The notes under the pieces are model-generated. The model saw only the letters and a list, made by a program, of their open reading frames with translations. It was not told the origin of the DNA and made no database searches. Made by a program: the position numbers and the translations under genes. 64,000 nucleotides of DNA from an uncultured Bacteroidales bacterium (lineage in GTDB: Bacteria > Bacteroidota > Bacteroidia > Bacteroidales > FEN-979): positions 1-64,000 of the forward strand of contig CAIMWF010000056.1 in the NCBI GenBank assembly GCA_903845055.1, read 5' to 3'. Every line of letters starts with the position of its first letter. Position 1 is the first letter of the stretch. Positions 1 through 64,000 of the stretch are shown here, piece by piece.

Positions 1-1572
1 AAGGATGTCCGTCTCGTAGGGGCGCCCCCCTCCTCCATCGGTAAATTCGGAGGCGACACCGACAACTGGATGTGGCCGCGCCACACCGGCGATTTTTCAA
101 TCCTGCGCGTCTATACCGACGCGGACGGTAATCCTGCAAAATATTCGGAAAAGAATGTTCCGCTGAAGGCTGCCTACCACCTGCCCATCAGCCTCAAGGG
201 GATCAAGAAGAATGATTTTGCCATGATCTGGGGCTACCCCGGATCGACCTCCCGCTACCTTACCTCCTATGGCATCGAATATAACCTCCAGATTTTTTAC
301 CCCACGCTGATCAAACTCTTCGGCAAAGAACTGGATGTCATGAAAGAGAGAATGGACCAGGACAATGCCGTCAAGATCGCCTATGCGGCCAACTATGCAA
401 GCATTGCCAACACCTGGAAAAACTTTATTGGCCAGTCACGGATGCTCATCCGCAACAAGGTGGAGGACAAGAAAAAGGCCACCGAGCAGGAATTTACCGA
501 CTGGTACAGCAAAACACCCGCCCTGCAGAAAAAATACGGCAAGGTGCTTGATAACCTGAAAACGAACTATGAGGGCATGAAAAAGATTGCCACCCCCTTC
601 TTCTATGCAAATCTGGCAGGGATGAGCCTCAACGTGGTTCAGATTGCCAACCAGTTCGGCGGGCTTAAGGACAAACTTGAAAAGAAGAACAAACCCGGCA
701 TCAAAGAATCACAGGAAGGATGCAGGGCAGCTGTTAAGGAACACTTCAAGGAATTTGACCTCGGAATTGCAAAGAAAACCCTTGCCGAAATGCTCAGGAT
801 GTATTCCACCGACGTTAAAAAAGATGAACTCCCCTCCATTTTCGCAACGATCGAAAAGGATTATAAAAATGATTTTACAGCCTTTGCCAACGCGGTCTAC
901 ACCACCTCCGTTTTTGCCACACCTGAAAATGCGAACAGGTTCATTGACAATCCCAGCCTAAAGGTGTTCAAGAAGGATCTCGGGTGGCAGCTTGCCAAAT
1001 CGATGGAAGAGGCCATGGGCAAATATATGTCAGCATACACTGCTGCCCGCGCGAACGTCGGTGCAGCCAACCGTCTTTTCATCGGCGGACTGCGCGAGAT
1101 GAACCCGGGCCTTGTTAAATATCCCGACGCCAACTCAACCATGCGCATGACCTACGGCAGCGTGCTCGATTATTACCCGGCCGATGCGGTTCATTATGAC
1201 TATTTCACTACCCTGAAAGGGGTGATGCAGAAGGAGGATCCTACAAACGACGAGTTTATCGTTGAGAAGAAACTGAAGGAGCTTTTCAAGACCAAAGACT
1301 ACGGCCAGTATGGTGAAAACGGCGACATGGTTGTCTGTTTCCTCACCACCAACGACATCACCGGCGGTAATTCGGGAAGCCCGGTCATCAATGGCGATGG
1401 CCAGCTGATCGGCCTTGCCTTCGACGGCAACTGGGAAGCCATGAGCGGCGACATCATGTTCGAACCCGATATGCAGCGCACCATCTGTGTCGACGTGCGT
1501 TACGTGCTCTTTATCATCGACAAGTATGCCGGTGCCGCAAACCTTGTAAAGGAGCTCACCCTGATCAAATAG
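1..1572 (+). CDS. S46 family dipeptidyl-peptidase (DPP7/DPP11 type), 5' truncated
   Basis: The reading frame is open from base 1, so the gene begins before the window; 523 residues of an expected ~700-720 are present. It matches S46 serine peptidases, periplasmic enzymes that remove dipeptides from peptide N-termini in asaccharolytic Bacteroidota. Near the start it shows the family block GGDTDNWMWPRHTGDFS, which carries the catalytic Asp. The nucleophile Ser lies in GGNSGSPV, encoded near base 1370, in a chymotrypsin-like fold. The catalytic His and the signal peptide would lie upstream and cannot be seen. The residue that separates DPP7 (hydrophobic P1) from DPP11 (acidic P1) was not assigned. 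Its last 8 bases overlap the convergent membrane-protein gene at 1565-2266. Confidence 0.93.
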   Translation, partial: KDVRLVGAPPSSIGKFGGDTDNWMWPRHTGDFSILRVYTDADGNPAKYSEKNVPLKAAYHLPISLKGIKKNDFAMIWGYPGSTSRYLTSYGIEYNLQIFYPTLIKLFGKELDVMKERMDQDNAVKIAYAANYASIANTWKNFIGQSRMLIRNKVEDKKKATEQEFTDWYSKTPALQKKYGKVLDNLKTNYEGMKKIATPFFYANLAGMSLNVVQIANQFGGLKDKLEKKNKPGIKESQEGCRAAVKEHFKEFDLGIAKKTLAEMLRMYSTDVKKDELPSIFATIEKDYKNDFTAFANAVYTTSVFATPENANRFIDNPSLKVFKKDLGWQLAKSMEEAMGKYMSAYTAARANVGAANRLFIGGLREMNPGLVKYPDANSTMRMTYGSVLDYYPADAVHYDYFTTLKGVMQKEDPTNDEFIVEKKLKELFKTKDYGQYGENGDMVVCFLTTNDITGGNSGSPVINGDGQLIGLAFDGNWEAMSGDIMFEPDMQRTICVDVRYVLFIIDKYAGAANLVKELTLIK

Positions 1573-2266
1573 GAGGGTTCAAACCCACCTCCGGGCGGGC
1601 TTTCGCCTGCACCGAAACCACGTGGTACATGCTGGCAAAGGCAAGGCTGATCCAGAGGATGGCCGGGAAAATACCGACGATGAAACAGATCAGCCCGCCG
1701 ATGGCCACAAAAATGGATGCTATTCCCATCAGGAAGATGGTCCAGGAAAAACCCCGGGTCATGTTCCAGCTTTTCCTGATCGCATCCACCGCCTCCATCT
1801 TTTCGTCCATCACCAGGTAGGGCACGAAGGCAAGTTTGCATGCAAAGATAAAACCGGGCACGATGAGCATGATAAACCCGGCCACAACGATCAAACATAC
1901 CAGCAGGTTGGCCAGCAGGATGTTTCCGAACGACTGGTAGGCAAAAAAGATGTCCTGGAACCGGAAATCATCGCCCCGGATGGCCTTCAGGTAAACCCAG
2001 GAACAGCCGTAGCTGAGCGGCATGACAATCAGAAGGCTGTATACGAACTGCAGGAGCCCGGTGGTGGCCACGCTCCCCCCCGACCAGGTGTAAAGCAGGT
2101 GCTTTGCCCCGGTCGGGGCCGACAACACCATCTGGAACAAAACGATCAGTAAAAGCTCGGGAAACCGTTTTTTCATGATTTCCCAGGCATGACCGAAGGT
2201 TCCGGAAACGGTTGGCTCCGGCAAGGGCGGAATAATTGAATTTTCGTTGTTTTGAAGAATGTCCAT
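1565..2266 (-). CDS. Multipass membrane protein, unknown function
   Basis: A 233-residue protein with a short polar N-terminus followed by about six hydrophobic segments (around residues 35-50, 68-95, 115-150 and 172-220). The pattern resembles the DUF975 or GDPD-membrane-domain type of integral membrane protein, but no catalytic motif is visible and I do not assign a function. The gene stands alone on the minus strand, convergent with the S46 peptidase (8-base overlap). It has its own promoter-like sequence at 2284-2313. Confidence 0.7.
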   Translation of the reverse strand: MDILQNNENSIIPPLPEPTVSGTFGHAWEIMKKRFPELLLIVLFQMVLSAPTGAKHLLYTWSGGSVATTGLLQFVYSLLIVMPLSYGCSWVYLKAIRGDDFRFQDIFFAYQSFGNILLANLLVCLIVVAGFIMLIVPGFIFACKLAFVPYLVMDEKMEAVDAIRKSWNMTRGFSWTIFLMGIASIFVAIGGLICFIVGIFPAILWISLAFASMYHVVSVQAKARPEVGLNPPI

Positions 2267-2283
2267 GGCGTTAAATTTTATGA

Positions 2284-2313
2284 CAAATATAACCTTCCTG
2301 TATGTATTTCAAA
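2284..2313 (-). promoter_or_regulatory. Bacteroidota-type promoter for the 1565-2266 gene
   Basis: On the minus strand TATATTTG (2291-2284) matches the -7 consensus TAnnTTTG, with TTTG (2313-2310) 18 bases upstream as -33 element. Initiation would fall about 10 bases before the ATG at 2266. Confidence 0.6.
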
Positions 2314-2323
2314 TGCGGTTGCT

Positions 2324-3622
2324 TCAGAATTTTTGCCTGTAGAGCATTTTATTGTCGGGATCGCCGGGAATGTTGTAGAGGTAATAGATCCATTGGTTGC
2401 ACACTTTTATCTTTTCCGGGAAGCTGTGTTCTATTGAAAACCGCTTCCTGAGATCGCCCGAATTCAGACTGATCTCATAGAGGCTGCAGATACCGTTCCT
2501 GATGAAGGTCGTATAGACTTTTCCCGTCAGTTCGTCGACCAGGATGTCACTGGTCCAGCGACCCTCCCTGATGTTGTCAACCTTCAGTGAAAGTTTGTAG
2601 GAGAAGTTGCCGGTGCTGTCGTAGAATTCCACCTGCCGTTCGGGGGGGTTGAAAATGCAGATGTAACTTCCGAGGCGGCAAAGGGAGGTTTTGACAGGGC
2701 GATAGAGGATCTTGTGCACATAATTCCAGGTCACAAAATCCTCCCTTCCCTCGGGCGGTCTGTCGGTGAGCAGCATCATGGCGTCGTCGGCGTTGCGCCT
2801 TAGCATCTTCATTTTCTTCTCGTCCTTTACCTGGCCCACCTCCTTTTTCCGGAGCGTTTTCTTATCGATCCCGTAATATTCCACTCCCAGCCCCTGATCC
2901 GTCACCCTTTGAAAATAGAGGACTTCGGGGGTGGATGCCATGCAATTTTTCAGCACGTCGTCAAATTTTTTCAACTTCACAGGGTGGATCAGGTTCAATT
3001 GCTGCCCTTCGCGGTATACCTGGAATCCCGAATCGCGGCTCAGCACATGCATGTTGCCAAGGCAGTCCCTGAACAGTTTTTGCGGCACGAACCCGAATGG
3101 AGCCGACCGGGCCGCCGTATCACCCGTAAGGTTTTTTAAAATCAGTTCCGACCTTGCCAGCCGTTGACGGTATACCAGCAGGTATACCCTGCTGCTGTCG
3201 ATTTCATAATCGAGCACCGCGAAATGCCCGTCCCTGAAAAACGGTTCATTCATACCGGCCTTAATCTCCACTTCACCCAGCTCTTTCGCCATCCGCGAAA
3301 GATAAAGCGTGAGCGAAAAGGAGGTTTCGTCGAGCAGGATGGTCTTCGTTTCAAAACCGACATAGCTCACCACCAGGGTCGCCGGCAGGGAATCGAGGTA
3401 AAATGAAAATGCGCCATGCCTGTCTGTGACCGTTCCGGCGTGGGTCCGCGTGATGGAAAGGTTGACATCGGGGATGGCATGTTTTGTTCCCTGTTCGAAA
3501 ATCCTGCCGTAAAAGAAATGATAATGCTGGGCCGGGGCCACGATAAAGGTAAAAAGAAAAAGGAGGATCAGCACCGGGCAGCAACGGAAACCTTTTATGA
3601 CTCGCGTGATCCTTCTGTTCAT
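2324..3622 (-). CDS. Secreted protein with carboxypeptidase regulatory-like domain
   Basis: A 432-residue protein. The N-terminus (RRITR... followed by a hydrophobic stretch to APAQ near residue 32) is a signal peptide. Residues ~35-115 form a CarboxypepD_reg-like beta-sandwich: GRIFEQGTKHAIPDVNLSI, then GTVTDRHGAFSFYL and VSYVGFETKTI. This module is common at the N-terminus of SusC/TonB proteins, but no plug or barrel follows here. The remaining ~300 residues are strand-rich and may form a propeller-like domain (regular Y/F-rich repeats); I do not recognise it. Likely periplasmic or surface exposed. Monocistronic, with its own promoter at 3669-3698. Confidence 0.75.
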   Translation of the reverse strand: MNRRITRVIKGFRCCPVLILLFLFTFIVAPAQHYHFFYGRIFEQGTKHAIPDVNLSITRTHAGTVTDRHGAFSFYLDSLPATLVVSYVGFETKTILLDETSFSLTLYLSRMAKELGEVEIKAGMNEPFFRDGHFAVLDYEIDSSRVYLLVYRQRLARSELILKNLTGDTAARSAPFGFVPQKLFRDCLGNMHVLSRDSGFQVYREGQQLNLIHPVKLKKFDDVLKNCMASTPEVLYFQRVTDQGLGVEYYGIDKKTLRKKEVGQVKDEKKMKMLRRNADDAMMLLTDRPPEGREDFVTWNYVHKILYRPVKTSLCRLGSYICIFNPPERQVEFYDSTGNFSYKLSLKVDNIREGRWTSDILVDELTGKVYTTFIRNGICSLYEISLNSGDLRKRFSIEHSFPEKIKVCNQWIYYLYNIPGDPDNKMLYRQKF

Positions 3623-3668
3623 TTGCCGGTGTGTTTACCTGCTTCCGGCAGGATTTGGACTGTTATCA

Positions 3669-3698
3669 CAAACTTACGAATAAGTTGTTTATTTACAA
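3669..3698 (-). promoter_or_regulatory. Bacteroidota-type promoter for the 2324-3622 gene
   Basis: Minus-strand TAAGTTTG (3676-3669) fits TAnnTTTG, with TTG (3698-3696) exactly 19 bases upstream. The predicted start site is about 40 bases before the ATG. The rest of the 3623-3866 gap shows no further structure that I can identify. Confidence 0.6.
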
Positions 3699-3866
3699 CC
3701 GGCTATGCCATACTTTATTACCATTTGCGAAATAGCGCCTGCCGAAGTGATCGGCAGAAATGAACCTCTGACCGGACATAATTCATGCATGGTCGATTAG
3801 TATGCGTTTCATTTGCATTTGATGGACATCTGTCGTTAATTTGTAATTGAATTTCAACGAGATGAG

Positions 3867-4892
3867 ATGAAGACAAAGTACAAATTACTGATCCACATCG
3901 CCTTCTGGATCTACATGTTCAACCAGGTACTGCTTTCGATCGCCATGGTACCGGACAACAAGTATGATCCGTTCGAGGAACTTACCATTTACCCGCTTAC
4001 CAGTTTTTTAACATTCTACGGGATTTACTGCGTCTTCGGACTTTTTTTCAACAGGAAAAAGAAACTTCTTCCCATCCTGATGCTGGTTGCCGTTGTCGCC
4101 CTCCTGGTGCCGCTGCGCATCGGGATGGAATATTTTTTCTGGAAATACATCGGTTACAGCCACCTGAAGCCGACCGATTCGCTCGTCATCAACAGCAGTT
4201 GGTGGATCAATTCCATCCGGCTTACAATCATTTATGGCATTTACGCCTTGTTGATCCAGCTGGCCATTGGCTGGTTTGAGAACCAGAAGCTGAAAACGGA
4301 GCTGCTGCTCGAAAAACAATCGGGGGAACTGGCCCTTTTGCGATCGCAGATCAACCCTCATTTCCTTTTCAACACCCTGAACAACATCTATTCGCTGGTA
4401 TACAAGAAATCGGAAGACGCACCGGAAGCGGTGATGAAAATGTCGTCGATCATGCGCTATATGCTTTATGATGCCACAACCGACAAGGTTTTGCTGGAAA
4501 AGGAGATCGAATACCTGAAGAGTTTCATCGAACTTGAGAAACTCCGTATCCGGCATGCCGATTTCGTGGAGCTGAACATCCTGGGAAATGTGGAAGCCCG
4601 CACCATCGCGCCGATGCTGCTGATACCCTTTGTAGAAAATGCTTTCAAACATGGTAGCAAAAATGTGGCGAATCCCGGGATCCGGATCAATTTATCGATC
4701 GGGGCGGAGCAGATCAGGTTCGAGGTGAGCAATTACCTCCGGAAGAACACCACCACGACCACCGACCATGTGGGCGGGATCGGTCTTACCAACCTCCGGC
4801 GGCGGCTTAACCTGCTCTATCCCGGGCTGCACCAGCTTGAAATAAAAACCGATGAAACTCTTTATACAGTTCTGTTAATACTCCGGATATGA
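3867..4892 (+). CDS. LytS-type sensor histidine kinase (His_kinase family)
   Basis: A 341-residue inner-membrane kinase. Four membrane segments lie within residues ~5-135, then a short coiled coil (~138-160), then the His_kinase domain with the phospho-acceptor motif QINPHFLFNTLN (His165). The ATP-binding domain has the N box PFVENAFKHG (around Asn258) and the G-box region GGIGLTNLRRRL near the C-terminus. The stop codon overlaps the next gene's start by four bases (ATGA), so kinase and regulator are translationally coupled. There is no extracytoplasmic sensor domain beyond the membrane bundle, so the signal is probably sensed in or at the membrane; the ligand is unknown. Confidence 0.92.
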   Translation: MKTKYKLLIHIAFWIYMFNQVLLSIAMVPDNKYDPFEELTIYPLTSFLTFYGIYCVFGLFFNRKKKLLPILMLVAVVALLVPLRIGMEYFFWKYIGYSHLKPTDSLVINSSWWINSIRLTIIYGIYALLIQLAIGWFENQKLKTELLLEKQSGELALLRSQINPHFLFNTLNNIYSLVYKKSEDAPEAVMKMSSIMRYMLYDATTDKVLLEKEIEYLKSFIELEKLRIRHADFVELNILGNVEARTIAPMLLIPFVENAFKHGSKNVANPGIRINLSIGAEQIRFEVSNYLRKNTTTTTDHVGGIGLTNLRRRLNLLYPGLHQLEIKTDETLYTVLLILRI

Positions 4893-5617
4893 TCATAAAC
4901 TGCATTGCCATTGATGATGAGCCCCTGGCGCTCGACATCATCAGGGATTACTGTTCAAAAGTGGTCTTCCTGAACCTCCTCAGGACCTTCGACAACGCAA
5001 TCGAATCCATTGAGTATATCCGGTCGAACAAAGTCGACCTGATCTTCCTGGATATACAGATGGAGGAACTTACCGGGATCCAGCTGCTGAACGCCCTGAA
5101 ACACAGGCCATTTGTCATATTCACCACCGCGTATGAACGCTATGCCATCCAGGGATTCGAACTGGATGTGGTCGATTACATGCTGAAACCCATCTCCTTC
5201 GAACGGTTCATCAAGGGGGTTAACAAAGTGTTCGAACGAATGCAGTTCGACCCATCTGCCTCAAAAGCCGAAAACGGCAAGCCAAGGCCTGCCGAGGCAT
5301 CCTTCTTCTTTGTGAAGACTGAAACACGGATGGAGCGTATCGAGAACAACGAGGTGCTTTACGTGGAGGGGATGGGGGATTACTGGAGGATTGTTACGAA
5401 AACCCGGCGGATCATGACACTCATGAATGCCCGCAAGCTTGAAGAGGTGCTTCGTGAACCGCAGTTCTGCAGGGTTCACAAATCGTTTTTCATCGCGCTC
5501 GACAAGATTGAATCGATCGAGAGGAACCGCATCAAGATCGGCGATCAGTACATCCCGGTCAGCGAAACCTACCACAAAACCTTCTTCGACCTGGTCGAGC
5601 GTAAAAAACTGGCCTGA
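4889..5617 (+). CDS. LytTR-family response regulator
   Basis: A 242-residue partner of the preceding kinase. The receiver domain (residues 1-~120) has the acidic pair DD at 9-10, phospho-acceptor Asp55 in LIFLDIQM and the conserved Lys in MLKPISFERF. After a linker of ~20 residues, residues ~140-238 form a LytTR DNA-binding domain (VKTETRMERIENNEVLYVE ... FCRVHKSFFIAL). These regulators usually bind paired direct repeats upstream of target promoters. No obvious target is adjacent, since the next gene, rnr, is convergent. Confidence 0.93.
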   Translation: MIINCIAIDDEPLALDIIRDYCSKVVFLNLLRTFDNAIESIEYIRSNKVDLIFLDIQMEELTGIQLLNALKHRPFVIFTTAYERYAIQGFELDVVDYMLKPISFERFIKGVNKVFERMQFDPSASKAENGKPRPAEASFFFVKTETRMERIENNEVLYVEGMGDYWRIVTKTRRIMTLMNARKLEEVLREPQFCRVHKSFFIALDKIESIERNRIKIGDQYIPVSETYHKTFFDLVERKKLA

Positions 5618-5678
5618 GCAGGTTGCCGGCCTCCGGTAATTCGCAGGCCGACATCAGCCCCAACGGTGTTCGGTCGTG

Positions 5679-7835
5679 TTACGGAACCCATTCATAGTCC
5701 ATCTGCTTGCGGGCAAGGTCAATCCGCTTAACCCGGATTTTCAGCTTATCGCCCAGTTTGAACCGGTAACCGTGCCGCTGTCCGATGATCTGGTAATTTT
5801 CTTCATCGAGATAATAGTAATCATCTTCAAGGTCGCGCAGCCTGATCATCCCCTCGCATTTGGTACCGGTGATCTCGGCAAAAATGCCCCATTTGCTCAC
5901 CCCCGAAATTCGCGCATCAAACTCCTGCCCGATCTTGTCGAGCATGAATTCAGCCTGCTTGTATTTGACCGACATGCGTTCGGCATCCACAGCCCGTCGT
6001 TCCATTTCCGAGGCGTGTTCGCACATCGGTTCGTAAACATCTTTTGAAACCGACGGACCGTTGTTCATATAGGCCGCCAGGAGCCGGTGCACCATCAGGT
6101 CGGGATACCGGCGTATGGGAGAGGTGAAATGGGTGTAGAACTGGAAGGCAAGACCGTAATGGCCGATGTTGTTGGTGGAGTAATAGGCTTTTGACATCGT
6201 GCGAACTGCAATGGTTTCGATCATGGTTTCGGTTCCGGTTCCCTTGATATCGTTGAACAGTTTGTTAAAGGAGTCGGCAAGCGATTTCTTCGAACTGATC
6301 TTCATTTTGTAACCCAGCCGTTCAACGAACTGGGTGAAGGTTTCCAGTTTCTCGGCATTGGGCGTGTCGTGTACGCGGTATACGAAGGTTTTGACCGTTT
6401 GATTTTCATGTTTTTTCCCGATGAATTCGGCGACCTTCCTGTTGGCCAGCAGCATGAAATCCTCGATCAGCTTGTTGGCATCCTTCATTTCACGGAGGAA
6501 AATGTCGATCGGCCTCCCCTTTTCGTCGAGTTTGAACTTGACCTCCTGGGTTTCAAAATTAAACGACCCCTTTTTAAACCGTTCTTCGCGAAGTTTCAGC
6601 GCGATGTTGTTGAAAACCGTTATCTCCTGGGCATATTCGCCCTGTCCCGATTCGATGATCTTCTGAACCTCCTCGTAAGCGAACCTGCGGTTTGAGTTGA
6701 TGACTGTTTTGCCAAACCATTCCGAGTAAATTTTTGCGGTCTCGTCCATTTCAAAAACGGCCGAAAAGCACAACCGGTCCTCCCCCTGTTTCAGGGAACA
6801 AAGCCCGTTCGACAGGTGTTCCGGCAGCATCGGGATGGTGCGGCCCACCATGTAGACGGAAGTTCCCCGTTCCACGGCTTCCTCATCGATGGCAGTGCCC
6901 GGCCTTACATAATAAGAGACATCGGCAATGTGCACTCCTACTTCCCAGTGTCCCTTTTCCAGCGGCCTGAGCGAGATGGCGTCGTCAAAGTCCTTTGCGT
7001 CCTCCGGGTCGATGGTGATGGTCAGTACCTGCCTGAAATCCCGGCGTTTGCGAATTTCATCCGCCGGCAGGATGTCGGGGAAGGAGGATGCCTCCTTTTC
7101 GGCCTTTGGTGTAAAAGATAGGGGAAAGTCGATTTCGGCCAGGATCGACTGCATCTCCACGCGGTTGTCGCCCGGTTTCCCGAGCACCTCCTTCACCTCC
7201 CCGAACGGGTTGGCCGACTGGGCGGGCCATTCTGTGATCACCACCACCACCTTCTGGCCGTTCTTTGCCCCGTTGAGTTTGGTATTCGGGATGAAGATAT
7301 CGACCGGCATGGTGGCATTGTCGGGCCGCAGGAAGGCAAAATTTTTCGAGGTTTCGATGGTTCCTACAAATTGCTTCTTATTTCGTTTAATGATCTCTGC
7401 AATCTCCCCTTCGAGTTTATGGCCCTTGCGCCTCGGAAAAAGGAATACACTCACTTTGTCGCCGTGGAGGGCATGATTGGTGTTGGTGGCGGCAATAAAA
7501 ACATCTTCCGATTTGTCCTCCGGAATCACATACGCTTTGCCGGTCTGTTTCATGTCGACGGTCCCTGCCATGGATGTCTTCACCTCCTTTGCATAAGCGG
7601 GGCTTTTCAGGTTAACCTGGTATTTTCCCCGTTTGCTCATGATGAGCTCTTCTGTTTTAAACAACTGGCCGATGATCAGGCTGATCAAATCCTTGCTGGC
7701 CCGGTCCTGGATTCCCAGCCGGGCGGCAACCTGCTTGTAATTGAAACTGCTGTAAGGATTGTTCCTGAAAACATCCAGCACCGATTTCACAAAAGTGTTC
7801 TTTTCGCTTCCGCTTAAACTCTTCTTTTTTCCCAT
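5679..7835 (-). CDS. rnr: Ribonuclease R
   Basis: A 718-residue 3'-5' exoribonuclease of the RNase II/R family that degrades structured RNA. Order of domains: an N-terminal winged-helix-like region (~10-80), cold-shock/OB domains (~85-235), the RNB catalytic domain beginning near 265, and a C-terminal S1 domain (~635-715, from FDARISGVSKWGIFAEI). The metal-binding motif TIDPEDAKDFDDA carries Asp276, Asp282, Asp284 and Asp285. The length fits RNase R. The basic C-terminal tail of the E. coli enzyme is short here. The gene is convergent with the LytTR regulator. It is not close enough to the ABC gene upstream to be certain of co-transcription. Confidence 0.97.
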   Translation of the reverse strand: MGKKKSLSGSEKNTFVKSVLDVFRNNPYSSFNYKQVAARLGIQDRASKDLISLIIGQLFKTEELIMSKRGKYQVNLKSPAYAKEVKTSMAGTVDMKQTGKAYVIPEDKSEDVFIAATNTNHALHGDKVSVFLFPRRKGHKLEGEIAEIIKRNKKQFVGTIETSKNFAFLRPDNATMPVDIFIPNTKLNGAKNGQKVVVVITEWPAQSANPFGEVKEVLGKPGDNRVEMQSILAEIDFPLSFTPKAEKEASSFPDILPADEIRKRRDFRQVLTITIDPEDAKDFDDAISLRPLEKGHWEVGVHIADVSYYVRPGTAIDEEAVERGTSVYMVGRTIPMLPEHLSNGLCSLKQGEDRLCFSAVFEMDETAKIYSEWFGKTVINSNRRFAYEEVQKIIESGQGEYAQEITVFNNIALKLREERFKKGSFNFETQEVKFKLDEKGRPIDIFLREMKDANKLIEDFMLLANRKVAEFIGKKHENQTVKTFVYRVHDTPNAEKLETFTQFVERLGYKMKISSKKSLADSFNKLFNDIKGTGTETMIETIAVRTMSKAYYSTNNIGHYGLAFQFYTHFTSPIRRYPDLMVHRLLAAYMNNGPSVSKDVYEPMCEHASEMERRAVDAERMSVKYKQAEFMLDKIGQEFDARISGVSKWGIFAEITGTKCEGMIRLRDLEDDYYYLDEENYQIIGQRHGYRFKLGDKLKIRVKRIDLARKQMDYEWVP

Positions 7836-7919
7836 AGATCCTCCAATTTCATAAAGATAAAACGTTACCTGTCAACCGGCCACCTCTTCCCCGGGTGTAA
7901 AATCCTTCAACCCTTTCAC

Positions 7920-7947
7920 ATTTTACCATTTTGCTATTTTACCATTT
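7920..7947. repeat. Short direct repeat ATTTTACCATTT x2
   Basis: Two copies of the 12-mer ATTTTACCATTT (7920-7931 and 7936-7947) with a 16-base period lie between rnr and the ABC ATPase gene, ending inside the last codons of the latter. A/T-rich intergenic repeat; function unknown. Confidence 0.5.
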
Positions 7948-9627
7948 GTTTTTGCCCGGTATCGCCTCGAGCAGGGCACGGGTATATTCCGACCGGGGAT
8001 GCGCATACACCTGGTCGGCCTCGCCCATCTCCTCGATTTTCCCGTTTCTCATCACGATCAGCCGGTCCGACATGTATCTTACCACCGAAAGGTCGTGTGA
8101 GATGAAGATATAGGTCAGTCCGAAATCCCGTTTCAGGTCGTTCAGCAGGTTCAGCACCTGTGCCTGGATCGAAACATCCAGCGCCGACACCGATTCATCG
8201 CAGATGATCAGCCGCGGTTCGACCGCCAGTGCCCTGGCGATGCAGACCCTCTGCCGCTGTCCGCCCGAAAACTCGTGCGGGTAACGGTAAAAATGGTCTG
8301 GTTTCAAACCAACCTTCTGCAGCAGGTCCATCACCATGGCCCTCCTGCCTGCATCGTCACCGTGCAGCCCGTGAACCTTCATCGGCTCGAGGATGGCCGC
8401 CCCGGCTGAGATCCGCGGGTTCAACGAAGAATAGGGATCCTGGAATATGATCTGCAGGTCCTTGCGCAATAATTTCAGTTTTCCCGCAGTCAGACGGGTG
8501 ATGTCATGGTCCTGGTACCAGATTTTTCCTTCCGATGCCGGGATCAGTTCCAGCACGACCCTGGCCAGGGTGGTTTTCCCGCTCCCCGATTCCCCGACAA
8601 TTCCCAGCGTCTCACCGGGAAACAGGTTAAACGTCGCCTTCTCCAGCGCCCTGAAAGAGCCGAACTGCTTTCCCAGGTTTTCAACCCTCAGCACCGGTTC
8701 GAGGCTGTATAGTATTTTATGCGCACTTGCCCGGTCCTCCGCGGTTACCACTTCTGCTGACGGGGAATAATCCCCGTTGACAAAGTTTTCAACCGACGGA
8801 AGCCTCGCGGGCCTGGCGTCCAGCGGGGGCCGGCACGCCAGCAGCCCGCGGGTGTACGCGTGCGAAGGTCTCATGAAAATATCGCCGACCTCGCCCTGCT
8901 CCACGATTTTACCTTTGTTCATCACCAGCACCCTGTCGGCGAATCCAGCCACAAGTCCCAGGTCGTGGGTGATGAACAGGATGCTCATGTTCCGGGTCAC
9001 CTGTAGTTTTTTTAACAGTTCCAGGATCGTTTTCTGAACGGTCACATCCAGGGCTGTGGTCGGTTCATCCGCGATCAGGATAGCCGGGTCGCAGGCAATG
9101 GCCATGGCGATCATCACCCGCTGTTTCTGCCCTCCCGAAAGCTGGTGGGGATAGGCGTCGAACAATTCTTCAGGCCTTGGAAGCATGACCTCGCGGAACA
9201 ATTCCAGTACTTTTTTCTTTGCCTGCTTTTTTGAATAGCAAAGGTGTAGCCTCAGACTTTCGCCGACCTGGTCGCCGCAGGTAAACACCGGGTTCAGCGA
9301 GGTCATGGGTTCCTGGAAGATCATGGAGATGGCAAATCCCCTGTATTTCTGCATTTCCCGCTCATCCAGCCCCAACAGGTCAGTGCCTGAACCCTCCGTG
9401 TTGCTGAAAACAATCCTGCCGCTGTCAATATTCCCGGGAGGAACCGGTATCAGCCTTAGCACCGACAGTGCCGTTACGGTCTTTCCCGAGCCCGATTCTC
9501 CCACCACTGCAAGGGTTTCGCCCCTGTTGAGACGGAAGGACACATGGTCAACGACCACCTGTTCGCGGTGATCGGTCGTGAAGCTTACTGATAAGTCCTG
9601 AACATCAAGAATGGGAACAGTGACCAT
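7939..9627 (-). CDS. Fused dipeptide/oligopeptide ABC transporter ATP-binding protein (DppD-DppF type)
   Basis: Two complete ABC cassettes in one 562-residue chain. The first has Walker A GESGSGKT (residues 43-50) and signature LSGGQKQRV; the second has Walker [14 protein letters not shown] and signature FSGGQRQRV. Both have Walker [14 protein letters not shown] / [13 protein letters not shown] and the oligopeptide-family tail. Such fusions (as in YejF or GsiA) power two-permease peptide or nickel importers. I place the start at 9627 instead of the in-frame ATG at 9648, because a promoter -7 element (TAGGTTTG, 9653-9646) overlaps the latter. Permease and binding-protein genes are not adjacent, so this is an orphan ATPase. 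Confidence 0.9.
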
Positions 9628-9645
9628 TGCGGGACAAATTTTAAT

Positions 9646-9653
9646 CAAACCTA
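9646..9653 (-). promoter_or_regulatory. -7 element for the ABC ATPase gene
   Basis: TAGGTTTG on the minus strand fits TAnnTTTG; no clear TTG was found 18-22 bases upstream. Its position argues against use of the ATG at 9648. Confidence 0.45.
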
Positions 9654-9719
9654 CGTGATTTTTTTCAATTATTTGATATTACCTTTTGCCCCCTTGCCCG
9701 ATTAAGCAAAAACAACATC

Positions 9720-10409
9720 ATGTACTGGATTGATGACTTTATTTCACTTATTTTCCCCAGGATCTGCGCCTGCTGCGGCAACAGCCTGTGGCGTCACGAG
9801 GAGATCATTTGCCAGTTCTGCGAGGTCCATCTCCCGGCCACCCATTTTCATATGGATCCCGATAATCCTGTTGCCCGGACCTTCTGGGGGAGGGTGCGGG
9901 TGGAGGCGGCCACGGCCTGTTACTATTTCAACAAGGGAAGCCGGGTTCAGCGTATGGTGCACCAGTTGAAATACAAGGGAAGAAAGGATATCGGTGTTTA
10001 CCTCGGAACCCGCTACGGATATGTTCTGAGGTCGGTCCCGCCTTATTGCACTGCCGATGCGATCATCCCTGTTCCGCTGCACAGGAAGAAATACATGCAG
10101 CGTGGTTACAACCAGAGCGAGCAGTTTGCCATCGGGCTCGCGGGGGGAATGCAGGTTCCGGTCAACAGGTCATTGCTGGTCCGGACCATGAGCACGGAGA
10201 GCCAGACCAGGAAATCGCGGTTCAGCCGGTACCAGAATGTAAAAGAGATGTTCGCTGTAACTGACCCTGAAGCCTGGCGCGGCCGCCACCTGCTGCTGGT
10301 CGATGATGTGGTTACAACCGGAGCCACGCTCGAATCCTGCATCCAGGCCCTGTCGGGGATCGCGGGAGTGAAGATCAGCGTGGTTTGCATTGCAACCGCC
10401 ATGCTATGA
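9720..10409 (+). CDS. ComF family protein (phosphoribosyltransferase-like)
   Basis: A 229-residue protein with the ComF architecture: an N-terminal zinc-ribbon with Cys16, Cys19, Cys31 and Cys34, and a C-terminal type I phosphoribosyltransferase fold with the PRPP-binding loop LLLVDDVVTTGAT around residues 192-204. ComF is linked to DNA uptake during natural transformation in Gram-positive and some Gram-negative bacteria; its role in Bacteroidota is less certain. The gene is divergent from the ABC ATPase and convergent with the large secreted protein. No other competence gene is in the window. Confidence 0.93.
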   Translation: MYWIDDFISLIFPRICACCGNSLWRHEEIICQFCEVHLPATHFHMDPDNPVARTFWGRVRVEAATACYYFNKGSRVQRMVHQLKYKGRKDIGVYLGTRYGYVLRSVPPYCTADAIIPVPLHRKKYMQRGYNQSEQFAIGLAGGMQVPVNRSLLVRTMSTESQTRKSRFSRYQNVKEMFAVTDPEAWRGRHLLLVDDVVTTGATLESCIQALSGIAGVKISVVCIATAML

Positions 10410-10436
10410 TCCGTTTCCGGGTAATCCCTGGAAATA

Positions 10437-13028
10437 TCAGAATTTTCCACCAACAATGGCTGTTCTTTTCACCCGTTTGACAAGCCCGCCCGGCCTGGTG
10501 ATTTCGATCAGCAATACATAAATTCCCAGCGGGGCTTTCCGGTTTTGGGCCGTCATGCCGTCCCACATGAAGATTCCTTCACTGCCCGGCAGAACATTAT
10601 TTACAAGTTGCCTGACCAGGACACCACCGGCATCATAAATTTCAATATTGACTGAATAATCGGGCTCCTTTTCACGGATTGTAATGGCAAGCAGATCATC
10701 ACGGCCGTCGTTGTCGGGAGAAAAAAGGGGCGGATCGACGGTGATTTCATCATCCGGCGATTCCGGCAGTAGCGAATGGGAGTTGAGATAGCCGGGCGTT
10801 GCAAACCCAGCCGTTTCGGCAGCCGAATGCCAGTTGTCGTTCTGTCCCGACGGCACTTCCGCACTGGTCCTTTCGAGTGAAACGCCTGCGGTTGTGGCCA
10901 GCAGCGGGTAATGCATCGACGGATCATAATGCATCCTGTCGATGACCGTGAAGTTGTCTTTACGGGCAAGTACCACGGTTCCCGTGTCATCCCCAAATAC
11001 CGGGAATCCGGGCACGCTCACGATGGCATTTTTTGCCGGGGAATGGTATCTTTCACCGATATCTCCGGCATCGGATGTTAAGGCGAGGTATTCGCCGGGA
11101 AACATGATGAACGGCGACGAAAAAAGCGGTGTACCTCCCGTGATCAGCCCGTTTTCAGGGTCCCGGCCGGCAATCATGAGGGTCTGCAGGTCGGCGATCC
11201 TGTCACTCCTGTTGAACAGCTCGACAAACCTGGCCCCCCCGCTGGCCGGGTTGGAAAGGATCTCATTAATAATCACATCGTGCGGGGCAACGGTGTCGGG
11301 GAACCCGAACCGGACAATGCGGGAGGTGTCGCACCGGTTTCCGGCACAATCCATGAAAAGGGGCGACGGCAGCAACTGGTATACCACCCTTCTTTCGAAT
11401 TTACTGCTGAAATGCAGCCTGGCAGCGGTAAAACCCGGTACAACCGGCTCCACCGAAATTGGATGAACCAACCCGCCGTCGCCGGCGACCGTCCAACTGC
11501 CCGGTACGATCAGGGTGGTGCTGTCCATCGGCTCTGTAAAGCAGGCCATGAGGGTTGCAGAATCTGTTATCGCCGCCCTGAGAAGAGCGGGCGGCTCCCG
11601 GTCGGAAAGGGCCCTCCTGTTTGAATTGACCCTTCCCGGGGTTCCGCCTGTTGCATCGGCCGAGGGCCCCCAGTTGTCACCACAACCGCACGGGTTTGCA
11701 GGATCAGCCATCTCGAGCGACCACCCCCCGTCGCCCTTGAAGGAGCCCCTGAACCACGCCGGGCTGTAGGAAACCGTGTGTATGACATGGTGCAGCGGGT
11801 CCTTCAGCACCAGGGTTGTTCCTTCATTCGACAGCGAGGAGGATGAGGTAAACAGCAAAACACAGTCTCCATAGGCAAGAAAGGATGAATCTTTTGCAAT
11901 GAGCAGGAATCCACCTGGCCGGATCACGACGGAAGGAAATATTTTTGAATAGCTGCCGAATTCAAAGCTCCAGCCCTCCAGATCAGCCGGGTAGACCGAC
12001 CGGTTGTATAATTCCACATATTCGCCATCGGGAAGCCCCACCTGCGGGGAGGGGTCCGCCATAATTTCGTTGATGACGATATCCCAGGCTGCCGGCCGGT
12101 AGTAAAAAACCGGTACCACCGTATCTTTCATGACATTTCCGTTGATGTCCTGCAGGTTTCCGGCTTTCAGCGTTCCCGTGAAACCACTGGCGAATTTTTC
12201 ATGAAAATGGAGCGTCACCTCCGGCGACTGAGGGTCCATCGCGGCGGACCAGGGCTGCAATCCCCCCGGACCGAGCAGGTAATTTGCCGTGTTTTCAGCT
12301 TCCGCACGGTCCATCTCTTCCGAGAAGGCAATCCTGATCACCGAATCGGATTTCGCGCGTACCGAAAGGATGACCGGGGGCGTCGTGTCGCGGATGAGCG
12401 GTCCGGCATAGAAATCATCGAAATAAAATTTTGTCGCGTTGCTCGAAGTATAGCGGCAGAAAACCCCGAACCACCCGGCAGGGAGGGAGGCCGGTCCGCT
12501 GAAAGTGCCATCAGTGTAATACCGCGTACCGCCCGTGGTGTCCATCATGGCCTCCCACTTCCCGGATGCATCACTTGTAATCCTGAACCGGACCGTATTG
12601 GTCGAATGATTCGTCCGGTAGGACTGAAAACCGTAAAGTTTCTCCGGTGAAAGCCCTTCCTGCCTGTAAATGCAGATACTGTCGCCGCCTCCGCCCGCCT
12701 GCAGATACCAGGCATTCATCAATGGCACAATGTTCATGGAATCCGATACCAGGTAAACCCGCGCAAAGTTGTTGGACGATGTGTTGAAGGATAATTTCAT
12801 CCAGAAACGCCATTCACCGGTGATGGAAGCATCTGTATGCGTCACAAGGATTGAGGTGTCGGAGCCCTGTGATTTCAGGTGAAGCTGACCCGCCGCATTG
12901 ATTTCGAACCGGGAACTGTCGCCGACCCAGCGCGGGTTTTTGGTAAAGTCGCCGTCGGAAAAATCATCCCTGACCTGGCCGGCCGCCAGGATCGGAATAA
13001 GAACACAGCATAAAATAACTGTTCTCAT
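10437..13028 (-). CDS. Large secreted protein with two lamin-tail domains and FlgD-like C-terminus
   Basis: 863 residues from the chosen ATG at 13028, which begins a clear signal peptide (MRTVILCCVLIPILAAGQ). The frame extends 71 codons further upstream, but that part has no signal-like features and would run into the divergent asd gene. Domains in order: a laminin-G-like N-terminal part (DDFSDGDF...), a short Ig-like bacterial domain (VIRIAFSEEMD), a first LTD domain (DIVINEIMADPSPQ...YVELYNRS), another Ig-like piece, a second LTD domain (DVIINEILSNPAS...FVELFNRS), and a C-terminal FlgD-Ig-like module with IYDAGGVLVRQL and GIFMWDG. Probably exported and surface bound, perhaps by T9SS. The true ligand is unknown. 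Confidence 0.85.
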   Translation of the reverse strand: MRTVILCCVLIPILAAGQVRDDFSDGDFTKNPRWVGDSSRFEINAAGQLHLKSQGSDTSILVTHTDASITGEWRFWMKLSFNTSSNNFARVYLVSDSMNIVPLMNAWYLQAGGGGDSICIYRQEGLSPEKLYGFQSYRTNHSTNTVRFRITSDASGKWEAMMDTTGGTRYYTDGTFSGPASLPAGWFGVFCRYTSSNATKFYFDDFYAGPLIRDTTPPVILSVRAKSDSVIRIAFSEEMDRAEAENTANYLLGPGGLQPWSAAMDPQSPEVTLHFHEKFASGFTGTLKAGNLQDINGNVMKDTVVPVFYYRPAAWDIVINEIMADPSPQVGLPDGEYVELYNRSVYPADLEGWSFEFGSYSKIFPSVVIRPGGFLLIAKDSSFLAYGDCVLLFTSSSSLSNEGTTLVLKDPLHHVIHTVSYSPAWFRGSFKGDGGWSLEMADPANPCGCGDNWGPSADATGGTPGRVNSNRRALSDREPPALLRAAITDSATLMACFTEPMDSTTLIVPGSWTVAGDGGLVHPISVEPVVPGFTAARLHFSSKFERRVVYQLLPSPLFMDCAGNRCDTSRIVRFGFPDTVAPHDVIINEILSNPASGGARFVELFNRSDRIADLQTLMIAGRDPENGLITGGTPLFSSPFIMFPGEYLALTSDAGDIGERYHSPAKNAIVSVPGFPVFGDDTGTVVLARKDNFTVIDRMHYDPSMHYPLLATTAGVSLERTSAEVPSGQNDNWHSAAETAGFATPGYLNSHSLLPESPDDEITVDPPLFSPDNDGRDDLLAITIREKEPDYSVNIEIYDAGGVLVRQLVNNVLPGSEGIFMWDGMTAQNRKAPLGIYVLLIEITRPGGLVKRVKRTAIVGGKF

Positions 13029-13150
13029 GATGGATTGTTTTCTGCTTAATCGGGTAAGGGGACAAAAGGTAATGCGCCTGTTGATAAAAAAATCCCTCCG
13101 CCACGAAAAAGGACGCTCCGCAATCCCAATTCCACCATCCGGGATTTCCA

Positions 13151-13158
13151 TATATTTG
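13151..13158 (+). promoter_or_regulatory. -7 element upstream of asd
   Basis: TATATTTG matches TAnnTTTG 15 bases before the asd ATG; no convincing -33 TTG is seen. Confidence 0.45.
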
Positions 13159-13172
13159 CAAAAAATATCCGT

Positions 13173-14162
13173 ATGAAACTGGCAGTTGTTGGAGCCACCG
13201 GGCTGGTGGGACGCGAAATCATCAAGGTTCTTGAAGAACACGGGATTTGTCCCGAATTGTTTATTCCCGTTGCGTCGCCGAAATCAAAAGGGCTCCCGGT
13301 CGAATTCAACGGCGGGTGTTACTTCATTCACAGTCACGAAGAGGCCATTGCCGCAAAACCGCAGGTTGCCATTTTTTCGGCAGGGGCTTCCACCTCCAGG
13401 GAATGGGCACCCCGTTATGCCGCGGCCGGCATTACGGTGATCGACAACTCTTCCGCATGGCGCATGGACCCTTCCATCCCCCTGGTCGTTCCCGAAATAA
13501 ACCCCACGATCCTCACACCACTTCACAAAATCATCGCCAACCCCAACTGCTCGACCATCCAGCTGGTGATGGCCCTGGCTCCCCTCCATGCAAAATACCG
13601 GATCAAACGTGTTGTGGTCTCCACCTATCAATCGGTGACCGGTACCGGTGCAAAAGCGGTAAAACAGCTGGAAAATGAGCGAAACGGGATCCCGGGGGAA
13701 ATGGCCTATGCCTACCCGATCGACCTGAACCTGTTCCCGCACGGCGGCGATTTCCTGGAGAACGGTTCGACCACGGAAGAGGTGAAACTGGTTAATGAAA
13801 CCCGCAAAATTCTTGGCGACGAATCCATCCAGGTTACCGCCACCGTGGTAAGGGTGCCGGTGATGGGGGGCCACTCCGAAGCCGTCAATCTTGAATTCTT
13901 CAATGACTACGATCTGCGTGAAATTTTTCACATCATGGACAATACCCCCGGGATTGTGCTCCGGGATGACGTGCAGCATAACATCTACCCGATGCCCCTG
14001 GCGGCAAAGGGAAGGGATGAGGTTTTTGTCGGCAGGATCAGGCGTGACGATTCACAACCCAACTCCCTGAACCTCTTTATTGTCGCGGATAATCTGCGCA
14101 AGGGCGCCGCCACCAACGCCGTTCAGATCGCCTCCTGGTTAATGGCTAAAGGTTTGGTTTAG
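13173..14162 (+). CDS. asd: Aspartate-semialdehyde dehydrogenase
   Basis: A 329-residue enzyme that reduces aspartyl-phosphate to aspartate-semialdehyde with NADPH, the branch point to lysine/diaminopimelate, threonine and methionine. Visible: the N-terminal Rossmann motif VVGATGLVGREI, the catalytic Cys126 in NPNCSTIQ, and the base His234 in GGHSEAV. The length is typical of the bacterial enzyme (330-370). It is monocistronic: it is divergent from the lamin-tail gene, and a hairpin at 14187-14203 plus the Fnr-type box at 14165-14178 separate it from the Crp/Fnr regulator. Confidence 0.97.
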   Translation: MKLAVVGATGLVGREIIKVLEEHGICPELFIPVASPKSKGLPVEFNGGCYFIHSHEEAIAAKPQVAIFSAGASTSREWAPRYAAAGITVIDNSSAWRMDPSIPLVVPEINPTILTPLHKIIANPNCSTIQLVMALAPLHAKYRIKRVVVSTYQSVTGTGAKAVKQLENERNGIPGEMAYAYPIDLNLFPHGGDFLENGSTTEEVKLVNETRKILGDESIQVTATVVRVPVMGGHSEAVNLEFFNDYDLREIFHIMDNTPGIVLRDDVQHNIYPMPLAAKGRDEVFVGRIRRDDSQPNSLNLFIVADNLRKGAATNAVQIASWLMAKGLV

Positions 14163-14164
14163 GG

Positions 14165-14178
14165 TTGATATATCTCAA
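14165..14178 (+). promoter_or_regulatory. Crp/Fnr-type box upstream of the regulator gene
   Basis: TTGATATATCTCAA is a perfect TTGA-N6-TCAA palindrome, close to the Fnr consensus TTGAT-N4-ATCAA. Its centre is about 60 bases upstream of the -7 element at 14231. It suggests that the Crp/Fnr protein regulates its own gene. Confidence 0.6.
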
Positions 14179-14186
14179 TTTTTGCA

Positions 14187-14210
14187 TTGAGCAAAAGGCT
14201 CAAAAAAATT
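14187..14210 (+). terminator. Hairpin downstream of asd
   Basis: TTGAGC (14187-14192) and GCTCAA (14198-14203) form a 6-bp stem with loop AAAAG. It is flanked by T-rich sequence on the left and A-rich on the right, so as a terminator it fits the minus strand better than the plus strand. It may also act as an insulating or regulatory palindrome between two Fnr-type boxes. Confidence 0.35.
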
Positions 14211-14238
14211 GTTTTATATCAATTTATTATTAAATTTG
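14209..14238 (+). promoter_or_regulatory. Promoter of the Crp/Fnr gene with overlapping half-conserved Fnr box
   Basis: TTG (14209-14211), 19 bases, TAAATTTG (14231-14238) is a near-ideal Bacteroidota promoter; initiation is expected around 14245, about 34 bases before the ATG. TTGT-N6-TCAA (14209-14222) overlaps the -33 element, so binding there would block RNA polymerase and give autorepression. Confidence 0.6.
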
Positions 14239-14278
14239 TCTGCTCATCAAAAAACATTGATCCAAGCAGCCAGATCTG

Positions 14279-14974
14279 ATGGTAAATAAATTGCAACATG
14301 CTTCCAATTGCGCCGATTGCAACTGCAAAGTTTCCATATTTAAAAACTTAAGCCCGCTCGAACTGGCTCTGATCAACAGCAGCCGTTTCCAGGTCAGCTA
14401 CAAGGCCGGTGAAATAATTTTCAAGCAGGGCACGCCTTCACCCTATTTCGTCTGCGTGACCTCCGGGCTTGCCAAGATATACATTGAAGGTTATGGTAAA
14501 AACCTTATCCTAGCGCTTATCAAACCCGTCGACTATATCTTCGGCCCGGGGATCTACGTGGACAACCGCCACTACTATTCAGCCTCGGCCGTTGAGGATT
14601 GCCAGGCCTGCCTGGTAGATGTTGCCATATTTAAAAAGCTGATCCGCGAAAACCCGGATTTTGCCGAGGAGTTCATCAAGCGCGTCTCACTGCAGTCGAT
14701 CTTCAATTTCGACCAGGTGATCAGCCTTACCCAGAAACAGATGCACGGAAGGATCGCCGACGTCATCTTTTACCTTTCCGATAAAATTTACTGCCAGAAC
14801 CCCTTCGAACTGACCATCTCGCGACAGGACCTTGCCGACCTTTCAGGCATGTCGAAGGAGAGTGCCATCCGGATCCTGAAGGAATTCAAGGAGGAGGGAA
14901 TCCTGACGTTATCGGGCAATACCCTTGAGGTGCTCAACCCGAAACAACTGCGCCAGATCAGCGAAACGGGCTGA
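14279..14974 (+). CDS. Crp/Fnr family transcriptional regulator
   Basis: A 231-residue regulator. Residues ~20-125 form a cyclic-nucleotide-binding-type beta-roll (YKAGEIIFKQGTPSPYFVCVTSG). A long dimerisation helix follows, then a winged helix with ISRQDLADLSGMSKESAIRI (~residues 182-202). An N-terminal Cys cluster (Cys11, Cys14, Cys16) together with Cys108/Cys111 recalls the [4Fe-4S] ligands of oxygen-sensing Fnr, although the spacing differs from the E. coli C20-x2-C23-x5-C29 pattern. It lies directly upstream of the cytochrome cluster. Fnr-like palindromes precede both its own gene and the first cytochrome gene, so it is the probable anaerobic activator of that cluster. Confidence 0.9.
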   Translation: MVNKLQHASNCADCNCKVSIFKNLSPLELALINSSRFQVSYKAGEIIFKQGTPSPYFVCVTSGLAKIYIEGYGKNLILALIKPVDYIFGPGIYVDNRHYYSASAVEDCQACLVDVAIFKKLIRENPDFAEEFIKRVSLQSIFNFDQVISLTQKQMHGRIADVIFYLSDKIYCQNPFELTISRQDLADLSGMSKESAIRILKEFKEEGILTLSGNTLEVLNPKQLRQISETG

Positions 14975-15066
14975 TAATGGATTAACAATCAGCCCGTTTA
15001 TTTCCCGTATTTCTTATATGTAAGTTCCCGGGGATCCCCATTTCAATGTATTTATTTATATAAGGA

Positions 15067-15080
15067 TTGATATATGTCAA
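15067..15080 (+). promoter_or_regulatory. Crp/Fnr-type box 1 upstream of cytochrome cluster
   Basis: TTGATATATGTCAA, a perfect TTGA-N6-TCAA palindrome differing from the box at 14165 in only two positions. It sits 21 bases, two helical turns, upstream of the second box. Confidence 0.6.
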
Positions 15081-15087
15081 TGAAGCA

Positions 15088-15101
15088 TTGAGATATATCA
15101 G
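15088..15101 (+). promoter_or_regulatory. Crp/Fnr-type box 2 upstream of cytochrome cluster
   Basis: TTGAGATATATCAG keeps TTGA-N6-TCA with one mismatch. Its centre is ~62 bases upstream of the -7 element at 15157, nearly the same distance as at the regulator's own promoter (~60), consistent with class I activation. Confidence 0.5.
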
Positions 15102-15156
15102 TTATAATATTAACAAATCTCACCAACTTATTAACAGCTGGGTTGATAATCTTCGA

Positions 15157-15164
15157 TATTTTTG
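15157..15164 (+). promoter_or_regulatory. -7 element of the cytochrome cluster promoter
   Basis: TATTTTTG fits TAnnTTTG. No good TTG lies 18-22 bases upstream, as expected for an activator-dependent promoter. The start site would be near 15171, giving a ~60-base leader. Confidence 0.45.
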
Positions 15165-15233
15165 TTCCCGAAACAATTTGCACAAGTTGTCTGCTGCGAC
15201 ACAAACGTATTTATTAACAAAAACTGTAAGAAT

Positions 15234-16589
15234 ATGAAAAATTTACACAAATTATTTTTTGCTGCCGGGCTGATCGCGGTTGCATGCATCATGGTAACAT
15301 CCTGCACCAAGACCGGACCCCAGGGCGCCCAGGGTATCGCAGGGACAAACGGAACAAACGGAACAAACGGTAAGGATGCAAATGAAACCTGCAAGCTGTG
15401 CCATGCAAAGGAAGTTGTTGACAGTGTAGCTGTTCAGTTCGAACTTGCCAAGCATTCATGGGGTGTTGTAGCGTTTGAAGAAGCCGGCGTTGTTGGCTGC
15501 GATCCCTGCCATACCGACAAGGGTTTTGTTTATGTTTGTAAAAACAATGTTCCCTCCACCTTTACCTTTACCGGTGGAAAATGGAACAATGATTATTCAA
15601 CGGTTCTCTCCGATGCGATCGGTGCCATCACCTGTTTCACCTGCCACAGCAGTCTGCACACGACTTATGGCTATGCCGACATCACAGCCCTCACCACTGT
15701 CGCTCCTGTTAAGATGACCATGTGGGGTGGTGCCAAAACCATCGATCTTCAACAGAATGGCGGCAAAAGCAATTTATGCGTGAAATGCCACCAGCCCCGT
15801 CCGTTGAACTGCGGCAACGATCCCGCCGGCAGGTTGCTCAACTACGACTCCGTAAAGAATTTTCCGAAAATCGTCATGTGGGACAGTGCTGCCGGAGCAA
15901 AGAATATTTACCTGAAACCCTCCTACCGCATGCACGTACACTATGGTGCGGTCGGTGCTGTATATGCTGGGATGGGCGCCATCGAATTCCCCGGCGACCT
16001 GGTTTATTCCAACTCCAAGCACACCACCGTTGCTTCCTGCCCCGACTGCCACATGGCCCCGATGACCGGGATGGCCGGCGGACACGCCTTCAACGTAAGG
16101 AATGCAAAAGAATCTGCCTTATCGTCAGGCACGACCTGGAATTTCAATGGCTGTAACGTGACCAGCTGCCACGGATCGGATCCCATCACTTTAACCGCAG
16201 CCAAATGGGTGAACACCCGCACTGAAATCAAGGGTCTGCTCGATGCCCTGGCCACCAAGATCAACGCCTGCGGCGGCGGACATGACATCCTCCACAAAGA
16301 CGCATCATCCACCAACCTGTGGTGGGGTGTTTCCACCAACAACTACGACGGTTATCTTGACATCTATACCCCGGGTACCAACGATGCCGGTTACTGGAGA
16401 GATCCTTACAGCACCAATGCTACCAACATGACCAAACCCAAATTCCCGAAATTACTGAACGTCCAGACGGGTGCGCTCATCAATTTCCAGTTCTGCTTAA
16501 GGGAATACAGTTTAGGTATTCACAATACTTCCTATGTAAGGGCCCTGCTGAAGAACAGCGTTCAGGCCCTGAATGCAGCAGGCCTGTAA
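15234..16589 (+). CDS. Multiheme c-type cytochrome lipoprotein with collagen-like stalk
   Basis: 451 residues from the ATG at 15234, chosen because it begins a lipoprotein signal (hydrophobic core to lipobox VTSC, acylated Cys24); a longer in-frame start at 15162 would bury it. Residues 28-46 are Gly-x-y triplets (GPQGAQGIAGTNGTNGTNG), a short collagen-like spacer. Five CxxCH heme motifs follow (CKLCH 53, CDPCH 89, CFTCH 134, CVKCH 182, CPDCH 269) plus one CNVTSCH (307), a CX4CH variant that can also carry heme. It is predicted to be anchored in the outer membrane as the terminal or surface electron carrier of the cluster. The C-terminal ~135 residues have no heme motif. I know no named homologue. 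Confidence 0.88.
   Translation: MKNLHKLFFAAGLIAVACIMVTSCTKTGPQGAQGIAGTNGTNGTNGKDANETCKLCHAKEVVDSVAVQFELAKHSWGVVAFEEAGVVGCDPCHTDKGFVYVCKNNVPSTFTFTGGKWNNDYSTVLSDAIGAITCFTCHSSLHTTYGYADITALTTVAPVKMTMWGGAKTIDLQQNGGKSNLCVKCHQPRPLNCGNDPAGRLLNYDSVKNFPKIVMWDSAAGAKNIYLKPSYRMHVHYGAVGAVYAGMGAIEFPGDLVYSNSKHTTVASCPDCHMAPMTGMAGGHAFNVRNAKESALSSGTTWNFNGCNVTSCHGSDPITLTAAKWVNTRTEIKGLLDALATKINACGGGHDILHKDASSTNLWWGVSTNNYDGYLDIYTPGTNDAGYWRDPYSTNATNMTKPKFPKLLNVQTGALINFQFCLREYSLGIHNTSYVRALLKNSVQALNAAGL
15342..15368 (+). repeat. 9-base tandem repeat encoding Gly-Thr-Asn
   Basis: GGGACAAAC, GGAACAAAC, GGAACAAAC in frame within the collagen-like part of the multiheme lipoprotein gene; the first copy has one mismatch. 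Copy-number changes would lengthen or shorten the stalk without a frameshift. Confidence 0.7.
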
Positions 16590-16610
16590 TTCAGTCACAA
16601 ATGCTAAAAA

Positions 16611-16640
16611 AAGGCTTCAGCGAACCTGAAGCCTTTTTTT
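16611..16640 (+). terminator. Rho-independent terminator after the multiheme lipoprotein gene
   Basis: GGCTTCAG (16613-16620), loop CGAAC, CTGAAGCC (16626-16633), then seven T. A perfect 8-bp stem, A-rich on the left side, so it may work on both strands. It separates the first cytochrome gene from the rest of the cluster. Confidence 0.9.
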
Positions 16641-16717
16641 CAAATATTGAAACATGCGGATCATTATTCACCGAAATTCATTTAACAACGGATAATTAAT
16701 CGTTCAACCCAAAAAAA

Positions 16718-17113
16718 ATGATTATGCAAAGCAAAAAGTTGAAAAAACTGCTTACGATCGTTCTCGTGCTTTTTATCTTCTCATCCTGTACGAAGGATGT
16801 GATCGTAACAGATCCACCTGCCATTAAAGCTCCCGTGGTTCCCGGCCAGATCAGTTTTTCCGGCAGGATCCAGCCGATCTTCACGGCAAACTGCGTCAAA
16901 TGTCATAAAGTTGGTGGTGTTGCACCGGTACTGGAAGAAGGAAAGTCATACCAGGCATTGATGAACACCCCTGGTCTCATCAACACTGCCGCCCCGGCAA
17001 GCAGTATCTTGTACCAGGAAATGGCTCCCGGTGGGTCCATGAGTTCGTTCTGCACCGTGGCAGATTCTGATTCAACCTACAAATGGATCAGCCAGGGCGC
17101 GAAAAACAATTAA
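16718..17113 (+). CDS. Monoheme cytochrome c-like lipoprotein
   Basis: A 131-residue protein with a lipoprotein signal (lipobox FSSC, acylated Cys24) and a single heme site CVKCH (59-63) preceded by RIQPIFTANC, the typical start of small secreted heme domains. Downstream KSYQALMNTPGLIN and ILYQEMAPGGSM resemble the heme-containing 'planctomycete cytochrome c-like' type, with Met residues available as axial ligands. An alternative start two codons on (16724) would not change the mature protein. It is probably an outer-membrane partner of the multiheme lipoprotein and the barrel encoded next. Confidence 0.82.
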   Translation: MIMQSKKLKKLLTIVLVLFIFSSCTKDVIVTDPPAIKAPVVPGQISFSGRIQPIFTANCVKCHKVGGVAPVLEEGKSYQALMNTPGLINTAAPASSILYQEMAPGGSMSSFCTVADSDSTYKWISQGAKNN

Positions 17114-17166
17114 CTTTTTACACACACTAATATTTATTCGAAATGCATACTTATACTTCAGGTAAT

Positions 17167-18222
17167 ATGAAACGATTATTTATGGGTTTCATCTTTTTGA
17201 CATGCGGACTGGGTGCGGTTATTGCACAGGATACGATCCCGCAGCCGGAACAGAAACCCCTGGTCAAAGCACCCTTCGAAAGCGGTTATTTCATCGCCGA
17301 CCATACCGTTGCCCTCCCTCCGGCAAAAACCCTTGAACTCGTCATCCAGCATGATTTCGGCACGATCCAGCAGCACTGGTCCGACATGTTCGGCATCTGG
17401 GGCGGTTCGAACATCAGGATAGGTTTCAGCTACACCCTTAACAAGAACCTGCAGATCGGGTTCGGAACCTCCAAACTTAAACTGCAGCAGGATTTCAGCC
17501 TTAAATATGTGGTCGTGCGCCAGCGCAAGGGTGGCTTCCCCCTCACCATTTCGGTCGACGGAAATTTTGCCATTGATTGCAGGAACAAATCATTCCTTGG
17601 CAACAATAAGCTGGAATCAAGCCTCGATTACAATTCCCTGGTGAAGGATTCAACCTTCAGGTCGAACATCAAAAACCAGATCGTAACGAACGACACCGCC
17701 CACGGTTTGAATTACATCACCTACAACCAGGCTGCCGGGCTGAAAGGCGCCAATAAAACGGACCTTCAGACACTTTTTGACCAAACCTTCAAGTCCAGTT
17801 ACCGGTTTTCCTATTTTGCAGAGATCCTCATAGCGCACAGGTTCTGCAAGGAATTCTCAGCACAGGTGGGCGTTTCATTCGTACATTACAACCTCGTTGA
17901 TTTTGCCGAAATGCAGAACAACCATGTAAACGGGATGAAAAACGACAACATCAGCATTTCAGGCATCGGGCGTCTCAAACTGACACCCCAGACCTCCATT
18001 ATCGCCAGCTATTCCCAGCCCCTGATGACCTACCTGAATACCGCCCCGTGGCCGAATGCGGGACTTGGCGTTGAAATTTCAACCAGCACCCATACATTCC
18101 AGATCTTCCTTTCAGCAGCCAACGGGCTGGTTCCGCAGGAAACGATCATGTATAACCACAACAACCCTTATAACGGGGCCATTCTTCTTGGATTCAATAT
18201 AACCCGGTTATGGACCTTTTAA
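17167..18222 (+). CDS. DUF5777-like outer-membrane beta-barrel protein
   Basis: 351 residues from the ATG at 17167, which opens a signal peptide (MKRLFMGFIFLTCGLGAVIAQ); the frame also has an ATG at 17143 eight codons upstream. The mature part begins KAPFESGYFIADHTVALPPAKTLEL and continues with alternating amphipathic strands ending in an aromatic C-terminal residue (RLWTF), typical of barrels inserted by BamA. It resembles the DUF5777 family of Bacteroidota, often found with cytochromes. In context it is the best candidate for the pore of a porin-cytochrome conduit that lets electrons cross the outer membrane. That role is inference. Confidence 0.78.
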   Translation: MKRLFMGFIFLTCGLGAVIAQDTIPQPEQKPLVKAPFESGYFIADHTVALPPAKTLELVIQHDFGTIQQHWSDMFGIWGGSNIRIGFSYTLNKNLQIGFGTSKLKLQQDFSLKYVVVRQRKGGFPLTISVDGNFAIDCRNKSFLGNNKLESSLDYNSLVKDSTFRSNIKNQIVTNDTAHGLNYITYNQAAGLKGANKTDLQTLFDQTFKSSYRFSYFAEILIAHRFCKEFSAQVGVSFVHYNLVDFAEMQNNHVNGMKNDNISISGIGRLKLTPQTSIIASYSQPLMTYLNTAPWPNAGLGVEISTSTHTFQIFLSAANGLVPQETIMYNHNNPYNGAILLGFNITRLWTF

Positions 18223-18264
18223 TCCACAGCCAAAATAAATTGTCAAACCAAATAAACTAAAAAC

Positions 18265-18681
18265 ATGAAAACAAGTCAAAAAATCGCAACATTATTGGTT
18301 ACTGCAGTTATTGCTGTGGTTTTCCTTTTTGGAAACACCGTCAATGCACAGGGTGCAAAAGCAAAACCCTGGCCGGTGGGTGACAAGGACAAAACAATGA
18401 AAGCCCCCGCAAAAGCCGACCCCGCTGCCGGTAAAGAACTGTGGGCAAAACATTGCAAATCATGCCACGGAAGCAAAGGTCTCGGTGACGGTCCCAAAGC
18501 TGCTACCCTGAAAACCAACCCGGGCGACTTCTCATCTGCTGCCTTCCAGGGTTCAACCGATGGCGAACTTTTCTTCCGTACCAGCAAGGGACGCGACGAA
18601 ATGCCCGCTTACGAAAAGAAAATTCCTGAAGCCAACGATCGCTGGGCACTGGTTGCCTTCATGCGTACCCTGAAAAAATAA
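18265..18681 (+). CDS. Periplasmic class I cytochrome c (monoheme)
   Basis: A 138-residue protein with a signal peptide ending near NAQG (~residue 29), no lipobox, and one heme site CKSCHG (64-68). Met113 in GRDEMPAYE is the likely distal ligand, and the C-terminal helix WALVAFMRTL completes a cytochrome c fold. It is predicted to be a soluble periplasmic shuttle between the inner-membrane cytochromes encoded downstream and the outer-membrane components encoded upstream. It is followed by a strong terminator. Confidence 0.92.
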   Translation: MKTSQKIATLLVTAVIAVVFLFGNTVNAQGAKAKPWPVGDKDKTMKAPAKADPAAGKELWAKHCKSCHGSKGLGDGPKAATLKTNPGDFSSAAFQGSTDGELFFRTSKGRDEMPAYEKKIPEANDRWALVAFMRTLKK

Positions 18682-18709
18682 TTGCATGATGATTCTGCAA
18701 TGATTTACA

Positions 18710-18749
18710 AAAAGGGTGTTAACGGGAGTTTCCTGTTAACACCCTTTTC
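18710..18749 (+). terminator. Rho-independent terminator after the monoheme cytochrome gene
   Basis: GGGTGTTAAC (18714-18723) pairs with GTTAACACCC (18735-18744), with A's before and TTTT after. A 10-bp perfect stem lying inside the cytochrome cluster. Confidence 0.88.
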
Positions 18750-18792
18750 ATTTTTCACATTCCCGGGTTAATTATTCACTACAACTATTACG

Positions 18793-19821
18793 ATGGTTTA
18801 CAAGACAAATATACGACCGGCATGGGTGGTCCTGGTGCTGCTGATGATCTTCACCCTTGCCTTCACCCTGGTTAAAACTTCCGACAACAATGCTCCCGAA
18901 CAAAAGGTCCAGACCGAAAAGATCATCCCCACGAAGATCGACCTTTCAAAATTTAAAAATGCGGAGCAGAATGAAAAGTGCCTCAAATGCCACGGGCAGA
19001 CCAAGTACTCCTATGAAAATGCAGAATCCAAACAAACCGTTACCAAGCGGATGTATGCCGAACTGGTGCTGAACCGCGATGTATTCTACGTTTCAAACCA
19101 CAAGGGGTTCAAATGCACCGATTGTCATTCCGAAGATTATGAAACTTTTCCCCATGCGGGAAACCTCCGCATGGAGACAAAGGCGAACTGCATTGACTGC
19201 CATGGCGGAGATGAAAAATATGCAAAATTCAAATTCGAACAGATCGAATCGGAATTCCAGGCCAGTGTTCATTCTGAAAAACACAGCAAAGACTTTACGT
19301 GCTGGATGTGCCACAACGCCCATACCTATAAAATCAATGCACGGACCAACGAAAACCTGAAACAAACAATCACCTACGACAACCTCATCTGCCTGCATTG
19401 CCACGGCGACGTCAACAATTACCAGCTGCTCACCGACAAGGAGAAACCCAACCTGCTCCAGAAACATGAATGGCTCCCGAACCAGGCCTCCCATTTCACC
19501 AATGTCAGGTGCATCGAATGCCATGCAAAGAATGAGGATACCCTCGTGGTGGCCCACCATATCATGTCGAAGAAAAACGCCGTGAGGAAATGCGAGGCAT
19601 GCCATTCAAAAAATTCAATCCTCTATGCCTCCCTCTATAAGCAACAGGTAAAGGAAAACATCCAGAAAGAGGGCATTTTCAAAGGTCTTTTAATGGCAGA
19701 TGCCACCACCATCGGCCCCGACAAAAGCAACACCCTGAACATCATCAGCATCCTGATATTCGCACTTACCATGCTGGCCATCGCAATCCATGCCGCTTTT
19801 CGCATTAAAAAATCTTCCTGA
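18793..19821 (+). CDS. Membrane-anchored heptaheme c-type cytochrome
   Basis: 342 residues. There is an N-terminal hydrophobic segment (~10-27) and a C-terminal membrane helix (~313-336, IISILIFALTMLAIAIHAAF) followed by RIKKSS, so the heme domain lies in the periplasm. Seven CxxCH motifs start at residues 63, 108, 133, 170, 200, 240 and 267 (CLKCH, CTDCH, CIDCH, CWMCH, CLHCH, CIECH, CEACH), and many other His residues are available as axial ligands. It is broadly of the cytochrome c3/NrfH-NapC superclass but I cannot name a subfamily. Only three bases separate it from the cytochrome b gene, so the two probably form a quinol-oxidising complex. Confidence 0.88.
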   Translation: MVYKTNIRPAWVVLVLLMIFTLAFTLVKTSDNNAPEQKVQTEKIIPTKIDLSKFKNAEQNEKCLKCHGQTKYSYENAESKQTVTKRMYAELVLNRDVFYVSNHKGFKCTDCHSEDYETFPHAGNLRMETKANCIDCHGGDEKYAKFKFEQIESEFQASVHSEKHSKDFTCWMCHNAHTYKINARTNENLKQTITYDNLICLHCHGDVNNYQLLTDKEKPNLLQKHEWLPNQASHFTNVRCIECHAKNEDTLVVAHHIMSKKNAVRKCEACHSKNSILYASLYKQQVKENIQKEGIFKGLLMADATTIGPDKSNTLNIISILIFALTMLAIAIHAAFRIKKSS

Positions 19822-19824
19822 CCT

Positions 19825-20448
19825 ATGAACCACCAACCCGAACGACTCTATCTGTATCCTGTCTGGATCCGGATCTGGCATATGACCAATGCCATCCTTT
19901 GTCTTACCCTGATCATCACCGGTCTGAGCATCCAGTTTGCCACACCCGGAACCGTGATTAAATTCAAAACGGCCGTCTCGGTGCACAATATTGCCGGGAT
20001 CCTCCTATCCCTCAGTTACGCGGCTTTCTTTATCGGCAACCTGCTAACCACAAACGGAGCATACTATGTAATCCCTGTGAAAGGATTCCTGGACAGGCTC
20101 CTGAAGCAATTCCGCTATTACACGGTGGGACTGTTCAAAAAGGAAGATGCACCCTTCCCGGTCAGTGAGGAGAACAAATTCAACCCCCTGCAGCAATCGA
20201 CCTACGTCGTGCTGATGTATGCCATGGTTCCCTTTGTGATCCTGTCAGGCTGGGGACTTTTGTATCCCGAAATTACCGTGAAAAGTTTTGTCGGATACAG
20301 TGGACTTGACCTCACCGACCTGTTTCACATCATCGCCGGGTTCACCATCAGCATCATCATGTGCGTGCACATCTATTTCTGTACGATCGGTAAAAGCCCC
20401 TGGAGCAATTTTAAAAGCATGCTCAACGGTTATCATGAATCCCATTGA
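19825..20448 (+). CDS. Cytochrome b561-like membrane subunit (Ni-hydrogenase / thiosulfate reductase cytochrome b type)
   Basis: 207 residues with four predicted membrane helices (about 15-38, 52-72, 124-148, 163-187). His20 (WIRIWH), His54 (VSVH), His167 (DLFH) and His182 (CVH) are well placed as b-heme ligands. Subunits of this type take electrons from menaquinol and pass them to a periplasmic c-type partner, here the heptaheme protein encoded three bases upstream. Possible alternatives are a quinone-reducing module running the other way (electron uptake) or an orphan thiosulfate/polysulfide reductase anchor. No molybdopterin subunit is present in the cluster. Confidence 0.88.
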   Translation: MNHQPERLYLYPVWIRIWHMTNAILCLTLIITGLSIQFATPGTVIKFKTAVSVHNIAGILLSLSYAAFFIGNLLTTNGAYYVIPVKGFLDRLLKQFRYYTVGLFKKEDAPFPVSEENKFNPLQQSTYVVLMYAMVPFVILSGWGLLYPEITVKSFVGYSGLDLTDLFHIIAGFTISIIMCVHIYFCTIGKSPWSNFKSMLNGYHESH

Positions 20449-20470
20449 TTTTTTTTTTGCTGAATTGAAA

Positions 20471-20525
20471 TTGTAAAAAGACATCCCGCGCTGTATCATG
20501 AGCAGCCGGGATATCTTTTTACAAT
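20471..20525 (+). terminator. Long hairpin terminator closing the cytochrome cluster
   Basis: Left arm starting TTGTAAAAAGA and right arm ending TCTTTTTACAA pair over ~21 positions with one mismatch and one bulge, loop around TATCATGA. The T-run is part of the right arm, so the hairpin can act in both directions. The rest of the gap to 20712 shows nothing I can identify. Confidence 0.8.
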
Positions 20526-20712
20526 ATTACAGGGCTAAGGCACCGCCAGGAGCGTTCTGGACGCCGACCGTCCCTTCCTGAATACCGGGCCTTGAAATTC
20601 ATTCCTCATGTCTTAGGCCTGATTAAATGCATCCGCAACAAGAGCCGGATTATGATCAATCCCTTTCGCAAAAAGTGAACCCGGCCTTCTGTTCATAACC
20701 GCAGGTTTTTTG

Positions 20713-20720
20713 TAGTTTTG
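20713..20720 (+). promoter_or_regulatory. -7 element of the riboflavin kinase gene
   Basis: TAGTTTTG fits TAnnTTTG and ends only 5 bases before the ATG at 20726, so the transcript would be leaderless or nearly so. Confidence 0.5.
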
Positions 20721-20725
20721 CTCCT

Positions 20726-21178
20726 ATGAACCACGATTTATCTTCTTTACAGGTTCTTGAAGCATTGGCAGATGGCAACATTATGAAAGCCAATGAATTG
20801 CTTGGAACCGCTTATACGATCCGCGGTTTGGTGGTACATGGAAATCACCTCGGTCGGACCCTTGGGTTTCCCACTGCCAATCTTCAACTGCCCGACGATC
20901 AGCCAATCCTCGCCCGGTATGGTGTTTTTGCCGTGACCGCAGGGATCGGCACCACGCGTTACCGCGGCATGATCAATGTGGGGACACGCCCGACCATCGA
21001 TGGGAAAACTCTGACGATAGAGGTCAATTTATTTGATTTTGATGGCGACCTTTATGGCAAAATGCTGGAAGTGAGCTTCATCAGCAGGATCAGGGATGAA
21101 AAGAAATTCAGCGGGCTCGACGAACTTGTTCAGCAGTTGCGGCAGGACAGGGAGATGGCCCTTCGTTTACTTTCCTGA
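20726..21178 (+). CDS. Stand-alone riboflavin kinase domain
   Basis: A 150-residue protein equal to the C-terminal flavokinase half of RibF, making FMN from riboflavin and ATP. Visible: GLVVHGNHLGRTLGFPTANLQ (~residues 35-55; the GFPTAN phosphate/Mg site), GVFAVTAGIG, the RGMINVGTRPT motif and the catalytic Glu in TIEVNLFDFDGDLYG. Residues 5-30 still look like the linker of bifunctional RibF (SSLQVLEALADGNIMKANELLG), but the FAD synthetase domain (~180 residues) is missing. The upstream sequence holds a terminator and a promoter, not the lost domain. It probably arose by truncation or partial duplication; a full RibF may exist elsewhere. Confidence 0.88.
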   Translation: MNHDLSSLQVLEALADGNIMKANELLGTAYTIRGLVVHGNHLGRTLGFPTANLQLPDDQPILARYGVFAVTAGIGTTRYRGMINVGTRPTIDGKTLTIEVNLFDFDGDLYGKMLEVSFISRIRDEKKFSGLDELVQQLRQDREMALRLLS

Positions 21179-21670
21179 GGGGACCATCCGGATGCCGATA
21201 CCCCCGACACCCTCGGTGACCAGGCGGGGGGTCAGATTCTCAATCTCAATTTTCAGGATGCCGGGTTTGCCGATATGCAACTCCCTTTTCAGCAAAATGG
21301 TTGCTTCACAGGTATCCTGAATGCATTTCCCGTTAAAGGCGCCTGATTTCGTTTTGACCTCCATTTCATATGCGTTGATGCGCTCCTCCCCGTCGGTTGA
21401 ATTCATCACCATGTTGAAATTGAGCTTTTCATAAACGAATGCCGGCGTAAACCGGGCAAAAAGGTAAACATTGTAAGGCTTGTCCACCTGTGTCACGGGA
21501 ATTTCGAACCTGAGCAGGTTAAACCTGCCCCAGGTTTTGTCGGGGAATTTATGATACAGCTCATTGACCTTGTCGTGGCGGCAACCGGCCATGACAATCG
21601 TGATCAGGATGACGGCACTGAAAAATGCACAGATGCCCCACCCCCGGTTTATGAAATTATCCTTCGGCAT
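21167..21670 (-). CDS. gldH: Gliding motility / type IX secretion lipoprotein GldH
   Basis: 167 residues from the ATG at 21670. An earlier in-frame ATG (21736) lies deep in the upstream kinase gene and would displace the signal. Lipoprotein signal with a hydrophobic core and lipobox VMAGC. The mature part (HDKVNELYHKFPDKTWGRFNLLRFEIPV...) and length fit GldH, an outer-membrane lipoprotein needed for gliding in Flavobacterium. It is conserved with T9SS also in non-gliding Bacteroidota. The start overlaps the 3' end of the kinase gene by 14 bases, so the two are co-translated. The C-terminal 12 bases overlap the convergent riboflavin kinase gene. Confidence 0.85.
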   Translation of the reverse strand: MPKDNFINRGWGICAFFSAVILITIVMAGCRHDKVNELYHKFPDKTWGRFNLLRFEIPVTQVDKPYNVYLFARFTPAFVYEKLNFNMVMNSTDGEERINAYEMEVKTKSGAFNGKCIQDTCEATILLKRELHIGKPGILKIEIENLTPRLVTEGVGGIGIRMVPSGK

Positions 21671-24600
21671 CGATGGGTATTTTGATTGCAAAGGTAGTCC
21701 CTTTTTGCTCTTCGGAGGTAAATGAAATTTCACCACTCAATCCGTCCACAATCCCTTTAACGATGGCCAGCCCCAGTCCCATACCCCCGCTTTTCGTGGT
21801 AAATTCGGGCTGGAAGACCTTGTCAGCCCTTGCCGCGGGGATTCCCACCCCGTTGTCGGAGATATCCACACATACGAACCCATTTTCCAATTTTAGCGAT
21901 AGCCTGATCAGGCTGCCATCGCGGTCGCCAATAGCCTGCACCGCATTGTTAAACAGGTTTGTAAATACCCTTACCACCTGCGACCGGTCGGCTGATACCA
22001 CTTTTTTGCCCGGCAGGGAGATAAATTCGTACCTGATCTCGGAGGTGCCTTCATACAGCGATAGCACGAATCCCGCAACTTCATCCAGGTCAACCTTTTC
22101 AAGAACGATGGCCGGCATCCTGGCGAAATCGGAGAATCCCGATGCGATGGCAGATAACGTATCAATCTGTTCCACAAGTGTTTGGGTAAATCGTTGCAGG
22201 CGCTGGTCCCAGTCGGGCGCCTTTTCGTTCCAGGCTTTCTGCAGGTACTGCGCATTGAGTTTCATCGGTGTGAGGGGATTCTTGATCTCGTGGGCAACCT
22301 GCCTTGCCATCTGCCGCCAGGCACTCTCACGTTCCGAGCGGGCAAGCAACCCGGCGCTCTTTTCCAGTTCATCAATCATGCGGTTGTATTCCAGCACCAG
22401 CTGCCCGATCTCATCGTTCCTGTTCCAGAATATTTTTTCATTGCTTCCACCAAGGCGCAACCGCGACATTTTTTCTCCAAGCAGGGCAAGTGGTGCTGTT
22501 ATATAATTGGATATCAATATGGTAATAAATACTCCAAACAGGATGATCAGGATATAAACGTTGGTGAAGGTGACCAGGAAGGAGGAAATTTCTTTCCTGA
22601 TCTCGTCCTCCTTCGAAAAATAGGGCAGGTTGATGTAGCCGAGCACTGCATTTTGTTCGTTGTATACAGGCAGGTAAGCCGAACTGAACTGCATCATCCC
22701 GATCGATTCCTGCTGAACGAAGATCGCATTGTCGTCGACCACCAGTTTCCGGTATGCCTGCGGCTCCATTCTTCCCGAAACCAGCCCTTCCTCGAAGATC
22801 TGGGGTCTGCTGGAGGCTACCAGCTGTCCGCGCGTGTTATAAAAATTGATATCGGTAAAAAATACATTTGACAACCTGACCAGGAAATCTTCCAGTTCGT
22901 TCTTCCGGGCATCCGGTATCACCGCTTCATCACCATACTGGTGCTGCATCTCTGCCACCACCGAAAAAGCCCGTTCGCGGAGGTTGTCCCGGTTTTTCTT
23001 CGAGTTGATATTGTAGATGTTGATCACCTGGACGATCCCGATGGCAAGTAAGGCCACGACTAAAATCCCGGTAAGGGAAAAATGGAGCCGGTTTCTCAGG
23101 GTATAGGGAATGATCCGCAGGGGTTGGGGAAATCGCAATACCACGGCAGTCAGCAGGGCAACAAAGGATAAAAGGATAAAAAGGTAGGAGAATGGGGTGA
23201 TCCTTGCCAAAAATGTTTCTGCCCTCGTACTGATGACCAGGGTGGTTGACCGGTTGATACGGTACAACGAATGGGTCATACGTCCTGTGGAAAAAAATGA
23301 GGTTGTTGCGGTGGCTTCCTTAATCCGGTCAAGCCTTGTGCTGTAATTGTAGGATCCCACCGAGTGAACCAGCATGCCGTTTTGAAACAGCCCGTAAGAA
23401 TAGTCGGAAAGCCCCGGCAGGTCCATCCGTGAATTGTCCATCAGCAATCCGGGGTAACCCTGGTCCAGGGAGGTGCTTTTCAAATTGAATTCGATATAAA
23501 TGGTATGCCGAACCGCATTGCTTAACCCAAAATCATCTGCCGACAGGATGGCAAGATAGTACTCCTTTCCCAACCCGTAATCAAGGAAAACGAGGTTCGG
23601 CAGAATGGTCTCCTCGCCGTAATTCCGTTCAATCGTATTGAAATAGGCATTGCAGTTCACCAGGTATCCCTGGGGCTGGATCCTGAGATCCTTGACGGTG
23701 TCACAAAAAGTAATCTGTATGTTGTATTTTCGCCAGTAATCCCTGAAATACAGTCCTTTGAGATAGGAAACAAGGCTGTCGTCCCTCAGTGTCCGGAGTG
23801 CTCGCACCGGCTGAAAACGGTCTCGCAGCAGCGAATCGGCTAGAAGCTTCCGCTCCAGCTGTTCATAAAGGACCTCGGTCACCGGGTTCCTGCGCGATGC
23901 CAGCTTTATCGCAAGCAGATCCTGCTTTTCATGATCCTTCTGCCGGTTCGCCTGGTTTAAGACAATCGTTGCAAACACCGAAAAAGTGCAAAGGAAAAAA
24001 ACCAGGTGAGGCACGGTAAAGGCGGGTCGTTTTCCGTTCATCACATACCAGTGGCCTGCGAGACAGGCAAGGAAAAACAATACCGGCAACCAGTTCTGCC
24101 TCCATCCCGTCAGGGTACAAATGGCGAGATCGAGAACAATGGCAATCGCTGCCGGAAGCAGGAGCCACAGGTTCCGGGTATTTTCGCGCAGGAGCGCCAT
24201 GAACAGCTTTGCCGAAACGAGCCATGCAGCACACATCAGCGAAACGACGATCATCAGTCCATACCCGCTGGGCACCGTTAATTCTGAAACATTTTGCAGA
24301 TTGAGCGGTAGCAGTGAATTTATTACCAGGTCGTTCATAAGGTTCCCCGCCGTTTCAAAAACCAGCAATATCAGCAAAAAGAGAAGGGAGCTTACGGCAA
24401 TGTTCCTGACCGCAGACCTGGACAGGCTGACCGGTTTCAGGTCGGCATTCCTGAAAAAAACGACGGCCAGGAAGAACAGCAGTGCGGCATTGATGGTGAA
24501 GTCGCCCAGCGAGGGCAGAAAGGCCGAAGAAGCGTACCACGAGGGGCTGAAAAGATCCGTGTCATAGAGTTCGGCAGGATACCGGAAATAAAACTGGATA

Positions 24601-25442
24601 AGCCGCAACACCATCACATCCGTGCAGAAAAACAGCAGGAGCATTTTCTTCCTGTTCTTAAACCAGCCGATGCTTGCATAGACCTGGTAAAGGAACAGCA
24701 GGAGGCAAACCACGGCCAGCAAGAAGAGCACCGGGAGTATTCCCTGCAGGATTGCCGGTTGCATGTTGTCGGTTGTTCTATCATTTTGTTGCAATCCGGG
24801 TGCAGGAATCTTTTCAAATTTCAGGCCGAACAATACCGGCCCGTCGCGTGAAAAAACCGGGTATCTGCCAGGCTCGCGGATTAGGTTTACCGATTCGGGA
24901 AAATGAAACCGTACAGTAAAACCATTTTTCAGGTACACATTCTGGAAGGGATATTCGCTTTTGATCAGGCTGCAGGCCAGGAAGGCAAATGTTCCGGAAT
25001 TTCTGCGCTGCAGACAGTACCATCCTGTTTTCAGCCTGAGGACAAAACTGCCCCGGCTGTTTTTCCTGAGGATGTCATCGGGTACGACGATTTTATGGTC
25101 ATCCCAGAAAACAAGCGAATCGCGTCGGAATACCAAGAATGAAATTCCCTCCGCTTTTTGATATCCGGGTTTAATCCAGCCCGTGGTTTTGAAAACCGTC
25201 CCGGGTGCGTTTGTGTCGAATTTTTCGATGAACGTTCCGAGCGACCTTTTCATGTCGCTTTCTTTTTCTCTGAAAGTTTTTTGGAAAGCCGTGTAAAGGC
25301 GCCCCGGATCATTTTGCGCCGACCTGTAAATCCTCAGGGCCGAAACAGACATCAGCAGCAATATTGCCGACAAAAGCCAGGCAAATCCCCATTTTTTAAT
25401 CCCCTTTTTCAGCCGATTCACTATTTTACTGATTTTTAGCAC
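21657..25442 (-). CDS. Very large multipass sensor histidine kinase (NtrY-like)
   Basis: 1261 residues. An N-terminal membrane helix (~17-38) precedes a first extracytoplasmic region (~40-225); then about eight helices (~228-500), a second large extracytoplasmic region (~505-740), further helices (~745-800), another sensor loop (~815-930) and a helix leading into a HAMP domain (~960-1010). The HisKA motif VAHEIKNPLTPMKLNAQYL carries phospho-acceptor His1051. The HATPase domain shows DNGVGIP and GGMGLGLAIVKGIV near the C-terminus. The H-box HEIKNPLTP is the NtrY/PleC style. There is no receiver and no adjacent response regulator. Co-transcription with gldH suggests a link with envelope or gliding functions, but the signal is unknown. 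Confidence 0.9.
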   Translation of the reverse strand: MLKISKIVNRLKKGIKKWGFAWLLSAILLLMSVSALRIYRSAQNDPGRLYTAFQKTFREKESDMKRSLGTFIEKFDTNAPGTVFKTTGWIKPGYQKAEGISFLVFRRDSLVFWDDHKIVVPDDILRKNSRGSFVLRLKTGWYCLQRRNSGTFAFLACSLIKSEYPFQNVYLKNGFTVRFHFPESVNLIREPGRYPVFSRDGPVLFGLKFEKIPAPGLQQNDRTTDNMQPAILQGILPVLFLLAVVCLLLFLYQVYASIGWFKNRKKMLLLFFCTDVMVLRLIQFYFRYPAELYDTDLFSPSWYASSAFLPSLGDFTINAALLFFLAVVFFRNADLKPVSLSRSAVRNIAVSSLLFLLILLVFETAGNLMNDLVINSLLPLNLQNVSELTVPSGYGLMIVVSLMCAAWLVSAKLFMALLRENTRNLWLLLPAAIAIVLDLAICTLTGWRQNWLPVLFFLACLAGHWYVMNGKRPAFTVPHLVFFLCTFSVFATIVLNQANRQKDHEKQDLLAIKLASRRNPVTEVLYEQLERKLLADSLLRDRFQPVRALRTLRDDSLVSYLKGLYFRDYWRKYNIQITFCDTVKDLRIQPQGYLVNCNAYFNTIERNYGEETILPNLVFLDYGLGKEYYLAILSADDFGLSNAVRHTIYIEFNLKSTSLDQGYPGLLMDNSRMDLPGLSDYSYGLFQNGMLVHSVGSYNYSTRLDRIKEATATTSFFSTGRMTHSLYRINRSTTLVISTRAETFLARITPFSYLFILLSFVALLTAVVLRFPQPLRIIPYTLRNRLHFSLTGILVVALLAIGIVQVINIYNINSKKNRDNLRERAFSVVAEMQHQYGDEAVIPDARKNELEDFLVRLSNVFFTDINFYNTRGQLVASSRPQIFEEGLVSGRMEPQAYRKLVVDDNAIFVQQESIGMMQFSSAYLPVYNEQNAVLGYINLPYFSKEDEIRKEISSFLVTFTNVYILIILFGVFITILISNYITAPLALLGEKMSRLRLGGSNEKIFWNRNDEIGQLVLEYNRMIDELEKSAGLLARSERESAWRQMARQVAHEIKNPLTPMKLNAQYLQKAWNEKAPDWDQRLQRFTQTLVEQIDTLSAIASGFSDFARMPAIVLEKVDLDEVAGFVLSLYEGTSEIRYEFISLPGKKVVSADRSQVVRVFTNLFNNAVQAIGDRDGSLIRLSLKLENGFVCVDISDNGVGIPAARADKVFQPEFTTKSGGMGLGLAIVKGIVDGLSGEISFTSEEQKGTTFAIKIPIDAEG

Positions 25443-25539
25443 AATAGACCGGGGTCGCCAAATGGCCTGTAAACGCGTTTCGCACCCCCGGAAATATCAT
25501 CCATCCATTGGCCCCTTTCATCGATCCTGGGGCACAAAA

Positions 25540-26433
25540 TCACCCTTTTTTCATTTTCAGCACAAAGATAAGGCTTGAATGGCCGGTGTCACGCCTCCGC
25601 GCCTGCAGATTTGACCAGAATCCAAAAATAAGGGCTTTCAGGTAGTTTATTTTTCCATGAAGATATTTTTCACTCAGCATCGACACATAATATGCGTCGA
25701 GTTTCTGGGGAATCGTTTTTTGCAGTTCAAATCCGTTCCGTGCGGCGAACTCCCCGAATGTTTTTGCGGTGAAGTGGTAAAGGTGCCTTGGAACATCAAA
25801 TGCCGCCCAGAATTCCCGGTACCGGTTTTTATCCCACGAATTGCTGTTGGGGAGGGCGATGACCAGGGTTCCGTCGGCAGCCAGAAGTTCTTTAACGCGA
25901 CCGATGGTTTCATCCAGGTCGTGGATGTGTTCGAGCACATGCCACAGGGTGATGCAGTCGAAGTAAGCGGGTTGGACCGTTAACCCCGATAATTGTTCTG
26001 AAACCGGGATGCGGTTTTCGGTTCGGGCAAAGTGCCGCGCCTTTTCACCTGGCTCCACCCCTGTAATGCTGAAACCCTTCGACCGGCAATAAGCCAAAAA
26101 TTCGCCGGTGCCGCAACCGATGTCGAGGATTTTCCCGGTCGTGGCATATTTATGCACGATGCTGTACTTCTTCCTGATCGAAAAGGTCCTTGCCTGTTTG
26201 TATAACCTGCTGATGAGATCCCGTTTCTCCACGCCGTGGGAGATGTAATCTTCCGATTGGTAATATCGTCCGATCTCCGTATTCCCGGGCCTGGGATTTA
26301 CAAACCGGAAGCCGCATCCCTGGCAATACTGAATCTGGAAGGTCTCCCCGGTTAAAAAATGGTCCTTCACCTCCAGGTAACCGGAAAAATTTCCGCCACG
26401 GCAAACCGGGCATTGTGTCAGTTTTTCTGTCAT
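25540..26433 (-). CDS. Class I SAM-dependent methyltransferase with N-terminal zinc-binding motif
   Basis: 297 residues. The N-terminus has two CxxC pairs (CPVC at 8-11 and CQGCGFRFVNPRP at ~38) as in sugar C-methyltransferases and other 'CxxC' methyltransferases. The central methyltransferase domain shows motif I ILDIGCGTGEFLAYC and post-motif FDCITLWHVLEHIHD. The substrate is not evident; related proteins act in cell-surface polysaccharide or lipid biosynthesis. It follows mnmG by 24 bases, and that gap contains a parS site. Confidence 0.85.
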   Translation of the reverse strand: MTEKLTQCPVCRGGNFSGYLEVKDHFLTGETFQIQYCQGCGFRFVNPRPGNTEIGRYYQSEDYISHGVEKRDLISRLYKQARTFSIRKKYSIVHKYATTGKILDIGCGTGEFLAYCRSKGFSITGVEPGEKARHFARTENRIPVSEQLSGLTVQPAYFDCITLWHVLEHIHDLDETIGRVKELLAADGTLVIALPNSNSWDKNRYREFWAAFDVPRHLYHFTAKTFGEFAARNGFELQKTIPQKLDAYYVSMLSEKYLHGKINYLKALIFGFWSNLQARRRDTGHSSLIFVLKMKKG

Positions 26434-26441
26434 TTCAACTT

Positions 26442-26457
26442 TGTTTCACGTGGAACA
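26442..26457 (-). promoter_or_regulatory. parS: parS site (ParB binding), copy 1
   Basis: Read on the minus strand this is TGTTCCACGTGAAACA, identical to the parS consensus TGTTNCACGTGAAACA. It occupies the gap between the methyltransferase ATG (26433) and the mnmG stop codon (26460-26458). Confidence 0.88.
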
Positions 26458-28326
26458 TCATCGCCCCAGGAATACGATCAGCACCGAAATATCGGCTGGC
26501 GAAACCCCGCTGATCCTGGAGGCCTGCCCGATGGTCCTCGGTTGAATTTTTGTTAGTTTTTCCCTGGCTTCCAGGGATAAGGAACCAATAACCGAGTAGT
26601 TGAACCCGGGGGTCAACGGCAAATTTTCGAGATGTGAAAGCTTGTCCGCAAGCTCCTGTTCCTTCCCGATATAATTCTCATATTTGATTCTCAGTTCCGT
26701 TTCTTCAATGATCTCATCGTTCACCAGGTCATGGTCCGTAGCAAAATTCCGGACGCTTTCCACATGCGACAGGATCTCAAATAAATTGACCTGCGGCCGT
26801 AAAAGGATCGTGGCGGCCTTCTGTTTCTGGCTTACCGGTTCGGTCAGTTTTTCCGTCAGCAACCCGTTTACCTGGACGGGAAGGAGGCTTTCTGTCTTCA
26901 GAAAGGCGATAAACCGGTCGACCTTCCCATACTTTTCTTTCACTGTTTTTAACCTTGCATCGGAGGCCAGCCCGATTGCATTCGATTTTTCAGTAAGCCG
27001 CTGGTCGGCATTGTCCTGCCGCAAAAGGATGCGGTATTCGGCACGGGAGGTGAACATCCGGTATGGTTCTTCGGTTCCCTTGGTGATCAGGTCGTCGATC
27101 AGCACCCCGATATAAGCATCAGAACGCCCAAGGATAAACTCTTTTTCCTTCCTGATTTTCAGGTGCGCATTGATCCCGGCCATCAAACCCTGGGCTGCTG
27201 CCTCCTCATAACCTGTTGTTCCGTTTATCTGGCCTGCAAAATAAAGCCCCTCAACCCGCTTCGTTTCAAGGGTAAAAGTGAGCTGGTCGGGCGGAAAATA
27301 ATCATATTCGATGGCATAACCGGGTCTGAAAAATTTGGCCTTTTCAAATCCCTTCACCTTCCTTAAAGCCTTAAACTGTACCTCCTCAGGCAAAGAGGAG
27401 GAGAAACCGTTCACGTAATATTCCACAGTATCCCATCCTTCGGGTTCTATAAAAAGCTGGTGTCGCTCTTTATCGGCAAACCGGTCGATTTTATCCTCGA
27501 TCGAAGGGCAGTACCGGGGTCCCTTGCCCTGGATTCTCCCCGAATACATGGGCGATTTCCCAAAACCCGTCCGCAGGATGTCATGTACTTCGGCACTCGT
27601 ATAGGTCAAAAAACAGCTCCTTTGTTTCTTTAATACAGGCGATTCGAGGTAAGAAAACTTACCCGGGTTTTCATCGCCGGGCTGTTCCGTCATTTTTCTA
27701 AAATCGAGCGACCGGCCATCCACGCGCACCGGGGTCCCGGTTTTCATACGGCTGGCATCGAAACCAAGTTCCATCAACTGCTCGGTAAGGTTTTTCGAAG
27801 CGCCCTCCCCCATCCTGCCTCCCGAAAAATTCTTTTCACCGATGTGTATGATCCCGTTCAGGAAGGTACCATTCGCCAGGACAACCGCTTTGCTTTTGAA
27901 TTCAATGCCAAGACCCGTCCTGACTCCGGTAATTTTCCCGGCTTTTACGAAAACATTCACAACCGAATCCTGCCAGAAATCGACCCCATTCACCGATTCG
28001 AGCACGTTTCGCCAGGCAACCGAAAACAAAACGCGGTCATTTTGCGCCCGTGGGCTCCACATCGCCGGACCCTTCGACCGGTTCAGCATCCTGAACTGGA
28101 TCATGGTTTTATCGGTAACGATACCCGAATATCCACCCATCGCATCAATTTCACGAACAATCTGTCCCTTTGCAATTCCTCCCATGGAGGGGTTGCACGA
28201 CATCTGCGCCATATTCAGCATGTTCATGGTGATGAGCAGGACCTTCGATCCGAGATTTGCCGCCGCAGCGGCGGCTTCGCACCCGGCATGTCCTGCCCCT
28301 ACAACGATGATGTCATATTTATTCAT
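26458..28326 (-). CDS. mnmG: tRNA uridine-5-carboxymethylaminomethyl(34) synthesis enzyme MnmG (GidA)
   Basis: 622 residues from the ATG at 28326, which begins [28 protein letters not shown], the canonical FAD-binding N-terminus; an upstream in-frame ATG at 28380 adds 18 residues and spans a parS site, so it is rejected. With MnmE the enzyme installs the 5-carboxymethylaminomethyl group on wobble U34 of several tRNAs. Conserved segments include [41 protein letters not shown] and the C-terminal [16 protein letters not shown]. mnmG is often near oriC, and the flanking parS sites support that here. Confidence 0.97.
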
Positions 28327-28337
28327 TTTCCTCTCTA

Positions 28338-28353
28338 TGTTCCACGTGAAACA
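28338..28353 (+). promoter_or_regulatory. parS: parS site (ParB binding), copy 2
   Basis: TGTTCCACGTGAAACA, a perfect match to the consensus, 12 bases upstream of the mnmG ATG, between it and the -7 element at 28378. It is inverted relative to copy 1; the centres are 1896 bases apart. Confidence 0.9.
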
Positions 28354-28377
28354 ATTACCAGGCATTCTATCCGGTCG

Positions 28378-28385
28378 CAAAATTA
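28378..28385 (-). promoter_or_regulatory. -7 element for mnmG
   Basis: Minus-strand TAATTTTG fits TAnnTTTG. Initiation is expected near 28371, placing parS copy 2 in the mnmG leader. No clear -33 TTG. Confidence 0.4.
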
Positions 28386-28455
28386 CGCTGTTTCTTGCAT
28401 CGGACCGAAGTTAAAATGAAATGTTTTTTCACGGGGTCAGCGTTCCGGCAGAGGT

Positions 28456-28490
28456 TTATAAAAACAGACAGCGACCGGAACCGGTCGCTC
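28456..28490 (-). terminator. Rho-independent terminator after ybeY
   Basis: AGCGACCGG (28470-28478) and CCGGTCGCT (28481-28489) form a perfect stem; on the minus strand it is followed by TGTCTGTTTTTAT. It closes the DUF4175-HATPase-ybeY unit. Confidence 0.8.
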
Positions 28491-28543
28491 AAATGAAATG
28501 ATATAACAGGATTGTATACGGACCTTAAACGGCCCGGGCAGGA

Positions 28544-28981
28544 TTAAACAACGATGCTTTCCAGTTGCGACAGGTACCGGTCTTCCCTTTTCCTCATCTC
28601 CTCCCTGAGCAATTTCGTTGAATCCTCATGGCCCATCAGGTGTAAAACGCCATGAATAATCACCCGGTGCAATTCATCCCAGAATGCCTGTTTGAACTTG
28701 ACGGCATTTTCCGTCACCCTTGGAATGCTGATGTAGATATCTCCCGATATCAGGTTGGTTCCCTGGTGATAAGAAAAGGTAATAATATCTGTTAAAGATT
28801 TATGTTTCAAATATTTAACGTTAATTTCGCTTAAATACAGGTCATCGCAGAAGATAAAACTGATCTTGCCGGCCCTGTAATCGCTTTCATGAATTACCTC
28901 GCGGATCCAGTTCCGTATCTGGATCTTATCCTTCAAAACAAACTGGATGTTCTCGGAAAAAAAAAGGATGTTCTCGCTCAT
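28544..28981 (-). CDS. ybeY: Endoribonuclease YbeY (16S rRNA 3' maturation)
   Basis: A 145-residue metalloprotein needed for 16S rRNA processing and ribosome quality control. It has the YbeY core SDIITFSYHQGTNLISGDIYIS and the metal motif HGVLHLMGHED with His110 and His114. The position of the third canonical His (HGxLHLxGYDH) is Asp120 here; I recall similar variation in other Bacteroidota but cannot check it. The start codon overlaps the end of the upstream HATPase gene by four bases. Confidence 0.93.
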   Translation of the reverse strand: MSENILFFSENIQFVLKDKIQIRNWIREVIHESDYRAGKISFIFCDDLYLSEINVKYLKHKSLTDIITFSYHQGTNLISGDIYISIPRVTENAVKFKQAFWDELHRVIIHGVLHLMGHEDSTKLLREEMRKREDRYLSQLESIVV

Positions 28982-29463
28982 TTCTTCAGGGTTACATTTT
29001 CATTCTTTTCCCAATATTCCTTGAGTTTGCTGATGCGGTCGAGCGACTTCTCAAAATTCATGCTTGAAACATAGAACACCATGACGATGCTTTTTGCATT
29101 CACCGATATGGTAATTTCATCAGCCAGGGCCCTGATGATGAAAATATCTTTTGAAAGACGGTGCCGCCTGATTTCGCGGTCGAGCACATCCTCCTGGTCC
29201 TGTTCATCGGTTCCTTTATGCTCCAGCCTGATTTTAAAAATCAATCCTTTGCGGTTCCGGTCGAAATGAATCGCCAGCTTTTTATCCTCCCCCGAATCAT
29301 TCAGCGAAAAAAGGATAGCGGCGGCCTCTGTTGTGGCCAGCAGGATATTGCCGAAATAATCATTGTTGATGTTGTAATACTCACATATCTCTTCAACAAA
29401 ACGTTCCAGTTTTGAAATTTCACTTTGCCCGGTAATGACCAGTTCCCTGCCATCCTTTTTCAT
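28978..29463 (-). CDS. Small HATPase-like (anti-sigma-factor kinase-like) protein
   Basis: 161 residues from the ATG at 29463, directly after the DUF4175 stop codon (29467-29465); a longer start at 29484 overlaps that gene. The sequence NDYFGNILLATTEAAAILFSLN resembles the N-box helix of the RsbW/SpoIIAB type (HATPase_c_2), and the following strands fit the same fold. The usual invariant Asn of NAIKHG is not obvious and the G-box is weak, so catalytic activity is doubtful. It is translationally linked to DUF4175 upstream and YbeY downstream. I infer a regulatory ATP-binding or protein-binding role only. Confidence 0.7.
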   Translation of the reverse strand: MKKDGRELVITGQSEISKLERFVEEICEYYNINNDYFGNILLATTEAAAILFSLNDSGEDKKLAIHFDRNRKGLIFKIRLEHKGTDEQDQEDVLDREIRRHRLSKDIFIIRALADEITISVNAKSIVMVFYVSSMNFEKSLDRISKLKEYWEKNENVTLKK

Positions 29464-29464
29464 A

Positions 29465-32400
29465 TCAGTGTACAATTTTAACAATATAACTGTTTACCTT
29501 GTTCTTGTAGTAAGAATTGAGGACCGGAAGAATCAACTGGAGATTTTCCTGTCCCTCTTTCTTCTTCATGTTATACTGATAATTTTGTCCAGGGTTACTT
29601 ATTTTTGGATTTTTTGCTTCGGTTGATTCTCTTTTTTCTTCCTGCTCGCGCAACTGCTCCGCCTTCTCCGATTCGAGCAAACGGGTTAAGATGTTCTGCT
29701 GCCTCATCATCGTTTCCTGGGTGATGTGCTTGTTGACCAGGTCTTTCTCGATCTGTTCCATCTCTTTTGCCGCTTCATTCATCGAACCCTGGTTCTTGAG
29801 TCCCTGAGAGGCCTGCTCATCCTGGTATTTCTGCATTTCATTCCTGAGGGCCTCCTGTTCAGCCGCCAGTTTGGCAATCTCCTTGTTCATTCCCGATTGC
29901 GCCTGTTTGCTCCCCTCTCCCGGTTTGCCTGATTTTTCCATTCCCGCCTTCAGCTTTTCGAGCTGCTTCCCGATCTGTTTCTGGATGTCCTTCATACTCT
30001 TGGCCGACATCTTCCCCCCTTTACCCGAAGGTTTCTTGCACTGTTTCGAACCCGATTTTGTCTTCATGCTCATGGCCGACTGCTCATTCATCTTCTGAAG
30101 CGCCTCATCCAGCAGCACGGCCAGGTTGTTGATCGAGGTCATGGAAAACTGCTGGTTGATGACCGCCTGTCCGATGTTGTGGTTATCGAGCGCATCGAGG
30201 GCCGATCCGATGTTCTTCCTGATGGAAGCGATCTCCTTCGACACAATCGGCTTGATCATTACCTGCCTTTTAGCAACTGCGTTAAGCGAATCCTCTACAA
30301 CCTTCACCTTCTCGCCGAACTCTTTCTGCCGGAAAACAAGCTCGGTGAATTTCGGATCATTCCTGGCGATCACCCGCGTCTTTACAATCATGTCCTCCTG
30401 GTCGAACGAAAGCCGTACCAGGTTCTCGAGGATCATCCGGATGTTCGATTCATCTTCGGCCATCTGGCTGTCCTCGCTCTCCTCCTGCGAGTCCTCCATC
30501 TGTTTGGCCAGCTCCTTCATCTGTTTGGCTGCCTTCTTCTGACTTCCTGCCGCCTCTTTTTGTTTGTTGCCCTGCAACTGATTCTCGCTCTCGGCGAGGT
30601 TTTTATTGATGCTGTCCTGCTTTTGCTGCGCATTCCCGAGATCGGCAGGGGTTTCCAGTTCCTTGCCCAGTTTGTCGAGCGATTTCAGCTTCACGGCAAG
30701 CGAATCGGCCCGCTGGTTTATTTTCTGCTGTTCCTTCAACAGATCTTCCTTCGATTTTTCTCCCTTTTCGGTCGCTGCAGCAAGCTTTTCAAGATCTTCC
30801 GCCGTCTTCCTGAGTTCCTTCACCGTCTCCTCCAGTTTGCGGTCGAATTCAATCTGTTTCATCAGCGCAAGGTTCCGGTCTAGCTGGGTTTCAAGTTCCT
30901 TGTTCGACATTTTCATCTTCTCCAGCAAACTGGCCAGCTTCGTTTTATCAACCTGGTTCAGAAGGTCTTTCATCTCCTGGATCATCTTCTTCATCTCCTC
31001 TGTCAGCATCTGGTCCATCAACTGCTGCAGCTGCTTCTGTTTTTCAATGATCCGGTCGCTGGTTTCAAGGTATTTCTCTTCGTTCGCGATGTTCTGCTGG
31101 TTCTTTTTACGGGTCTGGTCAACTTTGTCCTCAATGTCCTTGTTCGCCCTGATCAGGTCCTCGATCTTCTTCTTATCCTGCCAGGTAAGGCTGCTCTGGT
31201 CCACCAGCTTTTTATTGAGCTCTTCCATATTCTTCTTCAGTGCCTTCGAATCGGAGAGGCTCTTTTCAAGGTCGAGGTTGATCGATTTTTCATTCTGGGT
31301 AGTCTGGTTCGCAATCTCCTCCAGGCCAGGGGTCGAAATGGTCTTCAGCTCCGACCGGGTGGCCTTGGGACCATGGATGCCGTCGTTGTCCCACACTTCG
31401 AAATTATACTGGATCTGCTGCCCGGGCAGGGGAAGAACCTTCATCAGGTCGACGGTATAATAAAACACCTGGTTGTTGACCGATTTATCGAAGGCAATCG
31501 GTTCAACCCTGGAAACAGCCGATGCGGTGTCGTTTTTCAACGAAATTTTATAGTTGAAGGTGAGCTTCGAAAAACCATAATCATCCTTGATGGTCCCTTT
31601 GAAGAAAAGCGAGGTGGCAAGGGCCGAATCAGCCGATTCTACCATGAATACCGAGGGAAACCCATCGGAAATTGCGTTGATCCTGAAATTGAGTGAATCG
31701 GCGCTGAAGGTGCTCTCATTGACCGGCGAAATACAATAGGAAAATGAGCTTAGAACCCTCGCCGAATGCGAAAAAACGCCCAGGTTCCCGTTTATAAGGC
31801 TTATCAGTTCCCTGTCCTGCCTGAACCGGATGGAGCGTACATCTTTTGTATGGAAATTCCATGTCAGAACCGTCCCTTCAGGGACACTGAGATCTCCAGT
31901 GTTTTCAAGTGTTTCCTGAGGCTTGTTGATATAGGCGGGATAACTCGCCAGGATATCGAAATTCAGAATGATCGGCTTGGGGAACACCCTGATTTCATAT
32001 TCATCCGAACGGTAATCGCCCGTTACGATCCTGTACAGGATGTTTGCCTGGACCGATTTGAACTGGCATGAGAAGATAAACCCCCGCTCCTTCCTCATTT
32101 TGTAAGATATGTCGCCCGACTTGACGAATATTTCAGCCGGGATCTCTTCACCGGTCGCCCTCACCCTGATCTCCACATCCTCCTGCTGCACGGCAGTGAT
32201 ATTTCTCGTCAGCACCTCTATCTGGTAAGGCAGCGGTTTCACGAAGGCTTTGTTAAAATGCATGATTCTGCCGGCGGGGTCGGAAATGGTTTTGGGAGAG
32301 AAAAGGATACCGGCAATGATGATCATAAGTGGGACAAGAGCATAGTATAGATAACGGAGATTCTTCCTGAAATCGATCACGATATTGAAGCGGAAGACCT

Positions 32401-32818
32401 TCAGCGCACGGGTTTTCTGCTCTATGCCTGCCGCAAGCAGTTCCGCGACGGCCCCGTCGTTCTCCTGCTGCCGGATAAGCTGGAGGGTGTTGAGCAGTTT
32501 GTCCTGGATCTCGTTGAAATATTTCCCGATGATCATGGCAGCCTGGTCGTGCGAAATGACCCTGCCGATGCGCATGAGTTGCAGGAAGGGGATCAGCACC
32601 AGCCTGACGGTGGTGAAGAGTGACAAGCCCAGGAAGGTGAAAAAAAGCACCGTCCTCACCAATTGGCTGAAAAAGAAGAAATACTCGAAGGCCACCAGGA
32701 AAAGGAAAAAAGCCCCCATCAGTGCACAGACCCACATGAAACCGCGGATCATCCGGTTTTTATAATATTTCCGGATAAAACCATCAAGTTTTACAATGAG
32801 TTCGTGTTCCTGTGCCAT
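29465..32818 (-). CDS. DUF4175 family membrane/coiled-coil protein
   Basis: A 1117-residue protein typical of Bacteroidota. Two N-terminal membrane helices lie at ~22-78 and a third at ~150-172. A strand-rich extracytoplasmic-looking region (~200-500) follows. Residues ~520-1080 are a long Lys/Glu/Gln-rich coiled-coil with many runs such as KQMKELAKQMEDSQEE and a Met/Gln/Lys-rich segment. The function is unknown; the architecture recalls envelope-spanning scaffold proteins. It is the first gene of the unit with the small HATPase protein and YbeY, and is divergent from gltX. Confidence 0.85.
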   Translation of the reverse strand: MAQEHELIVKLDGFIRKYYKNRMIRGFMWVCALMGAFFLFLVAFEYFFFFSQLVRTVLFFTFLGLSLFTTVRLVLIPFLQLMRIGRVISHDQAAMIIGKYFNEIQDKLLNTLQLIRQQENDGAVAELLAAGIEQKTRALKVFRFNIVIDFRKNLRYLYYALVPLMIIIAGILFSPKTISDPAGRIMHFNKAFVKPLPYQIEVLTRNITAVQQEDVEIRVRATGEEIPAEIFVKSGDISYKMRKERGFIFSCQFKSVQANILYRIVTGDYRSDEYEIRVFPKPIILNFDILASYPAYINKPQETLENTGDLSVPEGTVLTWNFHTKDVRSIRFRQDRELISLINGNLGVFSHSARVLSSFSYCISPVNESTFSADSLNFRINAISDGFPSVFMVESADSALATSLFFKGTIKDDYGFSKLTFNYKISLKNDTASAVSRVEPIAFDKSVNNQVFYYTVDLMKVLPLPGQQIQYNFEVWDNDGIHGPKATRSELKTISTPGLEEIANQTTQNEKSINLDLEKSLSDSKALKKNMEELNKKLVDQSSLTWQDKKKIEDLIRANKDIEDKVDQTRKKNQQNIANEEKYLETSDRIIEKQKQLQQLMDQMLTEEMKKMIQEMKDLLNQVDKTKLASLLEKMKMSNKELETQLDRNLALMKQIEFDRKLEETVKELRKTAEDLEKLAAATEKGEKSKEDLLKEQQKINQRADSLAVKLKSLDKLGKELETPADLGNAQQKQDSINKNLAESENQLQGNKQKEAAGSQKKAAKQMKELAKQMEDSQEESEDSQMAEDESNIRMILENLVRLSFDQEDMIVKTRVIARNDPKFTELVFRQKEFGEKVKVVEDSLNAVAKRQVMIKPIVSKEIASIRKNIGSALDALDNHNIGQAVINQQFSMTSINNLAVLLDEALQKMNEQSAMSMKTKSGSKQCKKPSGKGGKMSAKSMKDIQKQIGKQLEKLKAGMEKSGKPGEGSKQAQSGMNKEIAKLAAEQEALRNEMQKYQDEQASQGLKNQGSMNEAAKEMEQIEKDLVNKHITQETMMRQQNILTRLLESEKAEQLREQEEKRESTEAKNPKISNPGQNYQYNMKKKEGQENLQLILPVLNSYYKNKVNSYIVKIVH

Positions 32819-32893
32819 GGTTCCTTTGAAATTGTAGTGAGCCTTACCCGGCGCAGGTCAGCTGCACCCCGGTATTCTCCTGGTATTCCTTGA

Positions 32894-32901
32894 CAAAAGT
32901 A
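32894..32901 (-). promoter_or_regulatory. -7 element for the DUF4175 operon
   Basis: Minus-strand TACTTTTG fits TAnnTTTG, 76 bases before the ATG at 32818; no clear -33 TTG. Confidence 0.4.
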
Positions 32902-32941
32902 CGAATAAGCGACATATGATATTTCGCAGGCCGGAATAGTT

Positions 32942-32949
32942 TATTTTTG
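32942..32949 (+). promoter_or_regulatory. -7 element for gltX
   Basis: TATTTTTG, 16 bases before the gltX ATG, back to back with the DUF4175 -7 element. Confidence 0.5.
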
Positions 32950-32965
32950 CACTTTTTAACACAGG

Positions 32966-34501
32966 ATGATGAAAACAGACAAAATACGCGTACGTTTCGC
33001 ACCCAGTCCAACCGGTCCGCTGCATATCGGCGGCGTCAGGACAGCCCTCTATAATTTCTTGTTCGCCCGGCAGCACGGCGGAACCATGATCCTCAGGATT
33101 GAAGACACCGACCAGAGCCGGTTTGTGCCGGGTGCCGAACAATACATCACCGAATCGCTCCGCTGGTGCGGTCTCGATTTCGATGAAAGCCCCGAAAAGG
33201 GAGGCCCGCACGCCCCCTACCGCCAGTCGGAACGCTCGGATATTTACAGGACCTACATCCGGCAGCTGATCGACGCCGGTCATGCCTACTATGCCTTTGA
33301 TACGGAAACCGAACTGGAGGAGCTGCGTTCGCAGGCAAAAGCCGGTGGCAAAACCTTCCAGTATGACCAGCACACCCGGAAATCGTTGCGGAATTCAACC
33401 GCGCTCCCGGCAGAAGAGGTCGAATCTTATCTTGCTTCCGGCGCACCCTACGTCATCCGTGTCAGGATACCCGAAAACGAACCGGTGACGGTACACGACC
33501 TGATCCGCGGCGAAGTGACTGTGAACACGCAGAACCTCGACGACAAGGTCCTGTTCAAGTCCGACGGTCTGCCCACCTACCACCTGGCCAATGTGGTCGA
33601 TGATTACCTGATGCAGATCACCCATGTGATCCGTGGCGAGGAGTGGCTTCCCTCCGCCCCGCTCCATGTGCTGCTCTACCGCTTTTTCGGCTGGGAATCG
33701 ATCATGCCGCAGTTCGCCCATCTTCCGCTCATCCTCAAACCCGACGGCAACGGGAAACTAAGCAAACGCGACGGCGACCGGCTGGGTTTCCCCGTATTCC
33801 CCACCGCCTGGAAAGACCCCGTAAGCGGCGAGCTGTTCTCGGGCTACCGCGAATCGGGGTACCTCCCCGAAGCGGTCATCAACATCCTGGCACACCTTGG
33901 GTGGAACCCGGGCATGGGAACAGAGCAGGAATTTTTCACCATGGAAGAACTTATCAGCCTTTTTTCACTCGAACGGGTGGGCAAACACGGTTCAAAATTT
34001 GACCCGGAAAAGGCGCGCTGGTTCAACCACCAGTACCTGCAGCGGCTGGGCGATGAGGAACTTTCACAATATCTCAAACCCTGGTTTGACCAGTATGGCC
34101 TGGATCCCGACCCTGGTTACATCATCCGGGTGACGGGCATGGTAAGGGAGCGCTCCTCCCTGATCCCCGACCTGTGGGCCAATTCGTGGTATTTCTTCAT
34201 GCGTCCCGAACAATACGATCCCCAGGTTTACCAGAAGATCTGGCAGCCGGGCACCGCTGCGCTGCTGCAGGATATCCTCGCCGAAACGGAACGCCTGGAG
34301 GAATTCACGGCCGAAACATTTCATACGCTTGTGCAGGAATACACCAGCCGCACGGGTGTCAAAATGGGCCAGGTGATGAATCCCCTGAGGCTGCTCACCG
34401 TAGGCTCCAGCCAGGGACCCGGCATGATGGACCTTGCAGCCATCCTGGGCAAAGAGGAGTTCACCGCCAGGATCAGGGCCGGGCTGCAAAAACTGGCCTG
34501 A
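32966..34501 (+). CDS. gltX: Glutamyl-tRNA synthetase
   Basis: A 511-residue class I synthetase. The HIGH signature appears as PSPTGPLHIGGVRTALYNF near residue 12, and KLSKRDG replaces KMSKS near residue 263. The C-terminal ~150 residues form the anticodon-binding domain. The length matches bacterial GluRS. Because a separate GlnRS is encoded at 37797-39497, this enzyme is expected to be discriminating for tRNA-Glu. Starts two codons apart (ATGATG) cannot be told apart. It is convergent with the TPR membrane protein, five bases apart. Confidence 0.97.
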   Translation: MMKTDKIRVRFAPSPTGPLHIGGVRTALYNFLFARQHGGTMILRIEDTDQSRFVPGAEQYITESLRWCGLDFDESPEKGGPHAPYRQSERSDIYRTYIRQLIDAGHAYYAFDTETELEELRSQAKAGGKTFQYDQHTRKSLRNSTALPAEEVESYLASGAPYVIRVRIPENEPVTVHDLIRGEVTVNTQNLDDKVLFKSDGLPTYHLANVVDDYLMQITHVIRGEEWLPSAPLHVLLYRFFGWESIMPQFAHLPLILKPDGNGKLSKRDGDRLGFPVFPTAWKDPVSGELFSGYRESGYLPEAVINILAHLGWNPGMGTEQEFFTMEELISLFSLERVGKHGSKFDPEKARWFNHQYLQRLGDEELSQYLKPWFDQYGLDPDPGYIIRVTGMVRERSSLIPDLWANSWYFFMRPEQYDPQVYQKIWQPGTAALLQDILAETERLEEFTAETFHTLVQEYTSRTGVKMGQVMNPLRLLTVGSSQGPGMMDLAAILGKEEFTARIRAGLQKLA

Positions 34502-34506
34502 TCAAT

Positions 34507-36282
34507 TTACCGGGAATACTTTTCCAGAAGGTTTACCGAAGGTTCATCCCCCAGTTCGACGGCTATTTTCCAGTCATCGCGCGCCGCGGACAGTTTGTTC
34601 ATGCGCAGCCTGACCAATCCCCGGTTGCGGTAGGCATCCTTGTAGGCGGGCTTAACCGCCAGCGCCCTGTTGATGTCCAGCAGGGCTCCCGGCAGGTCGC
34701 CCCCGATGGCTTTGACCGCCCCGCGGTTGTTCAGCGCCTCCGCCAGTGTTGTGTCATATTTGAGCGCCATGTTGTAGTTTTCAAGCGCCTCCGGGTATTT
34801 CCCTGCCGCGGAGTATATGTTCCCAAGGTTGTTGTATGCATCGGGATTTGCGGACTTGAGCGCAACCGACTTTGAATAATCGGCGATTTTTCCGGCAACA
34901 TCGCTGTTCTCCCGCGCCGACGCCCGCAGGTACCACGCCAGGTGGTTTCCGGGATAACGCAGAACAACGTTGTCGAAAAGGGTGAAGGAATCTTTCCACA
35001 CCCCGATCCGCTGCCAGCTGGTCATGCTGAAGAACACGCAGAAAAGGATGAAGACTGCGTACAGCAATGTTTTCAGGGAGGAAGAGATCCCCGGCTTCGC
35101 CAGCACTCCGGTGAAGCGTGTTGCAACGATGAAAAACAGCCCGATATAGGGCACGTAGGTGTACCGCTCGGCCATGAAGGCCCCGCCAACCGGCAGGATC
35201 TGCAACACGAGGATAAGGTTGACCAGGAAAAACAGGAAGCCTGCGAAATATTTCCTTGAATATTTCAGCGACCAGGCTGCGGCAGTCACGATCGCAAGGT
35301 TGAACAGAACTGAAAGATAGATGAGCGTCCCTTCACTCCCCTGTCCTGCACCCGGGTAGGGATGGTAAGCCGACAATCCCGCAGGGAAGAACATCATCGA
35401 AATGTAACGGAAGATGGCATAATTGACGGTGAAAAACCGGTTCACCGTCCCGAGGTCCAGGTCGAGTCCCCGGTGGATGGCGGATCCCTGCGACAGGATG
35501 GCCACGATCCCGAAAACCAATGCCAGGACGAAAAACGGGATCTTTTCGGAAATCTGGCGAACTGAGAATTTACGCTTCTCCAGGAAATCCATCAGCAACA
35601 TCACCAGCGGGAAGATCACCGCGGCCGATTTCGAAAGCAGCGAAAGCAGCAGGAAAAACATTGACAGCAGGTAATACCTGCGCCGGCTTGCCGGCATTTC
35701 ACCCTTCTTTCCCGGTGTCCCGGCAGAAACCCGGAGATAATACCCATAGCAGATAAGTCCCGCCATGAAAAAGGCGGTATAGAGAAGGTCCTTGCGCTCG
35801 GAGATCCACGCCACCGATTCAACGTGCATGGGGTGGATGCCGAACCAGAGGGCCACGATGGCCGCCACATACCGTTCAGGGCTGATGAGCCTTACAAACC
35901 GGTAAACCAGCAGCACGTTGACCAGGTGCAGCAAGAGGTTATCGAAATGGTAGAGTGTTGCCGACCGGAAGCCCGAAACGGCATATTCGAGGGCAAAGCT
36001 GAGGGTGGTGAGGGGATGGTAATTGCCGCTGTAAAAGGTGGTGAAGATGTTCTTCAGCTGTACCCACCCCAGACGGTGTATGGCCAGGTTGTCCCGCAGG
36101 TAGCCGGTATCGTCCCAGTCGACGAAGCCGTTCTTCAGCGATGGCAGGTAAAGCATAAGGGTGAACAGCGCGATCGCCCCTGCAAGCAGGTATTCGCTGC
36201 CGGGACCTCTCTCCTGCCCCTGGTTCAGGGTTTTTCCCGGTTTCGGGTTTTTCTTCATGGAGGTTGTCGGTTTCCGCGGCAA
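34507..36282 (-). CDS. TMTC-like polytopic membrane protein with C-terminal TPR repeats
   Basis: 591 residues. About ten to twelve membrane helices span ~30-430. The first loop has the glycosyltransferase-like signature NGFVDWDDTGYLRDN (acidic DD motif of GT-C enzymes) and YHPLTTLSFALEY, followed by HPMHVESVAWISERKDLLYT. At least three TPR units follow (~470-580; e.g. PDAYNNLGNIYSAAGKYPEALENYNMAL). This matches the TMTC/protein O-mannosyltransferase-like group common in bacteria. The glycan donor and acceptor are unknown. An alternative start lies eight codons downstream (36258). Confidence 0.85.
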   Translation of the reverse strand: MPRKPTTSMKKNPKPGKTLNQGQERGPGSEYLLAGAIALFTLMLYLPSLKNGFVDWDDTGYLRDNLAIHRLGWVQLKNIFTTFYSGNYHPLTTLSFALEYAVSGFRSATLYHFDNLLLHLVNVLLVYRFVRLISPERYVAAIVALWFGIHPMHVESVAWISERKDLLYTAFFMAGLICYGYYLRVSAGTPGKKGEMPASRRRYYLLSMFFLLLSLLSKSAAVIFPLVMLLMDFLEKRKFSVRQISEKIPFFVLALVFGIVAILSQGSAIHRGLDLDLGTVNRFFTVNYAIFRYISMMFFPAGLSAYHPYPGAGQGSEGTLIYLSVLFNLAIVTAAAWSLKYSRKYFAGFLFFLVNLILVLQILPVGGAFMAERYTYVPYIGLFFIVATRFTGVLAKPGISSSLKTLLYAVFILFCVFFSMTSWQRIGVWKDSFTLFDNVVLRYPGNHLAWYLRASARENSDVAGKIADYSKSVALKSANPDAYNNLGNIYSAAGKYPEALENYNMALKYDTTLAEALNNRGAVKAIGGDLPGALLDINRALAVKPAYKDAYRNRGLVRLRMNKLSAARDDWKIAVELGDEPSVNLLEKYSR

Positions 36283-36424
36283 TGTTACCGATTTTTCCGG
36301 TACCCACGGTCAACGGAACCATGGATAACCTGCACAGGTTTTTTGTACCGCCTGTCAATCCGGGGCCGCTGGCCTGTCTGTACTAAATATTTGGTTCAAA
36401 GCCGCAAGGTGCCTGTAAATTCAT

Positions 36425-36432
36425 TATTTTTG
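36425..36432 (+). promoter_or_regulatory. -7 element for the T9SS cargo gene
   Basis: TATTTTTG fits TAnnTTTG; the start site would be ~65 bases before the chosen ATG at 36506. No -33 element at the proper distance. Confidence 0.35.
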
Positions 36433-36505
36433 TTTGTAGCCATGATCTCAATGATTTGACTGAAAATTGCGTTGCATTCATGAGGTTCAGCAAATACCGG
36501 AACAT

Positions 36506-37540
36506 ATGAAAAATTGGATATCCGTTTGTTTTGTCATCCTGTTTTCACTGGCCGCGAATACGGGTGTGCGTGCCCAGTGGGTCCCGAGCCAGGGGCTCGA
36601 CGGCGCTCCAGCCAGCGGCGTTGCCGTGATCGATTCAACCGTTTTCATCGCCTCCGGGGGCAATGGTATTTTTTCGCGAAATATCAGTGGCGGGTCCTGG
36701 AACCAGCAACTGCCGGGCATGTCATTTAAAAACATCAGCCGGTGCGGAAATGCTCTTTTTACCTGGGGCTATTCCAGCTGCTACCGGTCGCTGGACCATG
36801 GCGTTTCATGGGAAAGCATGGCCGGCTGGTGGAACACCCCCGATGTGTATTCCCTTTGCTGCATCGATTCCATCCTGTTTATCACACTTTCTTCCGGTAT
36901 CTACAAGTCGTTTGATTACGGCAATTCCATCTACCCCATCGTGAACCATATCCCTCCCCCGTCCCCGCCAAACCTGTCGGCATGCGGAGGGTCTTCTCTG
37001 TTTTCCTTCCAGCATTATGCCGGATCAGGGCAAACGGTTTACATTTATGAATCAAATTCCCTGGGCAGTACATGGGATTCCGTTTCAGGGGCCGGCCTGC
37101 CCGCTTCGGCTTTTGGTATCACGACGATCTGCAGGTTTGGCGGCAGCAGCTGGCTTTCCGCCTCGCCGGGGATGAACCTGGTGGCGACCGGCCAGCAGCG
37201 CATCTTTGCATCCCCTGCCCAGAACGGGCTGTGGTACTGCGACGGACTCCTGACCGGCATTGCCGGGACCGCACCCTCAGCGAAAGGCCGGCTGACAACC
37301 TCACCGAACCCTGCCAAAGCGTTTGTCAATGTTTCGTTTAATCTGCCCGAATCCTCATCGGCGGCGATCACCATCACCGGGATGACCGGGAACGTTCTTT
37401 ATAATGTAGAAAGAAGCTGGCTTGTAAAGGGAATCCACACCGAAAGGGTCGGGCTGGATGGGTTTTCACCGGGATTGTACATCGTTTCCCTTCATACCGG
37501 CAATTCGAATCTGAACTGCAAATTGCAGGTACTGAAATAA
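36506..37540 (+). CDS. T9SS-exported protein with Asp-box-like repeats and type A sorting domain
   Basis: 344 residues from the ATG at 36506, which begins the signal peptide MKNWISVCFVILFSLAANTGVRAQ; the in-frame ATG at 36467 would extend it by 13 residues. The middle has Asp-box-like motifs of sialidase/VPS10-type propellers (SLDHGVSW, SFDYGNS). The last ~75 residues (SPNPAKAFVNVSFNLPESS ... GLYIVSLHTG) are a T9SS type A C-terminal domain, so the protein should be secreted and attached to the surface. The propeller part is short (~230 residues), so it may be reduced; no catalytic residues are recognised. Confidence 0.85.
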   Translation: MKNWISVCFVILFSLAANTGVRAQWVPSQGLDGAPASGVAVIDSTVFIASGGNGIFSRNISGGSWNQQLPGMSFKNISRCGNALFTWGYSSCYRSLDHGVSWESMAGWWNTPDVYSLCCIDSILFITLSSGIYKSFDYGNSIYPIVNHIPPPSPPNLSACGGSSLFSFQHYAGSGQTVYIYESNSLGSTWDSVSGAGLPASAFGITTICRFGGSSWLSASPGMNLVATGQQRIFASPAQNGLWYCDGLLTGIAGTAPSAKGRLTTSPNPAKAFVNVSFNLPESSSAAITITGMTGNVLYNVERSWLVKGIHTERVGLDGFSPGLYIVSLHTGNSNLNCKLQVLK

Positions 37541-37636
37541 AAGCAACATGACTGGGGCCGCAAAGACAAAATTGCTGCCAGGTTTAATCTGCGTGAAACA
37601 TGGAAGAGGCCGTGTTTGAAACCCTCCACGGCGTCA

Positions 37637-37673
37637 TAAAAAAAACCCCGTAAATCGTTCATTTACAGGGTTT
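37637..37673 (-). terminator. Terminator downstream of tRNA-Gln
   Basis: On the minus strand CCCTGTAAAT, loop GAACG, ATTTACGGGG followed by eight T. Near-perfect 10-bp stem with one mismatch. Confidence 0.88.
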
Positions 37674-37679
37674 CGATTG

Positions 37680-37752
37680 TTGTCCGACTAGGGGTCGAAC
37701 CTAGACTCTAATGATCCAGAATCATTTGTGTTGCCAGTTACACCATCGGACA
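37680..37752 (-). tRNA. tRNA-Gln (anticodon CUG)
   Basis: A 73-nt cloverleaf on the minus strand: acceptor TGTCCGA/TCGGACA perfectly paired, discriminator A, anticodon stem AATGA/TCATT with loop TTCTGGA, anticodon CTG, T-loop GGTTCGACCCC. CCA is not encoded. It lies 44 bases downstream of glnS but has its own promoter. Confidence 0.93.
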
Positions 37753-37761
37753 ATCTGAGCG

Positions 37762-37793
37762 CAAAATTAATACATTTTTTCCGAATCTGTCAA
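37762..37793 (-). promoter_or_regulatory. Promoter of tRNA-Gln
   Basis: Minus strand: TTG (37793-37791), 21 bases, TAATTTTG (37769-37762). The -7 box is 10 bases before the tRNA 5' end. The -33 lies within the gap near the glnS stop codon. Confidence 0.65.
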
Positions 37794-37796
37794 GTT

Positions 37797-39497
37797 TTAT
37801 TTAACTTTTTCAGTCTTCACCCATGAATCCTTCAGGGGGACGACCCGGTTGAAGATGAGGTTCTGCGCGGTTGAATCCTTATCCACAGAAAAATAGCCTG
37901 TCCGCTCGAACTGGTATTTCTCGGAGACCTGCGCATTTTTAACCGCCGGCTCCACCATCGCCGTGATCACCTTCAGCGAATCTGGGTTCAGGTAATCCTT
38001 GTAGGTTTTTCCCTCTTCGATGTCGTCGGGGTTCTCCTTTACAAAGAGCCGGTCATAGAGCCTTACCTCCACGCCCACCGCATGCTTTGCCGAAACCCAG
38101 TGCAGTGTTCCCTTCACCTTGCGGTTGCTGTCGGGCATGCCGCTCCGGGTCATCGGGTCGTAAGTGCAGTGTATTTCGGTGATCCTGCCCGTTTCCGGCT
38201 CCTTCACGACACTTTCGCACCGGATGATGTATGCAGCCTTCAAACGCACCTCGCGCCCCGGGGCAAGCCTGAAAAACTTGTTTGGGGGATCTTCCATGAA
38301 ATCGTCGCGCTCGATGAAGAGGGTTTTGGAAAAGGGCATCTTCCGTTTTCCCCTGGATTCATCTTCGGGGTTGTTCACCGATTCGAGTTCTTCCGTCAAC
38401 TCTTCCGGGTAATTGTCAATGACCACCTTCACCGGGTCAAGGATGGCCATCAGGCGGTTTGCGCGCCGGTTGAGGTCCTCGCGGATACAGAATTCGAGCA
38501 GGCTCACGTCGATGATGTTGTCGCGTTTGGCCACCCCGATGGTCTCGGCGAAATTCCGGATCGACTCGGGGGTGAAACCCCTGCGGCGCAATCCGCAGAT
38601 GGTGGGCATGCGGGGATCGTCCCAGCCGCTGACAAAACCCTGCTGGACGAGTTCGAGCAGCTTCCGCTTGCTCATCACGGTATAGGTCATGTTCAGCCGT
38701 GCAAATTCGATCTGGCGGGGGGGGTAGATCCCGATCTCGCGGATGAACCAGTCGTAAAGCGGCCGGTGAACCTCGAATTCGAGGGTGCAGATGGAATGGG
38801 TGATGCGTTCGATGGAGTCGGACTGCCCGTGGGCGAAATCATACATCGGGTAGATGCACCACTGGTCGCCCGTGCGGTGGTGGTGCGCATGCAGGATGCG
38901 GTAGAGCACGGGGTCGCGCATGTGCATGTTGGGCGATGCCATGTCGATGCGGGCCCGGAGCACCCGGGTGCCGTCGGGGAACTCCCCGTTGCGCATTCGG
39001 GCGAAAAGGTCGATGTTCTCTCCTACCGTCCGGTTTCTGTAGGGGCTCTCCTTCCCCGGTCGGGTGGGCGTGCCGCGGGTTTCGCTGATCTCCTCGGCAG
39101 ACATGTCGCACACGTAGGCCCTTTCCTTGCGGATGAGGGTCACCGCATATTCGTAAAGCTGTTCAAAATAATCGGAGGCGTAATAGAGGCGGTCTTCCCA
39201 GTCGAAACCCAGCCATTTGACATCTTCCATGATCGAATCGACATATTCAACATCCTCCTTCACCGGGTTGGTGTCGTCGAACCGGAGGTTGGTCATCCCG
39301 TTGTATTTTTTGGCCAGCCCGAAATTCAGGCAGATCGACTTCGCATGGCCGATGTGCAGGTACCCGTTCGGCTCGGGCGGAAACCGGGTATGCACACGGC
39401 CTTCGTTGACCCCGTTCCGTATATCTTCCTCGATGATCTCCTCGATGAAATTCAGCGATCGCAATGCCTTTTCTTCCGGCAATTTTGGCTCTTCCAT
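37797..39497 (-). CDS. glnS: Glutaminyl-tRNA synthetase
   Basis: 566 residues from the ATG at 39497; an in-frame ATG at 39506 adds three residues and cannot be excluded. Class I synthetase with HIGH signature [16 protein letters not shown] near residue 43 and VMSKRKL as the KMSKS loop. The C-terminal half carries the two-barrel anticodon-binding domain. The length fits the E. coli enzyme (~554). Its presence means Gln-tRNA is made directly instead of by GatCAB transamidation. The cognate tRNA-Gln gene lies just downstream on the same strand. A palindromic repeat lies in the probable leader. Confidence 0.97.
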
Positions 39498-39538
39498 AAT
39501 CAGCATATAAATTTTGTGTCCCCCCGGGCGGCTGCTTC

Positions 39539-39622
39539 CTCCGTGTTCTCAGTAACTTCTCTGCGCCTCTGTGGTTCAAGTTTTAAACACAAAGACACAG
39601 GGGGCTTTTTAAGTTCACGGAG
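39539..39622. repeat. Imperfect palindromic intergenic repeat upstream of glnS
   Basis: Outer arms CTCCGTG (39539-39545) and CACGGAG (39616-39622) are perfect inverted copies. The inner arms, from CTGCGCCTCTGTG at 39561 and ending at CACAG at 39600, pair over 10 of 13 positions. A hairpin-forming element of ~84 bases between the glnS start and its putative promoter. From memory, similar 'CTCTGTG...CACAGAG' elements recur between genes in many environmental genomes. Confidence 0.6.
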
Positions 39623-39680
39623 AGAAAAAAACAGGTTTCTCCCACGATCCATGGTTGCCCGGGCAGGGCATATTCTTCTG

Positions 39681-39688
39681 CAAACTTA
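39681..39688 (-). promoter_or_regulatory. -7 element possibly serving glnS
   Basis: Minus-strand TAAGTTTG fits TAnnTTTG, ~184 bases before the glnS ATG; no clear -33. If real, the palindromic repeat is in the glnS 5' leader. Confidence 0.35.
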
Positions 39689-39758
39689 CTACAATTTGAA
39701 AAACCGCCGCCCCTGTACCCCGGAAATTGGTAATTTCACCGGTTGAAAAACACAGGTT

Positions 39759-40115
39759 ATGGGTACAATTCTGCTGGAAGGGATGGAGTTCTTCGCGTTT
39801 CACGGCTGTTTCAAAGAGGAACAAATCATCGGGACAAAATTCATTGTCGACCTGGTGGTCGACATCGACACGGTGGTGGCTGAGCGGAGCGACAGCCTCC
39901 ACGACACCGCCGACTACGTGGGGCTTTACCGTTGCGTGAAACGGGAAATGGAACAGAAATCGCACCTGCTCGAACATGTGGCCGCACGCATCGTTGAGGC
40001 GATCAGGCGCGATTTCCCGGCCATCCTCGCGATCGACCTGAAGATCGCCAAACTCAACCCGCCGATGGGAGGTAAAATGCAGCAGGTGAGTTTCAAAACC
40101 CTATGGAAGAAATGA
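39759..40115 (+). CDS. folB: Dihydroneopterin aldolase
   Basis: A 118-residue enzyme of folate synthesis converting dihydroneopterin to 6-hydroxymethyldihydropterin and glycolaldehyde. Typical start GTILLEGMEFFAFHGCFKEEQIIGTKFIVDL with Glu (residue 8) and the HGCFKEE segment for substrate binding. The conserved Tyr lies in DYVGLY and the catalytic Lys in DLKIAKLNPPMGG. Length and motifs fit the octameric family. No other folate gene is adjacent; tRNA-Cys follows in the same direction. Confidence 0.95.
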   Translation: MGTILLEGMEFFAFHGCFKEEQIIGTKFIVDLVVDIDTVVAERSDSLHDTADYVGLYRCVKREMEQKSHLLEHVAARIVEAIRRDFPAILAIDLKIAKLNPPMGGKMQQVSFKTLWKK

Positions 40116-40149
40116 TTTGGTTATAATTTCAAAATTTTTCTTAGTTTTG
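40116..40149 (+). promoter_or_regulatory. Promoter of tRNA-Cys
   Basis: TTTG (40116-40119), 22 bases, TAGTTTTG (40142-40149), 16 bases before the tRNA 5' end. Confidence 0.55.
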
Positions 40150-40165
40150 CACTCCCATTCAACCT

Positions 40166-40236
40166 GGTTTCGTGGCCGAGTGGCTAGGCAGCGGTCTGCA
40201 AAACCGTCCACAGCGGTTCGACTCCGCTCGAAACCT
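40166..40236 (+). tRNA. tRNA-Cys (anticodon GCA)
   Basis: A 71-nt cloverleaf: acceptor GGTTTCG/CGAAACC, anticodon loop CTGCAAA (GCA), T-loop GGTTCGACTCC. The discriminator base is U, the identity element of tRNA-Cys. CCA is not encoded. Confidence 0.94.
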
Positions 40237-40240
40237 CACC

Positions 40241-40269
40241 ACCCGTTTCTCTAAGGAACGGGTTTTTTA
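40241..40269 (+). terminator. Terminator downstream of tRNA-Cys
   Basis: CCCGTTTC (40242-40249), loop TCTAA, GGAACGGG (40255-40262), then six T. The last bases overlap the convergent mreD stop codon (40269-40267). Confidence 0.88.
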
Positions 40270-40782
40270 TTTGCCTTTGGGATAAAGCAGGTATTCGCTG
40301 ATCAGCACCAGGGCCATGGTGAAGGCGCTGCTCAGCAGCACGCGGAAGAAGGTTGCCATGAACTCGCTGAAACGGAAGATCTCCAGGTAAAAAAGGGCGA
40401 AATGGTGGATCAGCACCAGGATGATCGTATAGTACAGGAACCACTTGATCCCCTGGTTCCGTAAAGTCGGCGTATCGCCGATGAGCGATTCGGGTCCGGA
40501 ACTAATGGCAGAGATAACCAATGGCCTGAAGAAGGCCATGATCAGGCAGGCGGCCGCATTCAGCCCGATGGTGTTGGTGAAGATGTCGATGCTGATCCCC
40601 AGCAGGAAGGCCAATACGAGCAGGAGCCAGCGAGGGATCCCAAAGGGCAGCAGCAGGATGAAATAGATATAGAAATAGGGATTGATGTACCCGCCCAGGT
40701 TGATGTGATTCAGGATCAACACCTGGAGGAACACCAGGAAAAAAAACCGGATGATATTGTAAAAAACGGTTCTCGAGGTCAC
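40267..40782 (-). CDS. mreD: Rod shape-determining protein MreD
   Basis: A 171-residue inner-membrane protein with about five helices (e.g. FYNIIRFFFLVFLQVLILNHI, YFYIYFILLLPFGIPRWLLLVLAFLLG). GISIDIFTNTIGLNAAACLIMAFFRP is the family core. It links MreB filaments to peptidoglycan synthesis together with MreC. It is the last gene of purH-mreBCD; PBP2 (mrdA) and rodA, which often follow, are absent because tRNA-Cys and folB converge here. Confidence 0.9.
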   Translation of the reverse strand: MTSRTVFYNIIRFFFLVFLQVLILNHINLGGYINPYFYIYFILLLPFGIPRWLLLVLAFLLGISIDIFTNTIGLNAAACLIMAFFRPLVISAISSGPESLIGDTPTLRNQGIKWFLYYTIILVLIHHFALFYLEIFRFSEFMATFFRVLLSSAFTMALVLISEYLLYPKGK

Positions 40783-40803
40783 GGTTCGTTAATTATTCAA
40801 TGG

Positions 40804-41634
40804 TTAATGCGCCTTAAAGGAGGCTTTCAGGTCGTCTTTTTCCTTCCGCATCATGTCAACCACCACCTCCACGTATCCCAGGCTGTTGAAATCGGTTGAA
40901 AAGAAGATCTCGCCGTTGTTGAAATTTTCGTCCTGAAGGTTCGAGAAATCGCTGATGGTGCCGATAAGCAGTCCTTCGGGGAAAATCTCCGAGTTCCCGC
41001 TGGTGATGATCGTATCGCCCTTCACCATCCTCACATGCTTCGGCACCTCCTTTACCTGTCCCTTCCGGTAGTTTCCGCCGCTCCATTCAACATTCACCAG
41101 CTGGTTGTTCTTTTTGAACTTCCCCGAAATCCGGCTGTCCTTGTTCAGCATCGACATGATCCAGCTGAAATGGGGCGAAACGCTCACCACCTGTCCCACG
41201 ATCTTGTTACCGATGATCACCCCCATGTGGTTTTCGATGCCATGAAGGGTGCCCTTGTTGATCATCAGGTAGTTGTTCCGCTTGTTGGTGGAGTTGCTGA
41301 TGACCTTTGCGCTGATGTACTTGTATTCCAGCTTGACAATGGTATCCTTTTTATAAAAGATGTTGACGTCGGAAGCGTAAAATGCCTCAGGGATGCGTGA
41401 ATGCAGTTTGGCCATCTCCTCCACCAGCACCCGATTGGTTTTCCGGAGCGAAAAATACTCCGAGATCCCGTTGAACATTCCGTTGACGGATCCCGAAACG
41501 GAGTTAGAAACAGCATAGAGGGAACTGCCCTGGAATTCGTTGTAATTGAACAGCAGAATCAGTGAAAAACTCTCCAGCAGCAGGAATAGGAAATAGAAAT
41601 AGTGCTCCCTGAGAAATAGGAAAAGATTCCGCAT
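40804..41634 (-). CDS. mreC: Rod shape-determining protein MreC
   Basis: 276 residues: a single N-terminal membrane anchor (~10-30), a coiled-coil (~35-75; the element that pairs MreC chains), and a beta-rich periplasmic domain with NYLMINKGTLHGIENHMGVIIGNKIVGQVVSVSPHFSWIMSMLNKDSRISG and VKGDTIITSGNSEIFPEGLLIGTI. Eight bases downstream of mreB and 21 bases upstream of mreD on the same strand. Confidence 0.94.
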   Translation of the reverse strand: MRNLFLFLREHYFYFLFLLLESFSLILLFNYNEFQGSSLYAVSNSVSGSVNGMFNGISEYFSLRKTNRVLVEEMAKLHSRIPEAFYASDVNIFYKKDTIVKLEYKYISAKVISNSTNKRNNYLMINKGTLHGIENHMGVIIGNKIVGQVVSVSPHFSWIMSMLNKDSRISGKFKKNNQLVNVEWSGGNYRKGQVKEVPKHVRMVKGDTIITSGNSEIFPEGLLIGTISDFSNLQDENFNNGEIFFSTDFNSLGYVEVVVDMMRKEKDDLKASFKAH

Positions 41635-41642
41635 GGTACCTC

Positions 41643-42656
41643 TTACTTGATGAGGAACGTAAACTTGTCAAAGTTTTTAAGCGCGATGCCTGTCCCGCGG
41701 GCAACGGCGCGCAGGGGATCTTCGGCAACATGAACCTTCAGTTTCGTTTTCAGGTGGAGGCGTTTGTCGAGGCCCCTCAGCAGGGCTCCGCCGCCGGTGA
41801 GGTAGATGCCGGTTTCGAAAATATCGGAAGCCAATTCGGGCGGGGTCATTTCGAGTGCGTTCAGGACGGCTGCCTCGATCTTCGCCACCGATTTGTCGAG
41901 GCAATGGGCGATTTCGGCATGGTTCACAATAACCTCCTTGGGAATCCCCGTAAGCAGGTCGCGGCCATGCACGGCATAGTCGGGCGGCGGGTTGTCGATA
42001 TCGGCCAGGGCGGCTCCCACCTCGATCTTGATGCGTTCGGCGGTGCGTTCCCCCACGTTGATGTTGTGCTGTTTGCGCATATACTCCTCGATGTCGGCGT
42101 TGAACTCGTCGCCGGCGATCCTGATCGATTTGTTGTTCACGATCCCGCCCAGGGCGATCACGGCGATTTCGCTGGTGCCTCCGCCGATGTCGATCACCAT
42201 GTTGCCGACCGGTTCAAGTACGTCGATCCCGATCCCGATTGCGGCAGCCATGGGCTCATGGATCAGCCTGACCTCCTTGGCCCCGGCCTGTTCGGCCGAA
42301 TCCTTGACGGCCCGCTCCTCCACCTCCGTGATGCCGGATGGAATGCAGATCACCATCTTGAGCGCGGGCGGAAACCATGATTTGCGCAAGTCGATCATTT
42401 TGATCATGGCGCGGATCATGTGCTCGGCAGCCTGGAAATCGGCGATAACCCCTCCCCTCAGCGGCCTGATCGTTTTGATGTTTTCGTGGGTCTTCCCATG
42501 CATCATCTGCGCCTTCTTCCCCACCGCGATGATCTTTCCCGAACTCCGCTCGATGGCCACGATGGAGGGTTCGTCAACAACTACCTTGTCGTTGTATATG
42601 ATGATGGTGTTGGCTGTGCCCAGGTCGATGGCTATTTCTTTTGTAAATAATCCCAT
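41643..42656 (-). CDS. mreB: Rod shape-determining protein MreB (actin-like)
   Basis: 337 residues from the ATG at 42656 (MGLFTKEIAIDLGTANT), the usual start; the frame runs 15 codons further upstream without conserved sequence. Phosphate-1 motif EIAIDLGTANTIIY, phosphate-2 MVIDIGGGTSEIAVI and adenosine motif YLTGGGALLRGLDKRL are all present. It polymerises on the inner membrane and guides lateral wall synthesis. First gene of mreBCD, downstream of purH. Confidence 0.97.
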   Translation of the reverse strand: MGLFTKEIAIDLGTANTIIIYNDKVVVDEPSIVAIERSSGKIIAVGKKAQMMHGKTHENIKTIRPLRGGVIADFQAAEHMIRAMIKMIDLRKSWFPPALKMVICIPSGITEVEERAVKDSAEQAGAKEVRLIHEPMAAAIGIGIDVLEPVGNMVIDIGGGTSEIAVIALGGIVNNKSIRIAGDEFNADIEEYMRKQHNINVGERTAERIKIEVGAALADIDNPPPDYAVHGRDLLTGIPKEVIVNHAEIAHCLDKSVAKIEAAVLNALEMTPPELASDIFETGIYLTGGGALLRGLDKRLHLKTKLKVHVAEDPLRAVARGTGIALKNFDKFTFLIK

Positions 42657-42695
42657 GGTTGAAAATTTAATAACTCCTTGATTAAATTTGTTTAT

Positions 42696-42777
42696 TGACA
42701 AGTGACCAAAAAACTAATGGCGGTTAACAATGTATTATTCCCTGCTCAGCATGCCATATTCCATTTGTCACTTGTCA
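42696..42777. repeat. Inverted repeat in the purH-mreB gap
   Basis: TGACAAGTGAC (42696-42706) and GTCACTTGTCA (42767-42777) are perfect 11-base inverted copies separated by 60 bases. They could form a large hairpin in the purH-mreB transcript or mark a degenerate repeat element. Confidence 0.6.
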
Positions 42778-42792
42778 CGCTTCACTCTATTC

Positions 42793-44319
42793 TCAGTGTT
42801 TAAAATGTCTAATCCCCGTAAACACCATCGCCATGCCGTGTTCGTTGCAGTAATTGACGGAATCGGCGTCACGGATCGAACCTCCCGGTTGTATCACGGC
42901 CTTGATGCCCGCCTCGTCTGCTATTTCGACGCAGTCGGCAAAGGGAAAGAATGCATCCGAGGCCATGACCGCCCCTGTGGTGTCAAACCCGAAGGTCCGT
43001 GCCTTGAGGATCGCCTGGCGCAGGGCATCCACCCTGGAGGTCTGCCCCATCCCGCAACCGATCAGCTGCCGGTTTTTTATAAGAACGATGGTATTTGATT
43101 TCAAGTGTTTTACAATTTTATTGGCAAACACCAGCGCTTCAGTTTCCTGGAGTGTGGGTTTTTGCCTGCTGACATACTGAAAATCGGTCTCCTGCTCCGA
43201 TGCAAGGTCCTTCTCCTGCTCAAGAACACCATTCAGGATGGACTTGAACTGCCGGGTCGGGAAAGTAAATGAATTTTTTTGCAAAATTATTCTATTTTTC
43301 TTTGATTTCAGGAGATCAAGGGCATCATTTTCATAGCCATCGGCAATTAATATTTCGAAAAACAGCTTGTTCAGCTCCATCGCGGTTTCCATGCCGATGG
43401 TCCCGTTTGCAATGACAATACCGCCGTAGGCCGATACCGGGTCGCAGGCCAGGGCGTCGAGATAGGCCTGCCTGAGCGTCTCACGGCTGGCAACCCCGCA
43501 GGGATTGGTATGCTTGATGACCGCCACGGTGGGTTCGGAAAATTCTCCGATCAGGTTGATGGCGGCGTCGATGTCGACAAGGTTGTTGTAAGACAGGTCC
43601 TTCCCGTGAAGCTTGATAAAAACACCGTCGGGGTCGCCGAAATAGGTGCCCTGCTGGTGCGGATTCTCGCCGTAGCGCATCGGGTACGACGAAAGGATGC
43701 TCTGCTTGAAGGCGCTGATGTGCTCCCGGCGGTTGAAATAATTGAAGATCATTGTATCATAATGCGAGGAGACGTTGAAGGCCCGGGCGGCAAACAACCG
43801 GCGTTCGTCAATACCTGTGAAACCATTGTTTTTCTCCAGGAGCCCGGCCAGGTCGGAGTAAAAGCCGGTGGCAGGAATGACCAGCACATGGGCGTAATTC
43901 TTAGCGGCCGCGCGGATCAGGCTGATCCCGCCGATATCGATCTTTTCGATGATCTCCTCCTCGTTTTTGTTAACGGCGATGGTCCTTTCAAAGGGGTAGA
44001 GGTCCACAATGACCAGGTCGACCGAAGGGATCTCGTATTTTTCAACATCGCCCACATCGGCTATCTGGTCGCGGCGCCAGAGGATGCCCCCGAAAATCTT
44101 CGGGTGGAGGGTTTTTACCCTGCCTCCCAGGATGGAGGGATAGGAGGTGATGGATTCAATGGCAATTGCATCTATTCCTTTGCTTTTCAGAAAATCGTAT
44201 GTTCCTCCGGTGGAGATGATCTGTACATTCAACGATACGAGTTTCCCCGCAATCTCTTCGATCCCGTCCTTTTCATAAACGGAAATCAGCGCTGATTTAA
44301 TCCTGATCTGGTCGGTCAT
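42793..44319 (-). CDS. purH: Bifunctional AICAR transformylase / IMP cyclohydrolase
   Basis: 508 residues catalysing the last two steps of purine synthesis. The N-terminal ~200 residues form the methylglyoxal-synthase-like IMP cyclohydrolase (SALISVYEKDGIEEIAGKL, STGGTYDFLKSKGI, GRVKTLHPKIFGGIL). The rest is the transformylase with KHTNPCGVA (catalytic Lys-His) near residue 265 and GMGQTSRVDA. Normal length. It is transcribed toward mreBCD as in many Bacteroidota, and divergent from the ABC permease gene. Confidence 0.97.
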   Translation of the reverse strand: MTDQIRIKSALISVYEKDGIEEIAGKLVSLNVQIISTGGTYDFLKSKGIDAIAIESITSYPSILGGRVKTLHPKIFGGILWRRDQIADVGDVEKYEIPSVDLVIVDLYPFERTIAVNKNEEEIIEKIDIGGISLIRAAAKNYAHVLVIPATGFYSDLAGLLEKNNGFTGIDERRLFAARAFNVSSHYDTMIFNYFNRREHISAFKQSILSSYPMRYGENPHQQGTYFGDPDGVFIKLHGKDLSYNNLVDIDAAINLIGEFSEPTVAVIKHTNPCGVASRETLRQAYLDALACDPVSAYGGIVIANGTIGMETAMELNKLFFEILIADGYENDALDLLKSKKNRIILQKNSFTFPTRQFKSILNGVLEQEKDLASEQETDFQYVSRQKPTLQETEALVFANKIVKHLKSNTIVLIKNRQLIGCGMGQTSRVDALRQAILKARTFGFDTTGAVMASDAFFPFADCVEIADEAGIKAVIQPGGSIRDADSVNYCNEHGMAMVFTGIRHFKH

Positions 44320-44480
44320 TTTGCTGAATTTTGTAACATTAACGGAATGCCTGCGTCTAAAATCCGACGTTGCTGACCCTTTGCAATGTTACCAAAAATT
44401 ACCGGATCAAACAATGGAATAGGCCATAAGGGATTAAATATTACCTTTACTGATTGTTAAATTAGGAAACCAGTACCTCC

Positions 44481-45725
44481 ATGATCTTAATATTACGATT
44501 GGTTCGCGAAAGTTATTTGTTTGCTTTTCAGGAGATTATAGTGAACAAGGTTCGTACGATCCTCTCCCTCCTCGGCATCACCATCGGGATTTTCTGCGTC
44601 ATTTCGGTATTCACCGTTTTCGACGCCATGGAGAATTCCATCCGCAAGAGCATCGCCTCCCTGGGAACCAACGTGCTGTATATCCAGAAGTGGCCTTGGG
44701 CCATGGGTGGCGACTATCCCTGGTGGAAATACTGGCAACGGCCCGAAGCCTCGCTCGACGACATGCGGGAGGTTGAAAAGCGTTCAGCCCTTGCCGATGC
44801 CGTGGCTTACATGGTGCAGGTGAACAAAACGGTGAAATACCAGAACAACTATATTGAAAACATTGGGGTGATGGGTGTTTCGCAGGACTTTGACAAAGTA
44901 TGGAAGTTTGAACTGGCCGATGGCCGCTATTTCTCCTTGAGTGAATCGGCCAGCGGCAAAAACATCGCCATCATCGGCGCCGACCTTGCAACAGATCTTT
45001 TCCGCGAAGGCGACCCCATCGGGAAGAAGATCAAGATCTTCGGCCGTAACATTGAAGTGATCGGCGTAATCACCAAGGAGGGGGAGGATTTTTTCGGGAA
45101 TTCCAACGACAAGGCGGTTTATCTTCCCGTCAATTATTTTAAAACACTGGTTGATCTGCGCGACATGGGATCGACCATCGTGGTGAAGGCAAAACCCCTG
45201 GTATCCAATGCCGAACTGCGCGATGAACTAACAGGGCTCATGCGCTCGATCAGGAAACAGAAGCCCGCAGCGGAGGATAATTTTGCCATCAACGAAACCG
45301 ACATTATTTCAAAGGGATTCGATAGCCTCTTCAGTGTTATCGCTATGGTGGGATGGATCATCGGCGGATTCTCGCTTCTGGTAGGCGGGTTCGGCATCGC
45401 CAACATCATGTTCGTGTCGGTAAAGGAGCGAACCAACATCATTGGCATTCAAAAGGCCCTGGGGGCCAAGAACTACTTCATCCTGTTCCAGTTCCTGTTT
45501 GAAGCGGTATTTCTTTCGCTGATCGGGGGTGCGGTCGGGTTGCTGATCATCCTGATCATCACCCTGCTGGTGTCACATTTTACAGGGTTCCACCTTGTGC
45601 TAACGCAGGGAAACATCATCCTGGGGATCGGGGTTTCCGCTGTAATCGGGCTGATCTCCGGTATTCTGCCTGCCTGGTCGGCCTCAAAGCTCGACCCGGT
45701 GGAGGCCATGCGCACCGGAATGTAG
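44481..45725 (+). CDS. ABC transporter permease of the MacB/FtsX type
   Basis: 414 residues. An N-terminal membrane helix within NKVRTILSLLGITIGIFCVISVF (~20-45), a large MacB_PCD periplasmic domain (~50-270), then three C-terminal helices (~280-405) with the FtsX-domain signature GIANIMFVSVKERTNIIGIQKALGA and ending LDPVEAMRTGM. Such permeases pair with a LolD/MacB ATPase for lipoprotein or peptide export; the ATPase gene is not adjacent. Divergent from purH and convergent with the ferritin-like gene, one base apart. Confidence 0.92.
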   Translation: MILILRLVRESYLFAFQEIIVNKVRTILSLLGITIGIFCVISVFTVFDAMENSIRKSIASLGTNVLYIQKWPWAMGGDYPWWKYWQRPEASLDDMREVEKRSALADAVAYMVQVNKTVKYQNNYIENIGVMGVSQDFDKVWKFELADGRYFSLSESASGKNIAIIGADLATDLFREGDPIGKKIKIFGRNIEVIGVITKEGEDFFGNSNDKAVYLPVNYFKTLVDLRDMGSTIVVKAKPLVSNAELRDELTGLMRSIRKQKPAAEDNFAINETDIISKGFDSLFSVIAMVGWIIGGFSLLVGGFGIANIMFVSVKERTNIIGIQKALGAKNYFILFQFLFEAVFLSLIGGAVGLLIILIITLLVSHFTGFHLVLTQGNIILGIGVSAVIGLISGILPAWSASKLDPVEAMRTGM

Positions 45726-45726
45726 G

Positions 45727-46230
45727 TCAGAACGGCCAGAACTGGTTATCATTCCATATCTTTTCCTTCAATTCGTTGTCCATATCGCTGAGGATCTTCA
45801 GGTGACCACCTTCCCATTCGGCCAGCCATTTATATAAGGCCTTTTCGTTTGGATCAGTTGCTTCGGCCGCCTGCTTTGAATAAACCTCGACTGCCTTTTT
45901 CTCAAAATCGATGGCCGCCGAAATGGCCGCCGCTTCGAAACCAGCTGATGAGACCTTGTTTTTCAGCTCCTCGGTAAGGATCAGCGTGGCGAATCCTTCG
46001 TTCGCCAGGTCGGGCAGTTCAACCTTCTTGAAGGTGTGGTTCTTTTCATAGCTGATATACTGCTCCGCAAGGAACTTCACGTGCTGTGTCTCCTCATCTG
46101 CCATGGTCAGAAAGATATGTTTGATCTCAGGTTCGGGAGTCTGCTCGGCAACTTTTGCATAAAAGGCATGGCCCCTTTTTTCCATGAGGATGGCCATTTT
46201 AAGAATTTCGAGTGCTTTCTGTGTTTCCAT
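45727..46230 (-). CDS. Ferritin-like / rubrerythrin-type diiron protein
   Basis: A 167-residue four-helix-bundle protein. Carboxylate/His ligands are visible in ILMEKRGHAFYAKVAEQ, MADEETQHVKFLAEQ, AIDFEKKAVEVYSKQ and WLAEWEGGHLKIL, the E-x6-Y and E-xx-H pattern of rubrerythrins. The rubredoxin domain is absent. A peroxide-reducing or iron-handling role in an anaerobe is likely. It has its own promoter at 46253-46285. Confidence 0.88.
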   Translation of the reverse strand: METQKALEILKMAILMEKRGHAFYAKVAEQTPEPEIKHIFLTMADEETQHVKFLAEQYISYEKNHTFKKVELPDLANEGFATLILTEELKNKVSSAGFEAAAISAAIDFEKKAVEVYSKQAAEATDPNEKALYKWLAEWEGGHLKILSDMDNELKEKIWNDNQFWPF

Positions 46231-46252
46231 TTTTCTGTCGGATTTGGGAATT

Positions 46253-46285
46253 CAAACTTACAAATTTTTCCGCATCAAAAACAAA
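46253..46285 (-). promoter_or_regulatory. Promoter of the ferritin-like gene
   Basis: Minus strand: TTTG (46285-46282), 21 bases, TAAGTTTG (46260-46253). Start site expected ~15 bases before the ATG at 46230. The gap from there to 46421 shows nothing else. Confidence 0.6.
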
Positions 46286-46421
46286 TATGGCCGAGAAAGA
46301 GCGGCAGCCCCTTTGCGGGGAGGCAGCCATTTCCGGCTTAAAAACAAAACCTTCTCATCAAACCTTTAAACATCCTGTTGTGCCCTGCTGTGTCTGATGT
46401 GACTATTGTGGTGAAAAAACC

Positions 46422-48440
46422 TTAATCATTTATAATGGCAATAGCCTCTGCAACCGTTTCAACCGGTGCGAAACAGGCCTTGTCCCGGCACACATAGATC
46501 AGTGTTTTCCCCGTCACCCGCCTGTTTTCATCGGCAGCATCCCTGCCAAGCCCTGCTCCTGAAAAGATCACGCCCGGGAGGTAATGGCCCGAAAACTCCT
46601 GCAGTAGTTCAAAACACGCCCCGCCGGTGATGTTCACCTCAACCACCCCGATGATGATTTTCTGCAGCAGGTCGGCCCAGTTGGCATGATGGGAAGGGCT
46701 TCTCACGATTGCGGGAATCATGGCCTTCACCATCATCTCCGCTCGCAAAATATAACCTGCATCTCCAAGCAGGTAACCGGCTGTAAGAAGGTTGGACGCG
46801 ATCACCGAGTTTGAGGCGGGTATAACATTGTCCGACAATTCCAGGGTTTCAGTCACCAGTTTCGGCTCTTCACCTGACGAAAGATTGAAAAACAGTCCCT
46901 CCTCTGCAGTGAAATGTTCAGTGACCTCTGCCATCAGCAGTCTCACGGGAACGAGCCAGGAATTGTCAAAGGTCGCCTGGTAAAGTTCAAGGAAGGCACT
47001 TGCCAGGAAGGCATAATCATCGAGGAAACCGGCAATGGTCAGCCTGCCTCCTTTGGCATTGCGCCATAACTTTCCGCCGCGCTGTTCAACTCTTTCACGG
47101 TAGAAGGCGGCTGCACGGATGGCGATGTCAAGCCAGGCCTGGTTACCAAACACCCGCGCTGCAGTCACCAGTCCCCGGATCATCATCGCATTCCAGCAGG
47201 TCAGGATCTTGTCGTCGGTTGCCGGCCTTTCACGGTTTCCCCTGGCATTCAGCAACCGGTGGCAGCCGATGCGGATGAATGCCGAAAACTGTTCTTCCGT
47301 CATGTCATGACTGGCCGCAAGCGCATTAATGCCGGGTGAAATCCGCAACACATTCCGGTCATTTTCCCAGTTCCCGCCTGGTTCGCAGCTGAAATATTCT
47401 TCGAACAACCTGGCGTCTTCGCCCAGGTGTTTCACGATTTCCTCATGGCTCCATACGTAAAAGGTGCCTTCCTGCCCTTCGCTGTCGGCGTCGAGGGAGG
47501 CATAAAACAGGCCTTCGGGGCTCGTAAGTTCGCGATTGACAAAGCCGATTGTCTCTTCAACAACTTTTTTACACTTTTGATTTTTTTCAGCAGCGAAGGC
47601 TTCCGAATAAAGGGAAATCAGCTGTGCATTGTCGTAAAGCATTTTCTCGAAGTGGGGCACATGCCAAGCGGCATCCACCGAGTAGCGGCTGAAACCTCCC
47701 CCGAGCTGGTCGTAAATTCCCCCACGGGCCATCCGGTCGAGGGTCAGCGCCATATAACCGGAGAGTTGCCGGTTTCCCTGCAGGAATCCGTACCGTAAAA
47801 GGTATTCAAGGTTTGCAGGCATCGGGAATTTGGGAGCCCCGCGTGTGCCGCCGTTGACCAGGTCGAGCTCCTCACTCCACCGCCTGTAAATTTCATGCAA
47901 CATCCCGGGGTCGGGCGTTTCATCCGCCCGTGCGGGAGGAATCGCCCGGTGCTGTCTCATTCCTTTCGCCACCTCTGAAGCCTGTTGAACCAGGTCGTCC
48001 CGGTTCGAGTCGTAAATTCCGGCAAAATAGTCCAGGATGTGCAGCCAGTCGCGTTTTGAAAAATAAGTTCCGGCAAAAACGGGACGCTGGTCGGGGAGGG
48101 CGATCACGTTCAGCGGCCACCCGCCGCGACCTGTGGTGGCATAGGCAGCATCCATGTAAACCTGGTCGATATCGGGCCGTTCCTCCCGGTCAACCTTGAC
48201 CGGTACGAAATGGCTGTTCATGGCTGCCGCCACCTCTTCATCCTCAAACGACTCATGTTCCATCACATGGCACCAGTGGCATGCCGAATAACCGATACTG
48301 ATCACCAGGAGCCGGTTTTCAATCCGGGCTTTGGTCAATGCAATTTCGCACCAGGGATACCAGTCGACGGGGTTGAAGGCATGCTGAAGCAAATAGGGGC
48401 TATGTTCGCTTAAGAGATGGTTGGGCTGCTTTTCCGTCAT
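46422..48440 (-). CDS. YyaL-type thioredoxin domain protein (DUF255)
   Basis: 672 residues. The N-terminal ~170 residues are a thioredoxin-like domain starting [24 protein letters not shown] with the CHWC redox pair (Cys54/Cys57) in [15 protein letters not shown]. The rest resembles an (alpha/alpha)6-barrel of the glycoside-hydrolase/epimerase type ([33 protein letters not shown]). It matches YyaL/spermatogenesis-associated protein 20, whose function is not settled. The first 41 bases overlap the end of udk in another frame, so it is the last gene of the methylmalonyl-CoA decarboxylase transcription unit. Confidence 0.92.
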
Positions 48441-49056
48441 GAACCTCGGGGTTTATGTGCGTTCTGACCCGGGAGGAGAGAATGTCGATGGCGACCTTGT
48501 TCTGCCCTCCCTGGGGCACAATGATATCAGCATAACGCTTGGTGGGTTCAATAAATTGCAGGTGCATGGGTTTGACGAACTGTTCATAATGTTCGAGAAC
48601 CTGCTGGAACGAGCGTCCGCGCTCCTCGATGTCGCGCCAGATGATGCGCATGAGCCGGTCGTCGCCGTCGGCGTCTACAAAGACCTTGATGTCCATCTTC
48701 TGCCGCAGTCGGGGGTTGGAGAGGATGAGAATCCCCTCCACGAGGATCACCTTCGACGGGTTGACGGTGACGGTCTCCTTCGAGCGGGCGCAGGTCACAT
48801 AGGAATAGATGGGCATTTCGATGGAGGTGCCCGATTTCAGCGTTTCCAGGTGCTTGATGAGCAGGCCCCACTCGATGGAACTAGGGTGGTCAAAATTGAT
48901 CTTTGCCCGCTCCCCGGCCGATTTATGACCGTTATCCTTGTAATAGGCATCCTGGGGAATGACGGTAACGGCCTCTTTGGGCAGGTGTTTGATCACCTGT
49001 TTGACAACCGTGGATTTTCCCGAACCGGACCCCCCGGCAATTCCTATGATCAGCAT
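48400..49056 (-). CDS. udk: Uridine kinase
   Basis: 218 residues from the ATG at 49056 ([20 protein letters not shown]); the longer frame to 49137 has no family sequence. P-loop GGSGSGKST at residues 8-16, then [23 protein letters not shown] and ILVEGILIL of the uridine kinase family. It phosphorylates uridine and cytidine in nucleoside salvage. It starts five bases after the sodium-pump beta-subunit gene and overlaps the YyaL gene by 41 bases. Confidence 0.95.
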
Positions 49057-49060
49057 GTTT

Positions 49061-50242
49061 TTACAATAAGAAACCAAGTAATAATCCCGCGGTGATGGCG
49101 CTTCCGATAATCCCGGCAATGTTCGGTCCCATCGCATGGCCGATCAGGTGGTTGGTCGGATCTTCCTTAAGCCCCATTTCATGCGCAATGCGTGCACTGT
49201 CGGGAACCGCAGCCACACCGGCCGCGCCGATGAGCGGGTTGATCCTGTTCTCCTTTTTGAGAAAAACATTCATCACCTTGGCAAAGATCACCCCGCCGGC
49301 TGTCGCCACCATGAAGGCGATGGCACCGAGAACAAAGATAATGATTGATTCCCATTTCAGGAACACATCGGCCTGGGTGCTGGCGCCGACCGTCAAACCG
49401 ATCAGGATCACCACGATATCGATCAGGATGGTGCTGGCGGTGGAGGCGAGTTGCTTGGTAAGACCTGATTCTTTGAGTATGTTTCCAAAGAAGAACATGC
49501 CCAGCAGCGGGAGGGCGGCCGGTGCGACAAAGGTGGTGAGCAGCAGCCCGAAGAGGGGAAAAAGTATCTTTTCAAGTTTGCTGACGGTCCGGGGAGGTTT
49601 CATGCGGATCAGCCGCTCTTTCCTGGAGGTAAGCAGTTTCATGATGGGGGGCTGGATCACCGGCACCAGCGACATGTAAATGTATGCCGCGATGGCGATC
49701 GGACCAATGAGATTCTGAACCCCCATTCCCTTGCCGGTAGCCCGTAAACCGTTGGCCAGCTGGGAAGTGAGGAAAATTGCCGTGTTCCCGTCGGCACCGC
49801 CGATGATGGCGATGGCGGCCGATTCGGCCATCGGGAAACCGAACACCATGGCCCCGAGAAAGGTAGCGAAAATCCCAACCTGTGCCGCTGCACCCAGCAG
49901 CATGAGTTTGGGGTTGGAGATGAGTGGCGAAAGGTCGGTCATGGCCCCGAGCCCGAGAAAGATCAGGGCGGGGTAGATGCCTTTGAGCACCCCGAAAAAC
50001 AGGTAGTTCAGCACACTGCCATCCTCGTATATGCCGGGGTGGTAGGCCGCCGTGTGAAGGAACGGGATATTCCCAAGGATGACCCCCATCCCGAGCGGGA
50101 TGAGTAGCAGGGGTTTGTAGCTGTACCTGATTGCCAGGAGAACCAGGAGAATGCCCACCAGGATCATGATGATGTTCCCCCAGGTCGCATTGTGGAAACC
50201 GGTATCTTCCCAGAGTCCGGATAAGGTCTGCAACGTGTTCAT
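49061..50242 (-). CDS. Sodium ion-translocating decarboxylase, beta subunit
   Basis: A 393-residue inner-membrane protein with about ten helices, belonging to the OadB/MmdB/GcdB family that couples decarboxylation of carboxybiotin to Na+ export. Conserved GGADGNTAIFLTSQLA (Asp151) probably corresponds to the essential Asp203 region of Klebsiella OadB. The C-terminal NHLIGHAMGPNIAGIIGSAITAGLLL is also typical. It is in an operon with the biotin carrier, OadG-like subunit, carboxyltransferase and epimerase, and therefore most likely acts on methylmalonyl-CoA. Confidence 0.94.
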   Translation of the reverse strand: MNTLQTLSGLWEDTGFHNATWGNIIMILVGILLVLLAIRYSYKPLLLIPLGMGVILGNIPFLHTAAYHPGIYEDGSVLNYLFFGVLKGIYPALIFLGLGAMTDLSPLISNPKLMLLGAAAQVGIFATFLGAMVFGFPMAESAAIAIIGGADGNTAIFLTSQLANGLRATGKGMGVQNLIGPIAIAAYIYMSLVPVIQPPIMKLLTSRKERLIRMKPPRTVSKLEKILFPLFGLLLTTFVAPAALPLLGMFFFGNILKESGLTKQLASTASTILIDIVVILIGLTVGASTQADVFLKWESIIIFVLGAIAFMVATAGGVIFAKVMNVFLKKENRINPLIGAAGVAAVPDSARIAHEMGLKEDPTNHLIGHAMGPNIAGIIGSAITAGLLLGFLL

Positions 50243-50245
50243 GGG

Positions 50246-50677
50246 CTATTCTATTTCGACTAAAACATCATTCTGTGCAACGGTCTGCCCTGGTTTTACC
50301 AGCACAACCCTGACAACGCCGTCTTTTTCGGAAAGGACGTTGTTCTCCATTTTCATCGCCTCCATCGTCAGCAGTTTCTGACCCATCGAGACCTTTTCGC
50401 CGGGTTGTACCAGGACCGTGATGATGGTACCCGGCAATGGCGCCTTGATGGCCATGTTGGTAGTCTGCGTCGGCGTCCTGGGGATCTTCGACTCCTTGCG
50501 GGTGGGCTTTGGCGGCTCCGCCCTGACAAGGGTAGGCGTTTTGGAAATTTTCAGCTCTTTCTGGACCTCGACGTTGTACAGCGTTCCGTTAACCTCCATT
50601 TTGGCAATATTCTCTTCAAAACCAAGTACTTCTACTTCGTATGCATTGCCATTGATGACAAAATTGAATTTCTTCAT
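50246..50677 (-). CDS. Biotin carrier subunit of methylmalonyl-CoA decarboxylase
   Basis: A 143-residue protein with an N-terminal strand-rich segment (~1-45), a proline/lysine-rich flexible linker (~46-75) and a biotinyl domain (~76-143) with the attachment motif EAMKMEN (Lys109). It carries carboxybiotin from the carboxyltransferase to the membrane beta subunit. Four-base spacing on either side shows tight coupling within the operon. Confidence 0.95.
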   Translation of the reverse strand: MKKFNFVINGNAYEVEVLGFEENIAKMEVNGTLYNVEVQKELKISKTPTLVRAEPPKPTRKESKIPRTPTQTTNMAIKAPLPGTIITVLVQPGEKVSMGQKLLTMEAMKMENNVLSEKDGVVRVVLVKPGQTVAQNDVLVEIE

Positions 50678-50680
50678 GGT

Positions 50681-51049
50681 TTACCAGTGTTTCATTGTAT
50701 TCAGGATTCCATAGATTTTTGAACTCCACGGGGAGTATGTTTTCGATACTTTCCTGATCGTCATCACATATTTTTCCTCATCATGCAATTCAGAAAAGAA
50801 CAGGTACAGGGCAGCGGCAATGGCCGCGTTTTCCTCGCCGGTCATGACTACGTTCGTCTGTGTTTCAGGTTCGCCGGTTCCCTTGTTGATTTTGCGTTTG
50901 GACAAAAAATCCTGCAGGGTGTGCAACCTGGTAAAGACATAGGCAATGACCGAAAGTGCCATCAGCACGATGCAATACCCGGCAATGGTGATGACCATTG
51001 TGAAATGGTCGATCAGCGACAGGTCGAAAGTTATTTCTAATGTTTTCAT
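50681..51049 (-). CDS. OadG-like small membrane subunit of sodium pump decarboxylase
   Basis: 122 residues with one membrane helix near the N-terminus (~18-42, MVITIAGYCIVLMALSVIAYVF). A polar cytoplasmic part follows, with EENAAIAAALYLFFSELHDEE and a C-terminal KTYSPWSSKIYGI resembling OadG/MmdD 'gamma' subunits that hold the complex together. Its place between carboxyltransferase and biotin carrier supports the call. Confidence 0.88.
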   Translation of the reverse strand: MKTLEITFDLSLIDHFTMVITIAGYCIVLMALSVIAYVFTRLHTLQDFLSKRKINKGTGEPETQTNVVMTGEENAAIAAALYLFFSELHDEEKYVMTIRKVSKTYSPWSSKIYGILNTMKHW

Positions 51050-51064
51050 GGATCTGCCTTTGGT

Positions 51065-52624
51065 TTACAGGGGAATGTTGCTGTGTTTCTTCGGCGGCAG
51101 GCTGTCCTTCTTGGTCTGCAGGGTCTGCAGTGCGCGGATGATCCGGAAGCGGGTATTGCGCGGTTCGATGACATCGTCGATGTAACCGTACCGGGCAGCA
51201 TCGTAAGGATTTGCGAACATTACCTTGTATTCGCCCTCTTTCTCGGCAATATAACGGTTCCGTTCGTCTTTATCCTCTATTTCACTGATCTTCTTGCCTT
51301 CGAGGATTTCGATGGCACCCTTGGGGCCCATCACGGCGATTTCGGCCGACGGCCAGGCATAGTTGATGTCGGCGCGCAGCTGCTTGCAACCCATCACGTC
51401 GTGCGCCCCGCCGTAAGATTTTCGCAGGGTGATGGTGATTTTCGGTACGGTTGCCTCCCCATATGCAAAAAGGAGCTTGGCGCCATGAATGATGATCCCG
51501 CCATACTCCTGGGTGCTGCCCGGGAGGAAGCCCGGAACATCCACCAGGGTGATAATGGGAATGTTGAAAGCATCGCAGAACCTGACAAACCTGGCAGCTT
51601 TTCGCGACGCCTCGATGTCGAGCACTCCTGCAAGGTAATTGGGCTGGTTGGCCACGATTCCGCACGAGATCCCGTTGAATTTGGCGAAACCCACCACGAT
51701 ATTCTTGGCATAATGCTGGTGTACCTCCAGAAATTCCCGGTCATCCACCATTAAATAAATTACATCTTTTACGTCGTACGGCTGGTTGGGATTGGTCGGA
51801 ACCACTTCGTTCAGAAGGTCTTCAACCCTGTCGATCGGATCGGTGCATTCTGTTTGCGGGGCGTCCTCGAGGTTGTTCTGGGGCAGATAGGAAATCAGTT
51901 TCCTGATCATCATCAGCCCTTCGTCCTCGTTCGAAACCCTGAAGTGGGCAACCCCCGATTTTGTCGCATGTACGGTGGCACCGCCCAGGTCCTCGGTGGT
52001 AATGTCCTCACCGGTAACCGTTTTTGTAACTTTCGGACCCGTAACGAACATGTAACTTGTTTTTTCACTCATCACCACGAAGTCGGTGAGGGCAGGGGAG
52101 TAGACCGCCCCGCCGGCGCAAGGACCGAAAATCGCCGAAATCTGGGGTACAACCCCCGAGGCGGCAATGTTTCTCATGAAAATTTCGGCATACCCTGCCA
52201 GCGAGTTGACCCCCTCCTGGATCCTGGCCCCGCCGCTGTCATTGATCCCGATCACCGGGGCGCCGACCTTCATGGCCTGGTCCATGATTTTGCAGATCTT
52301 ACGGGCAAAGGTCTCTGACAGGGAACCACCGAACACCGTGAAATCCTGCGAAAAGACAAATACAACGCGGCCATCGATGGTCCCACGGCCCGTGACAACA
52401 CCATCGCCAAGATAGGATTCATTCTCCAGTCCGAAATTGGTGCAGCGATGGCTGACAAACATGTCATATTCTTCAAAACTACCCTCGTCAAGGAGTTTTT
52501 CCACCCGTTCGCGGGCGGTGTATTTCCCTTTTTTATGCTGCGCCCTGATGCGCTCTTCGCCGCCACCGAGCTTTGCCTGTTCGCGCTTTGCGAGCAGTTC
52601 GGAGATCTTGTTTTCGTTAGCCAT
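51065..52624 (-). CDS. mmdA: Methylmalonyl-CoA decarboxylase / acyl-CoA carboxylase carboxyltransferase subunit
   Basis: 519 residues from the ATG at 52624 ([17 protein letters not shown]); an in-frame ATG at 52654 would add ten. Two crotonase-like carboxyltransferase domains, with [18 protein letters not shown] and [16 protein letters not shown] in the first and [38 protein letters not shown] in the second. It moves CO2 from (S)-methylmalonyl-CoA to biotin. In a sodium-pump operon it works as decarboxylase alpha; the same protein could also serve propionyl-CoA carboxylase. Confidence 0.95.
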
Positions 52625-52674
52625 ATGAGTGAGGTTTTTATAACTGAGACGCACTGCAGTGCGTCTTTACAATA

Positions 52675-53076
52675 TCATTTACTGCAGAATTCCACCAGTA
52701 CGCCATGGGTTGATTTCGGGTGCAAAAAGCCTATGTTCATCCCCTCCGCTCCTTTGCGGGATACCTTGTCGATCAGGGCAATGCCACTTGTTTCCGCTTT
52801 GGCAAGAGCCTCGGTGGCATTGCCGACGGCAAAGGCGATGTGATGGATGCCCTCCCCCTTTTTTTCAAGGAACCTGCCAATCGGGCCTTCCGGGTCGGTC
52901 GACTCCAGCAGTTCGATCTTCGTCTGGCCAACCATGAAAAAAGCCGTTCTCACGCGCTGGTCCGGTACCTCCTCGATGTTGTAACAAGTCGTTCCGAGAA
53001 GGTTTTCATAAAAGGGAATGCTTTCTTCAAGACTGCGTACCGCAATACCAAGATGTTCAATATGTGTCGGATTCAT
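52675..53076 (-). CDS. mce: Methylmalonyl-CoA epimerase
   Basis: A 133-residue VOC-superfamily enzyme interconverting (R)- and (S)-methylmalonyl-CoA. Family features: HIEHLGIAVRSLEESIPFYENLLG, a His/Glu metal set (HLGIAV, KIELLES, GEGIHHIAFAV, VLVEF). The product is the substrate of the decarboxylase encoded directly downstream. First gene of the operon mce-mmdA-OadG-BCCP-OadB-udk-yyaL, under a consensus promoter. Confidence 0.96.
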   Translation of the reverse strand: MNPTHIEHLGIAVRSLEESIPFYENLLGTTCYNIEEVPDQRVRTAFFMVGQTKIELLESTDPEGPIGRFLEKKGEGIHHIAFAVGNATEALAKAETSGIALIDKVSRKGAEGMNIGFLHPKSTHGVLVEFCSK

Positions 53077-53103
53077 GATTTTATTGTTATATTTTTAACA
53101 GGA

Positions 53104-53134
53104 CAAAGTTAAGCAGTTTAAATGACATGGCAAA
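53104..53134 (-). promoter_or_regulatory. Promoter of the mce-mmdA operon
   Basis: Minus strand: TTTG (53134-53131), 19 bases, TAACTTTG (53111-53104), a full consensus match. Start site expected ~20 bases before the mce ATG at 53076. Confidence 0.72.
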
Positions 53135-53183
53135 CACCATTCTTTCATGAACTTACACTGAAATAAAAAATAATATTCAAATG

Positions 53184-53216
53184 TTGGTGATCAACGAAAT
53201 ATTTGTTGTATTTTTG
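53184..53216 (+). promoter_or_regulatory. Promoter of the TetR-efflux operon
   Basis: TTG (53184-53186), 22 bases, TATTTTTG (53209-53216). The start site would be near 53223, leaving a ~125-base leader before the TetR ATG. Confidence 0.6.
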
Positions 53217-53238
53217 GACCGAATTGGTCTATTGGTCG
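53217..53238 (+). promoter_or_regulatory. Putative TetR operator
   Basis: GACC-GAATT-GGTC (53217-53229) is an inverted repeat placed directly after the -7 element, followed by a second ATTGGTC copy (53231-53237) in direct orientation. Position over the start site fits autorepression by the TetR protein encoded downstream. Confidence 0.5.
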
Positions 53239-53347
53239 AATTTATTTGTAATATGCTAAATAAGAATTATTTACAAAATACTTAAGATCGCTAATTATTC
53301 CACCTTTAATGTAAGATCACCGACGGATCATCAAAAACCAGGAAAAA

Positions 53348-53956
53348 ATGGTAAAGAAAAGCGAAATACGGGAGAAGATCCTCCAGGCGGCCCACGAGGT
53401 GTTCAACCGTTACGGGTACGGAAAGAGCACAATGGATGACATCGCCCGTGAGATGGGAAAGGGAAAAAGTTCCATCTATTATTACTTCACCAGCAAGGAG
53501 GACATTTTCAGGGAGGTGATCGAAAAGGAGCTCAACGTCATGAAAGAGAGAATCCTGGCCGCGGTCTCTGAAAAAGAAGATTCCCGTGAAAAACTGAAGG
53601 TATATGTGGTTGAACGGATGCACGAGCTGCAAAGCCTGAAAAACCTTTACCACGTGCTTCGTACCGAATTTACCGCCCTGCGCGATTTCGTCGACCAGGT
53701 AAGACAGCAGACGGACAATGACGAGATCAGCATCGTGGCAGGAATCCTGGACCACGGTGTCGCCGCAGGCAGGTTTTACCTCGAGGACACCTTTCTGACT
53801 GCCATCGCCATCGTTACCGCTCTCAAGGGGATGGAGATCCCGCTGCTGGTGAGCGAAAACAACGGGGACCCTATCCTCGGCCAGCGCCTCGACCGGCTGC
53901 TCGATGTCCTGTTCTACGGGATCATCAGGCGGGATCCCGATCTTTCAAATCGTTAA
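53348..53956 (+). CDS. TetR/AcrR family transcriptional regulator
   Basis: 202 residues. The N-terminal helix-turn-helix (residues ~8-55) is typical: REKILQAAHEVFNRYGYGKSTMDDIAREMGKGKSSIYYYFTSKEDIF. The C-terminal ligand-binding part is divergent, as usual. First gene of a unit with TolC, HlyD and two ABC-2 permease genes, with an operator-like palindrome at 53217-53229; a repressor relieved by an exported compound is the likely model. Confidence 0.95.
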   Translation: MVKKSEIREKILQAAHEVFNRYGYGKSTMDDIAREMGKGKSSIYYYFTSKEDIFREVIEKELNVMKERILAAVSEKEDSREKLKVYVVERMHELQSLKNLYHVLRTEFTALRDFVDQVRQQTDNDEISIVAGILDHGVAAGRFYLEDTFLTAIAIVTALKGMEIPLLVSENNGDPILGQRLDRLLDVLFYGIIRRDPDLSNR

Positions 53957-53980
53957 CCTCAGATTATAACCCGCATTAAA

Positions 53981-55468
53981 ATGAAAAAATTCATTGGCAT
54001 GACCCTCCTGTTCATCCAGGTTGGTCTTGGTTCACAGGCTGCAGATCCTGTAATTGTTAAAAAAATAACATTTGAACAGGCGCGCGAGATCGCCTGGCAG
54101 AACAGCCATTTACTGAAGCAGGCCGGTTATCATCAGCTTCAGAAGGAACAGGACCGGAAGGCTGCAAGGGGCCTTTACTACCCGACCGTGGGCATCATGG
54201 CGAACGCGATGCTCATGTCCGACCCGATCCATCTTGATCTCACGCCGGTGAGAGATGCCATCGCACCGTTGTACCAGACCCTGGGAAACTATGGAAAATT
54301 CGGGGGCATCCCGGGAGTTTCCGACGATGCCGCCACCCAGATGGTCAGGCAGAAGATGCTTGCCGGTCTGAATACGATAGAAGGAGAGAACTGGGACCAG
54401 ACGATCCAGAAAAAGGCGTTCGGGGTGGTTGCGGCAACCGTAAGCTGGCCCCTGTATGCCGGTGGCAGGATCAGGGCAGCCAATAAGGCGGCAACGATTT
54501 ATGAGAACGAAAGTCTCGAAATAACCCGGCAACACCAGGGTGAACTCATCAGCGAACTGGCAGAAAGATATTACGGGCTCAGCCTCGCCCGACAGGTTGT
54601 TCTGGTCAGGCAGGAGGTGTTTAAGGGGCTGCAGCAGCATCTTGACGACGCCGTAAAACTTGAAAAAGAGGGGATGATCTCCAGTGCCGACGTGCTGCAC
54701 GCAAAGGTTTACCACGCGCAGGCCAGCCGCGAGTTAAGCAAATCCCTGCAGCAGACCGAAATCGTCAACCAGGCCCTTGCGTGCACCATGGCGGTGAGCG
54801 ACAGTACCAGGATCGAAACGCTTTCAAGCCTGTTTTATCTTGATTCCATCGAGCCTGAAAGATATTTTCTCACCTTTTCCATCACGAAAAACCCGCTGCT
54901 GAACCAGATCGATTGGAAAAAGGAGCTGGCAGCACAGGCCTACAAGGCCGAGCGTGCCGATTTTTTTCCAACCGTCGCCCTCCAGGGAACCTACGATATT
55001 GTCAACAAGGACCTGTCGCCTTACCTGCCCGACTGGGAAGTTGGTGTGGGACTGAAATGGACCATTTTCGACGGGGTTTCCAGGTTTGCCAAGGTAAAGT
55101 CGGCATCCCTCAAAACAAAGGAGGCCGAAGAGTATCGTCTTAAAGCACAGGCAGACGTGTGTACCATGATCAATAAACTGTACCACGAACTCGCCATGTA
55201 CCGTGACGAACTGGCTGAACTGGAAACGGCGCGCACATATGCCGAAGAATACCTGCGGGCAAGTGAAATTGAATTTCACCAGGAGATGACCAATTCGACC
55301 CAGGTGATTGACGCCAGCCTTGCGCTGGCGCAGATCAGGACAGAGCGGCTGCAGTCCATGTACAATTATGATGTCACCCTTGCGAAATTGCTGGAATTTT
55401 CGGGTATCCCGGGTGATTTTTCATCATATGCCACGAGGGCCGGTGTAAAAACAGAAAGTTATCAATAG
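53981..55468 (+). CDS. TolC family outer-membrane efflux protein
   Basis: 495 residues with signal peptide (to ~GSQA, residue 21) and two OEP repeats of long coiled helices: ITFEQAREIAWQNSHLLKQAGYHQLQKEQDRKAARG and, in the second half, NPLLNQIDWKKELAAQAYKAERADFFPTVAL. It forms the outer-membrane exit duct for the export system encoded downstream. No lipobox. 24 bases after the TetR gene. Confidence 0.94.
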   Translation: MKKFIGMTLLFIQVGLGSQAADPVIVKKITFEQAREIAWQNSHLLKQAGYHQLQKEQDRKAARGLYYPTVGIMANAMLMSDPIHLDLTPVRDAIAPLYQTLGNYGKFGGIPGVSDDAATQMVRQKMLAGLNTIEGENWDQTIQKKAFGVVAATVSWPLYAGGRIRAANKAATIYENESLEITRQHQGELISELAERYYGLSLARQVVLVRQEVFKGLQQHLDDAVKLEKEGMISSADVLHAKVYHAQASRELSKSLQQTEIVNQALACTMAVSDSTRIETLSSLFYLDSIEPERYFLTFSITKNPLLNQIDWKKELAAQAYKAERADFFPTVALQGTYDIVNKDLSPYLPDWEVGVGLKWTIFDGVSRFAKVKSASLKTKEAEEYRLKAQADVCTMINKLYHELAMYRDELAELETARTYAEEYLRASEIEFHQEMTNSTQVIDASLALAQIRTERLQSMYNYDVTLAKLLEFSGIPGDFSSYATRAGVKTESYQ

Positions 55469-55497
55469 TCATATTACCATCCGAAAAAAATCATGTC

Positions 55498-56502
55498 ATG
55501 AATAAAAAAGGGATTTTATTTACAATCGTCGGAGTAATCATACTCCTTGTTCTCATCATATATTCGGCGATCGTCATCTGCATGCCCAAGCCCCTGGAGG
55601 TCCAGGGAGAGGTGGATGCCACGCAGGTAAGGGTTGCATCCAAGGTGGTGGGACGGCTGGACAGCCTTCCGGTTCACAAGGGCGATGCCGTAACAAAGGG
55701 GATGCTGCTCTTCGTTTTGAACAGCCCCGAGATCAATGCCCGCCTCGACCAGGCCAATGCGGCGCTGCAGGGAGCCGTGGCACAGAATTCGAAAGCCATC
55801 ACCGGGGCCGAAAAGGAGGATGTTTCGGCGGCCTACAACATGTACATGAAAGCACAAGCCGCATACGACCTGGCCCAGAAAACAAACATCCGGGTACAGA
55901 ACCTGTATAAGGAGGGTGTTTTCCCGGCTCAGAAAAAAGACGAATCAGATGCCCAGCTTCAGGCCGCACTGGAAACCGTAAATGCGGCGAGGGAAACCTG
56001 GATCAAGGCGAAGAACGGTACGCGCATAGAAGACAAAAAATCGGCCAAAGCTATGGTCGACCGTGCCCGGGGCGCCATCACCGAGGTAAAGAGTTTCCTG
56101 GACGAAACCCGCATCACATCACCGGTAACCGGTGAGATTTCCGATGTTATTGCCGAACCAGGTGAACTGGTTTCTGCCGGTTATCCGGTCGTAACCATTG
56201 TTAATCTCCACGACTGCTGGGTAACCTTCAACCTCAGGGAGGACCTGCTGGCTTCGGTAAAGATGGGTTCTGAATTCGATGCCCGTTTCCCGGCACTGGG
56301 GAACAAGGAACTCAGGCTGAAGGTCACCTATATCCACCCGCTGGGGAATTTCGCCACCTGGAATGCCACCAAGACCTCCGGCGATTTTGATATGAAAACC
56401 TTCGAGGTCCACGCCAGGCCCGTAACCCCGGTTGAGGGGCTGCGACCGGGGATGAGTGCGCTGGTCAACTGGCGTAAAGTGGCTGAAAAAGCAAGAAAAT
56501 AA
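55498..56502 (+). CDS. HlyD/EmrA-type membrane fusion protein
   Basis: 334 residues: one N-terminal membrane helix (~7-28), a first half-lipoyl/barrel strand set (VQGEVDATQVRVASKVVGRLDSLPVHKGDAVTKGMLLFVL), a long helical hairpin (~75-190) and the return strands TRITSPVTGEISDVIAEPGELVSAGYPVVTIVNLHDCWVTFNL. It links inner-membrane permeases to the TolC duct. Operon position between TolC and the permeases fits. Confidence 0.94.
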   Translation: MNKKGILFTIVGVIILLVLIIYSAIVICMPKPLEVQGEVDATQVRVASKVVGRLDSLPVHKGDAVTKGMLLFVLNSPEINARLDQANAALQGAVAQNSKAITGAEKEDVSAAYNMYMKAQAAYDLAQKTNIRVQNLYKEGVFPAQKKDESDAQLQAALETVNAARETWIKAKNGTRIEDKKSAKAMVDRARGAITEVKSFLDETRITSPVTGEISDVIAEPGELVSAGYPVVTIVNLHDCWVTFNLREDLLASVKMGSEFDARFPALGNKELRLKVTYIHPLGNFATWNATKTSGDFDMKTFEVHARPVTPVEGLRPGMSALVNWRKVAEKARK

Positions 56503-56524
56503 CAACAGTTTCAATAACTGAACA

Positions 56525-57706
56525 ATGAACAACGAACGATCCGGCCGGGTGACAGCAGTTATCATGCGGGAGATAAACCGGATCCTGGGTGATAAAGTTT
56601 ATCTATTCATCGGGATCATTGCGCCCCTGATCGGCTTCAGCCTCATTACGCTGATATTCTCGGCCAGTGTTCCGCGGAAACTGCCCGTTGCCATCGTCGA
56701 CCAGGACCATACCTCCCTGTCGCGGAAAATGATCCGCATGATTGAGGCAACCCCGGTTGCCAGCCCCGACAACAGCGGCAATTCGCTGGAAGAGGCACGT
56801 TTGAAACTTGTCTCCGGTGAAACCAGTGCCATTGTCGTGATCCCTTCAGGAACTGAAAAAAACATCCTGCGCGGTCAGCATGCAGACATTGCCATCTATC
56901 TCAACAATGTTTACCTGATCAAAGCCGGCCTTCTGAAAAGCGGCATTCAAAAAACCATAGCAACCCTTTCAACCGGGATTAAACTGCAAACGCATATGAT
57001 ATGGGGAGAAACACAACCCCGGGCCATGGCGAAGATCCAGGCCGTGCAACTGAACGCGGTCCTGCTTTTCAACCCCTACACCAGCTATGAATATTACCTT
57101 GTGCTGCTTTTATTGCCCATCCTGCTAACGGTTTACATTCTTTTCGGTACCATTTACGCCTTCGGAACGGAATTGCAGTATGGCACCGGTCCCGAATGGC
57201 TGACGGCTGCCCAAGATCACATGTCTTCGGCAATAACAGGAAAATTCGTCCTCCACACAGCCTGGTATTTCTGCCTGGCCATGGTGATGAACCTGATATT
57301 TTTCCGGGTGCTCGGGCTTCCCCTCCAGGGCCACTTCCTGATGATCCTCTTATCAGAACTGGTGATGATCCTCAGTTACCAGGCGATGGCCATCTTCCTG
57401 GTCACCCTTTCGAAAAACCTGCGGCTTGCATTATCCCTTGCCAGCGCCTATACCATGCTGGCCATCACTTTTGCCGGACTTACCTTCCCGGCCTTCGGGA
57501 TGCCGCCGGTGGCGCAGGTGTTCAGTAAAATATTTCCCTTCACCTACTGGCTGGAGATCTTCGCCGGGCAGACCCTGCGCAATGAACCACTATCGAACGC
57601 CAACATCTGCCTCTGGCAAATGACAATCTTCATAGCGGCAGGGCTGTGCATGGTCCCACGCCTGAAATACCTGCTGAAAAATGAAAAATACCGGGGTAAA
57701 ATCTGA
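56525..57706 (+). CDS. ABC-2 type transport permease (first of two)
   Basis: A 393-residue protein of the ABC2_membrane_3 group (YbhS/YbhR-like): one N-terminal helix (~27-47), a large extracytoplasmic domain (LPVAIVDQDHTSLSRKMIRMIEATP...) and about five C-terminal helices (~190-385). The pair of permeases resembles the drug/homeostasis exporters that work with HlyD-like adaptors. No ATPase is encoded in the operon. Confidence 0.9.
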   Translation: MNNERSGRVTAVIMREINRILGDKVYLFIGIIAPLIGFSLITLIFSASVPRKLPVAIVDQDHTSLSRKMIRMIEATPVASPDNSGNSLEEARLKLVSGETSAIVVIPSGTEKNILRGQHADIAIYLNNVYLIKAGLLKSGIQKTIATLSTGIKLQTHMIWGETQPRAMAKIQAVQLNAVLLFNPYTSYEYYLVLLLLPILLTVYILFGTIYAFGTELQYGTGPEWLTAAQDHMSSAITGKFVLHTAWYFCLAMVMNLIFFRVLGLPLQGHFLMILLSELVMILSYQAMAIFLVTLSKNLRLALSLASAYTMLAITFAGLTFPAFGMPPVAQVFSKIFPFTYWLEIFAGQTLRNEPLSNANICLWQMTIFIAAGLCMVPRLKYLLKNEKYRGKI

Positions 57707-57713
57707 TCGAACG

Positions 57714-58946
57714 ATGTGGAAGAAAATAACGGATAACCTGCAGAATGTTTACGCCATCTTCGCGGCGGAGATCAGCGAATCGTTCAACGATGCCGGCACG
57801 GTCCTGATCTTCATCGTGGCAGCCATCGCCTACCCGATGCTGTATTCGGTCGGTTATGTCAATGAAACGATCCGCGAAATCCCTGTGGCGGTGGTCGACC
57901 TTGACCACACCGCCCTCAGCCGGCAATACGCGAGGCTGCTGGATGCAACGGAACAGGTGAACATCAGTTGCCGGCCCGAAAACATGAAAGAGGCCGAAGG
58001 TCTATTCTACCAGGGGAAAATCCACGGCGTGGTGCTGATTCCCGCATCCTTTGAAAAAAACATTTTAAGGGGAAGCCAGTCAAACGTGACCGTTTACTGC
58101 GACGCAGGCCGGTTTTTAGTTTACAAGCAGGTATATACCGCCGCAACCTATGTCACCGGCCTCATCAATGCAGGGGTGGAGATCAAGTCGCTGATGGCAG
58201 GCGGAAACATGTACGACGAAGCCCTGAACAATTATGAAGCCATCAGTCCGCAGGTGTTTGATGTTTACAACCCCTCCTCGGGCTACGCAACCTTCATCGT
58301 CCCCGGGATCCTGATGATCGTCATCCAGCAATCGCTGCTGATCGGCATCGGCCTGCTCTTCGGGAAACACTATGAGCGCCACAAATCTGTGGCTACCGAA
58401 TCCCTTCGCGGCCGGGTTCATACCCTCCAGATCATCTTAGGCAAATCGGCGGTATATGTGGCATTGTACCTGATCACCACGCTGGTCACCCTGGTACTGT
58501 TCTATCACTGGCTCTCCTTCCCCGACAAAAACAACTTTCTGAACATTTACCCGATGCTGATCATGTACCTTTTCGCCATCTCCTTCATGGGAATCACGAT
58601 CGGGGCCTGGTTCCAGAAAAGGGTTCACTCACTGATGTTCCTCGTTTTCATTTCACCGGTCGTCTTCTTCCTGAGCGGCATTGCCTGGCCGGTGGAATCG
58701 CTGCCGGGGTTCGTAAAAGTACTGGGATACCTGTTCCCCTCTACGCCGATGCTGCCGGCGTTCCTCAAAATGAGGGTCATGGGAGGCGGGCTGGCATCGG
58801 TAAGGCCCGAGGCCATTGTACTGATGATCCAGGTGGCGGCCTATTTCATACTGGCACTCATTTCCACAAAATTCGCCATGCGAAGAAACAACCGCGATCT
58901 CCGGGCTTCCGCGTCCCCGGTTGAAATAAAGCCGCCAAAAAAATAA
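57714..58946 (+). CDS. ABC-2 type transport permease (second of two)
   Basis: 410 residues from the ATG at 57714, seven bases after the previous stop; a longer in-frame start at 57681 would overlap that gene. Same architecture as the first permease: N-terminal helix (~27-47), extracytoplasmic domain with IPVAVVDLDHTALSRQYARLLDATE, five C-terminal helices (~200-400). The two are paralogues and should form a heterodimer. Confidence 0.9.
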   Translation: MWKKITDNLQNVYAIFAAEISESFNDAGTVLIFIVAAIAYPMLYSVGYVNETIREIPVAVVDLDHTALSRQYARLLDATEQVNISCRPENMKEAEGLFYQGKIHGVVLIPASFEKNILRGSQSNVTVYCDAGRFLVYKQVYTAATYVTGLINAGVEIKSLMAGGNMYDEALNNYEAISPQVFDVYNPSSGYATFIVPGILMIVIQQSLLIGIGLLFGKHYERHKSVATESLRGRVHTLQIILGKSAVYVALYLITTLVTLVLFYHWLSFPDKNNFLNIYPMLIMYLFAISFMGITIGAWFQKRVHSLMFLVFISPVVFFLSGIAWPVESLPGFVKVLGYLFPSTPMLPAFLKMRVMGGGLASVRPEAIVLMIQVAAYFILALISTKFAMRRNNRDLRASASPVEIKPPKK

Positions 58947-59015
58947 AGAATACGGGAAAAATGGGTTTTGGTTAATACTGGTTCGTTCTTTATCTTTCCT
59001 CATTCCGTATTCTTT
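58945..59015. repeat. Inverted repeat after the efflux operon
   Basis: AAAGAATACGG (58945-58955) and CCGTATTCTTT (59005-59015) are perfect 11-base inverted copies 49 bases apart; the left copy begins with the permease stop codon's last base. A further GC hairpin, TCCCGCCCC/GGGGCGGGA, follows at 59022-59043. Confidence 0.6.
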
Positions 59016-59043
59016 CGATGATCCCGCCCCCCCGGGGGCGGGA

Positions 59044-59078
59044 ACGAAATCAGCCTCCGGAAGGGGGCTGTTTTCGTT
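59044..59078 (+). terminator. Terminator of the efflux operon
   Basis: CAGCCTCC, GGAA loop, GGGGGCTG (59051-59070; one mismatch) extended by flanking AACGAAA (59043-59049) and TTTCGTT (59072-59078); followed by T-rich sequence. Confidence 0.7.
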
Positions 59079-59122
59079 TAATATCCGCACTTTTTGTATC
59101 TTGCCAAGGTAAAAGCAACGCC

Positions 59123-59593
59123 ATGAAGAATGTTGAAACCGAGCGGAAATTCCTTGTGAAAAGGGAAAAATGGAACGCTCTTGAAAAACCTCCCGGGATA
59201 AGCTACATCCAGGGATACCTGTGTATTGACGACGAAAAGGTGGTCAGGGTCAGGGTTGCGGGGGGGCAGGGATACCTGACCATCAAGGGGAGACCGGAAA
59301 CAATTTCAAGGCCCGAGTTTGAATATCCCATCCCGTCAGGTGAAGCAGAAGAGATGCTCCGTTTGTTTGCCCCCTCCGTGGTGGAGAAAATACGCACCCG
59401 GATCCCGGCTGGAAGACACATTTGGGAGGTGGATGTATTTTCAGGGGCCAATGAAGGGCTGGTTGTTGCGGAGATCGAGCTTGAAAACCAGGATGATCGC
59501 TTTGAGAAACCGGATTGGGTGGGGGAGGAGGTAACCGCCGACAAACGTTATTCCAATGCCTGGCTCTCACGGCATCCGTTCATGGAGTGGTAA
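59123..59593 (+). CDS. CYTH domain protein (class IV adenylate cyclase / triphosphatase-like)
   Basis: 156 residues from the ATG at 59123; the frame is open further upstream but that part covers hairpins and has no family sequence. The CYTH signature ExExK is Glu5, Glu7, Lys9 in VETERKFLV; further charged tunnel residues in KVVRVRVAGGQGYLTIKG and IRTRIPAGRHIWEVDVF are present. Close to the short CYTH proteins (NeuTTM/YgiF-type) that hydrolyse inorganic triphosphate, and less likely an adenylate cyclase. Confidence 0.93.
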   Translation: MKNVETERKFLVKREKWNALEKPPGISYIQGYLCIDDEKVVRVRVAGGQGYLTIKGRPETISRPEFEYPIPSGEAEEMLRLFAPSVVEKIRTRIPAGRHIWEVDVFSGANEGLVVAEIELENQDDRFEKPDWVGEEVTADKRYSNAWLSRHPFMEW

Positions 59594-59644
59594 AAAAAAA
59601 CCACCGGAACCCTTTTAAACAAAGCGATTCCGGAGGTTACCCTG

Positions 59645-59718
59645 TGGAGAATAGGGGAGTCGAACCCCTGACCTTTAGACTGCCAGTCTAACGCTCTAGC
59701 CAACTGAGCTAATCCCCC
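59645..59718 (-). tRNA. tRNA-Ala (anticodon GGC)
   Basis: A 74-nt cloverleaf on the minus strand. Acceptor GGGGGAT/ATTCTCC contains G3:U70, the alanine identity pair; discriminator A; anticodon stem TTAGA/TCTAA with loop CTGGCAG (GGC). CCA is not encoded. Confidence 0.95.
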
Positions 59719-59728
59719 AAAGCAGATG

Positions 59729-59736
59729 CAAAATTA
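59729..59736 (-). promoter_or_regulatory. -7 element of tRNA-Ala
   Basis: Minus-strand TAATTTTG, 11 bases before the tRNA 5' end, the same octamer and distance as at tRNA-Gln. Confidence 0.5.
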
Positions 59737-59749
59737 ATAACTTTTTAAT

Positions 59750-60319
59750 ATGAAACGACTATTTGCTGCGCTAAAAATTCATCCGGACGCTGATTTTATG
59801 GCTTCTTTCCGCGATCTGAAGTCGGGAATGCGTCATGAAGAGATCAAATGGGTGGAAGAACACAACATTCACGTCACGCTGAAATTCTTCGGGGAGACCG
59901 CGGAACGGAAAATTAATACCATTACCGGGGTGCTCCGCGAATGCGCAGGGAATGCTGTTCCGGTTGTTTTGAAGCTGTCGGGGCTCGGGATCTTCGGAAG
60001 TTCCTATGCCCCGAAGGTGATCTGGGTGGGAATCGAACCTTTTAAAGAGGTCGCCGACCTGATGAAAACTGTTCATTCCTCTCTTGCCGTCGCCGGCTTT
60101 GAAGCCGACCGCCAGAACCTGGTTCCACACCTGACCCTGGGCCGGATAAAATTCCTTCACGACAAGGTTCTTTTCCGCCACATCCTCGAACAACATAAAA
60201 CCATTGCTTCCGAACCGGTTCATATCGGCGAGATCATCCTCTATGAAAGCATCCTCCGTCGCGAAGGTCCCGAATACATCGTCCTGGACCGTTTTCCCCT
60301 TAAAAAGGAATTCCCCTGA
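59750..60319 (+). CDS. thpR: RNA 2',3'-cyclic phosphodiesterase (2H family)
   Basis: 189 residues with the two H-x-T motifs of 2H phosphoesterases: HVTLKFFG (His41, Thr43) and HLTLGRIK (His127, Thr129). N-terminal MKRLFAALKI is the typical start of ThpR (LigT). The enzyme opens 2',3'-cyclic phosphates on RNA; the cell role is uncertain. It begins 31 bases beyond the divergent tRNA-Ala. Confidence 0.94.
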   Translation: MKRLFAALKIHPDADFMASFRDLKSGMRHEEIKWVEEHNIHVTLKFFGETAERKINTITGVLRECAGNAVPVVLKLSGLGIFGSSYAPKVIWVGIEPFKEVADLMKTVHSSLAVAGFEADRQNLVPHLTLGRIKFLHDKVLFRHILEQHKTIASEPVHIGEIILYESILRREGPEYIVLDRFPLKKEFP

Positions 60320-60374
60320 TCACCTTCCGGCAAACCAGGGGAATTCATGGCTAAAATAACCTTTCATGAAATGA

Positions 60375-60707
60375 TCATGGTCTCCCGGGGGTTTCGAACT
60401 TGTTTGCAATCAGGTGATAGATGATAAGTCCGATCCCTCCGAACATACAGATCATGGAGAAGAAGGCCGCTTCTTCGTTCAGGGTTGTATACACCGCCAG
60501 TATCTTTCCCAGCAGGATACCTGTTCCGATTCCCACCAGGAGCAATCCCCATTTAAGGGAGGAAGGCCTGTATCCTGATGATTCGAAGATGTTTGCATCG
60601 GCGCCCTTTTCAATAAGCGCCACGCGTTCTTTCCGCCTTACGAGCAGGTAAACGATTCCGTAAACCATGGCAAAAAACGCGATCGGGATCAAAAATTCAG
60701 TATTCAT
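60375..60707 (-). CDS. Small membrane protein, DUF6249-like
   Basis: 110 residues with three predicted membrane helices (~5-22, ~50-72, ~76-100) and a cytoplasmic-looking loop RRKERVALIEKGADANIF. This sequence pattern is common in small Bacteroidota membrane proteins annotated DUF6249. Often near sigma factor genes, as here; the function is unknown. Confidence 0.75.
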   Translation of the reverse strand: MNTEFLIPIAFFAMVYGIVYLLVRRKERVALIEKGADANIFESSGYRPSSLKWGLLLVGIGTGILLGKILAVYTTLNEEAAFFSMICMFGGIGLIIYHLIANKFETPGRP

Positions 60708-60791
60708 TTCCGTTTAATTTTGGTTTGTTTTCCGTTTTCGATCCGTTTGACGCAATTAGGTTGCCATGGTTACAAAATTCTATCTAAACTG

Positions 60792-63782
60792 CTACTGTAC
60801 AATGACTTTCTCGCTAAATACCCTGTCATTGTGCGACAACCTTACAAAGTAAACACCTTTTGTGTAGGCCGACATGTTGAGTTTCTTTGTAAAGGAAGCG
60901 GGAAGACCCGAAAGCATCTCAGCATAAACCACCTTGCCTGCAATGTCGGTGATGGAGAGGTTAAGCTGGTGTTCCGTACCATTGATGATGACAGTCAGTT
61001 CGGAGCTGACGGGATTCGGGTAGATCTGAACGGCCGATTCAAGCGCACTGGTGTTGATCCCTGCGCAATTGTTCACCTTTAGTGTTTTTACCGATTCGGT
61101 ACCACTGCCACAGTCGTTGCTGCCTTTCACGCTGATGTTCCCCGACTGGGCGGTGAGGCTGAATGAGAGCGTCACCTGGTTGGTTCCCTGTCCGGCAGTG
61201 ATGGTGGCTCCTGCGGGCAGGGTCCACACGTACTGTGTTGCACCGTTGATTGCGGGAACGCTGTAAACATGATTTGCCGTTCCCTGGCATACGGTGTCCT
61301 TGCCGGTAATGGTTCCGGCTGCTGCGGGAACGACATTCAGGCTTACGGTCTTGGTTACAATCGGAGTTCCGCCGCAATTGTTGGACGCCATGACGGAAAT
61401 ATTTCCTGCTGCCTGTCCCCAGGTTACATGAAGGGTATCGGAACCCTGGCCGCTGACGATCGTCACGCCGTTGGGAACCGTCCATGTATAGGTAACCGCG
61501 AAATCACCCAGGGCGGTGTAGAATTTCGCGCCTGCGCCCGCGCAAACCGCATCGGGTCCATGGATCGGTACCACCGTGGTCGGGGCTGAATTTACAGTCA
61601 CCGCAAGTACCGAAGGAACACTCGGACCGCAGTCGTTGCCTGCAATGACCGAAACATTCCCCGAGGTGGATCCCCAGACGACTGTGATGCTGGTCGTGTT
61701 CTGTCCGAAGGTAACCTGCGCGCCGCTGGGCACCGTCCATGAATAGGTGGTGGCCACAGGGACGTCGACAATGGTATAAGTGGAGGTTGCGCCGACACAG
61801 ACATTTTGCGGACCGGTGATCGGGCCGGGAGCGGCGGGTCCGGCCTTCACTGTAACGGTTACACTATCGCTGGTAACGTGTGCTGCGTTGTCGGTAACGG
61901 TCACATGGTAGGTAGTGGTGGCGGTGGGTGTTGCAACGGGGTTGGCAATGGCGCCATTGCTCAGTGTGCCCGAAGGAGTCCATGCATAGGTATAGGGCGT
62001 TGTGCCGCCGATTACCGAAGCATTCAGTTGTGTTGTCTGCCCCAGGCAGATGTTCGCGGGGGTTGCCGTGGCCGTTGTCAGGAAGACATTGCCCGGCATG
62101 ACCAGGAGGGTGGCGGTACGTTTGTGGGCGGGGGTTCCGTTAGGACCACTGGCAATAAAGGTGGCCATGTAGGTCCCTGAGGGAACGCTGCCGTTGAGTA
62201 CAAACTTAACCGGTACCGAACCGGGCAGGGTGGTAAGGTTGTTGCCCGAAGGGTATTGAACCGTGATGGTTCCGGCGGTGGGAGTCGGGTTGATGCTGGC
62301 AGTTACCATGACCGTATCGGTATAAAGCTTAACCTCGGGGATGTTGACCTGGAATGTTGTGTTGTCAAGGGGTGTAAAAAGGGTGTCGGCTGCATGGTCG
62401 AGGGCCACGGCAAAATCAGGGAAATAGGCCGTCATGCTTTCGAAGGTTCCCTGCCTGAAATCGGTCCAGCCGATCATGGAGACCTTTTTATTGGAAACCA
62501 CACCATTGTAATCGCCCTGGTATCTGGGAGTTCCGCCTCCGCCGCAGGTGGGGCAGTCTATCTTCATCTTGGCGTTGGAGATCCGCTGGTTGACTGCGAA
62601 GGTCTGCCCGCCGTCGGTTGAATAGCTGGCATAGATATAAGCGCTGTCGCTGGTAGGCGTATCGCGTGTATCCATCCACATGACATAGAGTTTGCCGGTT
62701 TGCTTGTCGCACCAGATGGCAGGATGCCATTGGTGGTTGTTGGTGGTGTTGGGATCGTCGTTTACCTTAACCGCTGCACTCCAGGTAGCCCCGTCGTCGG
62801 TTGATGAACGGCAGAAAATATCGGGTTTGCCTGATGAAGAGGGAGGATCGTTTGATGCATAAACAAGGTATAACCTCCCACGGTTGGAACCGTAGCTGTT
62901 ATCGGCTGCGATCATCGGGTAGGGGCGTGTACGCATGCCTTGGACAGAATTCCTGCCTCCAACCTGGCTGCCGACGGTATTGCAGAACTGCTGGGCCGAT
63001 TTCTGGGTAAAGGTGGCACCGCCGTCGTTCGATACATAAAAAGTATAGGTTGAATTGAAAGAACTACCGCTGTTGGTCACTACGTGAACGGCTCCGCCCT
63101 GCACATTGCCGGCCGGGCCAACGGCTACCATCATCCCCGGGATCTGCTGGGTGGTCGGCGCCCAGGTAGAGGTAAATGTAACGCCGTGGTCGGTACTGCG
63201 GGCAAAGTTCCCCGGGGGGCCCCCGTTGGTCATGGTTGTGTAGACATAGTTGGCATAGGGACCGGAGGTCTGGTCGGCGGCGATCCAGTTCTTGTCGTTC
63301 CCCGCAATGGCAGTGACCGAAGGACCCCAGGTAACACCATTGTTGGTGGAGGCCATCACCTTGCACCCGGCGATGGTGGCTCCGTACATGTTTTCATAAA
63401 ACAGGTTGCCCAGGCTGTCGTAGGTAACCACGGGGTCACCCTGCATGGATGCACCGAAATTGGCAGTATGGATGAACCAGTCATAACCGTTTTCGGTATC
63501 ATGCGGTGCATTGGTGTTGTATGCCGTGAAAAACCAGGTCGGCTGTTTGGGGTTTTCAGCCATGTTGCTTTCCCCGAAATCGGTACCCAGGAGGTAATTG
63601 TCCCAGTTCCCGATGGTGACGACAGCGGTGGTGGCACCCGGAGCCTTCGGATGTTGGGAGATGCGTTCGCGGAGAAACCCGGGAACCTGGTCGAGGTTGG
63701 GATTATCTCCCAGGTTTTGGGAAAAAAGCTGGTTTGAAACCATCAGCAGGAAAAACAAACCGGCAAGTGTAAACATTTTCAT
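60792..63782 (-). CDS. T9SS-exported Asp-box propeller protein with tandem PKD-like domains
   Basis: 996 residues. Signal peptide MKMFTLAGLFFLLMVSNQLFSQ. Residues ~60-480 are a sialidase/VPS10-like propeller with repeated Asp-boxes (STNNGVTW, STDHGVTF, SNDGGATF, STDDGATW, STDGGQTF). Then a PKD/Ig-like domain (~560-650) and three consecutive ~85-residue PKD-like repeats (~650-905), each with a GPxxVC/KDTVC start, YxWTVP strand and NxCG turn. The last ~75 residues (IYPNPVSSELTVIINGTE...) are a T9SS type A sorting domain. Likely a large surface or released protein that binds glycan or polymer; catalytic residues for sialidase are not evident. Confidence 0.87.
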   Translation of the reverse strand: MKMFTLAGLFFLLMVSNQLFSQNLGDNPNLDQVPGFLRERISQHPKAPGATTAVVTIGNWDNYLLGTDFGESNMAENPKQPTWFFTAYNTNAPHDTENGYDWFIHTANFGASMQGDPVVTYDSLGNLFYENMYGATIAGCKVMASTNNGVTWGPSVTAIAGNDKNWIAADQTSGPYANYVYTTMTNGGPPGNFARSTDHGVTFTSTWAPTTQQIPGMMVAVGPAGNVQGGAVHVVTNSGSSFNSTYTFYVSNDGGATFTQKSAQQFCNTVGSQVGGRNSVQGMRTRPYPMIAADNSYGSNRGRLYLVYASNDPPSSSGKPDIFCRSSTDDGATWSAAVKVNDDPNTTNNHQWHPAIWCDKQTGKLYVMWMDTRDTPTSDSAYIYASYSTDGGQTFAVNQRISNAKMKIDCPTCGGGGTPRYQGDYNGVVSNKKVSMIGWTDFRQGTFESMTAYFPDFAVALDHAADTLFTPLDNTTFQVNIPEVKLYTDTVMVTASINPTPTAGTITVQYPSGNNLTTLPGSVPVKFVLNGSVPSGTYMATFIASGPNGTPAHKRTATLLVMPGNVFLTTATATPANICLGQTTQLNASVIGGTTPYTYAWTPSGTLSNGAIANPVATPTATTTYHVTVTDNAAHVTSDSVTVTVKAGPAAPGPITGPQNVCVGATSTYTIVDVPVATTYSWTVPSGAQVTFGQNTTSITVVWGSTSGNVSVIAGNDCGPSVPSVLAVTVNSAPTTVVPIHGPDAVCAGAGAKFYTALGDFAVTYTWTVPNGVTIVSGQGSDTLHVTWGQAAGNISVMASNNCGGTPIVTKTVSLNVVPAAAGTITGKDTVCQGTANHVYSVPAINGATQYVWTLPAGATITAGQGTNQVTLSFSLTAQSGNISVKGSNDCGSGTESVKTLKVNNCAGINTSALESAVQIYPNPVSSELTVIINGTEHQLNLSITDIAGKVVYAEMLSGLPASFTKKLNMSAYTKGVYFVRLSHNDRVFSEKVIVQ

Positions 63783-63823
63783 AACGTATGATTTTTGGTG
63801 TGGTTAATGTATCGTGTAACCTA

Positions 63824-63855
63824 CAAACGTACAAAAAAATGTTATGTTCTGCAAA
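63824..63855 (-). promoter_or_regulatory. Promoter of the large T9SS protein gene
   Basis: Minus strand: TTTG (63855-63852), 20 bases, TACGTTTG (63831-63824), a full consensus match; start site ~35 bases before the ATG. Confidence 0.68.
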
Positions 63856-63885
63856 TAAAAAATGACCATACGCGTCAAATGGAAT

Positions 63886-63893
63886 TATCTTTG
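63886..63893 (+). promoter_or_regulatory. -7 element for the terminal sigma-factor-like gene
   Basis: TATCTTTG fits TAnnTTTG, 45 bases before the ATG at 63938; no clear -33. Confidence 0.4.
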
Positions 63894-63937
63894 TTACGGG
63901 CTGTAACTTTGGTTCATTCAAACCGTCTAAATCTCCA

Positions 63938-64000
63938 ATGAAATACCTTGACGACAATTATTACATTGATCGTGTGCTGAACGGAGATGTTCCGGCATAT
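63938..64000 (+). CDS. Probable ECF sigma factor, N-terminal fragment (cut by window end)
   Basis: Only 21 codons are present, MKYLDDNYYIDRVLNGDVPA and one Tyr, continuing past the window. This start, with the YYIDRVLNGD segment, is typical of sigma-70 region 2 in Bacteroidota ECF sigma factors (D..I..VL.GD..AY). Too short to confirm. Confidence 0.55.
   Translation, partial: MKYLDDNYYIDRVLNGDVPAY

Follow-up and report, generated by a model that had tools for sequence, protein, structure and literature searches.

A Bacteroidales gene set linking a CbcBA-like quinol module to a DUF5777 barrel and an OcwA-related hexaheme lipoprotein, with a plausible role in extracellular electron transfer

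Overview

We give about an even chance to the reading that a gene set of an uncultured Bacteroidales bacterium encodes a respiratory branch that is induced under anaerobic conditions and has as its end point an outer-membrane hexaheme protein resembling OcwA, which passes electrons to an extracellular acceptor. Extracellular electron transfer by these genes is plausible, and no component bridges the outer membrane as in Mtr. Detailed knowledge of electron export to minerals comes mainly from Proteobacteria and Desulfobacterota; if lake and fen Bacteroidales respire extracellular acceptors, one more lineage would contribute to the cycling of iron and humics under anoxia. A question made testable by the locus is whether electrons can pass an outer membrane when no multiheme fills the barrel. 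No publication on this gene set came up in literature searches.

Gene content and heme motifs

The open reading frames of the window (the whole 64-kb stretch of DNA analysed) include seven on the plus strand at 14279-20448, a Crp/Fnr regulator followed by six genes, at the coordinates and on the strand given in the preliminary description:

14279..14974, + strand, Crp/Fnr-family regulator (Pfam: HTH_Crp_2 1.4e-14, cNMP_binding 1.8e-14)
15234..16589, + strand, HEX, hexaheme lipoprotein placed in the NrfA/OcwA superfamily (six conserved hemes, profile matches)
15315..15377, + strand, stalk of HEX, collagen-like, with seven G-x-x triplets following the lipidated cysteine (sequence)
16718..17113, + strand, MLIP, monoheme c lipoprotein, partner of the barrel (one CxxCH)
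17143..18222, + strand, BAR, DUF5777 outer-membrane barrel with 12 predicted strands (PF19089 1e-63)
18265..18681, + strand, MC, monoheme cytochrome c, presumed periplasmic carrier (Cytochrome_CBB3 1.3e-11)
18793..19821, + strand, HEPT, heptaheme cytochrome c with a C-terminal membrane helix (seven CxxCH)
19825..20448, + strand, CYB, cytochrome b quinol subunit, presumably with two b hemes (Ni_hydr_CYTB 8.2e-23)

Heme motifs were distributed over HEX (five CxxCH and one CX4CH), MLIP (one), MC (one) and HEPT (seven), and the resulting 14 CxxCH plus one CX4CH agree with the earlier count of at least 14 CxxCH hemes. The remaining listed ORFs of at least 60 amino acids in the window contain at most one CxxCH each. 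Pfam matches (DUF5777, Ni_hydr_CYTB, cytochrome c3/c7, CBB3 and HTH_Crp_2) bore out the gene identities proposed before. The layers assigned to the genes are supported as well: an inner-membrane quinol module, a periplasmic monoheme carrier, an outer-membrane barrel with putative outer-membrane lipoproteins, and Crp/Fnr control. Two further multiheme loci are present in the same genome, and the multihemes on its contig C40 showed no link to this gene set.

Conservation in relatives

A search with HEPT as the sole query retrieved 461 loci in genome contigs. Among the best 80 of these, where a gene was counted anywhere in the stretch and some contigs were short, CYB was present at 78, BAR at 77, MLIP at 71, MC at 66, the Crp/Fnr gene at 61 and HEX at 60. 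The gene order was conserved, and the gene set recurs in uncultured Bacteroidales beyond the genus. Judged by isolate names, the best 80 of the 461 loci come largely from lakes, nine of them from Lac Pavin; fens and groundwater are further sources. At the same 80 loci, the inner-membrane partners included FeS (53) and NrfD (50) genes, an ImcH-like NapC/NirT heptaheme cytochrome (21) and a multiheme-cytochrome b fusion (8). There is no fixed tie between HEX and the barrel: no HEX was seen at 20 of the 80 loci, and the barrel was absent beside HEX in L121, L123, L131, L132 and L134. Moreover, unlike versions of HEX replace one another (about 27-36% versus 52-84% identity to the HEX of the window). 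This interchangeability and the varying inner-membrane partner resemble the pattern reported for Geobacter conduits.

Regulation and transcription units

FNR-type oxygen regulators carry an N-terminal cysteine cluster and a distant fourth cysteine, and bind sites of the form TTGAT-N4-ATCAA. Among 50 regulator sequences, Cys11 and Cys14 were each kept in 49, Cys111 in 50 and Cys16 in 33; Cys11, Cys14 and Cys111 are candidate iron-sulphur ligands, in a spacing that differs from that of E. coli FNR. Three FNR-type boxes were located:

14165..14178, + strand, TTGATATATCTCAA, upstream of the regulator gene (exact-motif search of the genome)
15067..15080, + strand, TTGATATATGTCAA, upstream of the HEX gene (motif search)
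15088..15101, - strand, second box with one mismatch, starting 21 bp after the first (motif search)

The exact motif TTGATATATNTCAA occurs at only two sites in the whole genome, both at this locus, and a similar pair of boxes with the 21-bp spacing was found in several members of the genus. In relatives, TTGA-N6-TCAA was present no more than 300 bp ahead of the regulator gene in 39 of 50 cases and an FNR-type box upstream of HEX in 37 of 56 (0.55 expected from shuffles in each case), against 0 to 4 cases for seven other genes; in divergent regulator/HEX pairs, the same boxes are scored for both genes. The gene set is thus probably oxygen-regulated, and at low oxygen the FNR-type regulator would turn on its own gene and that of HEX. 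A soluble reductase partner in the same regulon, named in the preliminary description as evidence against its proposal, did not emerge, as the exact-motif search found no FNR box ahead of any reductase gene elsewhere in the genome.

A terminator-like element follows HEX:

16610..16636, + strand, hairpin with an 11-bp stem, then a T-run

By a purpose-written script, a hairpin with T-run was found in the HEX-to-MLIP gap of 29 of 54 relatives, and in none of the MLIP-to-BAR (0/90), BAR-to-MC (0/60) or HEPT-to-CYB (0/87) gaps. Because this element sits behind HEX, there is possibly more than one transcription unit, and the gene set may not be one simple operon. The list of a terminator scanner lacked the hairpin at 16610 and held an 18-pair stem at 18710-18748, between MC and HEPT; its total of seven was not above its shuffles (mean 8.7).

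Inner-membrane module

HEPT matched Cytochrom_c3_2 (4.9e-14) and Paired_CXXCH_1 (1e-6), and has seven further invariant histidines and, within the last helix, His333 (23 sequences). In CYB, His19, 54, 168 and 182 are invariant (19 sequences), and CYB follows HEPT in 88 of 90 cases. Geobacter sulfurreducens CbcBA (GSU0593-0594) is described as an inner-membrane menaquinol oxidoreductase in which CbcA is a membrane-bound heptaheme cytochrome (PF09699) and CbcB a PF01292 protein. HEPT and CYB fit this description, with a membrane-bound heptaheme cytochrome c (PF09699) encoded beside a PF01292 cytochrome b; unlike CbcBA, the Bacteroidales pair is often followed by FeS/NrfD genes and lies beside an outer-membrane module. 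We infer from this make-up that HEPT and CYB would jointly oxidise menaquinol as CbcBA does, and MC might then ferry the electrons across the periplasm.

Electrons might also flow inward: Fe(II), a mineral or a partner cell would donate them to HEX, and quinone would be reduced. This is improbable given the likeness to quinol-oxidising CbcBA and ImcH types and the FNR-type boxes, which fit a path to an anaerobic acceptor, even with components that are all reversible carriers, a sequence that is silent on direction, and a gene cluster elsewhere in the genome, reading by eye as a haem-copper oxidase, that could accept such electrons.

The barrel and its monoheme partner

BAR matched PF19089 with 215.4 bits (gathering score 23.1); the Met at 17167 is possibly its true start. 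The AlphaFold2 model has 12 strands (pLDDT 85.7, pTM 0.75), and its closest structural matches in VIA were 12-stranded solute or polypeptide pores, namely FapF (Z 18.1, rmsd 4.8, 211 aligned), KdgM (17.6, 2.1, 167) and NalP (17.5, 4.1, 204). A porin-cytochrome conduit is defined by a barrel, one or more redox lipoproteins and a periplasmic multiheme cytochrome, and Geobacter ExtB and ExtE have 18 and 21 transmembrane domains (PMC6148476). The gene set shares with Mtr/Pcc/Ext an integral outer-membrane beta-barrel (PF19089 and a confident 12-stranded model) and the replacement of a presumed surface lipoprotein between relatives; HEX and MLIP would be its putative outer-membrane redox lipoproteins. 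It differs in a 12-stranded barrel of another family, DUF5777, and in the periplasmic partner: because the heptaheme is membrane-anchored, there is no free periplasmic multiheme in the gene set, only the monoheme MC and HEPT. Judged by the model, BAR is too narrow for a sheath around a multiheme, and would not function in the manner of the electron wires known from Shewanella and Geobacter.

The porin-cytochrome mechanism first proposed is therefore not supported, the narrow 12-stranded model being one of the outcomes named beforehand as speaking against it, and the difference from Mtr and Pcc suspected at that time held. A classical conduit, with a multiheme threaded through the barrel and electrons passing straight across the outer membrane, would account for the adjacency and conservation of barrel, redox lipoproteins and cytochromes; it is largely refuted by the model, and the tight partner of the barrel is a monoheme protein, which leaves this arrangement extremely unlikely.

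That partner, MLIP, stands immediately 5' of 89 of 97 distinct barrels, with four more at a contig edge, and MLIP and BAR swap as a pair, making MLIP the firmest partner of BAR. Its cytochrome match falls under the Pfam cut-off (19.8 versus 27 bits), and six of 98 MLIPs have C-X-C-H and no standard heme motif. The widespread DUF5777 family thereby gains a concrete partner.

DUF5777 is present in 60 of 148 Bacteroidota genomes. Across the phylum, MLIP and/or YceI was nearby in 45 of 49 DUF5777 stretches and a quinol oxidiser was mostly not in view, so that the barrel is no specific marker of electron export. A second DUF5777/monoheme lipoprotein/YceI-type copy lies on contig C154 of the same genome. 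As in the DUF5777-YceI-monoheme lipoprotein clusters of Bacteroidota, the same barrel family is found here near the same kind of MLIP; unlike those clusters, the locus lacks YceI and has a quinol-oxidising module and HEX. BAR and MLIP might accordingly be a general envelope unit that handles lipids or quinones together with YceI, or displays lipoproteins, and is only recruited beside the cytochromes, transporting no electrons outward. The phylum-wide pattern, the second copy and the polypeptide exporter FapF among the top fold matches favour this idea. We consider it quite unlikely, as the pair stays beside MC/HEPT/CYB in this order in Bacteroidales and stands beside MC, FeS or NrfD genes in L113, L261, L262, L274 and L275. 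Since it adjoins either MC/HEPT/CYB or MC/FeS/NrfD genes, the pair follows quinol oxidisers. At three of the five loci just named, an ethylbenzene-dehydrogenase-like lipoprotein was seen beside it.

HEX and the proposed terminal step

The heme count of HEX, given earlier as five to six, comes to six. Many relatives have CxxCH where the sixth motif reads CX4CH here, and 40 of 40 aligned sequences keep the full set of six hemes. Its profile matched NrfA (2.8e-13), structure 6qvm (1.8e-12) and OcwA (2.7e-12), and HEX is the sole PF02335 match in the genome, at 27.2 bits barely over the cut-off of 24.1. The HEX model (pLDDT 64.5) aligned with OcwA residues 279-525, the NrfA-like half (Z 12.6, rmsd 4.0, 229 aligned), and with NrfA (Z 12.0, rmsd 4.7, 257 aligned), in a range below about 13 where VIA notes that Z can be trivial for helical bundles; the best Foldseek match had an E of only 0.02. 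Mainly on the profile match, HEX is assigned to the NrfA/OcwA superfamily, whose heme core and helix bundle at the C-terminus it shares.

HEX resembles NrfA in fold and in the last four hemes, and differs from it in being a lipoprotein with an extra N-terminal heme. At the position of the NrfA CxxCK heme, it has CxxCH in 40 of 40 sequences and CxxCK in none, and the CHVEY stretch is CHQ-x-R (Q 40/40, R 38/40). Certain true NrfA also have CxxCH. Structure 6qvm, from its length of 681 residues, is presumably OmhA of Carboxydothermus ferrireducens, a proposed terminal reductase. HEX is like OcwA and 6qvm by profile, and like the NrfA-like half of OcwA by model; unlike these proteins of nine or eleven hemes, it has six, a lipid anchor with a collagen-like stalk, and a Gram-negative host. 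OcwA of Thermincola potens is a characterised cell-surface terminal reductase that reduces nitrite slowly (PMC6703420) and has open hemes though its number of histidines is sufficient.

By eye, a lipobox together with heme motifs was read in two proteins, HEX and MLIP, with a weak or absent surface export signal (LES). The LES of Bacteroidetes, C-X-K-(D/E)2 after the lipidated cysteine (PMC5080379), is absent from both, a consensus that may not be that of this lineage. HEX reads C-T-K-T (C-T-K-E-G in 24 of 40 aligned rows) and MLIP C-T-K-D-V. A Capnocytophaga reporter was exposed on 16% of cells with a lone K-E and on 30% with a lone K-D (PMC5080379), the latter being the situation in MLIP. 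The surface position of HEX and the outer-membrane position of both lipoproteins are putative.

The extracellular acceptor proposed earlier is thus upheld in part: HEX appears to be kin of a surface reductase, yet lacks the described export signal, and because it has the fold of NrfA, a small soluble acceptor is possible. HEX might be anchored at the periplasmic side of the outer membrane, reducing such an acceptor (an oxide of nitrogen or sulphur, a chelated metal or a quinone shuttle) that enters via the barrel, whose top matches include solute pores. The standing of HEX as the sole PF02335 match in the genome, its missing export signal and the slow nitrite reduction by OcwA fit this periplasmic branch. 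The absence of CxxCK and CHVEY argues against it, as do conserved histidines sufficient for six bis-His hemes in HEX, a point tempered by the open hemes reported for OcwA; we regard it as unlikely.

In the extracellular reading, electrons from MC would reach the module of MLIP and the 12-stranded barrel at the outer membrane, where the genetic pairing suggests contact, and HEX on its stalk might pass them to Fe(III), humics or a shuttle, the least certain step. In contrast to Mtr, the barrel would form no wide sheath round a multiheme; possibly the lipoproteins themselves are moved to the surface and docked there by the barrel and the monoheme protein. The further-reaching view, a distinct Gram-negative route of extracellular respiration with a stalked NrfA/OcwA-derived HEX as surface reductase and BAR plus MLIP as a minimal relay with no multiheme inside the barrel, is tentative and somewhat unlikely. 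The collagen-like spacer attributed earlier to the surface heme protein is indeed present in HEX and is short, with 2 to 12 G-x-x triplets (median 7) in the 40 aligned sequences.

Gene set and its conservation

The seven genes claimed in the preliminary description were all found where it had placed them:

14279-20448, + strand: Crp/Fnr regulator, hexaheme lipoprotein (HEX), monoheme c lipoprotein (MLIP), DUF5777 outer-membrane barrel (BAR), monoheme cytochrome c (MC), membrane-anchored heptaheme cytochrome c (HEPT) and cytochrome b quinol subunit (CYB)

The claimed count of at least 14 CxxCH motifs was borne out (from HEX to CYB: five CxxCH and one CX4CH, 1, 0, 1, 7 and 0), and among ORFs of at least 60 aa in the window, more than one CxxCH was confined to this gene set. 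Pfam assigned the regulator (Crp/Fnr), HEX (cytochrome c7 and c552), BAR (DUF5777), MC (cytochrome cbb3-type), HEPT (c3/c7) and CYB (cytochrome b561), and MLIP matched solely below the cut-off. The window lies at C56:1-64000 in a 3.95 Mb draft genome. Altogether, a quinol-to-outer-membrane electron path, conserved and probably anaerobic, is well supported.

BAR was matched in 64 and HEX in 52 of the 120 relatives' genomes searched (1e-10), and 60 stretches selected from these matches were inspected. The gene order regulator-HEX-MLIP-BAR-MC-HEPT-CYB, which the preliminary description had suggested looking for in other Bacteroidota, is conserved in most of the family's stretches, and variants of it occur in several further families of the same order. 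Because these stretches had been selected by BAR or HEX, a second set was drawn by HEPT alone in named genomes, partly shared with the first set. It comprised the best 80 of 461 relatives, all labelled as MAGs: by label, 78 Bacteroidales, Bacteroidetes or kin, one Draconibacterium orientale and one alphaproteobacterium, taken for a mislabel. Scored anywhere within the stretch, these best 80 of 461 HEPT loci contained CYB (78), BAR (77), MLIP (71), MC (66), a Crp/Fnr gene (61), HEX (60), FeS (53), NrfD (50), Ig-like (47), ImcH-like (21) and multiheme-cytochrome b fusion type (8) genes. In five stretches (L199, L204, L208, L216 and L227), a 19-CxxCH protein of this fusion type is followed by a 4-heme HEX-like protein.

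In many relatives, but not at this locus, CYB is followed by genes for a multi-cluster ferredoxin, an NrfD-type membrane protein and an Ig-like protein that has a membrane helix. The window's genome has NrfD modules elsewhere: one, on contig C62, is accompanied by a Crp/Fnr paralogue and a monoheme cytochrome, while another, on contig C48, adjoins genes read by eye as caa3-type oxidase-like; C48 also encodes an ImcH-like NapC/NirT heptaheme. Our literature search found no paper joining DUF5777 with a cytochrome, Bacteroidales with multiheme and iron reduction, or collagen-like with multiheme cytochrome.

Inner-membrane end

HEPT carries seven CxxCH, a further seven His that are invariant, and His333 within its last membrane helix (23 sequences), and CYB has four invariant His (19 sequences), a number suiting two b hemes. 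CYB follows HEPT in 88 of 90 cases; its profile matched nothing among solved structures. In excerpts of the published work, Geobacter CbcA is a membrane-bound heptaheme with PF09699 and CbcB a PF01292 cytochrome b, both being subunits of a menaquinol:ferricytochrome c oxidoreductase (PMC7726332), and CbcBA is used at potentials near -0.2 V and below (excerpts of PMC12307469 and PMC9129911). Compared by this excerpted description alone, HEPT and CYB have the same make-up as CbcBA.

Barrel and its partner lipoprotein

The model of BAR is good (pLDDT 85.7), with 12 transmembrane strands. The best VIA matches were FapF (Z 18.1, rmsd 4.8, 211 aligned), KdgM (Z 17.6, 2.1, 167) and NalP (Z 17.5, 4.1, 204), followed by NanC and a designed 12-stranded barrel. 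MtrB-like proteins were absent from the 50 BAR matches listed in each of two structural lists, which alone excludes nothing, and the BAR profile found no match among solved structures. Judged by the size of the modelled pore, a 12-stranded BAR could not sheathe a multiheme. According to excerpts of PMC6148476, a Geobacter conduit is recognised by three parts (periplasmic multiheme, barrel and redox lipoprotein), and 18 or 21 transmembrane domains are predicted for ExtB and ExtE; the window's gene set has neither a free periplasmic multiheme nor, as modelled, a barrel of such width. The porin-cytochrome mechanism proposed in the preliminary description is not supported, and an Mtr-type conduit was rejected on the 12-stranded model. 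A heme site inside BAR at the invariant His70 and His317 was also dropped, as strand parity, assigned by hand, would put both outward at opposite ends.

A separate cluster on contig C40 of the window's genome (C40:29770-34980; L287:6771-11981) encodes, after an FAD/4Fe-4S oxidoreductase, two big cytochromes (538 aa with 20 CxxCH; 652 aa with 24 CxxCH and one longer motif) and then a 548-aa protein that ends in F and whose C-terminal part is outer-membrane barrel-like by eye. By size, it is a better candidate for a wide conduit than the window's set.

Of 97 distinct barrels, 89 are immediately preceded by MLIP; the remainder have a contig edge (4) or a different gene (4) there. We compared distances within the genus over 16 loci, each carrying the full set of seven genes (contig-split or gene-lacking loci excluded; L098 and L102 are nearly identical). 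MLIP and BAR distances were correlated at 0.83 (Mantel p 0.0001), against -0.05 to 0.14 for MLIP and 0 to 0.26 for BAR with the other five genes, the higher BAR values (MC, HEPT and CYB) having p 0.004 to 0.012. Those five correlated among themselves at 0.63 to 0.86. Taken over all 38 loci, the comparison told far less than it did in the genus, with partial values of 0.33 for MLIP-BAR and 0.34 for BAR-MC; some of the genus's own partial values were unstable (HEX-MLIP +0.53, HEX-BAR -0.56). The median gap to BAR is 27.5 bases for MLIP and 36 for MC, an about equally close neighbour, but MC is not swapped together with BAR.

Across the phylum, DUF5777 was found in 60 of 148 genomes. Of 49 stretches inspected (the best-scoring plus some weaker ones, at 46 distinct places), 45 had MLIP and/or YceI within four ORFs of DUF5777, the exceptions being L236, L242, L268 and L272. 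The MLIP-BAR pair is followed by MC, FeS or NrfD in L261, L262, L274 and L275, and an ethylbenzene-dehydrogenase-like lipoprotein adjoins MLIP, at the place of HEX in the window, in L262, L275 and L113. HEX occurred without BAR in five inspected stretches and was absent from 20 of the best 80 HEPT loci, which argues against a fixed complex with HEX.

The MLIP heme motif (n = 98) is CXXCH in 73, CX4CH in 18, CXCH in 6 and CX3CH in 1; CXCH occurs in L105, L106 and L108-L111, all of one genus. A second DUF5777 gene of the window's genome (C154:54794-57155; L011:9795-12156), clustered with a monoheme lipoprotein, a small protein read as an OB-fold and YceI, resembles the common arrangement in Bacteroidota.

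Hexaheme lipoprotein

All six hemes of HEX are conserved across 40 aligned sequences, and so are 12 His (39 of 40 for His142), which by number would be enough for six bis-His hemes. Profile searches matched NrfA (2.8e-13), 6qvm (1.8e-12) and OcwA (2.7e-12); 6qvm was taken to be OmhA because the OmhA gene, in the excerpted source, has a matching 681 codons. The AlphaFold2 model of HEX is of modest quality (pLDDT 64.5, pTM 0.73), and Foldseek ranked OcwA and NrfA first, yet with E 0.02 at best. In VIA, the C-terminal half of OcwA (Z 12.6, rmsd 4.0, 229 aligned) and NrfA (Z 12.0, rmsd 4.7, 257 aligned) were tied, with the first unrelated row at Z 2.4, although Z values such as these two may be trivial for helical bundles.

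HEX was rejected as NrfA proper because CxxCK is absent: the CxxCK heme of NrfA aligns (D. vulgaris alignment) with the second heme of HEX, which is CxxCH in 40 of 40, and NrfA CHVEY has CHQ-x-R as its HEX counterpart. A His in the short stretch preceding heme 5, conserved in 40 of 40, aligns with an NrfA His that we take to be an active-site residue. Because of this alignment, and because OcwA has open heme sites although its His would suffice to close every one (excerpts of PMC6703420), HEX may have an open heme. Tandem pairs of dissimilar hexaheme paralogues occur within single loci in L085, L095 and L107.

The collagen-like spacer that the preliminary description gave to the putative surface heme protein was confirmed in HEX, whose lipidated cysteine is followed by 2 to 12 G-x-x triplets (median 7). 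An action of the path's last protein outside the cell is favoured by the OcwA kinship, the stalk and the relatives' habitats, judged by isolate names; the missing lipoprotein export signal (excerpts of PMC5080379) speaks against it.

Regulation

Of 50 regulators, 39 have TTGA-N6-TCAA in the 300 bp preceding the gene, as do 37 of 56 HEX genes (expected 0.55 each; in divergent regulator/HEX pairs, the same boxes were tallied for both genes), compared with 0 to 4 for seven other genes. Cys11, Cys14 and Cys111 of the regulator are nearly invariant, as for an FNR-like iron-sulphur sensor. In its own genome, the exact box TTGATATATNTCAA occurs at this locus only. The wider FNR box TTGAYNNNNRTCAA, a search blind to weaker sites and other promoters, occurs at 11 places genome-wide versus 7 for the backward control, with no clear excess. 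Eight of the 11 places are within ORFs of at least 70 aa, one (L142) is between two minus-strand ORFs, possibly spurious, and the other two, at this locus and at the nuo operon on contig C64, are clearly intergenic. Since the latter FNR-type box (C64:1131-1144; L007) lies upstream of nuo (complex I), NADH dehydrogenase may be a further target of the regulator.
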